The position numbers and the translations under genes are program-made. Below the pieces are notes generated by a model. The model had not been told where the DNA came from and made no database searches. It saw nothing but the letters and a program-made list of their open reading frames with translations. A stretch of DNA of 64,000 bases from Beroe forskalii (Eukaryota > Ctenophora > Nuda > Beroida > Beroidae): positions 434,001 through 498,000 of the forward strand of contig WFMF01000051.1 of NCBI GenBank assembly GCA_011033025.1. Reading direction: 5' to 3'. Every line of letters starts with the position of its first letter. The first letter of the stretch is position 1. This document shows positions 1 through 64,000 of the stretch, in pieces.

Positions 1-486
1 TACTAATTCTTGTCATCTTGACTAATGATCAGCGGGAAATGGAATATCAATAATATGATTACGCACACCTATAGCATAAAGCTTAATAACCATCCACATC
101 AATGATGGAATGTTGACATTGCTTCGCTATTTCTCAGACCATTTTAATTGGAAAGCTTCTCTGTGTATTGGTATATATGTAATCCAATTCACATCACATT
201 CACACACAGAGCACAGGGGCATTATAATTCTATTATTGAAATATTGAACGCAGTGAAGACGGGATGTGGAAAACGAGAATTTGCGTTGAGCGACTGAGCG
301 TTCTAGGAATCAGAAAATGTAGGGTTTATCATCCGAATTGTTAATTGACACGATTGTTAATTGACACGATTAATGCATTAAATTCGGATGATATACAATA
401 CTTAACCATGACCCAAACGTTTAGATGGACCAAAACCAAAAGATTTCGTTGGTGGTAATCTGTGGGAAGGGTTAAATAAATTTTTT
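1..486. other. non-coding stretch with one small inverted repeat
   Basis: No gene seen. At about 325-395 the words ATCATCCGAATT and AATTCGGATGAT face each other around two direct copies of GTTAATTGACACGATT. This would form a short hairpin with no known role. Confidence 0.5.
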
Positions 487-1375
487 CACAAGAGTTGTGA
501 TTTTTGTAAGTTTGCAGTACCTACAATGGATCCACCAGCGGAGTCCAGAGGTGGAGTCCACCAGCGGAGTCCACCTGCGGAGTCCACCAGCGGAGTCCAC
601 CAGCGGAGTTCACCTGCGGAGTCCACCAGCGGAGTCCAAAGGTGGATTCAACCTGCGGAGTCGAGTCCAACTCCACCAGTGGACTCCACTATTACACTTT
701 CGTCGCGGATTCCAGATGGACTCCGCAGGTGGACCTGCAGGTGGACTCCACCCAGAACTTTAAAGGTGGACTCCGCTGGTGGACCAACCTGTGGAACTTT
801 CTGTGGACCACCACCTTGGATTCCCCGCTGGTGGACTCCACCTGTGAACTAAAGGTGACTCCGCTGGTGGACTCCACCTGTGGAATTGCTAGTGGACGAC
901 CTTGATTCCGCTGGTGGACTCCACTGAGCTGGTGGACCCACTGGTGGACTCTGCTGGTGGACTCTGCTGGTGGACTCTGCCTGTGGACTCCGCTGGTGGA
1001 CTCCGCTGGTGGACTTCGCAGGTGAACTCCACCTGTGGACCTGTAGGTGGACCCTGCAGGTGGAATCCACTGGTGGACTCCACAGGTGAACCCATTGGTG
1101 ACCTGCAGGTGGACCGAAGTCCACTTGCGTAGTTTGCCGATGGAAAAAACTCCATGGTGGGGACTCCAACTGCGGCGGACTTTTTCCCCCCCTGGTGGAC
1201 TTTTTTTGGTGGACTTTTTTCGGTGGACTGTCCACCAGTGCGCGGTGGAGCCTGAGCGGACCTGCTGGGACCCACCACTCCACGGCGGAGTTTCGAAAAG
1301 TCTGTTGTACTCACCAAAGTCCACCAAAAAATTAATGGTGGACTTTAGTGGAGTCCGCGGCAGACCCGCAGCGAA
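487..1375. repeat. palindromic TGGACTCC minisatellite (foldback-like array)
   Basis: About 850 bp is built from 12-15 bp variants of GGAGTCCACCAGC. The left part (about 526-670) reads mostly GGAGTCCACC, while the right part (about 700-1110) reads mostly GGTGGACTCC, its reverse complement, so the block can fold back on itself. The open frames on both strands here come from this low-complexity repeat and have no protein-like composition beyond it. The array is preceded by a leader (CACAAGAGTTGTGA, then CAATGGATCCA) that recurs before the array at 61.7 kb. Confidence 0.8.
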
Positions 1376-2189
1376 AAATTAAATCCTACTAGCAGAACCC
1401 ATGGCCTCCGGCCATCGTTCACAATTTTTTCGCTTCAGCAATTCGTACAGTATAATGCAGTACTGTGGTTCTTAGGTTCTTATCAGTGATGAGGTAATAT
1501 TTTAATCGGGTGTGCCTACTCCTCTATGTGATGTCTATATGTCAGGTGGTGTCAAACGTCACTGGTACTCTGGTAAACAGGAATTAACAGGAATTAAACA
1601 GGAATTAAACAAATATAGTCCTAAGAGGCACTAACACCTCTGTTTGGACAAAATACATTAATTGCATCCAATTTTCAAAGTCATAAGTTAATAAAGGAAC
1701 CCGAGTTACAAATACAATAAATAACACTAACTAACATATAAAGAGTTTTTAATAAGTTACCAAATACAAATAATATCCTCAGTAGAATAAATTAACAAAA
1801 TTTCAAAGGTAAATAAGAGGCGAAATGAATGGTCTCGAAACAAAAGTTCAAAGGGGCAAAAAAGGTAAAAGGGCAAAATTACTGAAAAACATATAGAGCA
1901 TTAAATTTAATAATTACAAAATCATAACAACAAGACAAATTCAAAGATGATCAGATATTAAAACATGATACAGAATATCTCATGAACAGAAAAGAGAAAA
2001 GCCACACACTAACAAACGCAAGCACAAACACACTCACACACACACGCACAGAGTCAAAACGCAACGCTCAATCTCACACCAAAAACCACTCACTGCACTC
2101 ACCTGAAAATGTACACTCAAATAAAATAACACGAAGAACACTGAACAGTTTTGCTATTAAAGAACAGTCTTGCTATTAAAGTTCAGGGT
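1376..2189. other. AT-rich non-coding stretch, possibly the 3' UTR of the adjacent LINE
   Basis: No gene seen. A CA-rich low-complexity patch lies at about 2005-2060. Because the LINE fragment at 2197-3170 runs on the minus strand and ends here, part of this stretch may be its 3' untranslated tail. The boundary is not visible. Confidence 0.4.
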
Positions 2190-2196
2190 CTTAACA

Positions 2197-3170
2197 TTAC
2201 ACGCTGGTTTCATCAATGCTGACGCCCTCTTTAGGGAAACGAAGTCTGTGGCACCGGGAGAAGTATCGTGCCAGTTCACTTGTTGCCTTTCTTTCCAGGA
2301 AGAGTCCTTGCATTTCTTCTATTGACCCAGATGTTATGGCAGTAATGGCCTTTTGGCTCAGTTTGCTCCGTTCACTTTCGTAGAATTGACATGACTGGAG
2401 GACATGCATCTCGTCTTCGATAATGGGCTCCAAAGAAGGGGAGTGAACAAAGGTCTTTCATGGTTTCTTCGGATGATGCAGTTTGGGCAGATCCTGTTGA
2501 CGATAGAGTGTCTGTTGATCCCATATCTCCCTGTTTCAACTTATACTTGTGAGCGCTGCTGCGGAACTGAGCCAGGCGGCGTGCATGGTCTGGCTTGAGA
2601 TTAAGGTGGAAGTATATCTCAGGACCAAATGTTGATTTGATTGTGTTGTAGAACGAGAGTTTACGGTTGTCTTTCCTTTCAGTATCCCATATCTGAACGA
2701 AATTCTTCTGAAGCTCCCTCCGCATACTGCTGGGATAACGAAAGCTCTCCTGAGGTGGCTATTTCGCGCGCAGACTGTATAGCTTATTATACCAGGATAG
2801 GCCCAGGTATCGCTGTTCATGGAAAGCATGCCTTTTACCAGGGCTGGTGAGTCTTGTTGGTCCATTTCGACAAGCCTATCCATGTAACAGAATGCTAACT
2901 TGACAGAGTTATTATGAGGGGTAATATCCACTGTCTCCCCAAACTGCAGCATTGAAGTGGTCTTATTGACACCCATTAACCATTTAAGGCATGATAAGTG
3001 AGTCTCTCAATGGGGTCTTTAGCAATTGTTGACAGAATAGGAGTAGGATTGATATTTTGGCTTTGGTCTATCATGCTCTTGACATATGATGTCTCAGGGA
3101 GCCAGATTTGACATCCATACCCTGCAACTGGGAGTATGAGTGGTATGAACATTCCGATCATCGGCAATTG
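2197..3170 (-). mobile_element. decayed 3' end of a LINE reverse transcriptase (minus strand)
   Basis: Minus-strand translation gives successive pieces typical of the C-terminal third of a CR1/L2-like non-LTR retrotransposon ORF2. A GYGCQIWLPE block (the LLYGCEVW-type motif after the RT thumb) is followed by DPIERLTYH, then a long helical region. A final IIEDEMHVLQSCQFYESERS block matches the DE.H.L..C..Y...R motif near the end of such proteins. The pieces lie in different frames, overlapping near 2976, 2536-2725 and 2372-2433, so the copy has several frameshifts and is 5' truncated: no RT catalytic core is present. It is a dead fragment. The clade is inferred from motif style only. Confidence 0.75.
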
Positions 3171-4121
3171 GCATGCTTGATTGGGTACTGATTGGTGTCA
3201 GAAAAATCTGTGGCTATATATAAGCCACCGGACAGACAGAAATCATAAACCGGACAGACAGATATATATTTATTTATATATGAGGAAGAATTATAAGTAG
3301 TAAGATGTTGAGTTATGAATTCTGAACCGAGGTTTCTTGAAATTTTGATTTACACTTTACAGTATTTGCGACAAAGTAAACTGTTCTTTGAAGGAGTCTT
3401 AAAACGTTTCGATGTTACAAACGTACATCATCTTCAGTTACACAGATAAACAGGGCAGGATGGGCCTGTTATGTGTGGCGACCTAACAAATGCTCATTTA
3501 AAAAATATTTACCGTTTATTTATGCTATGCCTCCAAATAACTAAGTAGCTGCTTTTAATGCTCCCTGACAAAATTTTTCCCTTCCTTCTAAGTTTCTAGC
3601 TGCTGTTACCTCGCTTTTCCTGGGACCTCATCCAGACATTCAATTAGTATAATACTTAGGTGGCTTCTAAGCTGTGAGGTGAAGACTGCTTGAGTGCATT
3701 ATTTTTAAGTATTACATTAATAAGTAACTCTGATTTTAAATTATATCCATCTTCTGAATTTCTGCCGTTATGACTTTAGGAGTAGGCAGATTTCAGAAAA
3801 GAGGTAAGGAGAGATGGAAGAATACTGATTACTGAAGGGTGTAAAGTGTATACTGAAGAATCTTGTGATATTAATGTGTACCTACTATGACATACATTTT
3901 ATGTGTAAATTGTGTTATTAAAATATGTTTCACTGTAAATTGGATTAGGGTATAAGGTAGGGATTGAAAGCTTGCATACAGAAACTAAGGCTTGCAAAGA
4001 TTGACAAGAATCTTGCAATTTATCATGCCAGGCGTGCTGATACGTGGAGGAAACACGTACATTTGAAAACTTGAAATTTAATCTCGCATGATATGATTTA
4101 CAGGTAACCGCCCTATTTGGA
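3171..4121. other. non-coding stretch
   Basis: No gene, RNA or clear repeat seen, apart from scattered CTTGCA words near 3970-4020 that anticipate the 94-bp array that follows. Confidence 0.4.
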
Positions 4122-4627
4122 TGAAAATCTTGCCTTTCCTATGAAGGCTTGCATTGGGCTATCAGAGACCACTAAAAGCTTGCATAAGATCATTCTAATC
4201 TTGCAAATTTTGCAATGAAAATCATGCCTTTCCTAAAAAGGCTTGCAGTAGAATATCAGAGACCTCTAAAAGCTTGCATAAGATCATTCGAATCTTGCAA
4301 ATATTGCAATGAAAATCTTGCCTTTCCAATGAAAGCTTGCAGTGAAATATCAGAGACACTAAAAGCTTGCATAAGATCATACGAATCTTGCAAATATTGC
4401 AATGAAAATCTTGCCTTTCCTATGAAGGCTTGCAGTGGAATATCGGAGACCACTCAAAGCTTGCATGGGGACCAACTGAATCTTGCAAATATTGCAATGA
4501 AAATCTTGCCTTTCCTATGAATTCTTGCAGTGGAATATCAGAGACCACTTAAAGCTTGCATAAGATCATTCGAATCTTGCAAATATTGCAATGAAAATCT
4601 TGCCTTTCCTATGAAGGCTTGCATTAG
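4122..4627 (+). repeat. 94-bp tandem repeat, about 5.4 copies
   Basis: The unit begins GAAAATCTTGCCTTTCC and repeats near 4122, 4216, 4310, 4404 and 4498, with a partial copy at 4592. Each unit carries three to four CTTGCA words. Copies are about 85-95% alike by eye. The open frames across it are repeat artefacts. Confidence 0.85.
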
Positions 4628-5074
4628 TCTAAATGTATCCTTGTGACAGTAACAGGCATTTTGATTGCAGTCTTGCATCCACTATCAAAAATACTGCCAA
4701 GCTAGAGATGCATTATACCATCGGGGGGGGGAGCCTTCACTGGGTCATAAGGATTCAAGTATAATGCCAACAAAATAAGTTATAAACCAGAAAACTTGCT
4801 CTTATACCATATTTATAGAGTTAGATGTTAGGTGCAAACTATTGAATAAGAGATTATGTTTTTATGGAACTAAATGAGTAGATGGGATTTATTACAATGA
4901 ATAATTTACATTATGTATAAAGTATCTATTTGATTTAATGTAGAACTGTAAAGTTGTTAGTTCTGGAGTTAAATCATGAAATTTTGCAATAATATGTGAA
5001 ATGTTGATAAATTTGTAAAAATCTTCTATATATCGAAGCTGCTTCATTTTTCAGATAATACGTATTGATACCTT

Positions 5075-5285
5075 TGGAGGTGTATTTACGGAGGTTGTAA
5101 TTTAGGGATTTTTCGGAAAAATCCCCATTTTTTCAAACACCATGGCAGTTCAAAACGACTTCATTATCATATATGTTTGCTAGAGTCATGACTCGAGAAA
5201 GATCACCAAAACTTGAGAAAGATCACCATTACCAAATTTGTAAACACCAAAATTTTACTCCACATGAAAAAACCTCCTAAGGTTG
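5075..5285. mobile_element. MITE with GGAGGTGTATTTA termini (copy 1)
   Basis: The left end reads TGGAGGTGTATTTACGGAGG and continues into GGGATTTTTCGG. The right end carries AACCTCCTAAGG in inverse orientation. The family is shared with 25748-25915, where the inverted ends are clearer. No coding capacity. Confidence 0.6.
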
Positions 5286-5289
5286 TAAG

Positions 5290-6017
5290 GTATCTACAAA
5301 CTACAGTACAAAAGTGCTGTAATCTGTTCAGCCATGTCAATAGAGTTAGTACAATATTACAAGTACAATAATATTACTTGGTCGGTATAGTAAAATAAAA
5401 ATAGATTTTACTGCGATCTTACGACCTGAAATTCATTAAATAACGCTACCTAGTCGATGTTAAAACTCCATTAATGACATTCTATGCCAAAAAGTTAAAT
5501 CTCCTTTAACGACTTAGTATAACATTAAATGTAGCTTGTGGTGGATCGGGAGAGGGGTTCCATCCCACATCACTGTGTACAATTGATACTCGTATAAATA
5601 AGGCACTGTGTATTTTTATCCAAAAGCAACAGTACGGAAGTGCTGTAATTTGATCCGTCCATATCTCAGGGTTACAAATGGCAACACAATATGAACCATT
5701 ATACGTGAATTCATAGACAACTTAACTAAACAAGGTCATTTCATATGTGCTTATGTAATATCATTCCAGTAAATCATGCTTAAGAGGATGTTTAATACTT
5801 TAATAATAATTTAAGGCCTTAAAGTTAAAGTTAGTGCTTATTAAGGGCTTTATTAAGGGCTATCATGGGTCATCATATTTTCCTCCCATATTTTCCTCCC
5901 ATTTACCCCCCCCCCCTTTTTTGTTTTTTTATCGGTATTTACAAATCACGGTCGCTTTGTGGTTTGTAAAATAAAATTTATCACGGATATAGTATCCATA
6001 TTACAACTCTACACCAG
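5290..6017. other. non-coding stretch upstream of the first recognised pseudokinase exon
   Basis: No gene seen. There is a poly-C/poly-T run at 5906-5930, and an acceptor-like end ACTCTACACCAG immediately before 6018. Confidence 0.4.
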
Positions 6018-6150
6018 GAAAGCAACAAGCAGCGCGTGGTGCTGGTGAGCAGTAACAAGAGTAACGTGGCTCCAGACAGCTCCAAACTCTCACAAGTTAG
6101 GAGTATGCTCATGGAAAAGGGCAAACTTCTCAGACTCTCCGACTTAGAAG
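6018..6150 (+). CDS. receptor-kinase-like pseudokinase, juxtamembrane exon (partial gene)
   Basis: This exon translates as ESNKQRVVLVSSNKSNV... ending LLRLSDLEG, bounded by an acceptor (TACACCAG) and a donor (GAAG/GTCAGT). It leaves one base of a Gly codon (phase 1), which the acceptor at 8425 completes in frame. Its position just ahead of the kinase N-lobe suggests a juxtamembrane segment; the basic and serine-rich composition fits. Upstream exons (signal peptide, ectodomain, transmembrane helix) are not recognised in this window and may lie beyond it. The assignment rests on phase agreement and order, not on a domain match. Confidence 0.55.
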
Positions 6151-6194
6151 GTCAGTGTTACTGCGTCACCAAGTAGTGGTGTTTACTAAGTTTC

Positions 6195-6460
6195 ACATGT
6201 GTCAGTTGGTGTATTGGTATCTAGCCTGGCTCGTTATCGAATGATCCCGGGTTCGATTCACTGCCGTATCCACTGAGCTACGGGTGAAAGATACCTAGGT
6301 CTCTCAAGCCTATGCACGGGTGAATACAGTCACGGGTGTTAGAGCATGGATAACACTTCCTTGACCGTCACTAACTTAATTACACTTGAATCCTCGATTC
6401 CTGTCATTGGCCGTACGGCTGTTGGAATAGAAGTGAAACCTTCAAAATAAAACGTGTGTA
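6195..6460 (+). mobile_element. tRNA-derived SINE (copy 1)
   Basis: The head has a tRNA-like pol III promoter: an A-box-like GTTGGTGTATTGGTATC and a B box GGTTCGATTC. The tail contains ACTTGAATCCTCGATTCCTG, then CATTGGC and GGAATAGAA, which recurs in the same order in the SINE at 34757-35125. It lies in the intron after the 6018-6150 exon, on the sense strand. Confidence 0.75.
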
Positions 6461-6474
6461 ATGTGCGGTGTGCA

Positions 6475-7589
6475 AATCAGCAACTTTACCGTTCGCTCCT
6501 AAGTTTTAGTGTGAAGTTACTTGTGTGGATATGATATTTATGAGAGCTCTCCAATCACAATATCCAAATTCACATTATTCAATCTGTCCCAATGTTACTC
6601 AATTTCTTTGTTCCATTTTGAATGGGTGTTTTGTGAATTTTTCCCTGCCCTAAAATGAACTAATGACATAGAACTTCAATAATGAAGCCTGAATCGTAAT
6701 TTTGAACTCAGGTTGCTATTGGTTCTCTGTCTCAGCTTTTCAACGTCCTTACTAAGTTGCTACTGGCGAAACAATAGTAACTCACATATCAACTCTCACA
6801 CCACCTCACCACCTCTTTTCTGTCCTAGATCTGTGTACTGATTGTGAAGATGTGAACAATGGGACTACACCAAACCCCTCTAGGAGAGCCCAGTCCCACA
6901 TTGCTTTTAATAAAGGCATCCCTCTTGAAACTATTGGGGCGGCCAAGCACCACCTTTGTTTTTCTCCAAAATTTAAGTATCAAAATCTGAATGTTTCCAA
7001 GCTTCTTGTCATTCATAATTTATGGCAGTTTTATCAAAAAGTAAATAGGGGCATATGTTACTATGGGAATGCTACCATATAGTTTCATTTTGGCGTCAGT
7101 GTGGGGTTTAAGGGGGTCCCCCTATAGTCCTGTAATCACTCTATCACAGTGTCATGATAATCCAAATCCATTGTGCCCATTATCACCAGGGTATCGCGCA
7201 AATAGTGACTGAAATCTATTCTACACATCTTAGACCGATTCTCGAATATAAAGCAGGGACCTTTGTGATTCCTGAAACGTCATGACACGTCACCCAGTCC
7301 TGGGTTCTGAATCCACACTATTCTGTATCTTCTCTCAGCAACATTATAATCAGTAATCTTCTATGATTATGATAATTAGCACCCTTCTGAATGCCAAATA
7401 GTGAATCCTTAATGTTCTATTGGAGTATGGGACACGGGCATGGGTATTGAGTGTGGCTTGTGAATATGTGAAATGTTAATGGTAAAAATTCCTATGTGTG
7501 TGTGTGTGCGTGCTGCAAAGCCCATCAATTTTGACTCAATATTATTTCGTCACATGAAGTCAACTAAGTCAACCAGTTGAAATAACCCC
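6475..7589. other. intronic non-coding stretch
   Basis: No exon seen. The two overlapping opposite-strand open frames at 6825-7082 show no domain or splice context. A short TG run lies at 7496-7510. Confidence 0.4.
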
Positions 7590-8424
7590 CCCTCTCTTTC
7601 TCCCCAGGTTTGGACGGGGGCAGGTTTGTTACCCCCCCCCCCCAGTAATCAATCTGTTATAACATCCCTTCCTCCCCTCCCCAGGTCTTGATGAAGGTTC
7701 GTTACCCCTTCCCCCCCCCCAACTAAATAAGTTGAAATAACCCCCCTCTCTTTCTCCCCAGGTTTGGACGGGGCAGGTTTGTTACCCCCCCCCCAAGTAA
7801 TCAATCTGTTATACCATCCCTTCCTCCCCTCCCCAGGTTTGGACGGAGGGAGGTTTGTTACCCCCCCCCAGTAATCAATCTGTTATACCATCCCTTCCTC
7901 CCCTCCCCAGGTCTTGACGGAGGGAGGTTCGTTACCCCCCCCCCCAACTAAATAAGTTGAAATAACCCTCCTCTCTCCCCTCCCCCCAGGTTTGGACGGG
8001 GGAGGTTTGTTACCCCCCTAACTAAATAAGTTGAAATAACCCCCCTCTCTCCCCTCCTCAGGCTTGGACGAAAGGAACTAAATAAGTTCGAAATAACCCC
8101 CTAACTAAATAAGTTGAAATTAACGCCCCTCTCTCCCCTCCCAGGTTTGGACGGGGGGAGGTTTGTTACCCCCTAACTAAATAAGCTGAAATAACCCCCC
8201 TCTCTCCCCTCCCCAGGTTTGGACGGAGGAAGGTTCGTTACCCTCCCCCCCTAACTAACTAAGTTGAAATAACACCCCCTCATCCCCAGGTTTGGACGGA
8301 GGAAGGTTTGTTACCCCCTCCCCGGTAAATAAGTTGAAATACCCCCTCCCTCGCAGGTTTGGACGGGGGCAGGTTTGTTGCCCCCCCTTACTTAATAAGC
8401 TGAAATAACCCCCTCCCTTTCCAG
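7590..8424 (+). repeat. minisatellite made of copies of the 3' splice site plus start of the 8425 exon
   Basis: About eleven units of roughly 60-80 bp each contain a pyrimidine run, CCCCAG, then GTTTGGACGG-G-AGGTTTG followed by TTACCCCCC. Units are recognisable near 7607, 7682, 7757, 7834, 7907, 7986, 8060, 8142, 8213, 8287 and 8354. The last unit runs into the real exon at 8425, where GTTTGGACGGAGGAAGG continues into coding sequence instead of TTACCCC. The array therefore duplicates the branch/pyrimidine/AG region together with the first 20 or so exon bases, giving a row of decoy acceptors, all in the same reading phase as the true one. Confidence 0.9.
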
Positions 8425-8602
8425 GTTTGGACGGAGGAAGGTTTGAAGCCCCGGAGCCGGGTTCTGCGCAGGTAGAAGTGATGTGTTCCAAGTTCAACCC
8501 CCTCAATCAGAACGTGTGGGTGAAGTCCTACTCAAAGTGCAAGGACATCCCTGAGGAAGATTTCATGGAGGAAGTCAAGCATCTCCTCACCTTCCAGCAC
8601 CA
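8425..8602 (+). CDS. pseudokinase N-lobe exon (beta-3 to alpha-C region)
   Basis: In the phase set by the preceding exon the translation is GLDGGRFEAPEPGSAQVEVM..., running to EEDFMEEVKHLLTFQHQNI. VEVMCSKF occupies the place of the kinase VAVK motif, and the ATP-anchoring Lys is Met. EEDFMEEV...L..QHQNI is a standard alpha-C helix with its Glu and the HxNI turn. No Gly-rich loop (GxGxxG) is seen. The acceptor is CTTTCCAG. The 3' end is unresolved: the next exon starts with the same NI codons (G AAC ATT), and no GT in the correct phase follows QHQ. The end given at 8602 assumes QHQ joins NIVPLRG. A GT at 8639 (ATG/GTACGC) has the wrong phase. Confidence 0.7.
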
Positions 8603-8682
8603 GAACATTTATTACAGATTTACCTTATTTGAAATTATGGTACGCACAAGTCAAGTGAAGCCGGTTCCTAAAAACTATGTCA

Positions 8683-8847
8683 CGTGATAATCACGTGACA
8701 TAATCACACGACATAATCACGTGATAATCAGGTGACATAATCACGAGCCATAATCACGGGACATAATCACTTGATAATCACGTGACATAATCACGTGACA
8801 TAATCACGTGACATAATCACGTGACATAATCACGTGATAATCAGGTG
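8683..8847 (+). repeat. CACGTGA minisatellite in intron
   Basis: About a dozen units of ATAATCACGTGAC (13 bp, with 11-bp variants). Each intact unit contains the palindromic E-box hexamer CACGTG. A related CACGTGA word dominates the array after the gene's stop codon at 17442. Confidence 0.85.
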
Positions 8848-8849
8848 AG

Positions 8850-10029
8850 TACTGCGAGAGTGTCCCGTAAAGTAGAGGACTTTAAATGCAGTTACTCATA
8901 CCATTTATAAAGTACACTGTACAAGAGGGTCCAACTTCCGGGGAATAAACTCTTTGGCAGTGTGTTTGGGAAGGTTTGGGGCTATCTAATTAAAAAATCT
9001 TATTTATCTCTAAGTTTCGAATTCCCAACTCTGTCTACAACTCAAATATAAGGTAGTATACTAGTATAGGAACTAGGAAGGTACCGCTGAATGACGTTGA
9101 GCCACTACCATCATCGTACATCCTACATAATGAAGTGTAATAAGAAGATCGTGCAGTATAATTAACATGTAGGATCCACCTCATAACAGTATAAGTACTG
9201 TAAATGTCTTGATTTCTGACAGCCTCTGTTACGACTAACGTCAATTGTATTGACGGACACGATACTTTACTATAGGCTATAATAACAGTATAACACTATC
9301 ACTGGATTTAACGGAGAATTATATCACTAGGTATGAAATTAAAAATTAGAAGCCTTTGCCAAATTTCTTGTATAGCACCCCCCTTATTATCACCTGGGAT
9401 ATAAAGGTAAGTAAATATATTTGATAGTGCTCAAGACTTTGGAGAGAATAATCAGACTTTCAGTATTTTGTAGACTAAGATAGAGGCGAATAGTTAGGTG
9501 AGTAAAAATAAATGATTAACTGATTAAGTAGGTAATATGTATGAAATACAACATAATAAAATCCTCCAACCAAAATCCTATCTAGTAAGAGAATCGGTCT
9601 CCGTTCTCCCGAAAATCAGGTCCTTCCCTAAAAACGACCACTGATCTGATCTAGAAAATCTACCGCCTCTACTATATACTAATTAAATGCGGTCTATTTC
9701 CTTACCTTTTAATAACCTGCCAATTGGGCACTAGAAATCCCTTTCCAGGCTGTTGCGCCTTCCTTTTGTTGACCTATTACTCCTGATTTACCATTTTACC
9801 TTCCCAGCTACCCTCACAAAAGGCTTATTAACTTCTATCGTAACTTCTGTAGTATCCCCAATTATAAGATCGCGCCCTTCTCCTTCACTTCACGATATTG
9901 TGGAAAATAACTTGAGAATGAAATAAACATCAAATACTCCCTTACGGACTACTAAGGGTAGAATGCCCTTACATCTTGGTTTCTCTGAAATTAACTCATG
10001 TAACTGTACTCAATACTGCAAATTGGTTG
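8850..10029. other. intronic non-coding stretch
   Basis: No exon, RNA or clear repeat seen. The minus-strand frame at 9035-9244 has no domain and no splice context. Confidence 0.4.
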
Positions 10030-10195
10030 GTAACACGGTCGTATGAAAGTATACCAATGACCCTCTACTTGCCCCCTACTGATCCCCTACTGACCTCCTA
10101 CTGAATCCCTGCTGACCCCCTACTGACCCCCTGCTGACCTCCTACTGAACCCCTGCTGACCCCCTTCTTACCCCTTGGTGAACCCCTGCTGGTAA
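10030..10195 (-). repeat. CCCCTGCTGACC repeat with a unique lead-in, shared with 62.6-62.76 kb
   Basis: CGTATGAAAGTATACCAATG is followed by about ten 10-13 bp units of the CCCCTACTGACC/CCCCTGCTGACC type. The reverse complement, including the unique lead-in (GGTATACTTTCATACG versus GGTATGTACTTTCATATG), occurs at 62600-62760. This is a dispersed repeat family, not simple sequence. Confidence 0.75.
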
Positions 10196-10199
10196 TAAA

Positions 10200-11442
10200 G
10201 TTATTCCTTGTTATGATATGTCTGTTTTGTTCGAGACTCGTAGTCCAGAACGGACCCAGGAACCTGTCGGCTGTCACCTTATTATGATGATAAACCCCAA
10301 TACATTGCCATGATAGAACAAGGTAACCTGATATCCCTGCTACATTACACTTGGTAAGGTAGTAGGTGCCTGACATTCCAACACACAATTAAATGTCTTA
10401 TACTTCACAGGTACTTCTAATTAAGTTCTTAGTTTATACACACACGTGATATATGATTGATAGGTACATTATATCCCTCCAATTCTCACTAAGTAGGTAC
10501 ACACATGACTGATTTGATACCAATCTTTTGCTCTTGCTAATATTGACCAGTTGATTTACCAGCTTTTTTAATGCATGATTCTGAAAGGTGTGAACTGCGC
10601 TAAGTGAGCTTCTGATTATACTGGAAATGATGGATTGGGTATGATTGAAATAAGAAGTAATGTTTCAAGTTTCACTCCAGACGCGCGTACTGATTGTGAT
10701 TTAATAATTGTAATGAATGTCTGGAATTAGTTGGTTAATCTGTTAATGATGGAAATTATGCGAAATCATGGAAATTATGCGAACAATTGGGTCAAATTCC
10801 AGTCTGCCGACTGTCTCGATGATTATAGTACCCGGTGAAAGCATGAATTATTCAGCAATCAGCATCCATCTTGATTCGCCTGAATTGTACATTTCTAAAC
10901 TTTGGATCCAGAATCTACATAACACTATGTTATAAAATAAAATTGATTGATAAAAAGCTGCCTTAGTTAAAAGCACGAGAGCAGTTAGAAAGTTAAAAAT
11001 CCATCAATTTCATGTATTTCCAATTTATTCTTTTAATGCGCAATCATACAATCACGGTTGACGGTGCGCAACACAGGATTGCCTGACCATTGTACCTTCA
11101 TTTTTCATTATCGTGCTATGTACATTGGAACATTGTACAATGACCAATGTACAATGTACCTGGAAACTTACAAACGTCAGAAAGCAGCTGATTACAAACT
11201 ACCATTATAACATGAGAGCATGGCAGCTAGCATACTACTTTCTTTCTTTACTGAAGTAGAAGACAAGTCTGTTCCCTCCCATATATCGGGAATATTGAGC
11301 AACCTTACAGTGACGATTCTTATTAGAGGAGGATGAAAATTGTGCAGAAAAGATTGTACTAGGTTCAATTGTTGATGTACAGGGAAAATGATACACGGTT
11401 TATGTACAATGTTCATTGCAAAAGGCAGGTACACTGTAGGTT
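10200..11442. other. intronic non-coding stretch
   Basis: No exon seen. Small GTACAATGT palindromes cluster at 11110-11160 and again near 11350-11580. Otherwise AT-rich and featureless. Confidence 0.4.
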
Positions 11443-11778
11443 CCTATCACTGATTCAACCTTGTCTCCTCTCATCGTACCGGTGGTGTGTCCTGCTAGAA
11501 AAGGATGTATCATTTGCACAGGGTACACCGTAAAGGGTAAATTAGGTATACAGGGTACAATGGTACAATATACAAGGTACAATTAGTCGGGAACACTTAA
11601 TCGGGTACATAACACTATCCTCCTCCCCTCAGGAACATTGTACCACTACGAGGGTGTGTCCGGCTCGATTAGGATGTATCATTTGCACAGGGTACAGGGT
11701 ACATTATGTATGAAGGTACACTTTGTCGGGTACATTATACTACAGTATTATTCCTATCACTAATCCCCCACAACTCAG
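11443..11778 (+). repeat. duplicated 3' splice-site/exon-start units ahead of the 11779 exon
   Basis: Two imperfect upstream copies of the true acceptor region are present. At about 11613-11700, CCTCAG is followed by GAACATTGTACCACTACGAG and GGTGTGTCC. At about 11443-11540 an older copy has lost the AG context but keeps GGTGTGTCCTGCTAGAA. Each copy then runs into GGATGTATCATTTGCACAGG. The real exon has CTCAG then GAACATTGTGCCGCTACGGG, so the duplicated unit spans the intron end and at least 40 exon bases. Confidence 0.8.
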
Positions 11779-11899
11779 GAACATTGTGCCGCTACGGGGG
11801 TGTGTCCTGTTAGAAGAGACAGTGCTACTAGTCACACCTTGCTACAAATACTGCAAATCTCTGCGGGACTTCATCGACAATAACAACCACAAGATCACC
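11779..11899 (+). CDS. pseudokinase exon: beta-4, beta-5, hinge and alpha-D
   Basis: Reading after one base, the translation is NIVPLRGCVLLEETVLLV followed by TPCYKYCKSLRDFIDNNNHK. This matches the kinase pattern NIV.L.G.C....  ..LV.EY...G.L..FL, giving beta-4, beta-5, the hinge (TPCYKY in place of EYxxxG) and alpha-D. The acceptor is CACAACTCAG and the donor ACC/GTGAGT. The exon ends in phase 0, agreeing with the next exon. The incoming phase (two bases owed by the previous exon) is what makes the donor of the 8425 exon a puzzle. Confidence 0.75.
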
Positions 11900-11904
11900 G
11901 TGAG

Positions 11905-12030
11905 TATACTCGCCTACCAAACGCCGCGCACGAGAAATAGGCGGTTCAACGTCATCAACTCACTGCATCGTGATATTATAATGACTTCATCCTACCCGCC
12001 TATTTCTCGCGCGCGGCGTATAACAAGGAG
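11905..12030. mobile_element. small palindromic MITE just inside the intron
   Basis: The inverted ends are ACGCCGCGCACGAGAAATAG at the left and its near-perfect complement CTATTTCTCGCGCGCGGCGT at the right, flanking about 55 bp of core (GTCATCAACTCACTGC...ATAATGACTTCA). It starts about 20 bp after the donor at 11900. A degenerate relative with the core GTCATCAACTCACC...ATAATGACGTCA lies at about 12785-12890. Confidence 0.75.
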
Positions 12031-13422
12031 TTTCATTAAAAGGAGGAGAACATGGTATTTTAGTAGTTTATATTGCACTCAGTAACCTACAGTCGATCCT
12101 CGCACTAACTTATGAACAGTTCATTCAAACAGTTAGCCCTGTGCGTACTTTCCCTATGAACAATCCATACTCCTTGTTTCATTTACTACTATAAACTTAT
12201 CAAATTGTTCACTGCCTAGAAGGTACCTAAAGCAAAAAAAAGGTTATCACTGTCATGTGTTGTCAATATATCGCCTCTTCTCATGATAAGAGTTGACCTC
12301 ACTCAGTCTACAAAATGTTCTAATTAATTGTCTCACAGGGCTGGATGCTATGTATGAATGTATTATAGAACCTGGAACCATGATAGAAGTCCACGAGCCT
12401 GCTGAGCAATTAATTAGCTCATGCCTGATAACTTGTGCGATATGAGTTTACTAAGTCACTAGATCCGCTAGATCTGATGCTTTGTAATTCATTACTAACT
12501 CTCTAATGAGACCGAATTCCTTACTCCGCTAGGTTTCTATCATGTTCGTACATATCGATATTCATTTGTATATTGGACTTTGCCCCATAACCATGAACTT
12601 ATGACATGGCCTAAACTTCTGGTGAACTTGGACCTATATGGCGAGTACCTCGATATGCAAAAGGATATCGCACTTATTAAACTCACAACCTTGGATCATT
12701 AGATACACTAAAAATAGAACGTTTATTCATCTTGGAAGTTTGAGTTAAGTTCCAATATTCTGATAACCGATACAGTGTGCACATTGCTCGGTTCTCACGC
12801 ACATCGCGTAAACAATGAGTGGTTTGATGTCATCAACTCACCATTCTAATCCCTGATAATGACGTCACTCTCAACTCCATCCCCTATAACTCGTGTAGGG
12901 TATACCTCGTGACCTTGTGGGAGCTCCTCAAGACTCCCTGACACAGGTGCAGCACTACACAGTACTCTGCCATGTGAAACACAGGAACTGTGTGCTTGTA
13001 GCTATGTAGCCCTATAATACCGAGGCGTGAAATAATTGAAATATTCTTTGCAGCTAAAGAAAGTGAATATAGTTGCTCATTCGGGTTAATAGACGAATAT
13101 TACTACAGTTCGTGTCTAACAGTCGCACAATATCTTAAAGGTGGCACTTGTTCTCATTATGAAATTAAAGCTCTAAAGCCAACCTCTTGCCATGAAATGA
13201 AACTAAAACAAATAAGCCTTTCGCTGCTTACCTTAGCACACTCTTGAGGACTACATCACCTAATTGGTGCGCGCTCAAAGATATGCGCACTAGAAATAGC
13301 GATATGTGAACACAATTTTAATCAGTGCGCAGTGCGCACTTAACTAAAGGTTAGGAAAATCGCACTAATCAATTGACGCAGTTCTTAAGAGTATACTAAG
13401 GTTTAACCCTTCTCTATTTCAG
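12031..13422. other. intronic stretch with a decayed second MITE copy
   Basis: No exon is accepted here. A decayed copy of the 11905 MITE lies at about 12785-12890. Elsewhere nothing is recognisable. The intron ends in a standard acceptor (CTCTATTTCAG). Confidence 0.5.
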
Positions 13423-13644
13423 GCTGAGCAGCGGGAGAGTTACGCGGAACAGGTGTGTTCAGGGATGAAGTACCTCGCCTCAAACCGGTGTCTACATCGC
13501 AGCCTCCGTCTCTCCCACGTGTACCTCACTAACTACAACAATGTCGTTATAACCAACTTCGGACTGGCGAGGGTTACAGAGGCCCTGTATTATCAGCAGA
13601 AGAGAGCTCTTAACCCAGACACATTCGTCATTTACCCGCCCGAG
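13423..13644 (+). CDS. pseudokinase exon: alpha-E, catalytic loop, activation loop
   Basis: The translation opens AEQRESYAEQVCSGMKYLAS (alpha-E), followed by the catalytic loop NRCLHRSLRLSHVYLTN, then NNVVITNFGLARVTEALYYQ and DTFVIYPPE. The canonical HRDxxxxN is HRSLRLSH, so both the catalytic Asp and the Mg-binding Asn are gone. DFG is NFG, so the second Mg ligand is gone. PPE takes the APE position. With the Lys-to-Met change in the N-lobe, every catalytic residue is missing while the fold-defining residues persist, which is typical of a pseudokinase under constraint rather than a decayed gene. The acceptor is TATTTCAG, the donor GAG/GTAATT, phase 0 at both ends (74 codons). Of known pseudokinase receptors it resembles RYK, PTK7 and ErbB3 in kind only. 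Confidence 0.85.
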
Positions 13645-14065
13645 GTAATTACTACACCCCAGACACATTTGTCATTTACCCGCCCGAGGTAATTACTGAA
13701 CTCCATGCTTACATACTGTATACTCTACCCCATACATTACTGTACCCCATACATACTTACTGTATACTCTACCCGATACATTACTGTAAGTTCACTACCC
13801 TGACACCTTTGTCATTTACCCGCCCGAGGCAATTATTGTACCCCATACTTACATACTGTATACTCTAACCCATACATAATTGTACCCCATACATACTTAC
13901 TGTATACTCTACCCCATACATTACTGTAAGTTCACTACCCTGACACCTTTTTCATTTACCCGTCCGAGGCAATTATTGTACCCACTACCCCATCCAATAT
14001 ACTTACATACATACTCTACCCCATACATTACTGTAACTACCCCATACATTCTTCATATACCCGAA
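13645..14065 (+). repeat. minisatellite copying the exon end and 5' splice site
   Basis: The exon end (CAGACACATTCGTCATTTAC, CCGCCCGAG/GTAATT) is repeated downstream at about 13657-13700 with an intact GTAATT. Copies at about 13798-13835 and 13937-13975 have GAGGCAATT instead. A remnant (TTCATATACCCGAAGTAAG) sits near 14050. Between copies are CCCATACATTACTGTA units. The array therefore duplicates a donor, mirroring the acceptor arrays at 7590-8424 and 16630-16897. Confidence 0.85.
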
Positions 14066-14069
14066 GTAA

Positions 14070-14420
14070 GTGAAGGGGGGAAGAGAAATGCATTTCGATG
14101 TGGTACACTTCTTAGCGTTAAAAAGTTGAAAACGCTTCACGACATGTTTTGTACTGTTGTATTATACCTACATTGAAAATGTGCCCTGACTATCGAAACC
14201 TTTAAATCTATTATCAACGACTCACTTGCTTTGCTTTTGCGTCGTTACGATGAAATAATACACTCGACCCGCACGACCATTGTTTCCAAATAATGCACGC
14301 TTTGCGTTATACTTAACTTATTGATGTAGACCGGTGTGCCTTCGTTTAATGTTTTCAAAACAACCGAATTTGTTTATTTTTGGACGAGTAAATATTTGCA
14401 TCAAGACTGTATACACTATA
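14070..14420. other. intronic non-coding stretch
   Basis: Nothing recognised between the donor-copy array and the 14.4-kb foldback element. Confidence 0.4.
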
Positions 14421-15930
14421 CAGTATAGGTGGGTCAGGGACGGAAGTTCGACACCCGGAAGTTCGACAACCCAGAAGTTAGACACTCTCACTGCTTGTCG
14501 AACTTCCGGGCGTCAACAGACTGAAGTCCGACAGTCCTAAAGCTCGACAGCTGGATCAGGTGTCGAACTTCCGGTCGTCAACAGACTGAAGTTCGACACC
14601 CGTAAGTTCGACACCCTTTCTAAGCTTTAATAGAAAGGAATTCGCCTTTTGCATTGAGTGCCCCTTTACAGTAAAGGTAATTACAGGCTTTGGTGAGACT
14701 TATATCGATAGATCTAATCAGACAAGAAGTTATGATAATGGGTACAGGGTACACAGCCGGCACAGAAACGTTTTAAAAGTTATGCGTATACGGTGCGAGG
14801 AACTTAAATTAACTGTTATTCATCCTCGTGATTTATAATTTTCGTATGTTGGGGAGGGAAATTAAGCGCCTGCATACGGGAATAATGGACAACAAGAATT
14901 GTGCCGGCAGGCGCAATTCTTGTTTGTATTGTATTGTATTGTAGGTTCCCCATACTCGGGAGTATGGGGGACAGTACTCTGATGAGCACTGCCAGCACAG
15001 GGGCCACGGGACACCACTTATAGTGCTGCAGGGATGCCTCTGGTACCCTCGGTGTGCTCTGGATTTAATGGGAACAGCATTTCAGTGACAGTGGCTTGGT
15101 GAACTTCAATGAGCAGTGGGGTCTGGGTGTTAGGCCAGACAAGCCGCCTTTACTGCTGCACACTACAGTTTGAGTCAACTAAATTTCTGTCCAAAGCACT
15201 GAAAAGAAGATTTACTCTCCCTGTCCACGTTATCATGTGTCAGTCAAGAAAGTCAGAGTCTTAAAAAGGGTTGAGCTGGGTTGCCTTCAGTAAGAGGTAA
15301 AAGTCAAATTTAGAAGTGGTAAGAATTTCTTGTTGATTGGTAGTCAGGAGTTCAGGACCCTCCTGCTCCCCTGCCATTTTGTGTTACGGTTTAGGTGTTT
15401 TAGACAAGTGTACTAATTATATTTAGTTAGTGAATCGTTGTCTTTTATTGTTGTTACCTTGTAATGGTGAGCTTCTTCGTTTATTGGTTTTATGAGATAA
15501 GATTCTGTTGGGAGAAAGCTTCTTTTTGTCACTGGAACCATGATAGCATGATGAGGTTGGTGTCTGGTGATAACAACCCTATCACATCGAGCGTTAACCG
15601 CTCATCAAGTCCTATCGTCCCCCTTATCGAGGGTCACATCACGACTCGTACTGCAAAGTTTCCTTCGGCGGACCTCGCTTTATCAGGCCTATGAAGAACC
15701 TAATCGGGGAAGGATAATGATTGAGATTATTATAAGGGTTAGGGTAAGTGGTTGGGTTCTAGTTGGGGCAGACTGAAGTCCGACAGCCAGAAGTTCGACA
15801 GCGGGATCAGGTGTCGAACTTCCGGTCGTCAACAGACTAAAGTCCGACAGTCCTAAAAGCTCGACAGTGTCTAACTTCTGGGTTGTCGAACTTCTGGGTT
15901 TTCGAACTTCCGTCCCCAACCCAGTATAGG
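14421..15930. mobile_element. foldback DNA element with 9-bp target-site duplication (Mutator-like)
   Basis: A perfect 9-bp direct repeat CAGTATAGG (14421-14429 and 15922-15930) brackets the element. The termini are inverted: GGGACGGAAGTTCGAC at the left and GTCGAACTTC...CTTCCGTCCCC at the right. Both arms (about 14430-14620 and 15770-15920) are crowded with GAAGTTCGACA/TGTCGAACTTCC words in both orientations, so each arm can fold on itself as well as on the other. The interior (14630-15765) has no transposase ORF. At 14885-14930 it contains the hairpin CAAGAATTG...CAATTCTTG. A 9-bp duplication and long inverted ends are the hallmarks of Mutator-like elements. Non-autonomous. Confidence 0.8.
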
Positions 15931-16370
15931 TTGTAAGTACAGACTTGAATGCTGATATTTTGATTACCTAATAAGCTAATAGCATTCTTGAACATAATTG
16001 GCAAATTTGTTGTAATGAATATCGTTATGAAATATCCAACTTCATACTTAGTCGATTGATTGATTCGTCTCAAAATGACATCTTAATGAACAGCAGTTTA
16101 ATTTTCACCTTCACTTACATACAGCCGCGTCACACGACCGTTTTATTGAATGGAACAGCTTACCAATATATATTGGAGCTCCACAAATTCATACCTTTTT
16201 TAAAAATTACTTATACCATTTAAAGTAAAGTTTCATTTAATATAATGTGTGTGTCCCATTTCTCGCCTAACAGTAAGTATAATATTTATATATCTGTTAC
16301 ACAACATTCGAATATATAGTGGACATTGAAAAGGAGAAGGTTCTGTGAAAAGTTATTTAATATTACTCAT
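15931..16370. other. intronic non-coding stretch
   Basis: No gene or repeat recognised. Confidence 0.35.
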
Positions 16371-16540
16371 GCTTCTCTCAGGGAGAAGGTTCTGTGAAAA
16401 GTTATTTAATATTACTCATGCTTCTCTCAGTTCTCAACTCTCTGAAATTTAATATTACTCATGCTTCTCTCAGTTCTCAACTCTCTGAAATTTAATATTA
16501 CTCATGCTTCTCTCAGTTCTCAACTCTCTGAAATCCGTAT
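16371..16540 (+). repeat. short tandem repeats in intron (TTTAATATTACTCATGC units)
   Basis: Two 50-bp copies of GGGAGAAGGTTCTGTG...CTTCTCTCAG are followed by three 45-bp copies of TTAATATTACTCATGCTTC ending in CTCTCTGAAA. Most units end in CTTCTCTCAG, which resembles a splice acceptor. Confidence 0.8.
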
Positions 16541-16629
16541 ATTAGAATATTGTAACTAGAGTATACTGTGCTACTGTACACTATCGCCTATTTAAACTCT
16601 AGTTTCTATAGCTCCATCTCCCAAATCCA

Positions 16630-16897
16630 TTAGGTGATATCCCCTTTTAGTAGTAGTAGTAAAGTAACTAAATACCCATCGTCCAGGTGATATCCCCTTT
16701 AAGAAGTAGTAAAGTAACTTAAAGTAACTTAACTAAACTAACAACCTGTAAATCCAGGTTATATCAGTGGTGTGTGGCGGAGGTAAAGTAAAGTAACTGT
16801 AGTATAGTAACTAAACTAACAACCTATAAATCCAGGTGATATCCTATACTATTATACTAAGTAACTTAGTAAGTAAACTAACAACCTATAAACCCAG
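16630..16897 (+). repeat. minisatellite copying branch point, acceptor and start of the 16898 exon
   Basis: Four upstream copies (near 16632, 16684, 16754 and 16834) precede the true junction at 16898. The unit is ACTAACAACCTATAAATCCAG then GTGATATC. The 16754 copy carries nearly 40 exon-like bases, including GTGTGTGGCGGAGG then TAAAGTAAAGT, against the exon's GTGTGGTGGAGGTAAAGT. ACTAAC is a consensus-like branch point 15-20 bases before AG, so each unit is a complete potential 3' splice site. Confidence 0.9.
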
Positions 16898-17067
16898 GTG
16901 ATATCTGTGATGTGTGGTGGAGGTAAAGTAAAGTTCAACACGGCGTGTGACGTGTGGAGTTACGGGGTGTTGCTATGGGAACTGTACAGCGGAGAGTTAG
17001 CCTTTAATAACGTTGTTATGGATGTCCATGGAGACCAGGACATGCACCTCCTCGACCAGCACTTCAG
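16898..17067 (+). CDS. pseudokinase exon: P+1 loop and alpha-F
   Basis: The translation opens VISVMCGGGKVKFNTACDVW, then SYGVLLWELYSGELAFNNVV, ending DMHLLDQHF. ACDVWSYGVLLWEL is the tyrosine-kinase-family alpha-F signature (SDVWSFGVLLWE), with the conserved Asp present. It joins the preceding exon in phase 0 to give YPPEVISVMC. The acceptor is ATAAACCCAG and the donor CAG/GTTAGT, leaving two bases of an Arg codon. Confidence 0.85.
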
Positions 17068-17213
17068 GTTAGTTTCAGGTCATGCTGCTATGCTGCACAG
17101 GTATCTGTTGCTAGAAAGCACTTTCATTTCAGCCAAACAGCGGTGTAATTACAAGTTGTATCGTATATATTTGCTAAAATTTAAATAATCCATCAATCTA
17201 TGTTTACTTGCCT

Positions 17214-17262
17214 ACTTGGCTGGGCCCTCGCAGGCCCATCCCTCTTCTAGTAGTAGTAATAT
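17214..17262 (+). mobile_element. extremely short LINE 3' end (about 48 bp)
   Basis: GGCTGGGCCCTCGCAGGCCC, ATCCCTCTTCTAGTAGTAG matches the very end of the LINE tail at 22700-23278 (TGGCCCCCGCTGGCCCATCC, CCCTTCTAGTAGTAG). It is either a drastically 5'-truncated insertion or the tail of a SINE using that LINE's machinery. It lies in the last intron of the pseudokinase gene, sense strand. Confidence 0.65.
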
Positions 17263-17312
17263 TTACTTGGAATATCAAGTAATTCATACTAACTTCCATC
17301 ATTTGATTGCAG

Positions 17313-17442
17313 GGCTGGCAACACCCTTGACTGTGATCCATCGTGGCCGACCAACATTCGGACTATCATCGAAAAGTGTCAAAATGAGGAGGATAGCAGG
17401 ATCAACTTCTACGATATTCACGACATTCTCAGTCACACGTGA
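17313..17442 (+). CDS. pseudokinase terminal exon (alpha-G to alpha-I, stop)
   Basis: Reading in from the split Arg codon, the translation opens AGNTLDCDPSWPTNIRTIIE and ends KCQNEEDSRINFYDIHDILS HT, then stop TGA. It matches the tyrosine-kinase C-lobe end: I..CW..DP..RP.F..I...L appears as IIEKCQNEEDSRINFYDIHDIL, with W replaced by Q but the structural Arg kept. The acceptor is TTTGATTGCAG. The kinase ends almost at the stop, so there is no cytoplasmic tail. Confidence 0.8.
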
Positions 17443-17660
17443 CATTCTCAGTAACACGTGATATCCTCATCAACACATGACATAATCCTCAATAACACGT
17501 GATAAACTTGATATCCTTGGTAACGCGTGATATCCTCAATATCATGTGACAAACATCCCCAGTAACACGTGATATCCTTAGTAACACGTGATATCCTGAG
17601 TAACACGTGATATCCTTAGTAACACGTGATAAACTTGACATCCTCAATAACACGTTATTT
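17424..17660 (+). repeat. 3'-UTR minisatellite seeded by the last coding bases and stop codon
   Basis: The last coding bases CATTCTCAGTCACACGTGA (ending in the TGA stop) are followed at once by CATTCTCAGTAACACGTGA, then about ten 17-24 bp units of the AGTAACACGTGATATCCT type. The unit keeps CACGTGA throughout. This is the same exon-edge pattern as the splice-site arrays of this gene, here at the 3' end of the coding region. Confidence 0.8.
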
Positions 17661-17664
17661 TAAC

Positions 17665-19458
17665 GTTTCATCAGAAATATGATGCATATTCAGAAAATAG
17701 CGTGATTGAACTTGCGCTATAAGATTTGAACTCACATAGGAGAGAACACTGTGATGTCATATTGGACCCTATGGGAAAGTGGACACCTAGCTGGTTGCCT
17801 TCCAGTATAGTTGGTATTAAATTTTGGTACTTTTCATTTCAAGTTTAGATGTTATTAGATTATTAAGATTAAATATGAGTCAGGTACACATCATTATTTT
17901 TAAAAGTTCCCCAAGCGGAACAAAACTTTAATAAATACTGCTCAATTGAGGAAAATGTTTCATGCCAATCTTCATGATGTCGAAATTAGATATCTATGAA
18001 ATTATCAAGATTATCATAATTATTTAGTTGCATATCGCGTTCTGGCATGTAGGTTTTAGATTAGATTCTCAGAAATTTGAAAGGTTAAGATCATGATAAT
18101 ATCATCATGGAGTTGCTATTTGTATGAAGTTGAAACTTACTTTTCTTAGCTGTTCTGACGTAAACACAGTTACCCCCGATGTATTGGATTCCGATCTCGA
18201 ATGTTTCGGGTATTATTCTTCCAGATTTATCGTACCCCCGAAACTCCCATGCATCTTGTGACAATTGAAAAATAACTGTGGTTTATTAATCAATTGATTA
18301 CTATGGGCCCTGCGAGGGGGGACACTGGACTCCGACTCCCATGTCCTCACTTTTTACACTTCTACTACATAATATACTAATATTTCCATAGAATTTAATG
18401 TAACTCGGAGTGTTGACGTTCTAACGCTCCCCCAGTCGTTGAAAGACTACGATATAATTGTGTAGTGAGACAGTCAGTCTCTTAGAAAGAGAGTCTTTAG
18501 TGTGACGGACCGTGCATTGTATCACCACAATAAAGTTCTGCGATTCACAAAGTTCTAGAATTTCATATTGGTAATTAATCGCCGCCTTCGGGAGTGAATT
18601 AAAGAAAAGATGGAACCTACCATTAGTTACTAGAGCTGCTTAGAATATGTAGTCAGGGTGTTTGAAAAGTCTTTATTTAGAGCTACATAAGTTTTTATGC
18701 GATTAACTGAGCTTTGCCCTGAAAATATAATATCATCCAATCAAGGGGTTATAAGGTAGCGTGTTCTTCCATTTGTGGGACCGCTGTACAGTGTACAATG
18801 TACGTTGCAGTACATTGTTGTCTCAATACACGAAATGCATTTGTATTTGTAAAATTGTATAATGTAACAATGTAGCCCGTGCTCTGCCTTATATTACAAT
18901 ACAATGAATTAAAAATCAGAGAATCTGAGGCGGTATAATTGCTAATAGCACCACGCAGTGTATAATGACTATATTCGTTGATTAATTTGACTGCTGTTTC
19001 ATGTTTAAGATTGATGATGCTGCTGCCAAAGGTATGGCAGTAGTTATAATTTGAAAAATTTAGAAGCATTAAAAATTAATGTTTGTCATGCCCCGCAATA
19101 TCCTGTTTAATCAATTCAGTAAATTTCTTTTAGAAAATACCTCTTTTTAAGACAATTTCAGAAAAGTTAGAAAGTTGTTATTTGATTAATTTGTGGATGG
19201 GTCCGTGCTTGAACCCACACAACTGTACAGTATCTTGGCAACGGATGACTATGATGTAACAAGCTGTAATTCATGAATTAGACATTATTTTGTGTGTGTG
19301 AGCTGTGGATCCTGGGAGTCATGTTAAACTGCATAACTTGATATAGTAACTGGAAGTGTGTCGGTTTCTGGGTATATCTTCTTAGCTTTTCCAGGAATCC
19401 TGACATATTTACATCCCGCATGATGGTTTATTAATATCTAATTATAACATATAATTAT
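17665..19458. other. non-coding stretch
   Basis: No gene or RNA recognised. The region includes a short GTACAATGTAC palindrome cluster near 18790. The 106-codon minus-strand frame at 18749-19069 has no domain and is AT-rich chance sequence. Confidence 0.4.
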
Positions 19459-19459
19459 T

Positions 19460-19878
19460 GGAGCACATATCGACCTAGTTTGATAGTGCAGTCCCCTCAT
19501 GTGGAACACAGTGAAAATCTGGGATTATTATAAAGCATTCAGGTGCCTCTTTTAGCTATTTTCTTTGCTGATTTAGAGTTTCAGCCTCTTACAGTTTCAG
19601 CCTCTTACAGTGACAATTCAAACTGCAGTTTTGTGTGCGCGGCGTACAGACATGTTATTTATATGTCTTTACGTCGCGCACACGAAACTGCAGTTTGAAT
19701 TGTCACTGTAAGAGGCTAAAACTGTAAGAGGCTGAAACTGTAAGAGGCTGAAACTTTTAGAATCAGCAAAGAAAATAGCTAAAAGAGGCACCTGAATGCT
19801 TTATAATGATCCCAGATTTTCACTGTGTTCCACATGAGGGGACTGCACGCACAATCAAACTAGGTCGATATGTGCTCC
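19460..19878. mobile_element. near-perfect palindromic MITE, about 420 bp
   Basis: The ends read GGAGCACATATCGACCTAG and its exact complement CTAGGTCGATATGTGCTCC. The arms stay complementary nearly to the centre: CCTCATGTGGAACACAGTG pairs with its complement, as do AAAGCATTCAGGTGCCTC and GTTTCAGCCTCTTACAG. The CTGTAAGAGGCTGAAA word is tandemly repeated, two to three times per arm. The loop near 19640-19670 is GTGCGCGGCG...CGTCGCGCAC. The flanks share only TAT. No coding capacity. Confidence 0.85.
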
Positions 19879-19879
19879 A

Positions 19880-21770
19880 TATCAATTCAATGAAATTCTG
19901 CTTTCATTACAGCACCGAGGTTAAGTAAAATTCTAAACTTTTCAATTATTATTTGTACTGAAAACCTTTACTTTGTCTTGAATATCTTTTTATTTGGGGG
20001 AATGTTGTGATAGCATGTTTGTAGTTACTAGCTGACTTTTAAGTTTAAAGTTTGACTAATAAAATATGAATCTTTAGATCTATAATAATTGAACTGCTGT
20101 TGATAATAATATGTCTTATTGTTTTTCACTACTTGAAAATATCTTGTCATTGATTCGTACAGTATATATCATATAACAAAATTTACTCAAATATTTATTT
20201 TATATAATACACGTACGTGACTTGCCTCTTAATAATACTAAATTAATGGTATTACTAAATCAATGATATTAGTAGACTGTTCCCAGCATGAATAACAAGT
20301 CGTGATAGCTCTTGGAGGTCTCTGTACTATAGTATGTTAATGAAAATACACTAATAACCTGCAGCTATCACTAAAAGTGTAAAAGTGTAAAAGTAAGGTT
20401 CTCCTGGCGTCTTCTCGTTGGAAAATATAGTAATGCAGTATTTTGTTAGATGCAGAAGAATGTATCATGGGACCGTCTAGGTCTGAAAGAATCATGGGTT
20501 GGAAACGTGGGCCTTTAATTATCCCCAAATTGAAGACCTCCCTGTGTCTATAAAATGTAACCCTATCAAGTTCATACATTCTGCCCTATTTTCGAATATT
20601 TCTTGCGACTGCAAAACACGATGGAAGAAGCCATTAGTTATGCTATTCTTAATGCTGCACGTGCGACAGAATATGCGCGTTACGTGTAAGAATTCAAAAT
20701 TCATACAAACTACTTCGAAAAAGATCGAATTTTGTGAACGAAAATTAATGATCCTAAAAAATATTGCGGGCACTAGTTTGAAATAATCAGGAAGTATAGA
20801 CAATGAATTACGACAAAATGAACTATACGACAAAATGAATAGGCAATGAATTATAGACAATGAAGCATACGGGATAGAATCGCTAGAAAGCAGAAAATAC
20901 ATGAATTATGTCTGCTTTTCTTGTCGATAGCATGTATATTGTTCATTTTCTTTGAAGCGCGAAATGCTGAATTCTGTATTATCTACGGTCTAAACTTTAC
21001 CGGCTATGTTGTAAACGAGGCCGTGATGTGTTCTACAATAACGGGAACGCGCAATGCGCCGCGGCCTGCTCCAAAATGGTCACAATTTTGCTACAAAACA
21101 TGTTGTGTATACGGACTTACGGAGGGCGCAAACAGAATTCTATAATGCACGTACGTACAAATATCAATTTTGCCGATCAGATCATGTATATGCATCGAAT
21201 CATATCACTGATCGAATCGATCGATCGAATCGTCGAAAGGAATCGATGGCTGACTGGAGGTCTATCCTGCACACGACCTAACAAACTGAATAACCAATAT
21301 AGTGAAATTAAACATTACAAATCACATGATACAAAACAATTACGAATTATTCAAAAGCCGAAACAGGAAATCATGCTGAAGCTCTCAGGTGAATCAAATG
21401 CCCACGACCTAAGCTAGCTGATCAGTGATCGACCGGATCTGATAGATTTATATATTCGTTCTAAGTTGATTTTTTGTATTGACCTGGTACTGATGATCGC
21501 CAGTAAACGGTGAAAATTGGATAAAAATAATTTGCTTGTGTGCACCTGTTCAGTGTATCGCGACCAGTAACTGCATACTCACCAGTACAGAGCGACCTTT
21601 ATCAATTATGAACGTAGGTACATACGTTTCGGTTGCCAGGCAACGTCTGGCAAGAAGCTTTCAAGTGAACTCAGTCGTGAGACGTCAGATGGCAAGATAT
21701 TTCATAGCCGGTCATTTGGTGTATGATTTAACGAATTAAGCCACAATTATAGAAAAAGCAATCAGCGACT
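19880..21770. other. non-coding stretch
   Basis: No gene recognised. The overlapping frames at 20499-21417 on both strands show no domain and no splice pattern. A run of GATCGAAT words near 21180-21245 is low-complexity. Confidence 0.35.
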
Positions 21771-21775
21771 TAGGA

Positions 21776-22030
21776 GTCCAGGTATCTCTCCCATATAAAC
21801 GGCTCTGAGTGACGTCACAGATCTAAACGTCAATTTTTCTGTATCCTAAACCTAACCATAGCCCTAACCAAAACCCTAACCTTAACCCTAACCCTAACCC
21901 TAACAAATCCTGATCCTAATCCTGACCCTAACCCTTGTCCTTAAAGCGCTAGGTGCGCTTAATTATATTTTTCTGAGTGACGTCATTGTCATAGATAATG
22001 AAGGCTCCTGTTTATATGGGAGACGTACCG
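21776..22030. mobile_element. MITE with telomere-like CCCTAA core (copy A)
   Basis: The inverted ends are GGAGTCCAGGTATCTCTCCC, ATATAAAC at the left, and GTTTATATGGGAGACGTACC, GGAGTCC at the right. Second-level inverted words TGAGTGACGTCA lie inside both ends. The core (about 21840-21945) is degenerate CCTAACCCTAA, with two perfect CCCTAA units in a row. No ORF. Confidence 0.8.
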
Positions 22031-22699
22031 GAGTCCATGTGTATTTATGTAGTTTATGCTGGTAGAGAGTGACAAATTGCGCGGCGCCATAATATACGCG
22101 CGCGTAGAGCGGCGCGCGCGCGCAATTCATCACAGTCGATGAGAAATTTCGTCCTTTTTAAATAAAATTGACTTCGCGCGGGACAAATATCTTAAGCAAA
22201 ATTGTGGCATCTAGTGGGACTATCGACAAAAAGTGGGCCATGGCGACTCTGCAGCATCTGTTATCAAAAGCAAAGATAAATAATATCTTCCTTCAATTTA
22301 GGACTTGAGTTCTTGATTCAACGAGGAAAATTACCTTAATTATGAATATTTTCTGGCATATCGTTACGTTCGACGTTTTCACGTTTCAAGTTGTAAACTG
22401 CCACATTCTAAGTAACTTACCAGTTCTTTGAAAGTCAGTTATAAAAATATATACCTCCGCAATATTGCATGAAAATTCACTGGTGGGAACTGGGCTTGGG
22501 CATAATGAACTTTTCGTGAATTTTGAACCATGGTTCTTTTAGTTTACGAAATTACGTCTTGAATTTCATGTGTTTCCTAACCTTACAAAATATTTTTCAT
22601 ACTCACCATTCGATAATTACAGTAGAACACCTTGCATCGTTTTTATATCAAATCATGATAGGTAAAGAGCTATTCAGATCGAATACCTTCTTCTTTTTC
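22031..22699. other. non-coding stretch with a CG-rich inverted repeat
   Basis: At 22078-22127 GCGCGGCGCC and the CGCGCGCG runs form a short CpG-rich inverted repeat. Nothing else is seen. Confidence 0.4.
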
Positions 22700-23278
22700 G
22701 GGAATTGGAATAAGAAATTATTACAAGGCCACACAGTCCTAAACTACCACCTCAAGAAACTGAATCCCGCTGTCCCTGCAACTTGTCCTCTCTGCGAAAG
22801 CGAAGATGAAACGGTATCGCACTTCCTGGGGAAATGCCCCTCCCTAGGCAGTATTAGGGCCGAGTACTTCGACACCTACTACTGTGCAGGTACCGACATC
22901 GTGGACAGGTTCAAACTCAACAGGATCCTCAGCTACGCCCACAGGACTGGTCGCCTGGTACCTAAGAGAGTATGCGAAGATTCTGCAACTACTTGAGGCT
23001 CTGTCCCTCACCGGACTGAGCCTTCAGTCACAGGGATACACTCAAGCCATCCCCAGAGGATGTCGCGGAGGTATCCCTCGTACTGGCCACAGAAGGAGGG
23101 GCTCGACCCCGCCGCTGGGTCGGGAACGCCGTCCTGTTCCGACAGGATGGCAACGGGGAGGAACGGGACTCCCGTCCCATCCGGGCGCCTGGGAGCTCGG
23201 AGGCGCTTGCCTTGGCCAGTAGCTTCCTCTCCTGGGCGCCGCCTGGCCCCCGCTGGCCCATCCCCCTTCTAGTAGTAG
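22700..23278 (+). mobile_element. 3' tail of a LINE (zinc-knuckle C-terminus)
   Basis: The translation shows LLQGHTVLNYHLKKLNP, then CPLCESEDETVSHFLGKCP. This is the TGH..LN.HL and CxxC...E...H....C pattern found at the end of Jockey/I/R1-like ORF2 proteins, after the RNase-H-like region. After about residue 80 the frame shifts to LREYAKILQLLEALSL. The 3' end is GC-rich, TGGCCCCCGCTGGCCCATCC, then CTTCTAGTAGTAG. It is 5' truncated at about 22700 and carries no RT core. Its GC content contrasts with the AT-rich flanks, suggesting a fairly recent insertion. Confidence 0.75.
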
Positions 23279-23401
23279 ATAAATCCATATTTATGTTTTT
23301 TTGCCTTTTTACACTATCCCACTTTCTAGTCCAACTAGTTGTAGTATAGTCTTATAGTAACGAACAGAAACCATGCAAAAGTCAAGATAAGGTGTGTTTA
23401 T

Positions 23402-23727
23402 TACCGGAATTCGGCTAGTGTCCCATATAATTCTAAAGCCTTCATTATAATTTATAAATGATAATGACTTCAGTCAGAAGAATGTAGTTAAGCGCATCTA
23501 GCGCTTTAAAGTTTAGAGTTAGGGCCAGGATTAGGGTCAGGATTTGTTAGGTTTAGAGTCATGATTAAGGTTAAGGTTTTGGTTAGGGCAATAAATAGGT
23601 TAAGGATACAAAAAGATTAGGGTTTTGATCTGTGGCGACACTCAGCCAGAGTTATATGGGACATACCCGGAATTCGTAAATTTACGAATTGCGGGTATGT
23701 CCCATATATTACTCTGGCTGAGTTTTA
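23402..23727. mobile_element. MITE with telomere-like core and a doubled terminal palindrome (copy B)
   Basis: The left end is CCGGAATTCGGCTAGTGTCC, CATATAA. The right end is TTATATGGGACATACCCGGAATTC. The core is a degenerate TTAGGG-strand repeat (TTTAGAGTTAGGGCCAGG...). Immediately outside the right end, the terminus is repeated in opposite orientation, making an about 40-bp-per-arm palindrome at 23640-23727 (ACTCAGCCAGAG...CTCTGGCTGAGT). The core shares the order of landmarks with copy A in inverse orientation (AAGCGC/GCGCTT, GGATTTGTTAGG), so the two are one family. Confidence 0.75.
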
Positions 23728-23729
23728 CC

Positions 23730-25745
23730 TATATTCCTATTTCTCAACTTAGCTGTAAATTTAATTGTGTTGACCGTAGGTACCGATCATGTGTTATGCT
23801 CGTATGGCCATAGACCTGATAAGCCAGCACATATAAATTGATAAAACATCACTCTTTAAATGAACCTCCGATTTATGTCTTTCTCAGTACTCAGGTCCAT
23901 TAATTTTTTATTAAGTTCCTTGATTTTTAAAAGCTTTTGAGACCCCTAATATTTAATTCGCTTCCATTATTTGAGTCCCTTAACAAATCAAATAATATCT
24001 AGCTATCATTCGTGTATTTTGGTAAAATCCCAAAAACAGGATCAAAAGCAAATTGTAGCAAACATAATTTACGCCCTAATATAAATGCACCGACACTTTA
24101 TTATATTGCTAACTGTATAGGTAAGATAATATTAAGTCTTGTACCTTTGTACCTACTAGCTGTTACAAAGGCATTGACGCGAACTTCAGCTCTCTGAGAA
24201 CTATTGTTGTTTACTGCAATGAATGGATTCAAGTCACCTAGGAATGGTTCTTTTTGTTATCTCGTTAAGGTATAATTGATCTCAGAGTCAGTGAAACCTC
24301 AAGTAGTCAAAATGAGATAATATGCTGTTGGATTATATAATGCTAGGTGCGCTACTGCGCTATTAGCTTGCAAACCAACGTAATAATGTTTCCCAACACT
24401 GCAGCTGCTAAATTTAAATAATCTTATAATTTTACTGTGTGAGCCGGGAGGGTCGCTGAGAAGCGGCCATTCTACCATCAATATGCACAGTGTTTTCAGG
24501 TATTGCATCATGCTGCATTACCTCTATAGCATAAAAATATGCACAGTATTATACGTTTTCAAGTATTGCATCATGCTGCATTACCATTCTATCAGATGTG
24601 ACTTTGGATTTAATAGCATTTTCTGCTTGAGGACATCCTCATTTTGAGTATTGGGTTTGAATATATGAAAGAATTATTACAGATGTTCAAATGAAAACAT
24701 AAAATGAGAATTGCAGCTATCGACCATGAACCCAAACATTACTTCCCAAATCATGTTTTTGTTTTATGAAGAAGGTTTGGAAGTGAAGCCATTCCGAAAG
24801 TCCTGTGAAGACTTGTGATGACTATCTAAAGTGGTTGACTGGTTGCCATGGTGATTTTAACATTCCAGTTCCATTCTACCCTGCCTCACTAAGTCCGGCA
24901 TTGTGATTGGTTGAATCCCCGGCCACAATTCGTCAGCAGCATGCATTTCGTTAAACATTCACCCAATTCTACCATTCAAAATAACAATATCAATTATCAG
25001 ATTTCGTGGTTCCGCGACATTTTTGCCATCAAATTGCCACCAAACGCGTGCCATGACCACACACAAGAAATTATGACGATGACTTTCGATCACATTACCC
25101 TTTTGTTAATTCCAATCACTAAATAGATATAACAGAGATGGCACTCGCCATAGCAAGCGTAATTTTATAATTTCTGAATCAAAAGAATAGTTTGGCAAAG
25201 AAAAAAAAATAACTAAATAACACACAAATTATAAAAAGAAAATAAACAGCAATTATAACAAAACTATAATAGCAAACAACACTGCAATAAATTATTTATC
25301 TGAATTCTGAATTATAAAAGAGGGTCAATTCTAAAAAGCACTTAAATCTAATTTGTTTAATTTGTTATTTTGTATTTTTTGTTATCAGCTGTAATATCAT
25401 TAATTTATCATGACTTTATAATTCATAAAATTGCAAGCAAAAAAATTTTAAATTGAATATTTGAATTAATAAATTGAATATCATTTTCAATGTATCATAA
25501 TTAAAAGTTTATCATTAAGAGTTTTAAACGTGTTTCGAGATTTAACCCGTCATTAAATTATTCAATAAGACATGACTTTTCAACAAATCGCATTTGATTT
25601 TAACTCTTTGGCACTTAATACTTTCAACTTAATACTTATCGTACTTAATTAATGAATCAATGAACTTATACAGAGCTAAATCTTTCATTGAATTTTCAGT
25701 ACAGTTTCAAAATAGTCACACTATTTATGAAACACCCTGTAAATA
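23730..25745. other. AT-rich non-coding stretch
   Basis: No gene recognised. A 35-40 bp direct repeat (TATTGCATCATGCTGCATTA) occurs at about 24498 and 24560. The remainder is AT-rich. Confidence 0.4.
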
Positions 25746-25747
25746 CC

Positions 25748-25915
25748 TTAGGAGGTGCATTTATGTGCAATTTGGGGATGTTTCTCAAGTCAATAATCTA
25801 GTTAACATATGATAAGGACGTCATTTTGAACTGTCATGGTGTGTGAAAAAATAGGAATTTTTGCCTGAAAAATCCCCAAATTACAAAATCCTCCATAAAT
25901 ACACCTCCTAAAGCA
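25748..25915. mobile_element. MITE with TAGGAGGTG termini (copy 2)
   Basis: The left end is TAGGAGGTGCATTTATG, then CAATTTGGGGATG. The right end is the complement, ATCCCCAAATTAC, then CATAAATACACCTCCTA. About 165 bp long, with TA at both borders, so a Tc1/mariner-type TA duplication is plausible. Same family as 5075-5285. Confidence 0.75.
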
Positions 25916-25994
25916 GTGAAATAAAAAGCAAAACCGGCTGAAGAACTGAATATGAGCGGTATGTAACTTAAAAAGTGTCCACTTTCCTAGATCA

Positions 25995-26412
25995 TCCAAA
26001 GCTGTACTTCCTATCATCCACTTTCCTACTGACCACTCTCCTATCACCCACTTTCCTACTGACCACTCTCCTATCATCCACTTTCCTACTGACCACTCTC
26101 CTATCATCCACTTTCCTACTGACCACTCTCCTATCATCCACTTTCCTACTGACCACTCTCCTATCATCCACTTTCCTACTGACCACTCTCCTATCATCCA
26201 CTTTCCTACTGACCACTCTCCTATCACCCACTTTCCTACTGACCACTCTCGTATCGCCCACTCTGATCTCGTATCGCCCACTTTCGTATTGTCCACTTTC
26301 CTACTTTCCACTCTCTTATGGTCCACTCTCCTATCACCCACTCTCGTATCGTCCACTCTCGTACTTTCCTATCTTCCACGTTCCTACTGTCCACTTTCCT
26401 ATCGCCCCATTT
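25995..26412. repeat. 30-bp (then 15-bp-like) minisatellite downstream of the membrane-protein stop codon
   Basis: About eight to nine near-identical 30-bp units (ATCATCCACTTTCCTACTGA, CCACTCTCCT) at about 26010-26270 grade into shorter variants to 26412. Because 30 is a multiple of three, open frames run through on both strands; these are artefacts. The block is bracketed by AAGCTGTACTTCC at both ends (25998 and 26423). The inner copy is the last coding segment of the 26414-26620 exon on the minus strand, so here too an exon end has been duplicated across an array. Confidence 0.85.
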
Positions 26413-26413
26413 C

Positions 26414-26620
26414 CTATCGTACGAAGCTGTACTTCCCAATAGAGGAGGATATGGTATTCTTCTTCTTGAGTGGCGGATTATCCTCCATATCCTCGAAGTC
26501 CCCGGAGACATCGTCGTCCAGCGCTCCGTACTTGTGGGTGACGACGATGCAAATGAAGATGGCTACGAAGATTCCGCAGAAGAAAAGCATCACATACAGC
26601 AACATGTAGTCGTATTTCAT
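26414..26620 (-). CDS. single-pass membrane protein, terminal exon (TM helix and cytoplasmic tail)
   Basis: The minus-strand exon follows the acceptor CCCTCCCCAG. It opens MKYDYMLLYVMLFFCGIFVA and continues IFICIVVTHKYGALDDDVSG; the last segment, SSSIGKYSFVR, ends at a stop. A 22-23 residue hydrophobic helix (residues 6-28) is followed by a 40-residue acidic, then basic/serine tail. It begins in phase 0, compatible with the donor GAG/GTAATT of the 29598-30980 exon. The intron between would be about 3 kb and almost wholly the 35-bp satellite. The ATG at the exon start is probably an internal Met, but a separate small membrane protein is possible. Family not recognised. Confidence 0.6.
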   Translation of the reverse strand: MKYDYMLLYVMLFFCGIFVAIFICIVVTHKYGALDDDVSGDFEDMEDNPPLKKKNTISSSIGKYSFVR

Positions 26621-26652
26621 CTGGGGAGGGAAGGGTGGTGTTAATGGAGTTA

Positions 26653-26765
26653 TAGCACGAGGAGAAGCCGAGTGTTATAAGCACAATTATGGTTGCACAA
26701 GGAGAAGCTGAGTGCAATAATTTGCTAATTTGGTGATGAATCACTCGGCCTGGGCTCCTCGTGCA
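26653..26765. repeat. inverted repeat at the edge of the 35-bp satellite
   Basis: GCACGAGGAGAAGCCGAGTG at 26655, a direct partial copy at about 26697, and CACTCGGCC...GCTCCTCGTGC at 26741-26763 in inverse orientation form a small hairpin abutting the satellite. Confidence 0.6.
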
Positions 26766-29180
26766 GCAATACCAATCATTCCAGGCTATGCTCTGAGAGT
26801 ACAATACCAATCATTCCAAGCTATGCTCTGAGAGTACAATACCAATCATTCCAAGCTATGCTCTGAGAGTACAATACCAATCATTCCAGCTATGCAATGA
26901 AGTACAATACCAATCATTCTCCTAAGCTATGCTCTGGAGTACAATACCAATCATTCCAGGCTATGCTCTGAGTGTACAATACCAATCATTCCAAGCTATG
27001 CTCTGAGTGTACAATACCAATCATTCCAAGCTATGTTCTGAGAGTACAATACCAATCATTACAAGCTATGCTCTGAGAGTACAATACCAATCATTCCAAG
27101 CTATGCTCTGAGAGTACAATACCAATCATTCCAAGCTATGCTCTGAGAGTACAATACCAATCATTCCAAGCTATGCTCTGAGAGTACAATACCAATCATT
27201 CCAGGCTATGCTCTGAGTGTACAATACCAATCATTCCAAGCTATGCTCAGAGAGTACAATACCAATCATTCCAGGCTATGCTCTGAGAGTACAATACCAA
27301 TCATTCCAAGCTATGCTCTGAGAGTACAATACCAATCATTCCAAGCTATGCTCTGAGAGCACAATACCAATCATTCCAAGCTATGCTCTTAGAGTACAAT
27401 ACCAATCATTCCAAGCTACGCTCTGAGAGTACAATACCAATCATTCCAAGCTATGCTCTGAGAGTACATTACCAACCATTCCAAGCTATGCTCTTAGTGT
27501 ACACTGTACAATACCAATCATTACAAGCTATGCTCTGAGAGTACAATACCAATCATTCCAAGCTATGCTCTGAGTGTACAATACCAAGCATTCCAAGTTA
27601 TGCTCTGAGAGTACAATACCAATCATTCCAAGCTATGCTTTGAGAGTACAATACCAATCATTCCAAGCTATGCTCTGAGAGTACAAAACCAATCTGATTG
27701 GTTTTGTAATCATTCCAAGCTATGCTCTGAGAGTACAATACCAATCATTCCAAGCAAGCTATGCTCTGAGAGTACAATACCAATCATTCCAAGCTATGCT
27801 CTGAGAGTACAATACCAATCAATCCAAGCTATGCTCTGAGTGTACAATACCAATCATTCCAAGCTATGCTCTGAGTGTACAATACCAATCATTCCAAGCT
27901 ATGCTCTGAGTGTACAATACCAATCATTCCAAGCTATGCTCTGAGTGTACAATACCAATCATTCCAAGCTATGCTCTGAGAGTACAATAACAATCATTCC
28001 AAGCTATGCTCTGAGTGTACAATACCAATCATTCCAAGCTATGCTCTGAGAGTACAATATGCTCTGAGAGTACAATACCAATCATTCCAAGCTATGCTCT
28101 GAGAGTTCAATACCAATCATCCCAAGCAATGCTCTGAGTGTACAATACCAATCAATCCAAGCTATGCTCTGAGAGTACAATACCAATCATTCTAAGCTAT
28201 GCTCTGAGTGTACAATACCAATCATTCCAAGCTATGCTCTGAGTGTACAATACCAATCATTCCAAGCTATGCTCTGAGTGTACAATACCAATTATTCCAA
28301 GCTATGCTCTTAGTGTACAATACCAATCATTCCAAGCTATGCTCTGAGAGTACAATACCAATCATTCCAAGCTATGCTCTGAGTGTACAATACCAATCAT
28401 TCCAAGCTATGCTCTGAGAGTACAATACCAATCATTCCAAGCTATGCTCTGAGTGTACAATACCAACCATTCCAAGCTATGCTCTGAGAGTACAATACCA
28501 ACCATTCCAAGCTATGCTCTGAGAGTACAATACCAATCATTCCAAGCTATGCTCTGAGTGTAAAATACCAATCATTCCAAGCTATGCTCTGAGAGTACAA
28601 TACCAATCATTCCAAGCTACGCTCTGAGAGTACAATACCAATCATTCCAAGCTATGCTCTGAGAGTACAATACCAATCATTCCAAGCTATGCTCTGAGAG
28701 TACAATACCAACCATTCCAAGCTATGCTCTGAGTGTACAATACCAATCATTCCAGACTATGCTCTGAGTGTACAATACCAATCATTCCAAGCTACGCTCT
28801 GAGTGTACAATACCAATCATTCCAAGCGATGCTCTGAGAGTACAATACCAATCATTCTAAGCTATGCTCTGAGTGTACAATACCAATCATTCCAAGCTAT
28901 GCTCTGAGAGTACAATACCAATCATTCCAAGCTATGCTCTGAGAGTACAATACCAATCATTCCAAGCTATGCTCAGAGAGTACAATACCAATCATTCCAA
29001 GCTATGCTCTGAGTGTACAATACCAATCATTTCAAGCTATGCTCTGAGAGTACAATACCAATCATTCCAAGCTATGCTCTGAGAGTACAATACCAATCAT
29101 TTCAAGCTATGCTCTGAGAGTACAATACCAATCATTCCAAGCTATGCTCTGAGAGTACAATACCAATTATTCCAAGCTAT
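26766..29180. repeat. 35-bp intronic satellite, about 68 copies
   Basis: The unit starts TACAATACCAATCATTCC and ends AAGCTATGCTCTGAG plus AG or TG. The period is 35 bp, with rare insertions (about 27500, 27690 with an internal inverted copy, 27755, 28055). Identity between units is about 95% by eye. Two subtypes alternate irregularly (GAGAGT versus GAGTGT). It fills most of the intron between the last two recognised exons of the minus-strand membrane-protein gene. Confidence 0.95.
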
Positions 29181-29597
29181 TTACTGAGGGTATAAACCTC
29201 CTCATTTTGAGGGCCGTGCAACACTCTCCCATGCCTCGGGCAGGGGAGGGTATAAAGTGATAAGCATGAATCAGGTGTCGGGGGGAGTGACGCTGAGAAA
29301 AGTGTGACCAAGTTGGGAAGGATGGAGAAACTCATTACTCGCTGCTAAAACTCCATCCTTGCAAGTACGACATAATTATGTTGCATTGTTACACTTATGT
29401 TGAACTTGTGTCGAAATAAATTATTATACGGGAACAACGGGCACAAGAAATGCGTCGGCAGGCGTAATTATTGTTTTAATTCTTTTCGTTGCTCATAAAA
29501 GAGGCAATCCCCTATGGGGGCTTTTAATCACTGCACCTGTGTTGCACTTATGTCGTACTTGAATGTTAGCGATATCAGCTTGTGTGAGATTAATTAC
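29181..29597. other. intron start of the membrane-protein gene
   Basis: No exon accepted. The frame of the 29598 exon runs on to a stop at 29493, so an alternative unspliced C-terminus (VINLTQADIANIQVRHKC...) is possible. At 29433-29475 the stretch CGGGAACAACGGGCACAAG, then CGGCAGGCG, resembles 14876-14925. Confidence 0.5.
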
Positions 29598-30980
29598 CTC
29601 TATCATGTCCTCGTCATCCTTTGGAATAACTTTCGGGCGGTGGTCATCTACATTGCTATCAAGAAAATGCTTTTGCATGAAGTTCTCTGATTTTCTCGTA
29701 TCCCCATCTTGGTATTTGGGAGGAGCGTCTGGATTTTCCAGAACATCTTCCTCTTTGAGTATCTGCTCGTCTGCAAGATCGTTTGCTTCACCTGTAAATG
29801 GAGCATGGTGGTCTGGAAGAGTTGGGGGCACTGCCGTTTCCACTTCCGATTCGTTCTTGATCGGTATTTCCCCGACCATGACAGGTTCCTCCGTCTTTGA
29901 AGTAGCTTGCAGATTGTTGTCTTGACTCGTCACATTCCTCGGTGGTAAGTCGTTCGAAGCCAGCCCGGAATTCAAATGTTCGAGATACCCTTTCTCTTTT
30001 TCTCGTGTTTGCTTCAATTTTAATTGTCGCATGTTTTTCTTCCAATTTTTCCAATTTCTGCTTCCAATTTCCTCCCACTCATCTCCTTCATCATAGGCAT
30101 CACGCCAGTCTGAATCATAGTTGTAATGTGGATGCTTTTTATGACCACTCTTCCGCCTTTCTTCTTTGAATGTCGAGTACCAACCATGTTTACGCCCATG
30201 ACGAGGTCGCCAGCTTAAATCCCCGTGATGATCCCACTTTGACTCTATGATTTTTTCCCTGATCGGGTCCCGGTTTCTATCCCTGATGGGATCTTGGTTT
30301 TGATCATCCCAGTTCAGGTCCCTGCTTTGGTCCCAATCAGGATCCCTATTTTGATCCCATTTCGGAACTCTGACTTGATCCCAGATTACAAACCCAATCG
30401 GATCCTTATCTTGATCCCATTTCGGATCTCTTACTTGATCCCCGATTACAGCCCCTGTCGGATCCTTATCTTGAACCCATTTCGGATCTCTGACTTGATC
30501 CCAGTTAACAACCCCTGTCGGATCCCTGATTTGTTCCAGGCTCGGATCCCAGTTCGGGTCCCTGCTTTCATCCCAGTTTTTATTCGTGGCTTGATCCCTG
30601 CTTTGAAACAAATCAGGATCACTGTCTTGATCCCTGCTTTGATCCCAGTTTGTATCCAAGTATTCATCACCTGCTGATTCCCTGTTTACAACATCGGTTG
30701 GATTGCTGACTGAATCATGACTCGTCTTGCGATAGGATTCAGCATCATCATTTCCATCAACATTTCCCTCATGGACAATTTCGACTGGTCCATCTTTGTC
30801 GTCCATAGTAAAGGATCTATAGAAATAGTCCAAGCCCCCTCCAGAATTGGTTTCCGCGCTCAAAAACTGGTCAATCTCATCAAGTTTTATAGCAGTGATA
30901 AACCTGGACATGAAATCTATCAGTTCGTCATTTCTCTGTTTAAACTCTTCCATTATGGTATTGGTTATGTCTCCTTGGCT
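29598..30980 (-). CDS. membrane-protein gene, large central exon with acidic repeats
   Basis: The acceptor CATTTCAG at the high end opens the frame as SQGDITNTIMEEFKQRNDEL, and the exon closes at GAG/GTAATT after DDEDMIE. It has 461 codons, phase 0 at both ends. Residues 1-80 look folded and helical. Residues about 100-260 are highly polar repeats of the DPxWDQ(S/D)RDP type, including three to four 20-residue units (60 bp in DNA), for example DPKWDQDKDPIG. Basic and mixed-charge helical sequence follows, then acidic disordered sequence to the end. This suggests a lumenal or extracellular calcium-binding-like spacer ahead of the TM helix. That role is inferred from composition only. No family recognised. 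Confidence 0.75.
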
Positions 30981-31120
30981 CTGAAATGAATTGAAGTAAA
31001 ATTAGCTTTCAATAACTTCAGCATCTAAAAATCACCAATAACTCAATTAAAGATTAATGAAAATGATAATAATAATGATTGATGCTACTGTAACATTTGA
31101 TTTTAGTAATTATGTTGATT

Positions 31121-31312
31121 ACCTTAGTACATGAAATTAAGTAAGCAGAAAATTAAGCACTCAGGCCGCAAAAAATGCTTAATTTGGTGTAACGTCAAAA
31201 ATTGATATGAAAAATAATAAGCAAAATAGCCATGAAAAATGCTTAATTTGGTTTTGCCTTATAATGTGCGCTCTTAATTTTCGGAGTTCTAATTAATTTC
31301 ATGTACTAAGGT
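31121..31312. mobile_element. MITE with ACCTTAGTACATGAAATTAA ends, in intron
   Basis: The left end ACCTTAGTACATGAAATTAA and the right end TTAATTTCATGTACTAAGGT are perfect complements over 20 bp. ATT flanks both sides (31118-31120 and 31313-31315), a 3-bp duplication. Inside, AAAAATGCTTAATTTGGT occurs twice. No coding capacity. PIF/Harbinger-like MITEs have 3-bp duplications, but the class is not certain. Confidence 0.85.
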
Positions 31313-31358
31313 ATTTACAACATCAGAACTTTACAATTTACATTGAGTGATAACTAAC

Positions 31359-31615
31359 CTCAACGCTACCATCTGGTCCCCGTACTTCAGCAGGGGTCCA
31401 TTCTTCCCTGCTTTTGAAGTATGTCAGCACTTCATCAAGGTATTTGATCTCATGGGCCATCACCGGATCCGTTACATCCCGTACAGGGATAAGATGATCC
31501 ACTAGCACGGAGATTAAATGGAGCTTAATCTCCTGACTCTGGAAGACTTCGTCGGGCAGCTTCGAGAACAGGATAAAGGACAGCACGTCCCTCTTATAGA
31601 GTCCCTCTGGTGGCG
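31359..31615 (-). CDS. membrane-protein gene, exon with helical domain
   Basis: The minus-strand translation opens PPEGLYKRDVLSFILFSKLP, continues DEVFQSQEIKLHLISVLVDH, and ends EWTPAEVRGPDGSVE. The donor is GAG/GTTAGT in phase 0, joining SQGDIT of the next exon. There are two possible acceptors. TTTTGCAG at 31616 fits the phase left by the exon at 34050-34115 (giving THLAPPEGL). TTTTCAG at 31632 would add GHGFAA but only fits phase 0. The segment looks like a compact alpha-helical domain. Family not recognised. Confidence 0.7.
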
Positions 31616-31631
31616 CTGCAAAACCATGCCC

Positions 31632-34049
31632 CTGAAAAGGAAGAGGTTCAAAGTGGTTTGTGTTTCAGTTCCTTCATTCTAGGTCACCTAGATAATCAAA
31701 ACTCAAAAGTCACAGCTCATTGAAAGAGTGAAAGGGACTGTTCATATTTATTACATAATAAAAGGGGCATGGGAGTCGATAAGTGATGGATGCTTATGTG
31801 GGAGGCGCCTTGCATTAATATTATGAGATTATGTAATAAAAATCTTTACCTTTTCAAGCAACTTTCCATAGAAATTTATTTAGAAATGCTGAAATAATTG
31901 TTTTATCGAAACGCTACCAAATTTGGCCAAATTGCTGCAGAGAGTACAGGATCTGATATTGCAATAATAGAGCTTTTTTGTAAAATCGCTGACTTAAGCA
32001 GTACATGTCACTTATTAGTATTACGAGGGTTTGTCCCTGAAAACATGATTTCGAGATTGTGGTTTCGAAACTAAAGGTTCGCCCTGTAGACAAATACTTT
32101 GCTTGGGATATTTGAGTACCCAATCCATTGCTGTAACATGGCGGTTTTAATTTTTCACCCAAAATTGACCTTTTTTCCAATGTATGCGCAATTTGAGGCA
32201 TGCAATCGATTGATTTTAGTCCCCCGATTAAACATGCGAAGTTTCAGCTCCATCTCTCTCAAAACAGCCGACTCACGCGCATATAATACGTGTCGTAGGG
32301 ACCAATCTTGAAACTTTCCGCGTCAACAGGTCCAATATCATTTGAGTTCTGACAAACCAATTTTTTGCCTATAAAGCTATGAATTGGCCAAATTTCAATA
32401 TTTATGATGATACAAACTTTCTTCAAAGGATAACATCAATTGCGTCGTATTATGTATTCTGTGCAAGTTCGGACTGTTAAAATTCGATTCCAGGCCAAAA
32501 GCCACAAAATAGTCGTTCTATTGGTTCAGGATTTTGCCATATCAGACTCCACACCTTTTGTTCACACTAACTTCGCCGTTTTTCAATATTTTTACCGTAT
32601 TTTTACCAGGACAAAACATGTCACTATTTCAGTGAATTCAGCTTGTTCGATAAATGAATATATTCAGTGACTGAAAACATTTATCATAATGTCTTGTTTT
32701 ACCTACTTAACAAATATACGTTATAAAGTTCAAGGTGATAAATGCAGTGAAGTTACAAAGATGTGCAACGTCAATAAGAATTCGAGAGCATATGTTGCAC
32801 AAGTAATGTTTTTTTTTCAGATTTCTTTAATAAGGTCAAATGGACAATGTAAGTGCAAAGTGAGAATGAGCAGTTTAAAAGAGTAAGACTAAGAAGAATA
32901 GAACAATAAGCAACCAGCTGGGCAAAATAAGAATTAAAAGGTGTTAAGCATGTAATATTGGGGCTTTCAATTTTGAGCCAGTAATTTTTTTGGCCACTTC
33001 CAAAATAATTGTGTTGTAAAATCTCAGAATTGAAATCAAAATTGAAATTTATCAGCATCAGAAGACCTCCCTACAGAAGACGCCTGACATTGGAAATGTC
33101 TGGCCCCTGCCCCATGCTTTGAGGTTTCCCATCAATCTCGTTACAAACATGCCCTTGTTGTGGCAGGCCACTGTATTCTGCAGTCAGCCAGTCAATTCGT
33201 ATCATGAAAGGATGATATATGTCCAGAACATACTTTAGTAATAAGTACTTATCTACTCGGCTATTTCTCGAGTAAGTCAGGGCAACTTGGCTGGTAATTG
33301 GCTATAATGTAGCTGGTGTAGGAAGTGATATATAATTTTCATGCAATTTGCAGACGCTATTAAATGCATGCCTACACCTAACCTTTTGACTGCTAACCCC
33401 CCTGCCCCTGAATCCCCCGAGATTAATTCAAAAGTCAGCTGGACTGAACATGGTGGAACATAACTGAGAAGAAAGAAGAGATAGACCAAAAATTGAAAGA
33501 CAAAAAAGCTAAAAAGGGAGAAAAAAGGAAGAGACATAGTAGGTTCTCAAAAAGTATTGGAATTTTTTAAAGGGGGTTTCAAATAAAGAAATAAGGGTGA
33601 ATTTGCATCAAATGTTTTGAAATAGTTTTTAACCATTTTAATCAAAGTAGCTGATAAGAAGATAAGACAGCTGTCATCATCAACATAACTATGACTAAGA
33701 AAAAGATTGTGATGCTGAGAAAACAGTTGGCAAAGCATTCAAAATGCTGTTCGATTTAGTTAAATTCTAACAAAAGATACAAAAGATATGAACTTTCATA
33801 TTGTTTTATTTGTGTATTTTCAAAATTTTTAAAACTGTTAATGGGGAGGGTGTTCAATAACTGTCCCCTACTGTACTACTGTAGTAAAGTAGTAAAACTG
33901 CAATCATTGCCTGTTGATTTGAGACTGAAGAGTATGATTAGAGTATCTTATGATTAGAATTTTCAATGAAGTACTGAGCTATTTAGGTAATTTTTCCTCA
34001 AAATATGATGTTTATGCTTACATTCCGGATGAACTGTGGTCATACTCAC
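31632..34049. other. intronic AT-rich stretch of the membrane-protein gene
   Basis: No further exon recognised. Open frames at 31914-33738 on either strand are AT-rich chance frames without splice context. Some missing exon here cannot be excluded. Confidence 0.4.
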
Positions 34050-34115
34050 CCAGATGAGTGACGACAATGATATGCAACCCATAAGGAATGAGTACATCAT
34101 GTATTACATCTATTC
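34050..34115 (-). CDS. membrane-protein gene, small upstream exon
   Basis: A 66-bp minus-strand exon with acceptor CTTTCAG and donor GG/GTGAGT. Reading after two bases gives IDVIHDVLIPYGLHIIVVTH plus L and one base of the next codon, which fits the acceptor at 31616 exactly. Splice sites, phase and hydrophobic helix-like content agree. It is too short for independent identification. A diverged relative of its second half may lie at about 35290-35360. Confidence 0.55.
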
Positions 34116-34756
34116 CTGAAAGATTTTAATAATGATTGTATTGGGCAAATATAACATAGAAGATGAGTTTAAGGGTCAATTGTTATTTTGAATAACACAA
34201 ATAATAAAAATGCAACTAAATCATTGTAGGTAGGTACCTACCTACCTATACAATATCAGTCATGATTAATGATTAAAATATAATTCTATTATCAATATTT
34301 TAATTCAAATCATTTCAGGATATTTGATTTATTAGAGGTGGAACCTCCAGAGAATTATCAGATAAAACTCTGGTAGAACTCTGTAAATCTGATTATTCCA
34401 AGAACACTATTCCAGTCCTGGTACATTTAGAGGTTTGGTACAATCGCATAGCTTGTCAGAGTTAGCATATTTTGCACAATTTCTCCCATGAATCGATTTA
34501 ACATTGCATTAGACTATTGTAAAAAGCTTTTTTTGAATCATTTAGTACCAAAAATCGATTTGCACGAAAAATCAGGTGAAATGTGCTGACTCTGCAAAGC
34601 CACATAATTGAACAGTAACTAGAATTGTGTACTCATCAGACTAAAGTAACTAAACTTGATACAATAATTATTGGCCGATAACTTCACACAATTTAACTTT
34701 CAGTACATGGAGTGTCGCTTTCAGGCTCTGTGAACTGAAAGTTTCAAGTTGACGGG
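34116..34756. other. non-coding stretch
   Basis: No gene seen. A small perfect palindrome TAGGTAGGTACCTACCTA lies at about 34228-34246. Confidence 0.4.
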
Positions 34757-35125
34757 TGCTTCCAGAGCTGCCCCAGTTGGGTTTAAAGTTTTTGATGACA
34801 TCATTTTGCCAGCCAATATGCAGTGGTTTAGGGCATTGTGCTTCCAATCCAGAGTTTGTTGGTTCAATTCCTGACCACGCCTATCATGCTAAGGGTCAGA
34901 ACTCTCGCCTAAGCAGCCACATGGTTTACTCGGCCAAGCATACAGGAAACTGTACAGGAGGGTTAAATGATGAGCTGCCCATTGCAACAAATTCTCGGGC
35001 TAAGAAAGTTTGGATTACACTTCATTAACCATCACTGGCTTGATTACACTTGAATCCTTTGATTCCTGTCATTGGCTGTTACAGCTGTAATTGGAATAGA
35101 GATAAAACCATCTAGATAAAAAATT
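34757..35125 (+). mobile_element. tRNA-derived SINE (copy 2)
   Basis: The head reads GCAGTGGTTTAGGGCATTG (A box) then TTGGTTCAATTCC (B box), spaced as in a tRNA. The tail has TTGATTACACTTGAATCC, TTTGATTCCTGTCATTGGC and TGGAATAGAGATAAAACC, shared with 6195-6460. The middle differs between the two copies and may be an insertion or another subfamily. Confidence 0.8.
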
Positions 35126-36072
35126 GTGCTGAGTATAGTCAAACAAAGGATTAGTCAAACAAAATATTAGAATTTTTAGCTCACAAACTAATCAAAAGGA
35201 CAATGAAAACTAAAAATATGGGTTGTTAGGCCCATGGTTAGACATTTTTACCATCAGAATAACTGTCTACTATCTATTGCAAGTACTGGGACAGCTGCAT
35301 ATCCAGCCATGTGGCCAGTATGGATGCAGAAGATGATCTGCAACCCCTGGAAAGATGGCTGGCATCTGTTGACAAACTCCCATCCTCAGTGAATATTAGT
35401 GAAATGAATTTCTCTACATGTTTCACTCCTTATTTCAAGCTTTCGAGCTCATCATATCATTATTTCTATCAATCACGAATTACATGATTTTCTCATTGGT
35501 ATTGTGTGAACATGGCACAGTAGCCTAAACACAGAGGAGTTCATTTGGAAGACGGCGTTAAAACAGATAACATGACAGATCATCACGGGTTAAACAGATA
35601 CTGAGGACACAACACTAATGGATCCAATGTCTTATCTATAGAGGTGTATTGGTAAACTACAAACATAACAAAATACTGCATATCGATTTTCTGTGATTCG
35701 TTGTTTTGACTTATGAATTTGTATTTAAGTGTACAAGGAAATTGTAAATATTAGACTATTTCGGACATGAGTTAGAAGTGCTTTTCTCTTGTGGAAACTC
35801 ATTCAATCAGGACGAAGTTAAATTTATTAAAAACATGTGGTCAAATTTCAATTGACCACATTATTGGATTGTTGTTGTAAAATAAACTAATTCTTTTAAC
35901 GAAATATTTCTTTAACATATACTGAATTCAACAATTGAAATGATATATTGAACATGTTTTAACTTTTCAAACAATAAAAACGAAAAATGAAACGAAAAAC
36001 AATTTGCACCATTTTTGTAACAACATCAAAACAATTTAAACATGCTTTTTTTATTCCTAAGCCCGGTGTTTG
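35126..36072. other. non-coding stretch with one exon-like patch
   Basis: On the minus strand, 35290-35380 reads GLQIIFCIHTGHMAGYAAVP after CATCTTTCCAG. Its DNA (GGGTTGCAGATCATC) resembles the GGGTTGCATATCATTG of the 34050-34115 exon. No matching donor was confirmed. The rest shows nothing. Confidence 0.4.
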
Positions 36073-36350
36073 CTCTAACCAGATCCCTAGTTTTACACGC
36101 GCGCCGCGCCTTGCTCGTTTGGCGACACCCCTGGTTAGCCGGTGTGTTCGGGGAAGCCCGGTGTGTGTATATGTACAATGTAAGCGTGCCTACGCCGCGC
36201 CTGGCCAGACGTTGCCTGCCCCATGGCCCATATTTTTTCTGCAAGTCGGGGCATCCCCTAACCAGGGGTGTCGATTCAATGGTTTAGCGCTTGCCGCGCC
36301 GCGCACTCCGTGCGCGTAACCAGGGCCCTGGTTAGGGCAAGTCGGGGTGC
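36073..36350. repeat. GC-rich CTAACCAG repeat cluster
   Basis: CTCTAACCAGATCCCTAG, TTTTACACGCGCG occurs here and again at 52728 (CTCTAACCAGATCCCTAC, TTTTACGCGCGCG). The cluster contains further inverted CCCCTGGTTAG/CTAACCAGGGG words (36130, 36258 and 36320-36335). CpG-rich against AT-rich surroundings; probably nested small foldback elements. Confidence 0.65.
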
Positions 36351-36639
36351 TGTTATGCCCTCCCCCTCCGGGGGTAACCGAATCTCTCGCAGCCTAATAT
36401 ACAGCAGCTGAGGGGCACGCGTAACTTGACACCGCGAGGACAGCCCCGCACAGGGAGAGACCGTGAGAGGCGGCGTGACGTCACTATCAGAGCCGCGCAC
36501 GACGCTGATACTCCTGAGGCCGAGAGACGAACTCAGTCGTGGCTACCTGTGTTCTCTAAGGAGTCACTGACACACTGGGCTGGCCATCCTGGTCATTTAG
36601 GTTAGCAGTCTGAATAGTACTTAGATTTTAACCTTCTTC
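36351..36639 (+). repeat. 5' LTR, left piece
   Basis: Matches 51130-51416 with few differences by eye. Homology stops at CCTTCTTC, where the LINE begins. Confidence 0.75.
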
Positions 36640-36649
36640 TGTAATCTAT

Positions 36650-39118
36650 GTTCGTCACAATATTGAAGTTCATGGAAGTGTCTATGGTCCAGACTCAGTT
36701 GCTGTTTGTATAAAATGTGATATGGGAAAGGCTATGATAGCATGTGTGTATAGGTCACCATCATTGAATAAGAAACAAGACATCAAGTTGCTGAAATTCA
36801 TGAAAAGTATTTTTCAAGAAAAAGGATGTCTTGGAACTTTTTGTTTTGGAGACTTTAACCTTTCTCAAGTTTCCTGGCTATCTGGTACTATATTGGGTGC
36901 TCATGAGAATTCTTGTAGTAATTTGATTCTTATGCAGAAAATGTATTTAGAGTTGATCCATGATTTAGGACTATCATGGTTATTGACATCTGAAGTAACT
37001 CGCCGGAGACTTAATACAATGTCTGGAATAATGAGTGAAAGTTTGCTAGACCAGTTACTTTTAACAGATGAAAGCCTGGTAAATGAATTCAAGTTAGGTC
37101 CTCATCTTGGCAAGAGTGATCATGTAACTCTTTCTACAGAACTCAATGTATCTCACCCAGGAAAGTTGGAAGTAAACAAGGTAACAAAGGAAGGAAGAAG
37201 ATGCTGGTCCAAAGTAACAAGCGAAGAAATTCTCAAATGGTCTCAAGAAATCGACTGGAAGTTTGATCCAACAAAATTAGATGATATGTCTGTTAATGAT
37301 TTGTGGTCAATGATTTGTGTCACTGAAAAATTAAATGTTATTTCTGATAAGGTTCCCCTTCAAAAGCATACAAACAATGTTGATATTAACTACAGTTCAC
37401 CATGGGTTAATAGATCACTAAAAAGAGCAATAAGAAATAAAAATAGGGCTTGGAATGTATTTGATATTACTCCAAATATAAGAAATTGGAATACTGCTTT
37501 AGAAAAACAGCAATTATTTGAAGAATGTGAATGTAAAGCAAGAGTTAAGTATGAAAGAAAGGTTACTAAGGACCTAAAGTATAATTCTCGTGCCTTCTTT
37601 TCATATTTAAGATCGCGCAATAAAGTTAAAGATATTGTGACAAGCCTGGTTAAACCGGATGGTACACGTACAACTAATGATAAGGAGACAGCTGAGTGCT
37701 TAGCTGATACTTTTAGTTCAGTTTTTGTTGAGGAGCCTCATGGTCCTATGCCAAAAGCTTGTTACAATACTGAAAATGTGAAAAAATGTGAGGATATAGT
37801 AATTAGTTTTGCTGAAGTTTATAATGAGTTAGGAAGGCTTGATGTTTTCAAGAGTTTTGGCCCTGACAATGTACATCCCAAACTTTTGAAGGCTCTTGCT
37901 GAAAATGATGATTTTGTTCAAATAATAACTCTGCTTTTTAATAAATGTGCTAATGAAGCAAGAATACCTGACGTTTGGAAGGAAGCTAATGTGGTTGCTC
38001 TCCATAAGAAGGAATCTAGAAATGATCCATCTAATTACAGGCCAGTTTCTTTGACTTGTATTATATCTAAAGTTTATGAGAAATTTCTGAGACAACATAT
38101 TTTGAATTTTATTGAAGATGATATAACTGAGGATCAGCATGGTTTTGTTCCACGTAAATCATGCTTGTCTAACCTTCTAGAGACTGTTGACAATATCATT
38201 GATTTGCTTGAAGAGGGGTATCCTGTAGATGTACTGTACTTTGACTTTATGAAGGCCTTTGATACTGTTCCACACTATAGGCTTCTGATAAAGTTAGAGA
38301 ATTATGGGTTTAGTAGTAAGGTGCTTGCAATTATTCAGGATTTTCTATCAAATAGAACAATGAAGACTATCATAAGGGGAGAATATTCTAGTTCTAAGTT
38401 TGTGAAATCAGGTGTACCACAGGGATCAGTTTTGGGTCCCTTGCTATTTGTACTTTACATTAACGACTTACCTAATGGGATGAAAAATGTCACTAAAATA
38501 TTTGCTGATGATTTAAAAGTTGTTGCAAATGCTGCTAAGTATGATGATACTAATATGGATTTGAAATCACTTGAGAACTGGGAAGAAACTTGGCTTTTGA
38601 AGTTCAACACAGAAAAATGCAAAGTCATGCACATTGAATTGAATGATAATCCTAGAAATGAGTATAAATTAGATAATAATATCCTTGAAGAAACTTGCTT
38701 AGAAAAGGACTTAGGTGTTTTAATGAAAAACGACTTACTCTGGGGAAGTAATATCAATAAGTGTATTAAGGATGCTAATAGAACTATTGCTTGGATAAGT
38801 AGAAATGTTGTTGCAAAAGACATTGATATAATGTTGAGAATCTATAAAGCTCTTATCCGACCAAAGCTTGAGTACTGTGTTCAGCTTTGGTCTCCTGCTG
38901 CTCGCCATGGGAACTGGGGTACCATCTTGGAGCTGGAAGGTGTCCAGCGACGTTTCACCAGACTAATAAATGGCATAGGTACACTTCCCTACAGTGAGCG
39001 GCTTGATAGATTGAATCTCACTACATTGGCAGAACGAAGGATAAGAGGGGATCTAATTGAAACTTTTAAGGTTGTTAGCAATAAAGTTCAGTATTGTCAA
39101 GACTTGTTTAAATGGTAG
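36650..39118 (+). CDS. LINE ORF2: AP endonuclease (partial) and reverse transcriptase
   Basis: The frame is open from about 36632; the first ATG is at 36722, but VRHNIEVHGSVYGPDSVAVC upstream is also LINE sequence, so the ATG is internal. The endonuclease C-terminal half shows VYRSPS, FCFGDFNLS and SDHVTLSTEL (catalytic GDFN and SDH). The RT domain shows SNYRPVSLTCIISKVYEKFL, QHGFVPRKSCLSN, FDFMKAFDTVPH (motif A), SGVPQGSVLGPLLFVLYIND (motif B) and FADDL (about residues 594-598 from 36722, motif C), then the thumb and LEYCVQLWSP. The catalytic Asps are present. Near the end the frame is lost by one base: after LFKW the next frame gives GRSRRNLLTYKHKSVSYSKD. RT family usual length is about 900-1000 residues; the N-terminal endonuclease part and any ORF1 are missing. 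Non-functional copy. Confidence 0.85.
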   Translation, partial: VRHNIEVHGSVYGPDSVAVCIKCDMGKAMIACVYRSPSLNKKQDIKLLKFMKSIFQEKGCLGTFCFGDFNLSQVSWLSGTILGAHENSCSNLILMQKMYLELIHDLGLSWLLTSEVTRRRLNTMSGIMSESLLDQLLLTDESLVNEFKLGPHLGKSDHVTLSTELNVSHPGKLEVNKVTKEGRRCWSKVTSEEILKWSQEIDWKFDPTKLDDMSVNDLWSMICVTEKLNVISDKVPLQKHTNNVDINYSSPWVNRSLKRAIRNKNRAWNVFDITPNIRNWNTALEKQQLFEECECKARVKYERKVTKDLKYNSRAFFSYLRSRNKVKDIVTSLVKPDGTRTTNDKETAECLADTFSSVFVEEPHGPMPKACYNTENVKKCEDIVISFAEVYNELGRLDVFKSFGPDNVHPKLLKALAENDDFVQIITLLFNKCANEARIPDVWKEANVVALHKKESRNDPSNYRPVSLTCIISKVYEKFLRQHILNFIEDDITEDQHGFVPRKSCLSNLLETVDNIIDLLEEGYPVDVLYFDFMKAFDTVPHYRLLIKLENYGFSSKVLAIIQDFLSNRTMKTIIRGEYSSSKFVKSGVPQGSVLGPLLFVLYINDLPNGMKNVTKIFADDLKVVANAAKYDDTNMDLKSLENWEETWLLKFNTEKCKVMHIELNDNPRNEYKLDNNILEETCLEKDLGVLMKNDLLWGSNINKCIKDANRTIAWISRNVVAKDIDIMLRIYKALIRPKLEYCVQLWSPAARHGNWGTILELEGVQRRFTRLINGIGTLPYSERLDRLNLTTLAERRIRGDLIETFKVVSNKVQYCQDLFKW

Positions 39119-39204
39119 AAGTAGGAGAAATTTATTAACTTATAAGCATAAGAGTGTGTCTTATTCTAAAGATATTGGTAGAATGAATAGTAATCTGATG
39201 AATT

Positions 39205-42096
39205 GACCAAAAATCATTGAGTGTGCCAACTTTTTGATGCTGATGTAAATTTTTTGATGTTTTGAATTTATAAAATGATTCTGATCCAAAAAATCATTTC
39301 ACCTTCAAAAAATTGATGATTTGGAAATAGCAAATAGTCGATTTGCCAAGAAATTTATTTTATGTGAAGAAATCAATTCTTCACAAAAAATGAATGATCT
39401 TGAATTAGGAATTAATTCTGTAAGAATAATTGTGTGCAATGTAAAAAAATTTGTGTTTCGTTATAATAATTTAAATATTTCCCTGTATTTCTTTTCAGCA
39501 CAAAAAGTTGATGAAGTTGCTATTAAAAAGAGATGTACAGCAAAAAATTGTTGCTGTGCAAGATATTTGATGTTTTCTTCTGTAAAGTTATTTTATCTGT
39601 TAGCAAATCATATCATGATCAATATTTTGATGATTTGCATTTAAAATTTGTGTTTTCAGACCAAAAATCATTGAGTGTGCTAACTTTTTAGTGCTGATGT
39701 AAATTTCATGATGTTTTGAATTTATAAAATGATTCTGATCCAAAAAATCATTTCACCATCAAAAAATTGATGATTTGGAATTATAGCAAATAGTTGATTT
39801 GCCAAGAATGTGATTTTTATGTGAAAAAATCAATTCTTCACAAAAAATAAATGATCTTGAATTAGGAAATAATTCTGTTAGGATACTTGTTCATAATGTA
39901 AAAATTTTTGTGTTTTGTTACAATAATTGAACTATTTCCCAGTACAGTATTTATTTTCAGCACAAAAATTTGATGAAGTTGCTATTTAAAAGAGATGTAC
40001 TGCAAAAAATTGTTGCTGTGCAAGATATTTGATGTTTTCTTCTGTAAAGTTATTTTATCTGTTAGCAAATCATATCATGATCAATATTTTGATGATTTGC
40101 ATTTAAAATTTGTGTTTTCAGACCAAAAATCATTGAGTGTGCTAACTTTTTAGTGCTGATGTAAATTTCTTGATGTTTTGAATTTATAAAATGATTCTGA
40201 TCCAAAAAATCATTTCACCTTCAAAAAATTGATGATTTGGAAATAGCAAATAGTTGATTTGCCAAGAATGTGATTTTATGTGAAGAAATAAATTCTTCAC
40301 AAAAAATGAATGATCTTGAATTAGGAATTAATTCTGTTAGGATACTTGTTCATAATGTAAAAATTTTTGTGTTTTGTTACAATAATTGAACTATTTCCCA
40401 GTACAGTATTTATTTTCAGCACAAAATTTGATGAAGTTGCTATTTAAAAGAGATGTACTGCAAAAAATTGTTGCTGTGCAAGATATTTGATGTTTTCTTC
40501 TGTAAAGTTATTTTATCTGTTAGCAAATCATATCATGATCAATATTTTGATGATTTGCATTTAAAATTTGTGTTTTCAGACCAAAAATCATTGAGTGTGC
40601 TAACTTTTTAGTGCTGATGTAAATTTCTTGATGTTTTGAATTTATAAAATTATGTATATGAACTTTCAATTCTGAAACAATGTTTTATTTGTTCAACACT
40701 GTTTTCTAATTCACAAAACATCAATTTATTGTCTTATCAACAGTTATAGGTTTACAGATCATTGATTTAGTAGCATCTCATCAAATTTATAATTCAAAAG
40801 CACTGATTTTCTGGACCATCATAGTTCCTGATCCATGATCTCTGTAGACTGAAACCACAGGGATTTAAAATTTATTAAACGAAAATTATCCCTGGAAAGA
40901 AGAAACCTTGCCATTAAATTTGCAGTATAGCACATCAAAATTCATCAATATTTTGTTATGTATATGAATTTTCAATTCTGGAACAATGTTTTATTTGTTC
41001 AACACTGTTTTCTAATTCACAAAACATCAATTTATTGTCTTATCAACAGTTATAGGTTTACAGATCACTGATTTAGTAGCCTCTCATCAAATTTATAATT
41101 CAAATCCACTGATTTTCTGGACCATCATATTAGTTTTCCTGATCCCTGATCTCTGTAGACTGAAACCACAGGGACCAGATCAACAGATTTAGAAAATTTG
41201 TTGCACAATAATTATTTTTTGCATTGCACTTATTTATTTCCAGAACATATTTGTTTTATGAGTAATATCATCAATTTTTTGGTCAGAATTTATTTCTTGC
41301 CATAACACAAAATCTTGCAGAATTCAACAATTCCTAAAATCAAAATCATCAAATTTTTTCACCATATTTATTTTCGCATTTCAGCTAATTTTTTTGTGTG
41401 GATCATCAAAAAATTTCAAATATCTAATTTCTTATTTTTGAATCATCAAATATTTTCCCTATCACCTAATTCTGCTCGCAAGAAATGATTTTTATATGAA
41501 AATCATCAAGTTTGTGGTTTTGTCAACGATTTGTTAGAACAGCACTAAAGTTTAAATTGAAATCATCAATATATTTGTAGCAGCATCAATTTTTTTGCAA
41601 AACATCAAGTTTCTGAAATTGTTGGCACAAGATCAACAGATTTAGAAAATGAAATCATCAATTTGTTGCACAATAATTATTTTTTGCATTGCACTAATTT
41701 ATTTTCAGAACATATTTTTTTATGAGTAATATCATCAATTTTTTTGCCAGAATTTATTTCTTGCCATAACACAAAATCTTGCAGAATTCAACAATTCCTA
41801 AAATCAAAATCATCAAATTTTTTCACCTTATCTATTGTCGCATTTCTGCTAATTTTTTTGTGTGGATCATCAAAAAATTTCAAATATCTGATTTTTTATT
41901 TTTGAATCATCAAATATTTTCCCTATCACCTAATTCTGCTCGCAAGAAATGATTTTTATATGAAAATCATCAAGTTTGTGGTTTGGTCAACGATTTGTTA
42001 GAACAGCATTGAAGTTTAAATTGAAATCATCAATATTTTTGCAAAACATCAATTTTTTTGCAAAACATCAAGTTTCTGAAATTGTTGGCACAAGCC
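39205..42096. mobile_element. 2.9-kb ATCAAAAAATTGATG repeat element inserted in the LINE
   Basis: The structure is three tandem families in series. A (about 455 bp) occurs three times plus a stub (39207, 39656, 40119, 40578). B (about 300 bp) occurs twice (40650, 40955). C (about 455 bp) occurs twice (41178, 41633). A begins with CATTGAGTGTGCCAAC, and C ends with GTTGGCACA, so the outer ends are inverted (TGTGCCAAC/GTTGGCACA). No ORF beyond about 107 codons. The border with LINE coding sequence at the right (NKDKFNQ) shows that it is an insertion. The class is unknown; it could be a non-autonomous DNA element that grew by internal tandem duplication. Confidence 0.7.
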
Positions 42097-42203
42097 TGGG
42101 GGGGGTCTTAATAAGGACAAATTTAATCAATATTTAAAAAGCAATCCATTTGTGGCGAAGAGAAAAGGAATCAACATCAGGGATTGTTTCTAAGAGTCTA
42201 GTT

Positions 42204-43167
42204 GCTGAACCTATTTTCTACTTTCTGATCCTACGAAACTCATGTTCCCATCAACCAAAACCAGACCACCTTAGCTTTTCCTCACACTATCCTCAGTAGG
42301 TTTCCATAGTTATCTTTAGTCCATAATGTATTATTACCTCAGTTTTGTCGTTCTTATACTCAGTTGCTGATTTTTGTTACTATGTGATTCTCATCAGTCT
42401 CATTCTCTACTTTGATTATAACCTACTTTTACGACCTTTTCATAACTTACTTTATGACCCTATTTTAACATAGCTTTACTTCAGAACTCAGTCTCAAAGC
42501 TATAGGCATTCCTCAACTATCCTCACTACTTCTATCATCACTTTTTGGCATATCATCCTCCCTTGATGACTCAAGACTAAGAACTTCGAGCTTTAAGACT
42601 CCTTATCTATGAACTTTATTAGAAAGATATAGTGTTTTCTATCGAAACCCATGTTCATTGTTCAATAGTTTATTTATCAAAACGTCATGTTTTTCCTGGA
42701 TTAAGCTATGATATAGTTTTTATAGGCTTGTTGAAGTATTTATTTATTCAGTTATTTATTTTCCAGCCATTTAAAGTGTCGTTGCTTATCTCACTCTTAT
42801 CTTGATCCAAATTGGGCAGAGGGTGAATTCATGGTCTGGGCGGCAACTGCTATTCAATGCTAGAAAACTTGGCTCGATACCCTTTCCCTGCTCTCAACTG
42901 AGCATAACTAACCAAGGCCTATGAATCCGTAAACCAATAAAAGTATAAGTTTTAGATTATTTCTATCGCCGAGTGTGACTGGAGCCTTGTGCCCACATCT
43001 GCACTAAACAAAATGTTACATTCTGTTACGTAGTAAGTAGGAAAACTTACCTAACTTCCCCTTTACGGATTTGTAGTAGGAACTTCCCTGTTGCTCTTTA
43101 CTCCTTTATCTAAAACCCCCTCGCACGTCCATAGATCCCAAAACCGGCCATACCCCAGCGATTAACA
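42204..43167 (+). repeat. 5' LTR, right piece
   Basis: Homologous to 51525-52488. Close to identical over the last 500 bp (for example TTTCCAGCCATTTAAAGTGT), more divergent at the start. Ends GCGATTAACA. Confidence 0.75.
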
Positions 43168-46100
43168 AGTGGAGCTGATACGGTTTTCTTCCAGACCATG
43201 GTTAGCCTTATTTATTTTACTGGTTTTAGGTACTTAATAGGCACTTTCTCTTCTCAGTGAGTTGTTTGCAATTTTTTTCAAAAAATGCCTTTCATAGCTA
43301 TTTTATGGTCGTACTTCTTTTATTTTTACCTGCCAAAAGTTCTATTTGAGAGATTTGAATTCAGTCATAGTAATCACACTGCAAAATTACTTAATAGTTT
43401 CAAGTTATGCTTTATAATTACTAAGAGGCCATGATTTCCTCAGTGTTAGGTATCATTTTCTGATTTTATGGCAAAATAACTAGCTAATGCAGTTGCACTG
43501 ATGCAATAAGCTCTGCCATAGTCATAATTTTAGTGTAACAGTGTACTAATTATAACTTAACATATTATATCACCTTTTCTCTCAATCTGCCATGCTGTTA
43601 CTTACAACTTACAATATTTTATATCACCTCACTCACTGCTCAGTACTCCCAGCTCATAACCTCAAAATTTTCTTCTAAAAATTCTAATAATTTAATTGCA
43701 CAGGTTTATAATCCTATACTGTGTGCTGATGAGTGGGAAACATGAACATGTGTGCCATTGAAACAGTTATCTCTCAGGGAAACCAGTGCTGCCAAGAATC
43801 CTAATGTAAGCAGTTAATATTCCACTTTTCTATTATTTTGCTTATTAGGTACTCACCCTCAAAATTTTCAGTTTAAATTTCAAGAATTACTAAACTCAAA
43901 TTTAAGAAAAATTCCGCCTATTCTTTCCAAAATCCAATTTTGCCACCATATTGTTAATGGGCAATTTTGCCATGATATTACCGTTATGCTGTTTTTCGGC
44001 CCAATGAATTCCTGTAAATCTTATTCAGCATTAAACTGTAAAATTCTTGATTTTAGACCTTCTCGTAAACTCAATTTCCTTTCCAAGGGCAGCTGTTTCA
44101 AATTTCGCAGGGTTCGAAATCCTAAAATTTCAACACCTTATCAAAATTACCATTTTATTCTAATTTAATTAAGACTTTCCCTGAGAATTTGTCTCGGATC
44201 ATCAGTGAAGTTGCTCCCATAAATTTATCGTTTGAAGATAACAAAATATTACATTTCCGCACCAAATTACTCTCTAATTGACCATGGTCCCAACTCATGT
44301 GAAATACTGGGAACTTTCTACCGAAGTTGCACTTTCTGTTGGGCCCTTAATAGCAAGATAATGGAATAAAATCAAGTTGAGCGCCGTCCTGGCGCTCTGT
44401 TATCGCAAAATCCTACCAAATAAATTTATTCACCCATGGTGCCGGGCACCATTTACTGATAAATATTTCGCACATAATTACTCTTTTAACTGCTGCGAAG
44501 CATGAAAAATATATTACATGATATTTTGTATGGCTACAGAAGTCAACTAGAAACGTTATTGCAATTCAAATGCAATGCCTACGTATAATTCAATCAAATT
44601 TCAGCCTCCTAGCAAGTTAATAAGTTTTCACGTTCCAATCAAAATTTATCTCGAAAATTATCAAATTATAAATTTTCATAAAAATTAGAGAAGTTCATAA
44701 AATTAGATAACAGCCGCTTTAGAACTGTTTTAGCCACTTGTATGAGCCAGTATAACTGTGGCTATAAGGAATCATTTTAGTCATTATCATAGCCGCTTTA
44801 AAAGACAATAATTTAGGTAAAATGAAGCAACTTAAATTTATATTTGAATAATTACCAATTGGGTACCAAACTTGAAGAATACTATCTGAAATTTTGAGAA
44901 ATTATGAATTGATTGAATGCTTTGAAATTGAAACAATAATATCGAGACCAGCTATATTGCGCTATGGGAACATTGGATTGGTTATTGAAATTTTGGAAGA
45001 TTGTGGAAATTGCTATTGTTTTTGGATAAATTGATACGGAGAAAAATTTCGTCGGGAATATAATGTTTGAAGTTTAAAGTTTAATGATATGCTCAATGAT
45101 ATTTCAATGATACTGCTAATCAAGGTTAATGACAAGTCAATGATATGATACAAAGAATTTTAATTGATGTTGAGATTGCGCCATGTGGCCGGCCACGGGG
45201 TTGAAAGGATTTGTTAAAGGAAAATTTCGCGGGATGGGTTGCCGGTGGCTTTTATCGGTGGAGATGATCAGAAGATTAGTAAGCCATGTGCCCAACACTT
45301 CTGCTTCATGAGCCAGTAAAAGAACCGAGTTGATTACGACCATGAAAAGGGGAGAATTTCAATTATGGGGTTATTTTAAATGGTCGAGGAAATTGTAATC
45401 GTTATTATTGAATTTGAATTGTTATTGACTTTGTTTAGTACGTACGGCGCAGAATTTGAATATTATTGAGAGTTTTAAAGTTTAAATGAGAATATTATGC
45501 TGAATTTGAAAACTTGTCAGGGGTGGAATCAAATTTTGTTACCAGGGCCAGTAGGGTTGGTGGTATTGAGTCGGTACTGCTGTTTCCGAGTGGATGGAAA
45601 ACCTTTCATGCCTCACAGCATGAAGGGACGGAATCTGCTTTGAAGCTAGAGACCATAGGTGACGTGAAGGAACCAGTAGTATCAGTTCGATAGTCTATTG
45701 TAATATGTGAAATGTTTGAAAAGTTGACGGGGGTTTATTAATTTGAGTATGCAACGAATAGCTGGTCTCCATTCAATCAATATTTTACTACGCAAATTGA
45801 GTTGCAATAACAAGTTAAAAGGGGAAGTCAGGATTGAATCGTTTCCATTGATTTCGAGTGGATGGAAAACCGTCCATGCCCTTGTAGCATGGAAGGACGG
45901 AATCTGCTTTGACCCTAGGAACTTAGTGTGACGGTAAGAAATCAATAGGTGCACGGTTCAATCAAAATTTCTATTCAATGAAATTTGAGAATTTAATGCT
46001 GAAAATTAATCTTATTATCGTAATTAAATAAAATGTAACTTTAAAAGTTTTTGATAAGTTGCATATTTGCAGTTAAGATCGCATATAAAAATTTGTAAAC

Positions 46101-49100
46101 CATCGGCCAATTTATCTTTCTAAACTGGTTTGCGACAAACGCCAAAATTTATGAATATTTCAAAATTTCAGAACCTTAAATTTTAATTTCAAAACTTTTT
46201 AATATGCAGCAAATTTCTGTATCTTTGTGAAATCTAAAATTTTAATTCGTAAATAGATATTCAAAAAATTTCTGTATCAATAAATGGAGCATTCTTGCTT
46301 AATTAGGCCTGTTAATTGAAATTACTTCCCATTAATTAATATCATGATCCTTATTCATTACTGAGGAGTCCTCATAGCACGGAGTCTATAAATTGATATA
46401 ATCGATGCTATTCTGCAAACCAATCAAATTTACTAAATTTCAATTAGGAGAAAAAGCGAGACTGCAATTATCAACTTAATCAAAATCTAGGTTAGGTTGC
46501 TTTACTAGGTTACAAAGCTTTACTTATGCTAGAATCTTTACTTACACAAATATCACTTTGTGAATATTAAGAATTTATAAGGTTTACAATTGGATGCTTA
46601 TCTTAATAGCAATACACTTGGAATTGATAACTGAGTTAGTGGCAACATGGTTGACTGAGAGAAAAATAACTAGGAAAAGATTTCTGATAAAATGCTGTGG
46701 TAGAATTCTGGTAGAATAGTAAAATTTGTTTTGAAATTAGTCGATAAAATAACTTCGCTAACATACATGATAGCTCACCAAAAATTCAAAATGTGTGAAG
46801 GCGTATGTGCCAAAGTGCGTGATTCAAATTTGTACTTTAATTTGCTCAGTAAATTCAGTGTGATAAAATCTGTGAAATGAGTGATAAATTACGTGATAAA
46901 TGTTGTACTATACTTGTTTGCATCAGTAAAATTAGCATCTTTGATTTTAAAATTCCTGATAGTTTGCGTGAAGTGGCATAAAGTGTGTGTGAGTGAAACT
47001 GCGTCCAAATACTGTCAAAATTCATTCATCTTGCGTCATGCATACAATTTATGAATTTAAGTCGCGTAATAACGCATTTAACTTACTTCAATCAAATTTT
47101 AGAACATTCAGCACTTCTGCGCTCCAGCACAGAAGCTGCCAATACCTTCAAATTCATTTTCAGTACTACAAAAGTTTACTTTGAAAATCTAATTTTGATA
47201 ATTATCTATAGATATTCCCAATTCTGTAACTTTGTTCTAAATTTATCGTAACCTTTAATCGAAACAAAATAAAGGCAACCAAAATTTTGTCATTTTCTTA
47301 AATTTGAAAATAAAATTTATGCTTCTACGCAAATTTTCTCTTCTGACTTCAAAATTCTAATTTCCACTAAATTTTAGGTAATTTCATTTAGTTATAGGAA
47401 TCAATCACCTCTACCTTTTTATTTACTCAAATTATTGAGATGTTTAGATAAGTGTGAAAGTTATAATATTTTATTGTACAATGAGAACAGTACCCAAACT
47501 GTGCCGTGTTGAGCCTTCGACAGCAAGGTATTTTGTACATGGCTATCAAGACTAATTCGCTATAGGCCAAGATCCACGAATAAGTGAAAAAGTTGAAAAG
47601 TGATGTATAAGATGAACAATAAAAAATTATAGGTAAAATTCAGCAAAGTTTATCAAAATTTCAAATTAGTTACACCATTTAGTGAATTTAATAATATTTT
47701 ATTTCGAATTGCGCCACATTCTGCGCCCTATTTTTCATAAAATTTCGTCTGTCCTTCAAGACATTGAAACGTCCATTGCCCATTTCCAGTGTCGATCATA
47801 ATAAAATCTCGTGGCCACGAGTACACAAAATTGGAAACTATCGTCATACATTTTGAGATGAATGAAATAGTAATATAAGCTTGCCTTTCACGGCGGTGAG
47901 GACAAGCAGAATTATATGAAATTTTACTTCATGAGAAACTATTGACAAAAGGTCGACAATTTTCTGCAAAATTATTATAAATCTATCATTTGGAATATAA
48001 ATTTTCACAAAAATTCAGAAAAACAACTTCAAATTTTCAGTACTGTTGAAATTCAGCTCGAAACTTTCAGCTGTCACAGTTCATAAAGTCTGTGTTCCAG
48101 CTACAATAGGCCACAAATTTTCCAGAAAAGTTAGTTGTGTAGTCCTAGTCATGCAGAGTAAGAATAATAGCGAATTCTTGTAGAGGTGATTGATAACAAA
48201 ATTTCCCAAAATTCTCATTTTCCCAAAATTTCAGTCTCTATTGAGTATTGTGCGAATGTCTCTATTTCCAACATTCGTACCAATGATCCTCAAATTCAAA
48301 CTTATTAGGATTAACTAATTTCAATTTGGAATACTGAGGGACGATATTCACTGTCTACTTGGTAACCCAAAACCAAGATCAAATTAAACCTTGCTCTTTG
48401 GCAGGCAAGTCCGAATTATTGGAACTCTTAAAAATTCCGCAGAACTCTAACTTTGACTGCCTTAGTGATGCAGTACCACTTATAAAATTCAGCATGAATA
48501 ATTGCAAAACACCAAAATCTGTCCTAAATTGTATGAAGTGAAATTGTATGAAGTGAAATCGTATGAAGTGGGACGTGTGACGCCATGTCCGAACGACATT
48601 GCGGTATGAACGCGCACGCGCGTTCTTGCGTATGAAAGTGTAGAAATTAGTGGAGTCGAGTGAGTAAAATGAAATTAAAGCGAATTTGTGTACGAATGAA
48701 ATTTTGTGGTCGTCAATCGAAATTGAATGTGATTTATGTTAAGTGAGTCATGAAGTGAAAGTATATAGCATTTTATTACTATTCAACTACTTAATTACCC
48801 ACACATCAAGATCACATTTCTCTTTTTACGTATCAATGTCATTTTCCGTAAAACTTGCGAGTCACAGTACGTTAATTTAGTTTTATGTGATGCCACACAA
48901 CCTTACTATGTTAAGTTGAATCTTTTATATTGTAGAAGCATTCCAGTCAAAATAGGTATTGTTTGTCAGGGGTGGCCAGCCCAGACGTTCTTTTAATTCA
49001 TTGATTTCGTTGATTTTCTTGTACATTTGTTATTCGATTTATATTTGTTGATTACCTCGTTTTAACGCTATCAAATATTATTGATATCGTTAAATAACGC

Positions 49101-51129
49101 ACACGTTGCAGTGTGCTTTATGTCTATGAAATACACTTGTGCTTGTACACTTTGTTTACGAACAAATCTCTTTCACATGAATTTTATAAATGCATCAAAT
49201 TATAGGTTTTTACATGCATTGCATAATACGCAATGCATAAGCATGCATAACGTTACTATTTCAGACATGGCACAGACTCCGTCTTTGAAATATCATAACT
49301 TTTCTATTTCAGGCTGAATAACAGACCATATCCGCGATAATTACTTTTTCATTCTTAGGATCGCCTGTTTTTTGCTAATCAATTGTTTAAACAAGCATTA
49401 TGATCACCAAATTTTAAATATTTTAAGCATAAAAATTGTTATGAACCTAAAATGAATTCGGCTAATTTTCCCTAACTTTTGTTTTAAAAATATAGATCGA
49501 AATTTTACATTCATGTCATAACCAAAGCCAATGGATTTGAATACTTTAATCAACTTTATCAATCAAATTTTCTAATCTACTCTTCTAATCAATTTTCAAT
49601 CAACTTGTAAACCGAAAAAAAAAAAAAAAAGCTGGATTTATAAATATTACCAAATACTACGCATATGTACGTTGTGACGTAGATATTCGTGCTCAAATTT
49701 AACTGCCTTAGCAGCAAAATTTGACCGATATAATACTATGTTTGCTGCCTTTTGGAATTATATTCAATCAATAGTTATAGCGCAGCATAACTATTAGATT
49801 TCTGTAAATCTGATATGGCGATAAACATAAATGTTGAAATTTTTATTTTACTTTGTGTGCAAAGAAGTAGTTCAATTTATTTATTCTTATTTTGTGCCAT
49901 TCAGTTCTGTTCAATAGAGGCTGCACTATTAAATTTATCACAACACTGCGATCGCATTCAACTACAATTATAATTTCAACTCCAAATTTTATGGAACTAT
50001 AGTGCATCCCCTAAAAAGTAGTGCAGTTTATTTATTTATAGTCAGATGTCCGAAAGGTAAATGTATTGTGTTCCTCAAAATATTTTCTTTTTAATCTTAT
50101 TTATTGGATAAAGTCGAGAATCTAACTCAAAAGTGCTTCCAATAATGAGTTTGGTTACAAACTACTTATTTCAATTGCCACAATTATTTTGATGTCAAAA
50201 TTATTTTGAGCTAGAAGCTTGTAATGAATCATCTTAATTATTTTTTCAAATAGAAAATGTGGGTCATAAGTGGTCTTAAAGTCGTAATTAACTTTGAAAT
50301 TTGAAAATCCTAATAGCTAACTAAGAGCTAATATAAACTATCAGTATTTTCCAAGTATTTTGTGGTCATTGTCAATAGGAGTAGCACGCTATTATTATAC
50401 AAGGTTTAACTAAAATTGAAGGGTGGCATTTTGTTTGTAATTAGTTTCAAGTATTTCCAATTTTGTCACTTAGTTCACAGAATGCCCCAATTCCAAATTT
50501 AACCGAGCAGGTGTCATTTTTCAGTCAACTCGTCATATATCGCTCGTTTGAATATTTATTCGAAACAGTTCAAATTTCCAAATTCAAACGGGTGATAGCA
50601 GACGGGTAATTTTTAAATTGCTTTCAAAATGAGTTTTTAGAGTTCTAAATTGAACATTTTTCCTTTATAAACTGTAGTACTAGTAGTGAGAAGTCGTAGT
50701 AATAAGATATCGAATCATGATTATACTGCCTCTTGTCTTTAAATTTAGATTTGAAGTTCAGAGTATAAGTCGTCTGTGTTGGAATGATAATTTTGAAACC
50801 ATAAAGCAGTTCCGTTCGTTCAATCGAAATATACAAATTTTTCCCTACAGCTAAAAGCTGTCAAACTGAACTGTTTTATGAAACAATTTGTCCTGAGTAT
50901 ATTTTGTATTGTTAAAATTTATGTTCCTAAACTCTATGAAATCTTAACGTGAAGATTCAATCTGAAATGTTAGAATGTTACAAGTTTCCCGTCCTTACGA
51001 TAAGCTAATGTTTAACCCGTGTTAAGTACGGTAACTCTCGTGTTACTGTTTGTTTCGTTCAAGACCCATCAGGATGTTTTCCACCACGAGGGTGTGACGC
51101 CGAGGACGGCTCTTTTTGACTAAGGGAGA
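43168..51129 (+). other. interior of the LTR element: PBS-like site, 8 kb without genes, PPT
   Basis: No open frame above about 90 codons and no recognisable retroelement protein motif. The region is AT-rich (AAATTTC, TCAAAATTT words). TGGAGCTGATACGG at 43170 is the candidate primer-binding site, and AAGGGAGA at 51122-51129 the polypurine tract. One repeated hairpin lies at 45.6-45.9 kb. A poly-A of 14 lies at 49616-49630. Confidence 0.55.
45575..45935. repeat. duplicated hairpin unit (GAGTGGATGGAAAACC)
   Basis: Two copies (about 45585-45665 and 45855-45935) of GAGTGGATGGAAAACC, CATGCC, GCATG, GGACGGAATCTGCTTTGA. Each can form a stem: CCGTCCATGC pairs with GCATGGAAGGACGG. The stem is better conserved in the second copy. 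Function unknown. Confidence 0.6.
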
Positions 51130-52488
51130 TGTTATGCCCTCCCCCTCCGGGGGTAACCGAATCTCTCGCAGCCTAATATCCAGCAGCTGAGGAGCACGCG
51201 TAACTTGACACCGAGAGGACAGCCCCGCACAGGGAGAGACCGTGAGAGGCGGCGTGACGTCACTATCAGAGCCGCGCACGAGGCTGATACTCCTGAGGCC
51301 GAGAGACGAACTCAGTCGTGGCTACCTGTGTTCTCTAAGGAGTCACTGACACTGGGCTGGCCATCCTGGTCATATAGGTTAGCAGTCTGAATAGTACTTA
51401 GATTTTAACCTTCTTCCTCGTTCTCAATTACTTCAGCCAATTGCAGTTGACACTAGTATGATTAACTTCTTAGCTCTAGATAAGGCCTTCATGTTTTTAC
51501 CAGTTACCATGTTTTCAGGTGGTCGCTGAACCTATTCCCTACTTTCTGATCCTACTCATCTCATGATCCTTATCGACCTAACCAGACCACCTTAGCTTTC
51601 CTCACACTTTCCTCAGTAGGTTTCAATTACTATCTTTGTCCATAATATATTATTACCCGAGATTGGTCGTTCTTATATTCAGTTGCTGATTGTTGTTTCT
51701 ATGTGTTCTCATCAGTCTCATTCTATACTTTGATGATAACTTACTTTTACGACCTTGGATAACTTACCTTTACAACCTTATTTTAACATGGTTTAACTTC
51801 AGAACTCGACCTCAAGGCTATAGACATTCTCAACTATCCTCGCCACCTCCATCGTCACTTTGTGGGCATTTCATCCCCTTTTGAAGATTCAGGATCAAGA
51901 GCTTCTAAACTCGTAGACATTTACTAGATGTTATATTTACTTTAGAAAGATATAGTGTTTTCTATCAAAACCCATGTTCATTGTTCAATAGTTTATTTAT
52001 CAAAACGTCATGTTTTCTGGATTAAGATATGATATAGTTTTTATAGACTTGTTGAAGCATTTATTTATTCAGTTATTTATTTTCCAGCCATTTAAAGTGT
52101 CGTTGCTTATCTCACTCTTATCTTGATCCAAATTGGGCAGTGGGCAAATTCATGGTCTGGGTGGCAACTGTTATTCAATGCTAGAAAACTTGGCTCGATA
52201 CCCTTTCCCTGCTCTTAACTGAGCATAACTAACCAAGGCCTATGAATCCGTAAACCTATGAAAGTATAAGTTTTAGATTATTTCTATAGCCTAATGTGAC
52301 TGGAGCCTTGTGCCCACATCTGCACTAAACAAAATGTTACATTCTGTTACGTAGTAAGTATGAAAACTTACCTAACTTCCCCTTTACGGATTTGTAGTAG
52401 GAACTTCCCTGTTGCTCCTTACTCCTTTATCTAAAACCCCCTCGCACGTCCATAGATCCCAAAACCGGCCATACCCCAGCGATTAACA
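51130..52488 (+). repeat. 3' LTR (uninterrupted copy)
   Basis: TGTTATGCCC...GCGATTAACA, 1359 bp, preceded by the purine tract AAGGGAGA. This copy shows the LTR state without the LINE, plus about 110 bp (51417-51524) missing from the other copy. Confidence 0.75.
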
Positions 52489-52727
52489 TTGTGCCGATCA
52501 TTTTGGTACCATTTTTGTGAGGATTTGTCCAAGTCGATTTTTCATGTGACCCCCCTAGTAAAATGCATGTATTGCCGTAAAATTTTACTGTCGTAGGACA
52601 TAAGATGTTACCCTACCCTCGCGCGCGGCGCAACGTTCCACATTGGCATGGACGTCACTCGGATCGACGGATCGCGCCGCTCCAGTCAAAAAAATATACG
52701 GGCAACGTCCTAAAAACTCTAACCAGA

Positions 52728-52820
52728 TCCCTACTTTTACGCGCGCGCGCGGCCGCGGGTGCCTTGTCGTTTTCCGTTCGACGTTTTGTGACGACGTGAC
52801 GCCCCTGGTTAGGGGAAGCA
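52728..52820. repeat. GC-rich CTAACCAG repeat, second copy
   Basis: CTCTAACCAGATCCCTAC, TTTTACGCGCGCG, then CGCCCCTGGTTAGGGG: the same family and ends as 36073-36350. The two copies sit on either side of the LTR element. Confidence 0.65.
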
Positions 52821-52968
52821 ACGTCCGTCAAGTTACTATGGAATTAGTAAAATGAAAAATTCTTGAAGGTTGACGTCCTGAGGAAATCACTTTTAATTGG
52901 TTTTGTTTACCACTTTTTGTGAATTGTGTGATGGTTAAATACCATAAATTATCTATTCATTTCAAATC

Positions 52969-53560
52969 TGTTTGAATTGAAAAGAAATCTTTCTTCAAGA
53001 CATCAATCTGCAAGACTTTTCTCCAACTCTGTACTTGAACACCAACATGATCCCTTTAGGTAATGCAATGTTGAAAGCAGCAGGATCTAAGTGAGTCACA
53101 CCAAGATGAGTGGTGTGCAGGCATTTTCAGTCCAATACCTACCTCAGCTTTCAGGGTGTTTAAATGCAAGAGCTTTTTATGAGGTGGCCCCCAGCAGTCA
53201 CCCCCCCCCCCCTCCAGTACCAGGGTATAGCACCGTCAAGTGCAGTGACCACCTGCCTGAATGAAACTGAAATTTTCTCTTTGGTCTTGGTTTGTACTCC
53301 AAGCATGAAGAAATTTTAATTAAGCAAACACTTAGTGAAGAGAAGTAGAGGACCGGTGGAATGGTGGATGGATCCGGGTTATTTGTGTCCTTTTACATTG
53401 CATATTAATGAAATTAATGAGAGTGGCATGCTTCTCCTAAAAATCAGGGTTAAAACATATTTGAATTGAAAAGAAATCTTTCTTCAAGACATCAATCTGC
53501 AAGACTTTTCTCCAACTCCATACTTGAACACCAACATGATCCCTTTAGGTAATGCAATGC
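52969..53560 (+). repeat. about 100-bp direct repeat pair, 488 bp apart
   Basis: TTTGAATTGAAAAGAAATC, TTTCTTCAAGACATCAATCTG...CCCTTTAGGTAATGCAATG is present at 52969-53070 and 53457-53560. A partial third copy (TTTGAATTAAAAAGAAAAC, TTTCTTCAAGACA) lies at 57429, beyond the foldback element. This may be the repeated 5' leader of the LINE at 57.9 kb, interrupted by the foldback insertion. Confidence 0.7.
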
Positions 53561-53630
53561 ATCAGTACAATGTTTCAAATATGAATGTTGTACTGATGCA
53601 ATGATTGTTACATAGTACTTTGCATATATC

Positions 53631-56600
53631 GGCAGATGGGCACCTTGCAATCGGCGCCGATCAGCGCTGATCAGCGCCGACCCACCGCCGATCAGCGCCG
53701 ATCGGCGCTGATCAGCGCTGATCGGCGCTGATCAGCGCTGATCAGCGATTGATCAGCGCTGATCAGCGACACCGCCGATCAGCGCTGATCGGCGCTGATC
53801 AGCGCCGATGGAAAAAATTTTAAATTTCATCGGCGGTCGTCGGCGCTGATCAGCGCTGATCAGCGCCGATCAGCGCTGATCAGCGCCGATCGGCGATCAA
53901 TCAGCGCTGATCGGCGAAATTGGCCGCCGATCAGCGCTGATCAGCGCTGATCAGCGCCTACCAAAACACCAGCATAGGAGCCTTAGAAAACTCCATCGGC
54001 GCTGATCAGCGCTGATCAGCGCCGATCAGCGCTGATCAGCGCTGATCAGCGCCGATCGCTAACTTACTAAATTCGCATTGATATGGACATACGGGTATGT
54101 TTCCCTTAAAAATATAATTCCGGCTGGCCCTGGGATTATAGGCTTATTTAAACAAATATTCAAAAAAGTTAGTATCAAAATAAGCGGCCAGATAGTTTGA
54201 AGTACAATCATACAAACTACGATTTATTAACTTTGAAAGTCTGTACGTATAAGATGCGCCCATATCTCCCAACGCCCTAATTTCGTGAATTAGACGTTGA
54301 CTTTGAGAATATTGGACGCAATAATATTCGAAGTCCTGAGGTCATAATCGAACGTATTTCGTTCATAACTCGGCTCAGGATAGACGTATGATACCTTTAG
54401 TCTTTACTAATTTACTAGACCGCAACATTGTTACGACAGAGATGCGAAGTAACGGCACAGAGACTCCGTTATGACACAGAAACACCGTTACGACACATTA
54501 ACGGCGCAGTAACACTTTTAACTATAATTAGGCACAGTAACAACGTTACGACGCAGTAAAGCAGAAACACCGTTACGTCACAGTGACACAGTTACGACAC
54601 TGTAATGCTGTTTTGACACAGTAATGCCGTTACGACACAGTAACGTTGTTACGAAACAGTAAAGCCGTAACGACACAGTAACAACGTTACGACAGTATCG
54701 TCGTTACGACACAGTAACAACGTTACGACATAGTATCGCCGTTACGACACAGTATCGCCGTTAGGACTCAGTTACGTCGTTACGACTCAATAACGTCGTT
54801 AAAAAACACTAACACCGTAACGACACAGTAACACCGATACGACACAGTAACACCGATACGTCACAGTAACACCATTACGACACAGTAACAGTAACACCGT
54901 TACGACACAGTGTCACCATTACGGCGAAGTAACACCGTTACGACACAGTAACACCGTTACAACACAGTAAATGTTGTTACTTGTTAACCATCAAAAGCGC
55001 TATATCAACGGGCCTTAAAAGTAAAATGGCGTTTTCTGTCGTATTTGTGTTATTTTGGCTTTACGGCTAAATCCTAAATATGCAAACCGCCGATTCGGCG
55101 CCGAATCGGCGCCTTTAAGCGCCTATAATTTTTATTAGGCGCCTATACGGCGCCTTTTGGCGGTACCGCTTTTCGGCGCCTATAGGCGCCGATAGTTTTC
55201 GATCGTCGAATTATCGGCTTCTATAGGCGCCGATAGTTTTCGATCGTCGAACTATCGGCGCCGAAAAGCGCCTCTAAACCGCTTTTCGGCGACATCGGCG
55301 GTTTTCGACCGCCTATAGGCGCCTGTACGGCCATCACCGCCTATAAGTATAAGCGCCTATAGGCGCCTATCGTGATATTTTTCATGATCCACGGCCCGGT
55401 ACGAGTCTGAAGTATCGGCGCCTATATAATAGACGCCGATATTGATCTCTAGCTATCTGTGTTCTTCCTTATTTTTTCAGCGCCTATAGGCGCCGATGAA
55501 TTAAGGCAGCCCTAAACCCTTTAAATTGGGCTTGGGGGGTTAGGGTTAGGGTTTGGGTTAGGGTTTGGGTTGTTAGGGTTTGGGGCCAGGGTTAGGGTTT
55601 GGGGCCTTTGGGCCCAAGGTTTGGGGCCTGGGTTAGGCTTTGGGGTTTTTGGGTTTGGGTTAGGGTTTGGTTTGGGTTTGGGTTAGGGTTAGAGTTAAGG
55701 ATTGCCAGGCCTGGGTTTTTGGCAGTTTGGGTTGGGAGGGTCAGCCCAACCCAACCCTCACCCAAGCCAAAACCCTAACCCAAACCCTAACCTCAAACCC
55801 TAACCCAAACACTTAAACCTAACCCAAACCCTAACCCAAACCCTGAACCCCTAACCCAAAGCCTAAACTAAACCCAAACCCAAACCCTCTCCCAAACCCT
55901 AACTCTAGCCCAATTTAGGAGTTTAGGACTGCTTTAATTCATAGGCGCCTATAGGAGCCTATAGGCGCCTATAGAATTTAGGACGATGAATTCAGTACTT
56001 TGGCTGATAATTGACTCGAGGCTCAGCTAATAAAACTTGTCCTTGCCAATGCAGCACTGCCTTGCGTCTATAGGCGAAAATAAGGGGAATAGAACACAGA
56101 TTGCTAGAGATCAATATCGGTGCCTATAAGCGCCGATTCTTCAGACTCGTACCGGGCCGTGGATCATGAAAAATATCACGATAGGCGCCTATAGGCGCTT
56201 ATAGGCGGTGATGGCCGTACCGGCGCCTATAGACGGTCGAAAACCGCTGATGTCGCCGAAAAGCGTTGTATAGGCGCTTTTCGGCGCCGATAGGCGCCGA
56301 TAGGCGCCGATAATTCGACGATCGAAAACTATCGGCGCCGAAAAGCGGTACCGCCTATAGGCGCCGTTTAGGCGCTTAAAAACAGTTATAGGCGCCGATT
56401 CGGCGCTTTGCGGCGCCGAATCGGCGATTTGCATAAATAGGATTTAGCCGGCTTTACGGTGTAAGTGTGTCGTAACAATGTAACCGAGTCGTTGCACCGT
56501 TACTGATTCGTACTTGTAACGACGACCGACGTTACTGTGAGTGTGTCGTAACGGTGTTACTGTGTCGTAACGGCGTTACTGCGTCGTAATTACGGTGTTG

Positions 56601-57324
56601 CTGTGTCGTAATTATAGAGTTATAGTGTTACTGTGTCGTGACGGTGTGAAGTATCGCAAAAGGGATTGCTGTGTCGCAACAGTGTGACTGTGTCGTGACT
56701 CGTGACTGTGTTACAGGTTACTGTGTCGTAACGGTGTTACTGTGTAGTAACGGTGTTACTATGTCGTACTATTGACATGCATGTTGATGTTGTGATAAAC
56801 CTAGGTGCGAGGATTTGCCATTAAACGTTTCCCAGGGCCAGCCGGAATTATATTTTTATGGGAAACATGCCCACATGTCCATATCAATGCGAATTTAGTA
56901 AGTTAGCGATCGGCGCTGATCAGCGCTGATCGGCGCTGATCAGCGCTGATCAGCGCCGATGGAGTTTTCTAAGGCTCCTATGCAGGTGTTTTGGTAGGCG
57001 CTGATCAGCGCTGATCAGCGCTGATCGGCGGCCAATTTCGCCGATCAGCGCTGATTGATCGCCGATCGGCGCTGATCAGTGCTGATCGGCGCTGATCAGC
57101 GCTGATCAGCGCCGACGACCGCCGATGAAATTTAAAATTTTTTCCATCAGCGCTGATCAGCGCCGATCAGCGCTGATCGGCGGTGTCGCTGATCAGCGCT
57201 GATCAATCGCTGATCAGCGCCGATCAGCGCCGATCAGCGCTGATCAGCGCCGATCGGCGCTGATCGGCGGTGGGTCGGCGCTGATCAGCGCCGATCGGCG
57301 CTGATTGCAAGGTGCCCATCTGCC
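53631..57324. mobile_element. 3.7-kb foldback DNA element with telomere-like centre and 8-bp TSD
   Basis: The perfect 8-bp duplication CATATATC (53623-53630 and 57325-57332) flanks inverted ends GGCAGATGGGCACCTTGCAA / TTGCAAGGTGCCCATCTGCC. The arms are layered and mirrored. (1) 53650-54060 and 56905-57310: GATCAGCGCTGATCAGCGCC satellite. (2) 54060-54160 and 56800-56905: unique sequence (CCGGCTGGCCCTGGGA). (3) 54430-54975 and 56450-56780: CGTTACGACACAGTAACAC repeats. (4) 55085-55500 and 55940-56440: GGCGCCTATAGGCGCC repeats. (5) the centre at 55530-55725 and 55745-55920: TTAGGGTTTGGG on one side and CCCAAACCCTAA on the other. The left arm is longer by about 500 bp. No transposase ORF. An 8-bp duplication fits hAT or P-type transposases; Galileo and FB elements have comparable long satellite arms. 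Confidence 0.9.
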
Positions 57325-57332
57325 CATATATC

Positions 57333-57946
57333 AATATCAGATCGTATTTAAATCATATAGAAAAATAGAAAATCAGACTGTGTTTTTAAATTCCGAAGTG
57401 CTGTGTAACTTACCAATTGACAGTGATTTATTTGAATTAAAAAGAAAACTTTCTTCAAGACAGTGATTTATTATGAGAAATATGTTATATGATCACAAAA
57501 GCGAAATACATTACACTTCATGAGCAGAGATGCATAGGACAATGTTGTGAAGATTAAGCTGCCCATAAAATTGGGATAAAATGAGTTAATAATAAACTGT
57601 CTTGCAATTTACTTGTTGCCATCAAAATGCATAATACCATCAAAGTTTATGAAAATTGGACAATGGGAAGTTCATAAACTTGGTATTTTAAAAATCATTT
57701 AAAATCCTGTGCATCTCTACTACTTGACTAGCATAAGCAACTGTAACGATATTTTTTAATGAATTTTAGAAGTTGTTAGTACCATGCATACATTCTTCCT
57801 TATGTAAGTATGTAGTCTTCCTTATGTATGTATGTAAACTTAACAACACTACTAATTACAATCAAATTTGAGGACCCCGAGCTCAATTCTTTGGACCGGA
57901 CTCATTGTGGCATTGCTGCGTTTTCCTGTGGGATACCAGGAGTGCA
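57333..57946 (+). other. probable 5' UTR of the RLE LINE
   Basis: No ORF of note. Carries the partial TTTCTTCAAGACA repeat at 57429. TATGTAAGTATGTAG and TATGTATGTATGTAA precede the ORF. Confidence 0.4.
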
Positions 57947-60900
57947 ATGTCACAGAGAGGAAAGTTTGAGGAGGAGGGGGAGGAGTCCTCAGTTTATTTA
58001 CAGGATGACATGGCTGATGGCAGAGGGGCTGAGGGCTCCTCCTCCAAAGATACAGACGACGAAGTGTCCTTCAGCCGAAACCCAGTCACGACACCATTCC
58101 GCTCTCCAACACCTCCACGACCACCTCCACGTAAGAGAAGTGCTGGAAGGCCCAGAAAGAGCAAGATCGTTACGAGTACGCCCATATCAGATTTTGTAAC
58201 TGAGGATGTCAACTGTCCGGTTTGTAAATGCGATGTTTCAGATGATTCGAAAGGACTGATGTGCGATACGTGTCAGGTGTGGTTTCATGGCTCATGTTTG
58301 TTGATTTCGGATGAGGAGTATGGGGATTTGAGCAAGTCGGACAACTCCTGGAGTTGTATGGGTTGTCAGGTGGGAGACTCATATCAGTTAAAGTGGGGAA
58401 AACTGAAGGGTGAGAAAGTAATTCAGCAGGTTGTGAAAGCTACCTATATGGAGATAACCAAGTGGAAGAAGAATCTGTTCACGTTGCCCCGAGGGAAAGC
58501 AGGTGTTCACTTCATCAACGAGGTAGCCCGCTTGATATTCTTGTTTACTGACCAGACTGCATGGAGTGAACTGTCATTGTCAATGATTCATGTTTTCATT
58601 CCCCTGATGCTCCAGAAGCCCTCTGCAAACTCAAAGGCGAAGAACAATGCTAAGTTCTTAGCAGAGAGACTTGCTAAGTGGAATGAGGGGAATCTACAGA
58701 GTCTCGTTGATGAAGCCAGGGAAATTCAGGCGCGCCTGTCTCAGTCAACAAGAAGAAAGGAAACCAGTTGTCATGTTGCTTTTACGAGACTCATGCTGCT
58801 AGGGCAAGTGGGGAAAGCTGTCAAGCTAATTGACAACAACAGTGATGTCAAGGGTGTCCATAGCCTTACTCGTCATGTCAAAACGGTTTTGGCGTGTAAA
58901 CACCCTGATGGGAAACCAGCACCCACACAGTTGAAGTTGGAAATCAAGGCCCCAGAACCCCAGCCGGTAATCTTCGAACAAATTGATGCTCAAATGGTCT
59001 ACAAAGTTGCCAAGAATTTGCATGGTTCTGATGGACCCACACTTATTGATGCAGAGGGGTGGAAGCACATTCTGTGCTGTAGATCATATGGGAAAGCATC
59101 TGAAAAGCTGTGTGAAGCCATTGCAGAGCTAGCAAAGTGCATGAGTACAAAACCCGTCAGCCCCACAGCTCTAGAAGAACTCCTGGCTTGTCGACTGATC
59201 CCCCTAGATAAGGGCAATGATAAGCGGGGAGGCATCGGAGTGCGACCTGTCGGTGTTGGGGAGGTGCTGAGGCGAATTGTGGGCAAGTTGGTCATCAATA
59301 CCTTGAAGACTGATATTCAGAATGCTGCTGGTCCACTACAAACTTGTGCAGGTCTGAAGGCTGGGATAGAGGCATCGATCCATGCAACACGGGAGCAATG
59401 GGAGCTGCCAGACACTGAAGGTGTGCTATTGGTGGATGCTGACAACGCGTTCAACACGATCAACAGAGAGCTGGCAGTTCACAACATCAGAGAGCTATGC
59501 CCACCCTTCCATCGGTTTATTGCCAACACTTATCAGAAGCCCGCTATGCTTGTTGTGAGTGATAAGGAGAAGACTGACTACCTGGGTTCACATGAGGGCT
59601 GCACACAGGGTGATGTTGCTGCTATGGCCTTCTACGCACTGGGAGTTAAACCACTGATCACGGAGCTCTCATCATCTGTTAATCCCTCTGCTTGTAAGCA
59701 GATTTGGTATGCTGATGACTCTACTGCTGCTGGGAAACTCATTGAGATCAAGAAGTGGTGGGACTTCCTGTGTGTTAGGGGGCCCCAGTATGGATATCAC
59801 CCCAAACCCTCAAAAACTGTTCTGATTGTGAAGGAGGACTGTCTTCAGATTGCTAAACAGATATTCAAGGGTTGTGGCATCCAGGTTACGAGTAGAGGGG
59901 AGCGTCATCTTGGTGCTGTGTTAGGAACAGAGGAGTTCCGGAAGAGCTATGTGGAGGACAAAGTGGCTAAGTGGGTGAGAGATGTAGAGCAGCTAGCGGA
60001 CATTGGCAAAGACGACCCGCAAGCTGCCTACACGGCCTTCACTAAGGCACTTTGTCACAGATGGACATTCGTTCAGAGGACAATACCTGGGATTTCAGAT
60101 CTGTTGACTCCTCTAGAAGCTGCTATTCGACAGAGCTTTCTTCCAGCAATCATCGGAAGACAAGTTTCTGATTGTGAGAGAGATTTGTTCACATTGCCTG
60201 TGAGACTAGGGGGGCTTGGTATCTCGAATCCGGTTGAAAGTTCAGAATTCGAGTTCCAGGCTTCAGAGAAAATCACAGACAATCTGAGGAAGTTGATCAT
60301 CAATCAGCAGTCAACACTTGATGGATATCAGACTGAGACTGTGGCTAAGATGACTAGTGATTGTTTGAAGGACAAGGAAGTGAGGTTGCTGAGGAAGATA
60401 TCTGCTATTGTATCGGACTCTTCTGGTGGTAAGTTGAAAAGGTCCATCACCTTAGCCCAAGAGAAGGGTGCTGGGGCATGGCTCACGGTTCTTCCTATTG
60501 GTTCTCTTGGGTGGGTGCTGAACAAGGAAGAGTTCAGGGATGCCATCAGACTTAGGTACGGCTGGCAGATTCCCAACATACCAGCATTTTGTGTTTGTGG
60601 AAAGAAGAATTCTGTAGACCACACTTTAATTTGTAAAAATGGTGGCTACTTAATCTTCAGACACAACAGGGTCCGTGACACAAATGCTGCGTTTTTGAGG
60701 GAAGTCTGTCAGGACGTTAAGACTGAACCAGAACTGATCCCAATCGAATCTAGTCAGACAATCCCAGGGAATACGGAAGAGAGGGCACGCCTCGACATTT
60801 CTGCTCGAGGGCTTTGGGGACCTTTCCAGAAGACAATGTTCGATGTCAGGATCTTCCATCCCAATGCCGACTCGTATAAGGATCGGGACATCAAGTCAGT

Positions 60901-61249
60901 ATACACACAACATGAGAACATCAAGAGGAAAGACTACGAACAGCGGGTGATACAGGTGGAGAAGTGTAGCTTCACACCTCTCGTGTACAGCACATCAGGA
61001 GGAATGGCTCCTCAGGCACAGGTCTTTCATAAGAGGATTGCAGAACTCGTAGCAGCGAAAACCAATGAGGAATATCGAGATGTGATCAGTATGATGAGAA
61101 CAAAACTGTCATTTGCACTACTGAAAAGTGTGCTCGTGTCAGTGAGAGGATCTAGGGGCAAATCCTCTCACACGCGCGAAATCCCAATTTCAGAGGTGTC
61201 GTTTAACCTCATCCCAGATGGATTAAGCGGGGATGTTACCTTTTCCTAA
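57947..61249 (+). CDS. RLE-type LINE polyprotein: PHD finger, reverse transcriptase, CCHC and restriction-like endonuclease
   Basis: One uninterrupted frame. The ATG at 57947 (MSQRGKFEEEGEES) gives 1100 residues; an earlier in-frame ATG at 57905 gives 1114 (numbering used here). Residues 104-154 form a complete C4HC3 PHD finger (CPVC, CDTC, HGSC, CMGC). A helical linker follows to about 400. RT: GVRPVGVGEVLRRIVGKLV, VDADNAFNT (Asp511/Asp513), EGCTQGDVAAMAF, WYADDSTAAG (Asp604/Asp605). C-terminus: CVCGKKNSVDHTLIC (C896, C898, H906, C910), RHNRVRD (919-925), RLDI (D964), FDVRIF (D980), the zinc-knuckle plus PD-(D/E)XK-like nuclease of the R2 group. All catalytic residues are present. It would copy its RNA at a chromosomal nick. 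The PHD finger probably reads histone tails for target choice (inference). Confidence 0.88.
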   Translation: MSQRGKFEEEGEESSVYLQDDMADGRGAEGSSSKDTDDEVSFSRNPVTTPFRSPTPPRPPPRKRSAGRPRKSKIVTSTPISDFVTEDVNCPVCKCDVSDDSKGLMCDTCQVWFHGSCLLISDEEYGDLSKSDNSWSCMGCQVGDSYQLKWGKLKGEKVIQQVVKATYMEITKWKKNLFTLPRGKAGVHFINEVARLIFLFTDQTAWSELSLSMIHVFIPLMLQKPSANSKAKNNAKFLAERLAKWNEGNLQSLVDEAREIQARLSQSTRRKETSCHVAFTRLMLLGQVGKAVKLIDNNSDVKGVHSLTRHVKTVLACKHPDGKPAPTQLKLEIKAPEPQPVIFEQIDAQMVYKVAKNLHGSDGPTLIDAEGWKHILCCRSYGKASEKLCEAIAELAKCMSTKPVSPTALEELLACRLIPLDKGNDKRGGIGVRPVGVGEVLRRIVGKLVINTLKTDIQNAAGPLQTCAGLKAGIEASIHATREQWELPDTEGVLLVDADNAFNTINRELAVHNIRELCPPFHRFIANTYQKPAMLVVSDKEKTDYLGSHEGCTQGDVAAMAFYALGVKPLITELSSSVNPSACKQIWYADDSTAAGKLIEIKKWWDFLCVRGPQYGYHPKPSKTVLIVKEDCLQIAKQIFKGCGIQVTSRGERHLGAVLGTEEFRKSYVEDKVAKWVRDVEQLADIGKDDPQAAYTAFTKALCHRWTFVQRTIPGISDLLTPLEAAIRQSFLPAIIGRQVSDCERDLFTLPVRLGGLGISNPVESSEFEFQASEKITDNLRKLIINQQSTLDGYQTETVAKMTSDCLKDKEVRLLRKISAIVSDSSGGKLKRSITLAQEKGAGAWLTVLPIGSLGWVLNKEEFRDAIRLRYGWQIPNIPAFCVCGKKNSVDHTLICKNGGYLIFRHNRVRDTNAAFLREVCQDVKTEPELIPIESSQTIPGNTEERARLDISARGLWGPFQKTMFDVRIFHPNADSYKDRDIKSVYTQHENIKRKDYEQRVIQVEKCSFTPLVYSTSGGMAPQAQVFHKRIAELVAAKTNEEYRDVISMMRTKLSFALLKSVLVSVRGSRGKSSHTREIPISEVSFNLIPDGLSGDVTFS

Positions 61250-61667
61250 CTTCTTAAGGGGGAATGTTTTGGCATAGCATTTTTCTATTTGAGCGAATGA
61301 ACTGAAAATCGATATTATTTTGTACTTGATTTATAATCCTATGTAGTCTACAGTGTTAATGTGTTCATCATATTCCTTCTTATTCATGCTATACAGTAAG
61401 TCATGATCTTAGCCTATTTTAGTTAATATACATAAAATGTCCCACACAGGTGCATGGAAAATGGGACATGACCAGCTGTTGTCCCTGCCTTTGGAAGATC
61501 TCAAAATCTCAGGAATGACCCACTTCAAACGTGGTGCTTATTAATGTGCAAGCATGATGGTCACTTATAAGCTTCTTTCCTGCCTCAGACTGATTCGTCA
61601 TTCGTGTGAGTCAAACATGATGTAAAGTTTGTTATAAGGGCAACTGCCTCCATGCAATTTTAGGTAA
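61250..61667 (+). other. 3' UTR or flank of the RLE LINE
   Basis: No gene seen. The LINE 3' end is not visible: there is no poly-A tail or clear duplicated target site in this stretch. Confidence 0.4.
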
Positions 61668-62190
61668 AAGTGTCACAAGAGTTGTGAATTTTGTCCAATG
61701 GATCCATCATGTCCAATTATGGACATCCAATGGACATCCATTGAACATGATGTCCATCAGTAAAATTGTCCAATGCTGTTCAAAGGATCCAATGGATCCA
61801 TTGGATACATTTTTGATGTTCAATGGACATGTTCAATGGATGTTCAATGGATCCATCTGAGTGGATCCAATGGACACAATCACCAAACATGGCTTGGTAG
61901 ATGGACATCAGTCTATTTTTTTCAATGGATCCATTGTGTTCATTGAATCCAATGGATCCATTGTGTCCATTGAATACCATTGAACACCATTGGACATGTC
62001 CATTGGATCCATTGCACACTGTTTCTATTGGATCCAATGGATCCATTTTGTCCATTGGACACAATGGATCCATTGGACACAATGGATCCATTGGACAAAA
62101 TGGATCCAATGGAAACAATGTGCAATGGATCCAATGGATCCAATGGACATGTCCAATGGTATTCAATGGACACAATGGATCCATTAAATG
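61668..62190. repeat. palindromic TCCAATGGATCCATTGGA satellite
   Basis: After the leader TCACAAGAGTTGTGA, dense CCAATGGATCCATTGG and GGACA words run in both orientations, so open frames exist on both strands without protein character. The leader and the initial CAATGGATCCA match those of the 487-1375 array. Confidence 0.85.
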
Positions 62191-62212
62191 ATAAATCAAA
62201 CGTGTGTCAATT

Positions 62213-62350
62213 AACACTGTTTCACATGAAGTCGATTAACACTGTTTCTCAAGTCGGTTTGCATGGTTTCACAAGTCGATTCTCACTAGCACTGTTCCAC
62301 AAGTCGATTTACACCGTTTCACAAGTCAAATCACACTGTTTTATGAGTCA
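62213..62350 (+). repeat. 20-24 bp tandem repeat (ACTGTTTCACAAGTCGATT)
   Basis: Six to seven degenerate units of ACTGTTTCACAAGTCGATT, directly after the palindromic satellite. Confidence 0.8.
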
Positions 62351-62589
62351 TTTCACTGACCACTTTCTGATCATTGTTTTAACACTTACCAATTTACCAT
62401 GACTGTTTTGAATATTTAGAAGCACTTCAAATTTCACTTTGCCTTACCATGATGCTTCAGTTTCAGTTTAACTGTTCAATGACCATAAAAGTAACCTTTT
62501 ACTTTAATAGGGGGGTCACCCCTGATATTTTGAAAAACACGATTTTGGAATAGGAGTTGGCCAGGATGGCCTGGATGTGAAGCAACATT

Positions 62590-62760
62590 TTGGCGGTGGT
62601 CTTGAGTAGGGGTTAACCAGGGCCAGGTGGGCAGTGGGGGCCATTAGGGGTTCACCAGGGGGTCAGCAATGAGCAGGGGTTCACCAGGGGGCAACTAGGG
62701 GTCAGTAGGGGGTCAGCAGGGGTTCAGTGGGGGTCATCGGTATGTACTTTCATATGACCC
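62590..62760 (+). repeat. GGGGTCAGCAGGGGTTCA repeat with unique lead-out
   Basis: About ten units of GGGGTCAGTAGG/GGGGTTCACCAG, then GTCATCGGTATGTACTTTCA. The reverse complement of this whole arrangement is at 10030-10195. Confidence 0.75.
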
Positions 62761-62819
62761 AAATATTATGACAGGAGAATAGATCCAGGTACAAAATGTA
62801 CCTGTATATCTAAACATCC

Positions 62820-63835
62820 CAAGAAGGGTGAGTGGGGGTTGATATGAGAGGGGTGAGTGGGGGTGAGGGTTTAATATACTGTGAGGGTGAGTGGGGTTGA
62901 TATGAGAGAGGTGTGGGGTGAGGGAGAGTGGGGGTTGATATGGGAGGGGTGAATGGGGGTGAGGGTGAGTGGGGGTGAGGTTCATTTGAGGGTGAATGGG
63001 GTTGATATGAGAGGGTGAGTGGGGTGAGGGTGAGTGGTGGTGAGGGTGAATGGGGGTGAGGGTGAGTGGGGGTGAGGGTGAGTGGGAGTGAGGGTGAGTG
63101 GGGGTGAGGGTTAGTGAGGGTGAGGGTGAGGGTGAGTGGGGGCGAGGGTGAGTGGGGGTGAGGGTGAGTGGGGGTGAGGGTGAGTGGTGGTGAGGGTGAG
63201 TGGGATTTGATATGAGAGAGGTGAGTGGGGTGAGGGTGAGTGAGGTTGATATGAGAGGGGTGAGTGGGGGGTGGGGGTGAGGGTAAGTGGGGGTGAGGGT
63301 GAGTGGGGGTGAGGGTGAGTGGGAGTTGATATGAGAGAGGTGAGTGGGGGTGAGGGTGAGTGGTGGTGAGGGTGAGTGGGGTGAGGGTGAGTGGGGGTGA
63401 GGGTGAGTGGGAGTAAGGGTGCGTGAGGGTGAGGGTGGGTGAGGGTGAGTGGAGGTGAGGGTGAGTGGTGGTGAGGGTGAGTGGGAGTTGATATGAGAGG
63501 TGAGGGGGGTGAGGGTGAGTGGTGGTGAGGGTGAGTGGGAGTTGATATGAGAGAGGTGAGTGGGGGTGAGGGTGAGTGAGGGTGAGGGTGAGTGGGGGTG
63601 AGGGTGAGTGGGGGTGAGGGTGAGTGGTGGTGAGGATGAGTGGGAGTTGATATGAGAGAGGTGAGTGGGGGTGAGGGTGAGTGAGGTTGATATGAGAGGG
63701 ATGAGTGGGGGTGAGGGTGAGTGGGGGTGAGGAGTGGGGGTGAGGGTGAGTGGGGGTGAGGGTGCGTGAGGTTGATATATTGATATGAGTGGGGGTGAGG
63801 GTGAGGGTGAGTAGGGGTGAGGGTGAGTGGAGGTG
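62820..63835 (+). repeat. G-rich minisatellite (GTGAGGGTGAGTGGGG)
   Basis: About 1 kb of 12-18 bp units GTGAGGGTGAGTGGGG, with GTTGATATGAGAGAGGTGAG spacer units at irregular intervals, giving a higher-order period near 90-150 bp. Strong strand asymmetry (the plus strand is almost free of C). Confidence 0.95.
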
Positions 63836-64000
63836 GCTAGTTAGAGGAGGATACGTTCACCAATACAATACCGGTTTCAGCAGACTGAGTGGAGAGATGA
63901 GTAGATGCTAGGTCACCCCTGTATTGTCGGTCTCCTCCTCTGTTAGTTGAATTCTTTTGGTTTGGAGTTTGTAGCTGATTAGTGAGTCCATGATGCGTGG
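63836..64000. other. unassigned end of window
   Basis: No gene recognised in the last 165 bp. Confidence 0.4.

Follow-up and report, generated by a model that had tools for sequence, protein, structure and literature searches.

Nested foldback transposons of probable Merlin type in the ctenophore Beroe forskalii, one family with a telomere-like repeat at its apex

Results

The locus

The window analyzed here is a stretch of 64,000 bp of the Beroe forskalii genome that contains a 3,694-bp foldback element. Also in the window are a 2.4-kb array of approximately 70 copies of a 35-bp repeat (26767-29180), a LINE-like, 798-codon open reverse transcriptase frame whose endonuclease match is weak and below the cut-off (36722-39118), and a 462-bp tandem repeat in about three copies (39205-40650). 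An open frame of 1,114 codons (57905-61249), roughly 580 bp downstream of the foldback element, encodes both a reverse transcriptase domain and a PHD finger. The foldback element, termed the outer element below, has the following parts.

53623..53630 (+), left target-site duplication CATATATC, from the letters
53631..57324 (no strand assigned), outer foldback element, 3,694 bp, with exact 20-bp ends GGCAGATGGGCACCTTGCAA
53631..54135 (+), left arm, a 10-bp GATCAGCGCT-type minisatellite followed by a unique spacer
53650-54057 and 56908-57305, the 10-bp GATCAGCGCT-type satellite, mirrored
54570..54970 (+), 19-bp minisatellite of the CCGTTACGACACAGTAATG type, left, from a tandem repeat scan
56542..56768 (-), 19-bp minisatellite, right and inverted, from the same type of scan
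56830..57324 (-), right arm, mirror of the left by arm comparison
57325..57332 (+), right target-site duplication CATATATC, from the letters

The original prediction for this DNA was a single foldback transposon with a perfect 8-bp duplication and exact terminal inverted repeats, and both of these features were confirmed in their coordinates and bases, with CATATATC on either side and ends of 20 bp. The two arms of ~505 bp are 96% identical to one another; positions 53624-54047 are complementary to 56908-57331 at 98%, and 54005-54135 to 56830-56960 at 95%. From each end toward the centre the repeats follow in mirrored order as the 10-bp GATCAGCGCT repeat, the 19-bp repeat, a TATAGGCGCC-type repeat recognized by eye and telomere-like sequence, and the predicted mirroring of three satellites in the same order is thus borne out by the arm and repeat comparisons. 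The outer element is devoid of a long reading frame, its longest stop-free stretch being 84 aa.

Copies of the outer element

Searches were carried out in the 216-Mb assembly of 1,134 contigs. The terminal 18-mer of the outer element has 35 exact matches versus none for its reversed control, and the 20-mer has 161 matches at up to three mismatches versus three for the control; with exact and near matches so far above the reversed controls, the end sequence is not a product of chance. The 8-bp duplication was perfect in 21 of the 24 outer end pairs read, among which one (L076) is poly-A and two rows at locus L048 share a right end. In the other three pairs it matched at seven of eight positions (L039) or was absent (L059 and L060). 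Mismatched pairings of the ends gave two perfect duplications in 552, for which the only possible source is the pairing of the two L048 rows with each other. The duplications are 72% A+T and display no clear motif. The smallest copy (L056) measures 101 bp and the largest reach several kb; the ends of the copies start with GGCAGATG, or in some cases with GGCACATG. The 161 end matches and 21 perfect duplications agree with the earlier view of a mobile foldback element belonging to a multi-copy family.

Positions 1059-8928 of L048 contain two left ends and one common right end, all three with a CTTAAAAT flank, and this common flank suggests a local duplication of the outer element. A search for the empty site of the window copy, using its joined flanks, returned no match spanning the join among the best 40 of 1,243 candidates scored; of the 40 listed matches, two are the locus's own halves and 38 are confined to the initial 74-76 bases. 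The left flank at 53486-53559 is part of a common repeat, found in 38 of the 40 listed matches at 99-100% identity.

A second element nested within the first

A scan of the 64-kb window for GG ends with a perfect 8-bp duplication identified three structures, and none when the duplication was read backwards as a control. One of the three is a second exact boundary, overlooked in the original prediction, that lies inside the outer element at 55065-56449.

55057..55064 (+), left target-site duplication GGCTTTAC, from the scan for GG ends
55065..56449 (no strand assigned), inner nested foldback element, 1,385 bp, with ends GGCTAAATCCTAAATATGCAAACCGC and GGCTAAATCCTATTTATGCAAATCGC
55065..55493 (+), inner left arm of TATAGGCGCC-type repeats, 80% identical to the right arm
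56064..56449 (-), inner right arm, from the arm comparison
56450..56457 (+), right target-site duplication GGCTTTAC, from the scan for GG ends

The longest stop-free stretch in the inner element is likewise only 84 aa. The predicted empty inner site, with one GGCTTTAC, was matched end to end in three outer copies among the matches listed (L041, L042 and L048), with a 19-bp length difference from the prediction. A fourth (L043) is also unfilled at GGCTTTAC, bringing the outer loci with an empty site to four, and six further outer copies have a diverged unfilled site, GGCTTTATAACAG (L052, L053, L055, L057, L077 and L078). The site is filled in six copies, of which the window, L046 and L047 have GGCTTTAC on both sides of the inner element (one end of L047 having a deletion), and L033, L039 and L044 have it visible at one junction only.

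The inner ends with their GGCTTTAC duplication, together with the unfilled site in sister copies, establish that two elements are present and not one, which contradicts the prediction of one element with this entire layout. The telomere-like centre is a property of a second foldback element inserted in the first. A single foldback transposon with a telomere-like loop of its own, the inner boundary of which is a mere satellite border, would account for the mirror symmetry from ends to centre and for the junction common to the six copies. We regard this reading as very improbable, given the perfect 8-bp duplication and inverted ends at this border, which make it one of three such structures in the 64 kb, the unfilled sites in sister copies, which would have to be precise excisions, and the occurrence of the edge of the telomere-like core at 20 loci that lie more than 5 kb from any listed outer end (see below).

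The inner insertion site is identical in all composites, so perhaps one event produced it. Where both outer ends of a filled locus were read (five loci), the outer duplication differed from locus to locus, with one mismatch at L039; most likely, therefore, the inner element inserted once and the composite has since moved as a whole. We infer this course of events in preference to gene conversion. Inner copies of different composites are 76-85% alike where aligned, which is in line with rapid repeat turnover but also compatible with several insertions, or conversion, at the same site.

Dispersal of the inner family

The inner ends (GGCTAAATCC...) have 115 genome matches at up to three mismatches, with none for the control, and at least 18 plus/minus pairs of inner ends within 5 kb were counted from 100 listed ends, composites included. 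A DNA search with the inner element yielded 333 matches (the best 40 of 567 candidates being scored), and at least 13 of those listed, besides the window, span inner base 1 to at least base 847, which is nearly all of the core (448-853). A conserved 40-mer at the edge of the core was then used as a marker.

55892..55931 (-), conserved core edge, at C592:489892-489931 in genome coordinates, found 32 times at up to three mismatches

Its control had no match. Of these 32 positions, 27 point toward a listed inner end no more than 2.5 kb away (~0.001 expected per match); four of the remaining five overlap inner-family DNA matches, and the one at C316 is unplaced. The core edge represents 26 loci, 6 of them beside a listed outer end and 20 farther than 5 kb from any such end, these distance checks being based on 100 listed of the 161 outer ends and 100 listed of the 115 inner ends. 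The inner family is thus an independent dispersed family with the loop as its recurrent property, and a telomere-like repeat is carried by mobile DNA, as originally proposed. The recurrence of the core elsewhere in the genome also led us to reject a private rearrangement of the window copy as the source of its centre. Duplications of the inner family are known from the composites only, all at one site.

The telomere-like core

The core of the inner element in the window consists of two facing tracts.

55512..55736 (+), telomere-like core, G-rich strand, a mixture of TTAGGG and TTTGGG
55747..55917 (-), telomere-like core, C-rich strand, a mixture of CCCTAA and CCCAAA

The predicted orientation, with TTAGGG facing CCCTAA, was correct; in place of a clean telomere array we found a degenerate mixture, with 14 TTAGGG and 20 TTTGGG in the inner element of the window on both strands. 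The same mixture is present in all six sequences counted, and perfect TTAGGG units follow one another at most twice in the window copy and four times in L047. There are two YTAGGGTTR sites in the window copy, both strands counted, this motif being one that we take to be the vertebrate TRF site. With two such sites, the window copy is a poor candidate for recruiting telomere proteins.

Of 16 outer copies between 2.7 and 4.4 kb long, 7 contain telomere-like tracts by a simple density test, and the two short outer copies are without them. Tracts are likewise present in the 7-kb copy L059, which was kept out of this count; they derive in part from a third type of element described below. The expectation that every outer copy contains the tract was accordingly abandoned.

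Genome-wide, two telomere-like 21-mers have 3,257 and 2,166 overlapping matches versus 112 and 100 for controls. At least 13 loci have six or more perfect TTAGGG units (in the listed part of 366 matches). Three of these runs, at C66, C172 and C258, are at most 750 bp away from an inner end, and that at C228 overlaps inner-family DNA; the other nine are without an inner-family link in the lists. At C492:397640-398401 there is a long array that could be a genuine telomere.

A small separate element in the window also has a telomere-like core.

21781..22029 (no strand assigned), 249-bp element with GGTATCTCTCCC... ends, a perfect 8-bp duplication GGAGTCCA and a CCCTAA-type core

It is GG-ended, with ends GGTATCTCTCCCATATAAAC and GGTACGTCTCCCATATAAAC, and contains six CCCTAA/TTAGGG hexamers. 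Relatives of its ends are mirrored inside the outer copies L059, L060 and L076, where CCCTAA blocks are found toward the left end and TTAGGG blocks toward the right, an order that is reversed in the inner family. The flanks of these relatives are inverted and not duplicated, indicating that they are part of the host arms rather than fresh insertions.

These observations bear on the possibility that the core is a captured telomere, in which a broken foldback intermediate would have been capped by telomerase, two such ends would have fused, and the fused palindrome would have given rise to the inner family. In every element with both core edges listed (C284, C336, C571 and C826, there twice), and in the window, the G-rich strand runs centreward, as in a head-to-head fusion, and the pure runs near or in inner-family DNA at the four loci named above are in keeping with such an origin. 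We nevertheless consider it unlikely: the orientation is inherited, so that all copies together amount to a single event whose chance is one in two; all six sequences counted mix TTAGGG with TTTGGG in the core; the third element type is oppositely oriented; and TTAGGG is only presumed to be the host telomere repeat. Similarly doubtful is a broader version, whereby GG-ended, 8-bp-duplicating transposons gained telomeric repeat more than once, the inner family by telomerase capping and head-to-head fusion, and now serve as a mobile source of interstitial TTAGGG with some pure runs able to bind telomere proteins. The reading we prefer is that the telomere-like repeat is probably cargo with no telomere role.

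Transposases and superfamily assignment

A profile search with PF12762 (DDE_Tnp_IS1595) gave 35 genome matches, and 12 of these loci were read (L061-L070, L072 and L075). Four of the 12 have GGCAG ends on both sides, flanked by a perfect 8-bp duplication.

C171:120483-123218 (L062 with L071), duplication CAATTTTC, an uninterrupted 308-residue frame that matches PF12762 at 70.9 bits
L067, 594-1892, duplication CAAAATGT, frame pieces matching PF12762 at 24.8 bits, below the 27-bit cut-off
L068, 250-2185, duplication AAATTTCC, frame pieces matching PF12762
L072, 114-2059, duplication AGGGATCG, frame pieces matching PF12762

The last three have inverted arms of ~130-200 bp. No bounded element with a duplication was seen at the other eight loci: five have a single GGCAG-type end each (L061, L065, L066, L070 and L075), L064 has its PF12762 gene between inverted, repeat-rich arms with no duplication seen, and no bounded element was found on reading L063 and L069. 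Several Merlin families with differing GGCAG-type ends are represented (L062, L067, L068, L070 and L072); inverted arms occur in L067, L068, L070 and L072 and are visibly minisatellite in L067 and L070. Two short elements with GGCAGTATCC ends (L073 and L074) lack a perfect 8-bp duplication.

Merlin elements are defined by 5'-GG ends and 8- or 9-bp duplications, sometimes with tandem repeats inside, according to the passages that treat them in PMC8101967. The outer family has 5'-GG terminal inverted repeats and 8-bp duplications (21 of 24 perfect), and the four transposase-bearing elements of this genome share its GGCAG start and its perfect 8-bp duplications; for this reason the outer family is most likely a non-autonomous Merlin, a link that rests on end motif, duplication length and arm style. 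The inner family, with 5'-GG ends and an 8-bp duplication known from composites at one site, appears to follow only the general Merlin rules.

Neither the outer GGCAGATG ends nor the inner GGCTAAATCC ends were found on an element that carries a transposase. No PF12762 match, out of 35, occurs within 10 kb of any of the 100 outer ends listed; one match (C122:244460) is 1.8 kb from one of the 100 inner ends listed (C122:242669). This region, C122:242669-244783, has an inner-family end before a Merlin transposase match and is a candidate autonomous partner. The two longest outer-type copies, L059 and L060, were considered as autonomous partners and rejected, as they have no long frames and no 8-bp duplication. 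KDZ/Zisupton transposase gave no genome matches, and the control genomes were likewise silent.

The main rival to the Merlin assignment is that the nested elements have ends recognized by a MULE transposase, as FB, Tm1 and probably Tetris do, the likeness of GGCAG to Merlin being coincidence. MULE transposase has 46 matches in the genome, two of which (C296 and C390) lie 1-2.5 kb from GGCAGTATCC ends, and foldbacks with tandem-repeat arms are, in the relevant passages of PMC4079207 and PMC3169594, mostly Mutator with 8-10-bp duplications. However, it is the PF12762 profile that matches the four GGCAG-ended transposase elements with exact 8-bp duplications, and no MULE match, out of 46, is closer than 10 kb to any of the listed ends (100 outer and 100 inner). 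We judge a MULE origin to be quite unlikely and retain Merlin as the probable source of transposase.

Discussion

Most likely, the structure in the window is a nested pair of non-autonomous cut-and-paste DNA transposons, both moved in trans, with the outer one Merlin-like and the telomere-like repeat as cargo. An inner foldback with telomere-like repeat at the apex of its palindrome would have inserted once at the GGCTTTAC site of an outer element, whose ends would then have copied the composite to new places as one unit. A Merlin (IS1595-like DDE) transposase is the probable agent moving both families in trans. Slippage and inverted-duplication repair are general behaviors of long palindromes, and the arms would most likely have grown through these processes acting on hairpin-forming DNA.

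Long inverted tandem-repeat arms, the structural hallmark of foldback elements, are found here. Sea-urchin TU elements resemble the elements described here in their 8-bp duplications and in foldback arms whose outer domain consists of short tandem repeats. P-type ends are CA-type, unlike the ends here, which start with GG. The description of Merlin in PMC8101967 is similar in 5'-GG ends, 8-bp duplications, internal tandem repeats and arms of up to hundreds of bp, and transposase-bearing relatives are present in this genome; the window elements differ from it in having no transposase, arms made of several minisatellites in series, a telomere-like core and a nested, composite arrangement. Tetris of Drosophila virilis is likewise a non-autonomous foldback with tandem-repeat arms, 8-10-bp duplications and a role as a source of satellite DNA; its authors suggest Mutator, and a telomere-like core does not appear in the passages describing it (PMC4079207). 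The Tm1 Mutator/Foldback elements of root-knot nematodes, which include transposase-bearing, MITE-like and other groups, also have composite repeat arms and, in some copies, nested inverted-repeat insertions, but in the sections concerned their duplications are mostly 9 bp and the authors place them with Mutator (PMC3169594). Galileo of the P superfamily has foldback-like long tandem-repeat arms and is an example of the foldback shape outside Mutator; unlike the elements here, it has, in the part of the source that describes it, 7-8-bp duplications, a GTATTAC preference and a P-type transposase (PMC4168063). The Oxytricha TBE elements are also mobile DNA with a telomere-like repeat, although in the passages on them they are Tc1/mariner elements with (G4T4)4 in the terminal inverted repeats and an ANT duplication (PMC12242761), whereas the repeat here is at the centre of a palindrome and the ends carry GATCAGCGCT or GGCGCC repeats. 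A literature search of open-licence PMC articles, by titles and abstract starts, returned no foldback or Merlin element with a telomere-like core.

Conclusions

The elements described here are non-autonomous foldbacks that are probably Merlin, one family of which has a telomere-like repeat at its apex. Interstitial telomere repeats in primates and rodents are reported to have been placed by break repair (PMC7215372). In B. forskalii an interstitial telomere-like repeat is instead carried by a dispersed DNA transposon family, as seen from the unfilled site, the nesting and the copies outside the composite. The results also point to a foldback shape in Merlin, beyond Mutator or P, and the system makes telomerase testable as a route by which telomere repeat may enter foldback DNA.
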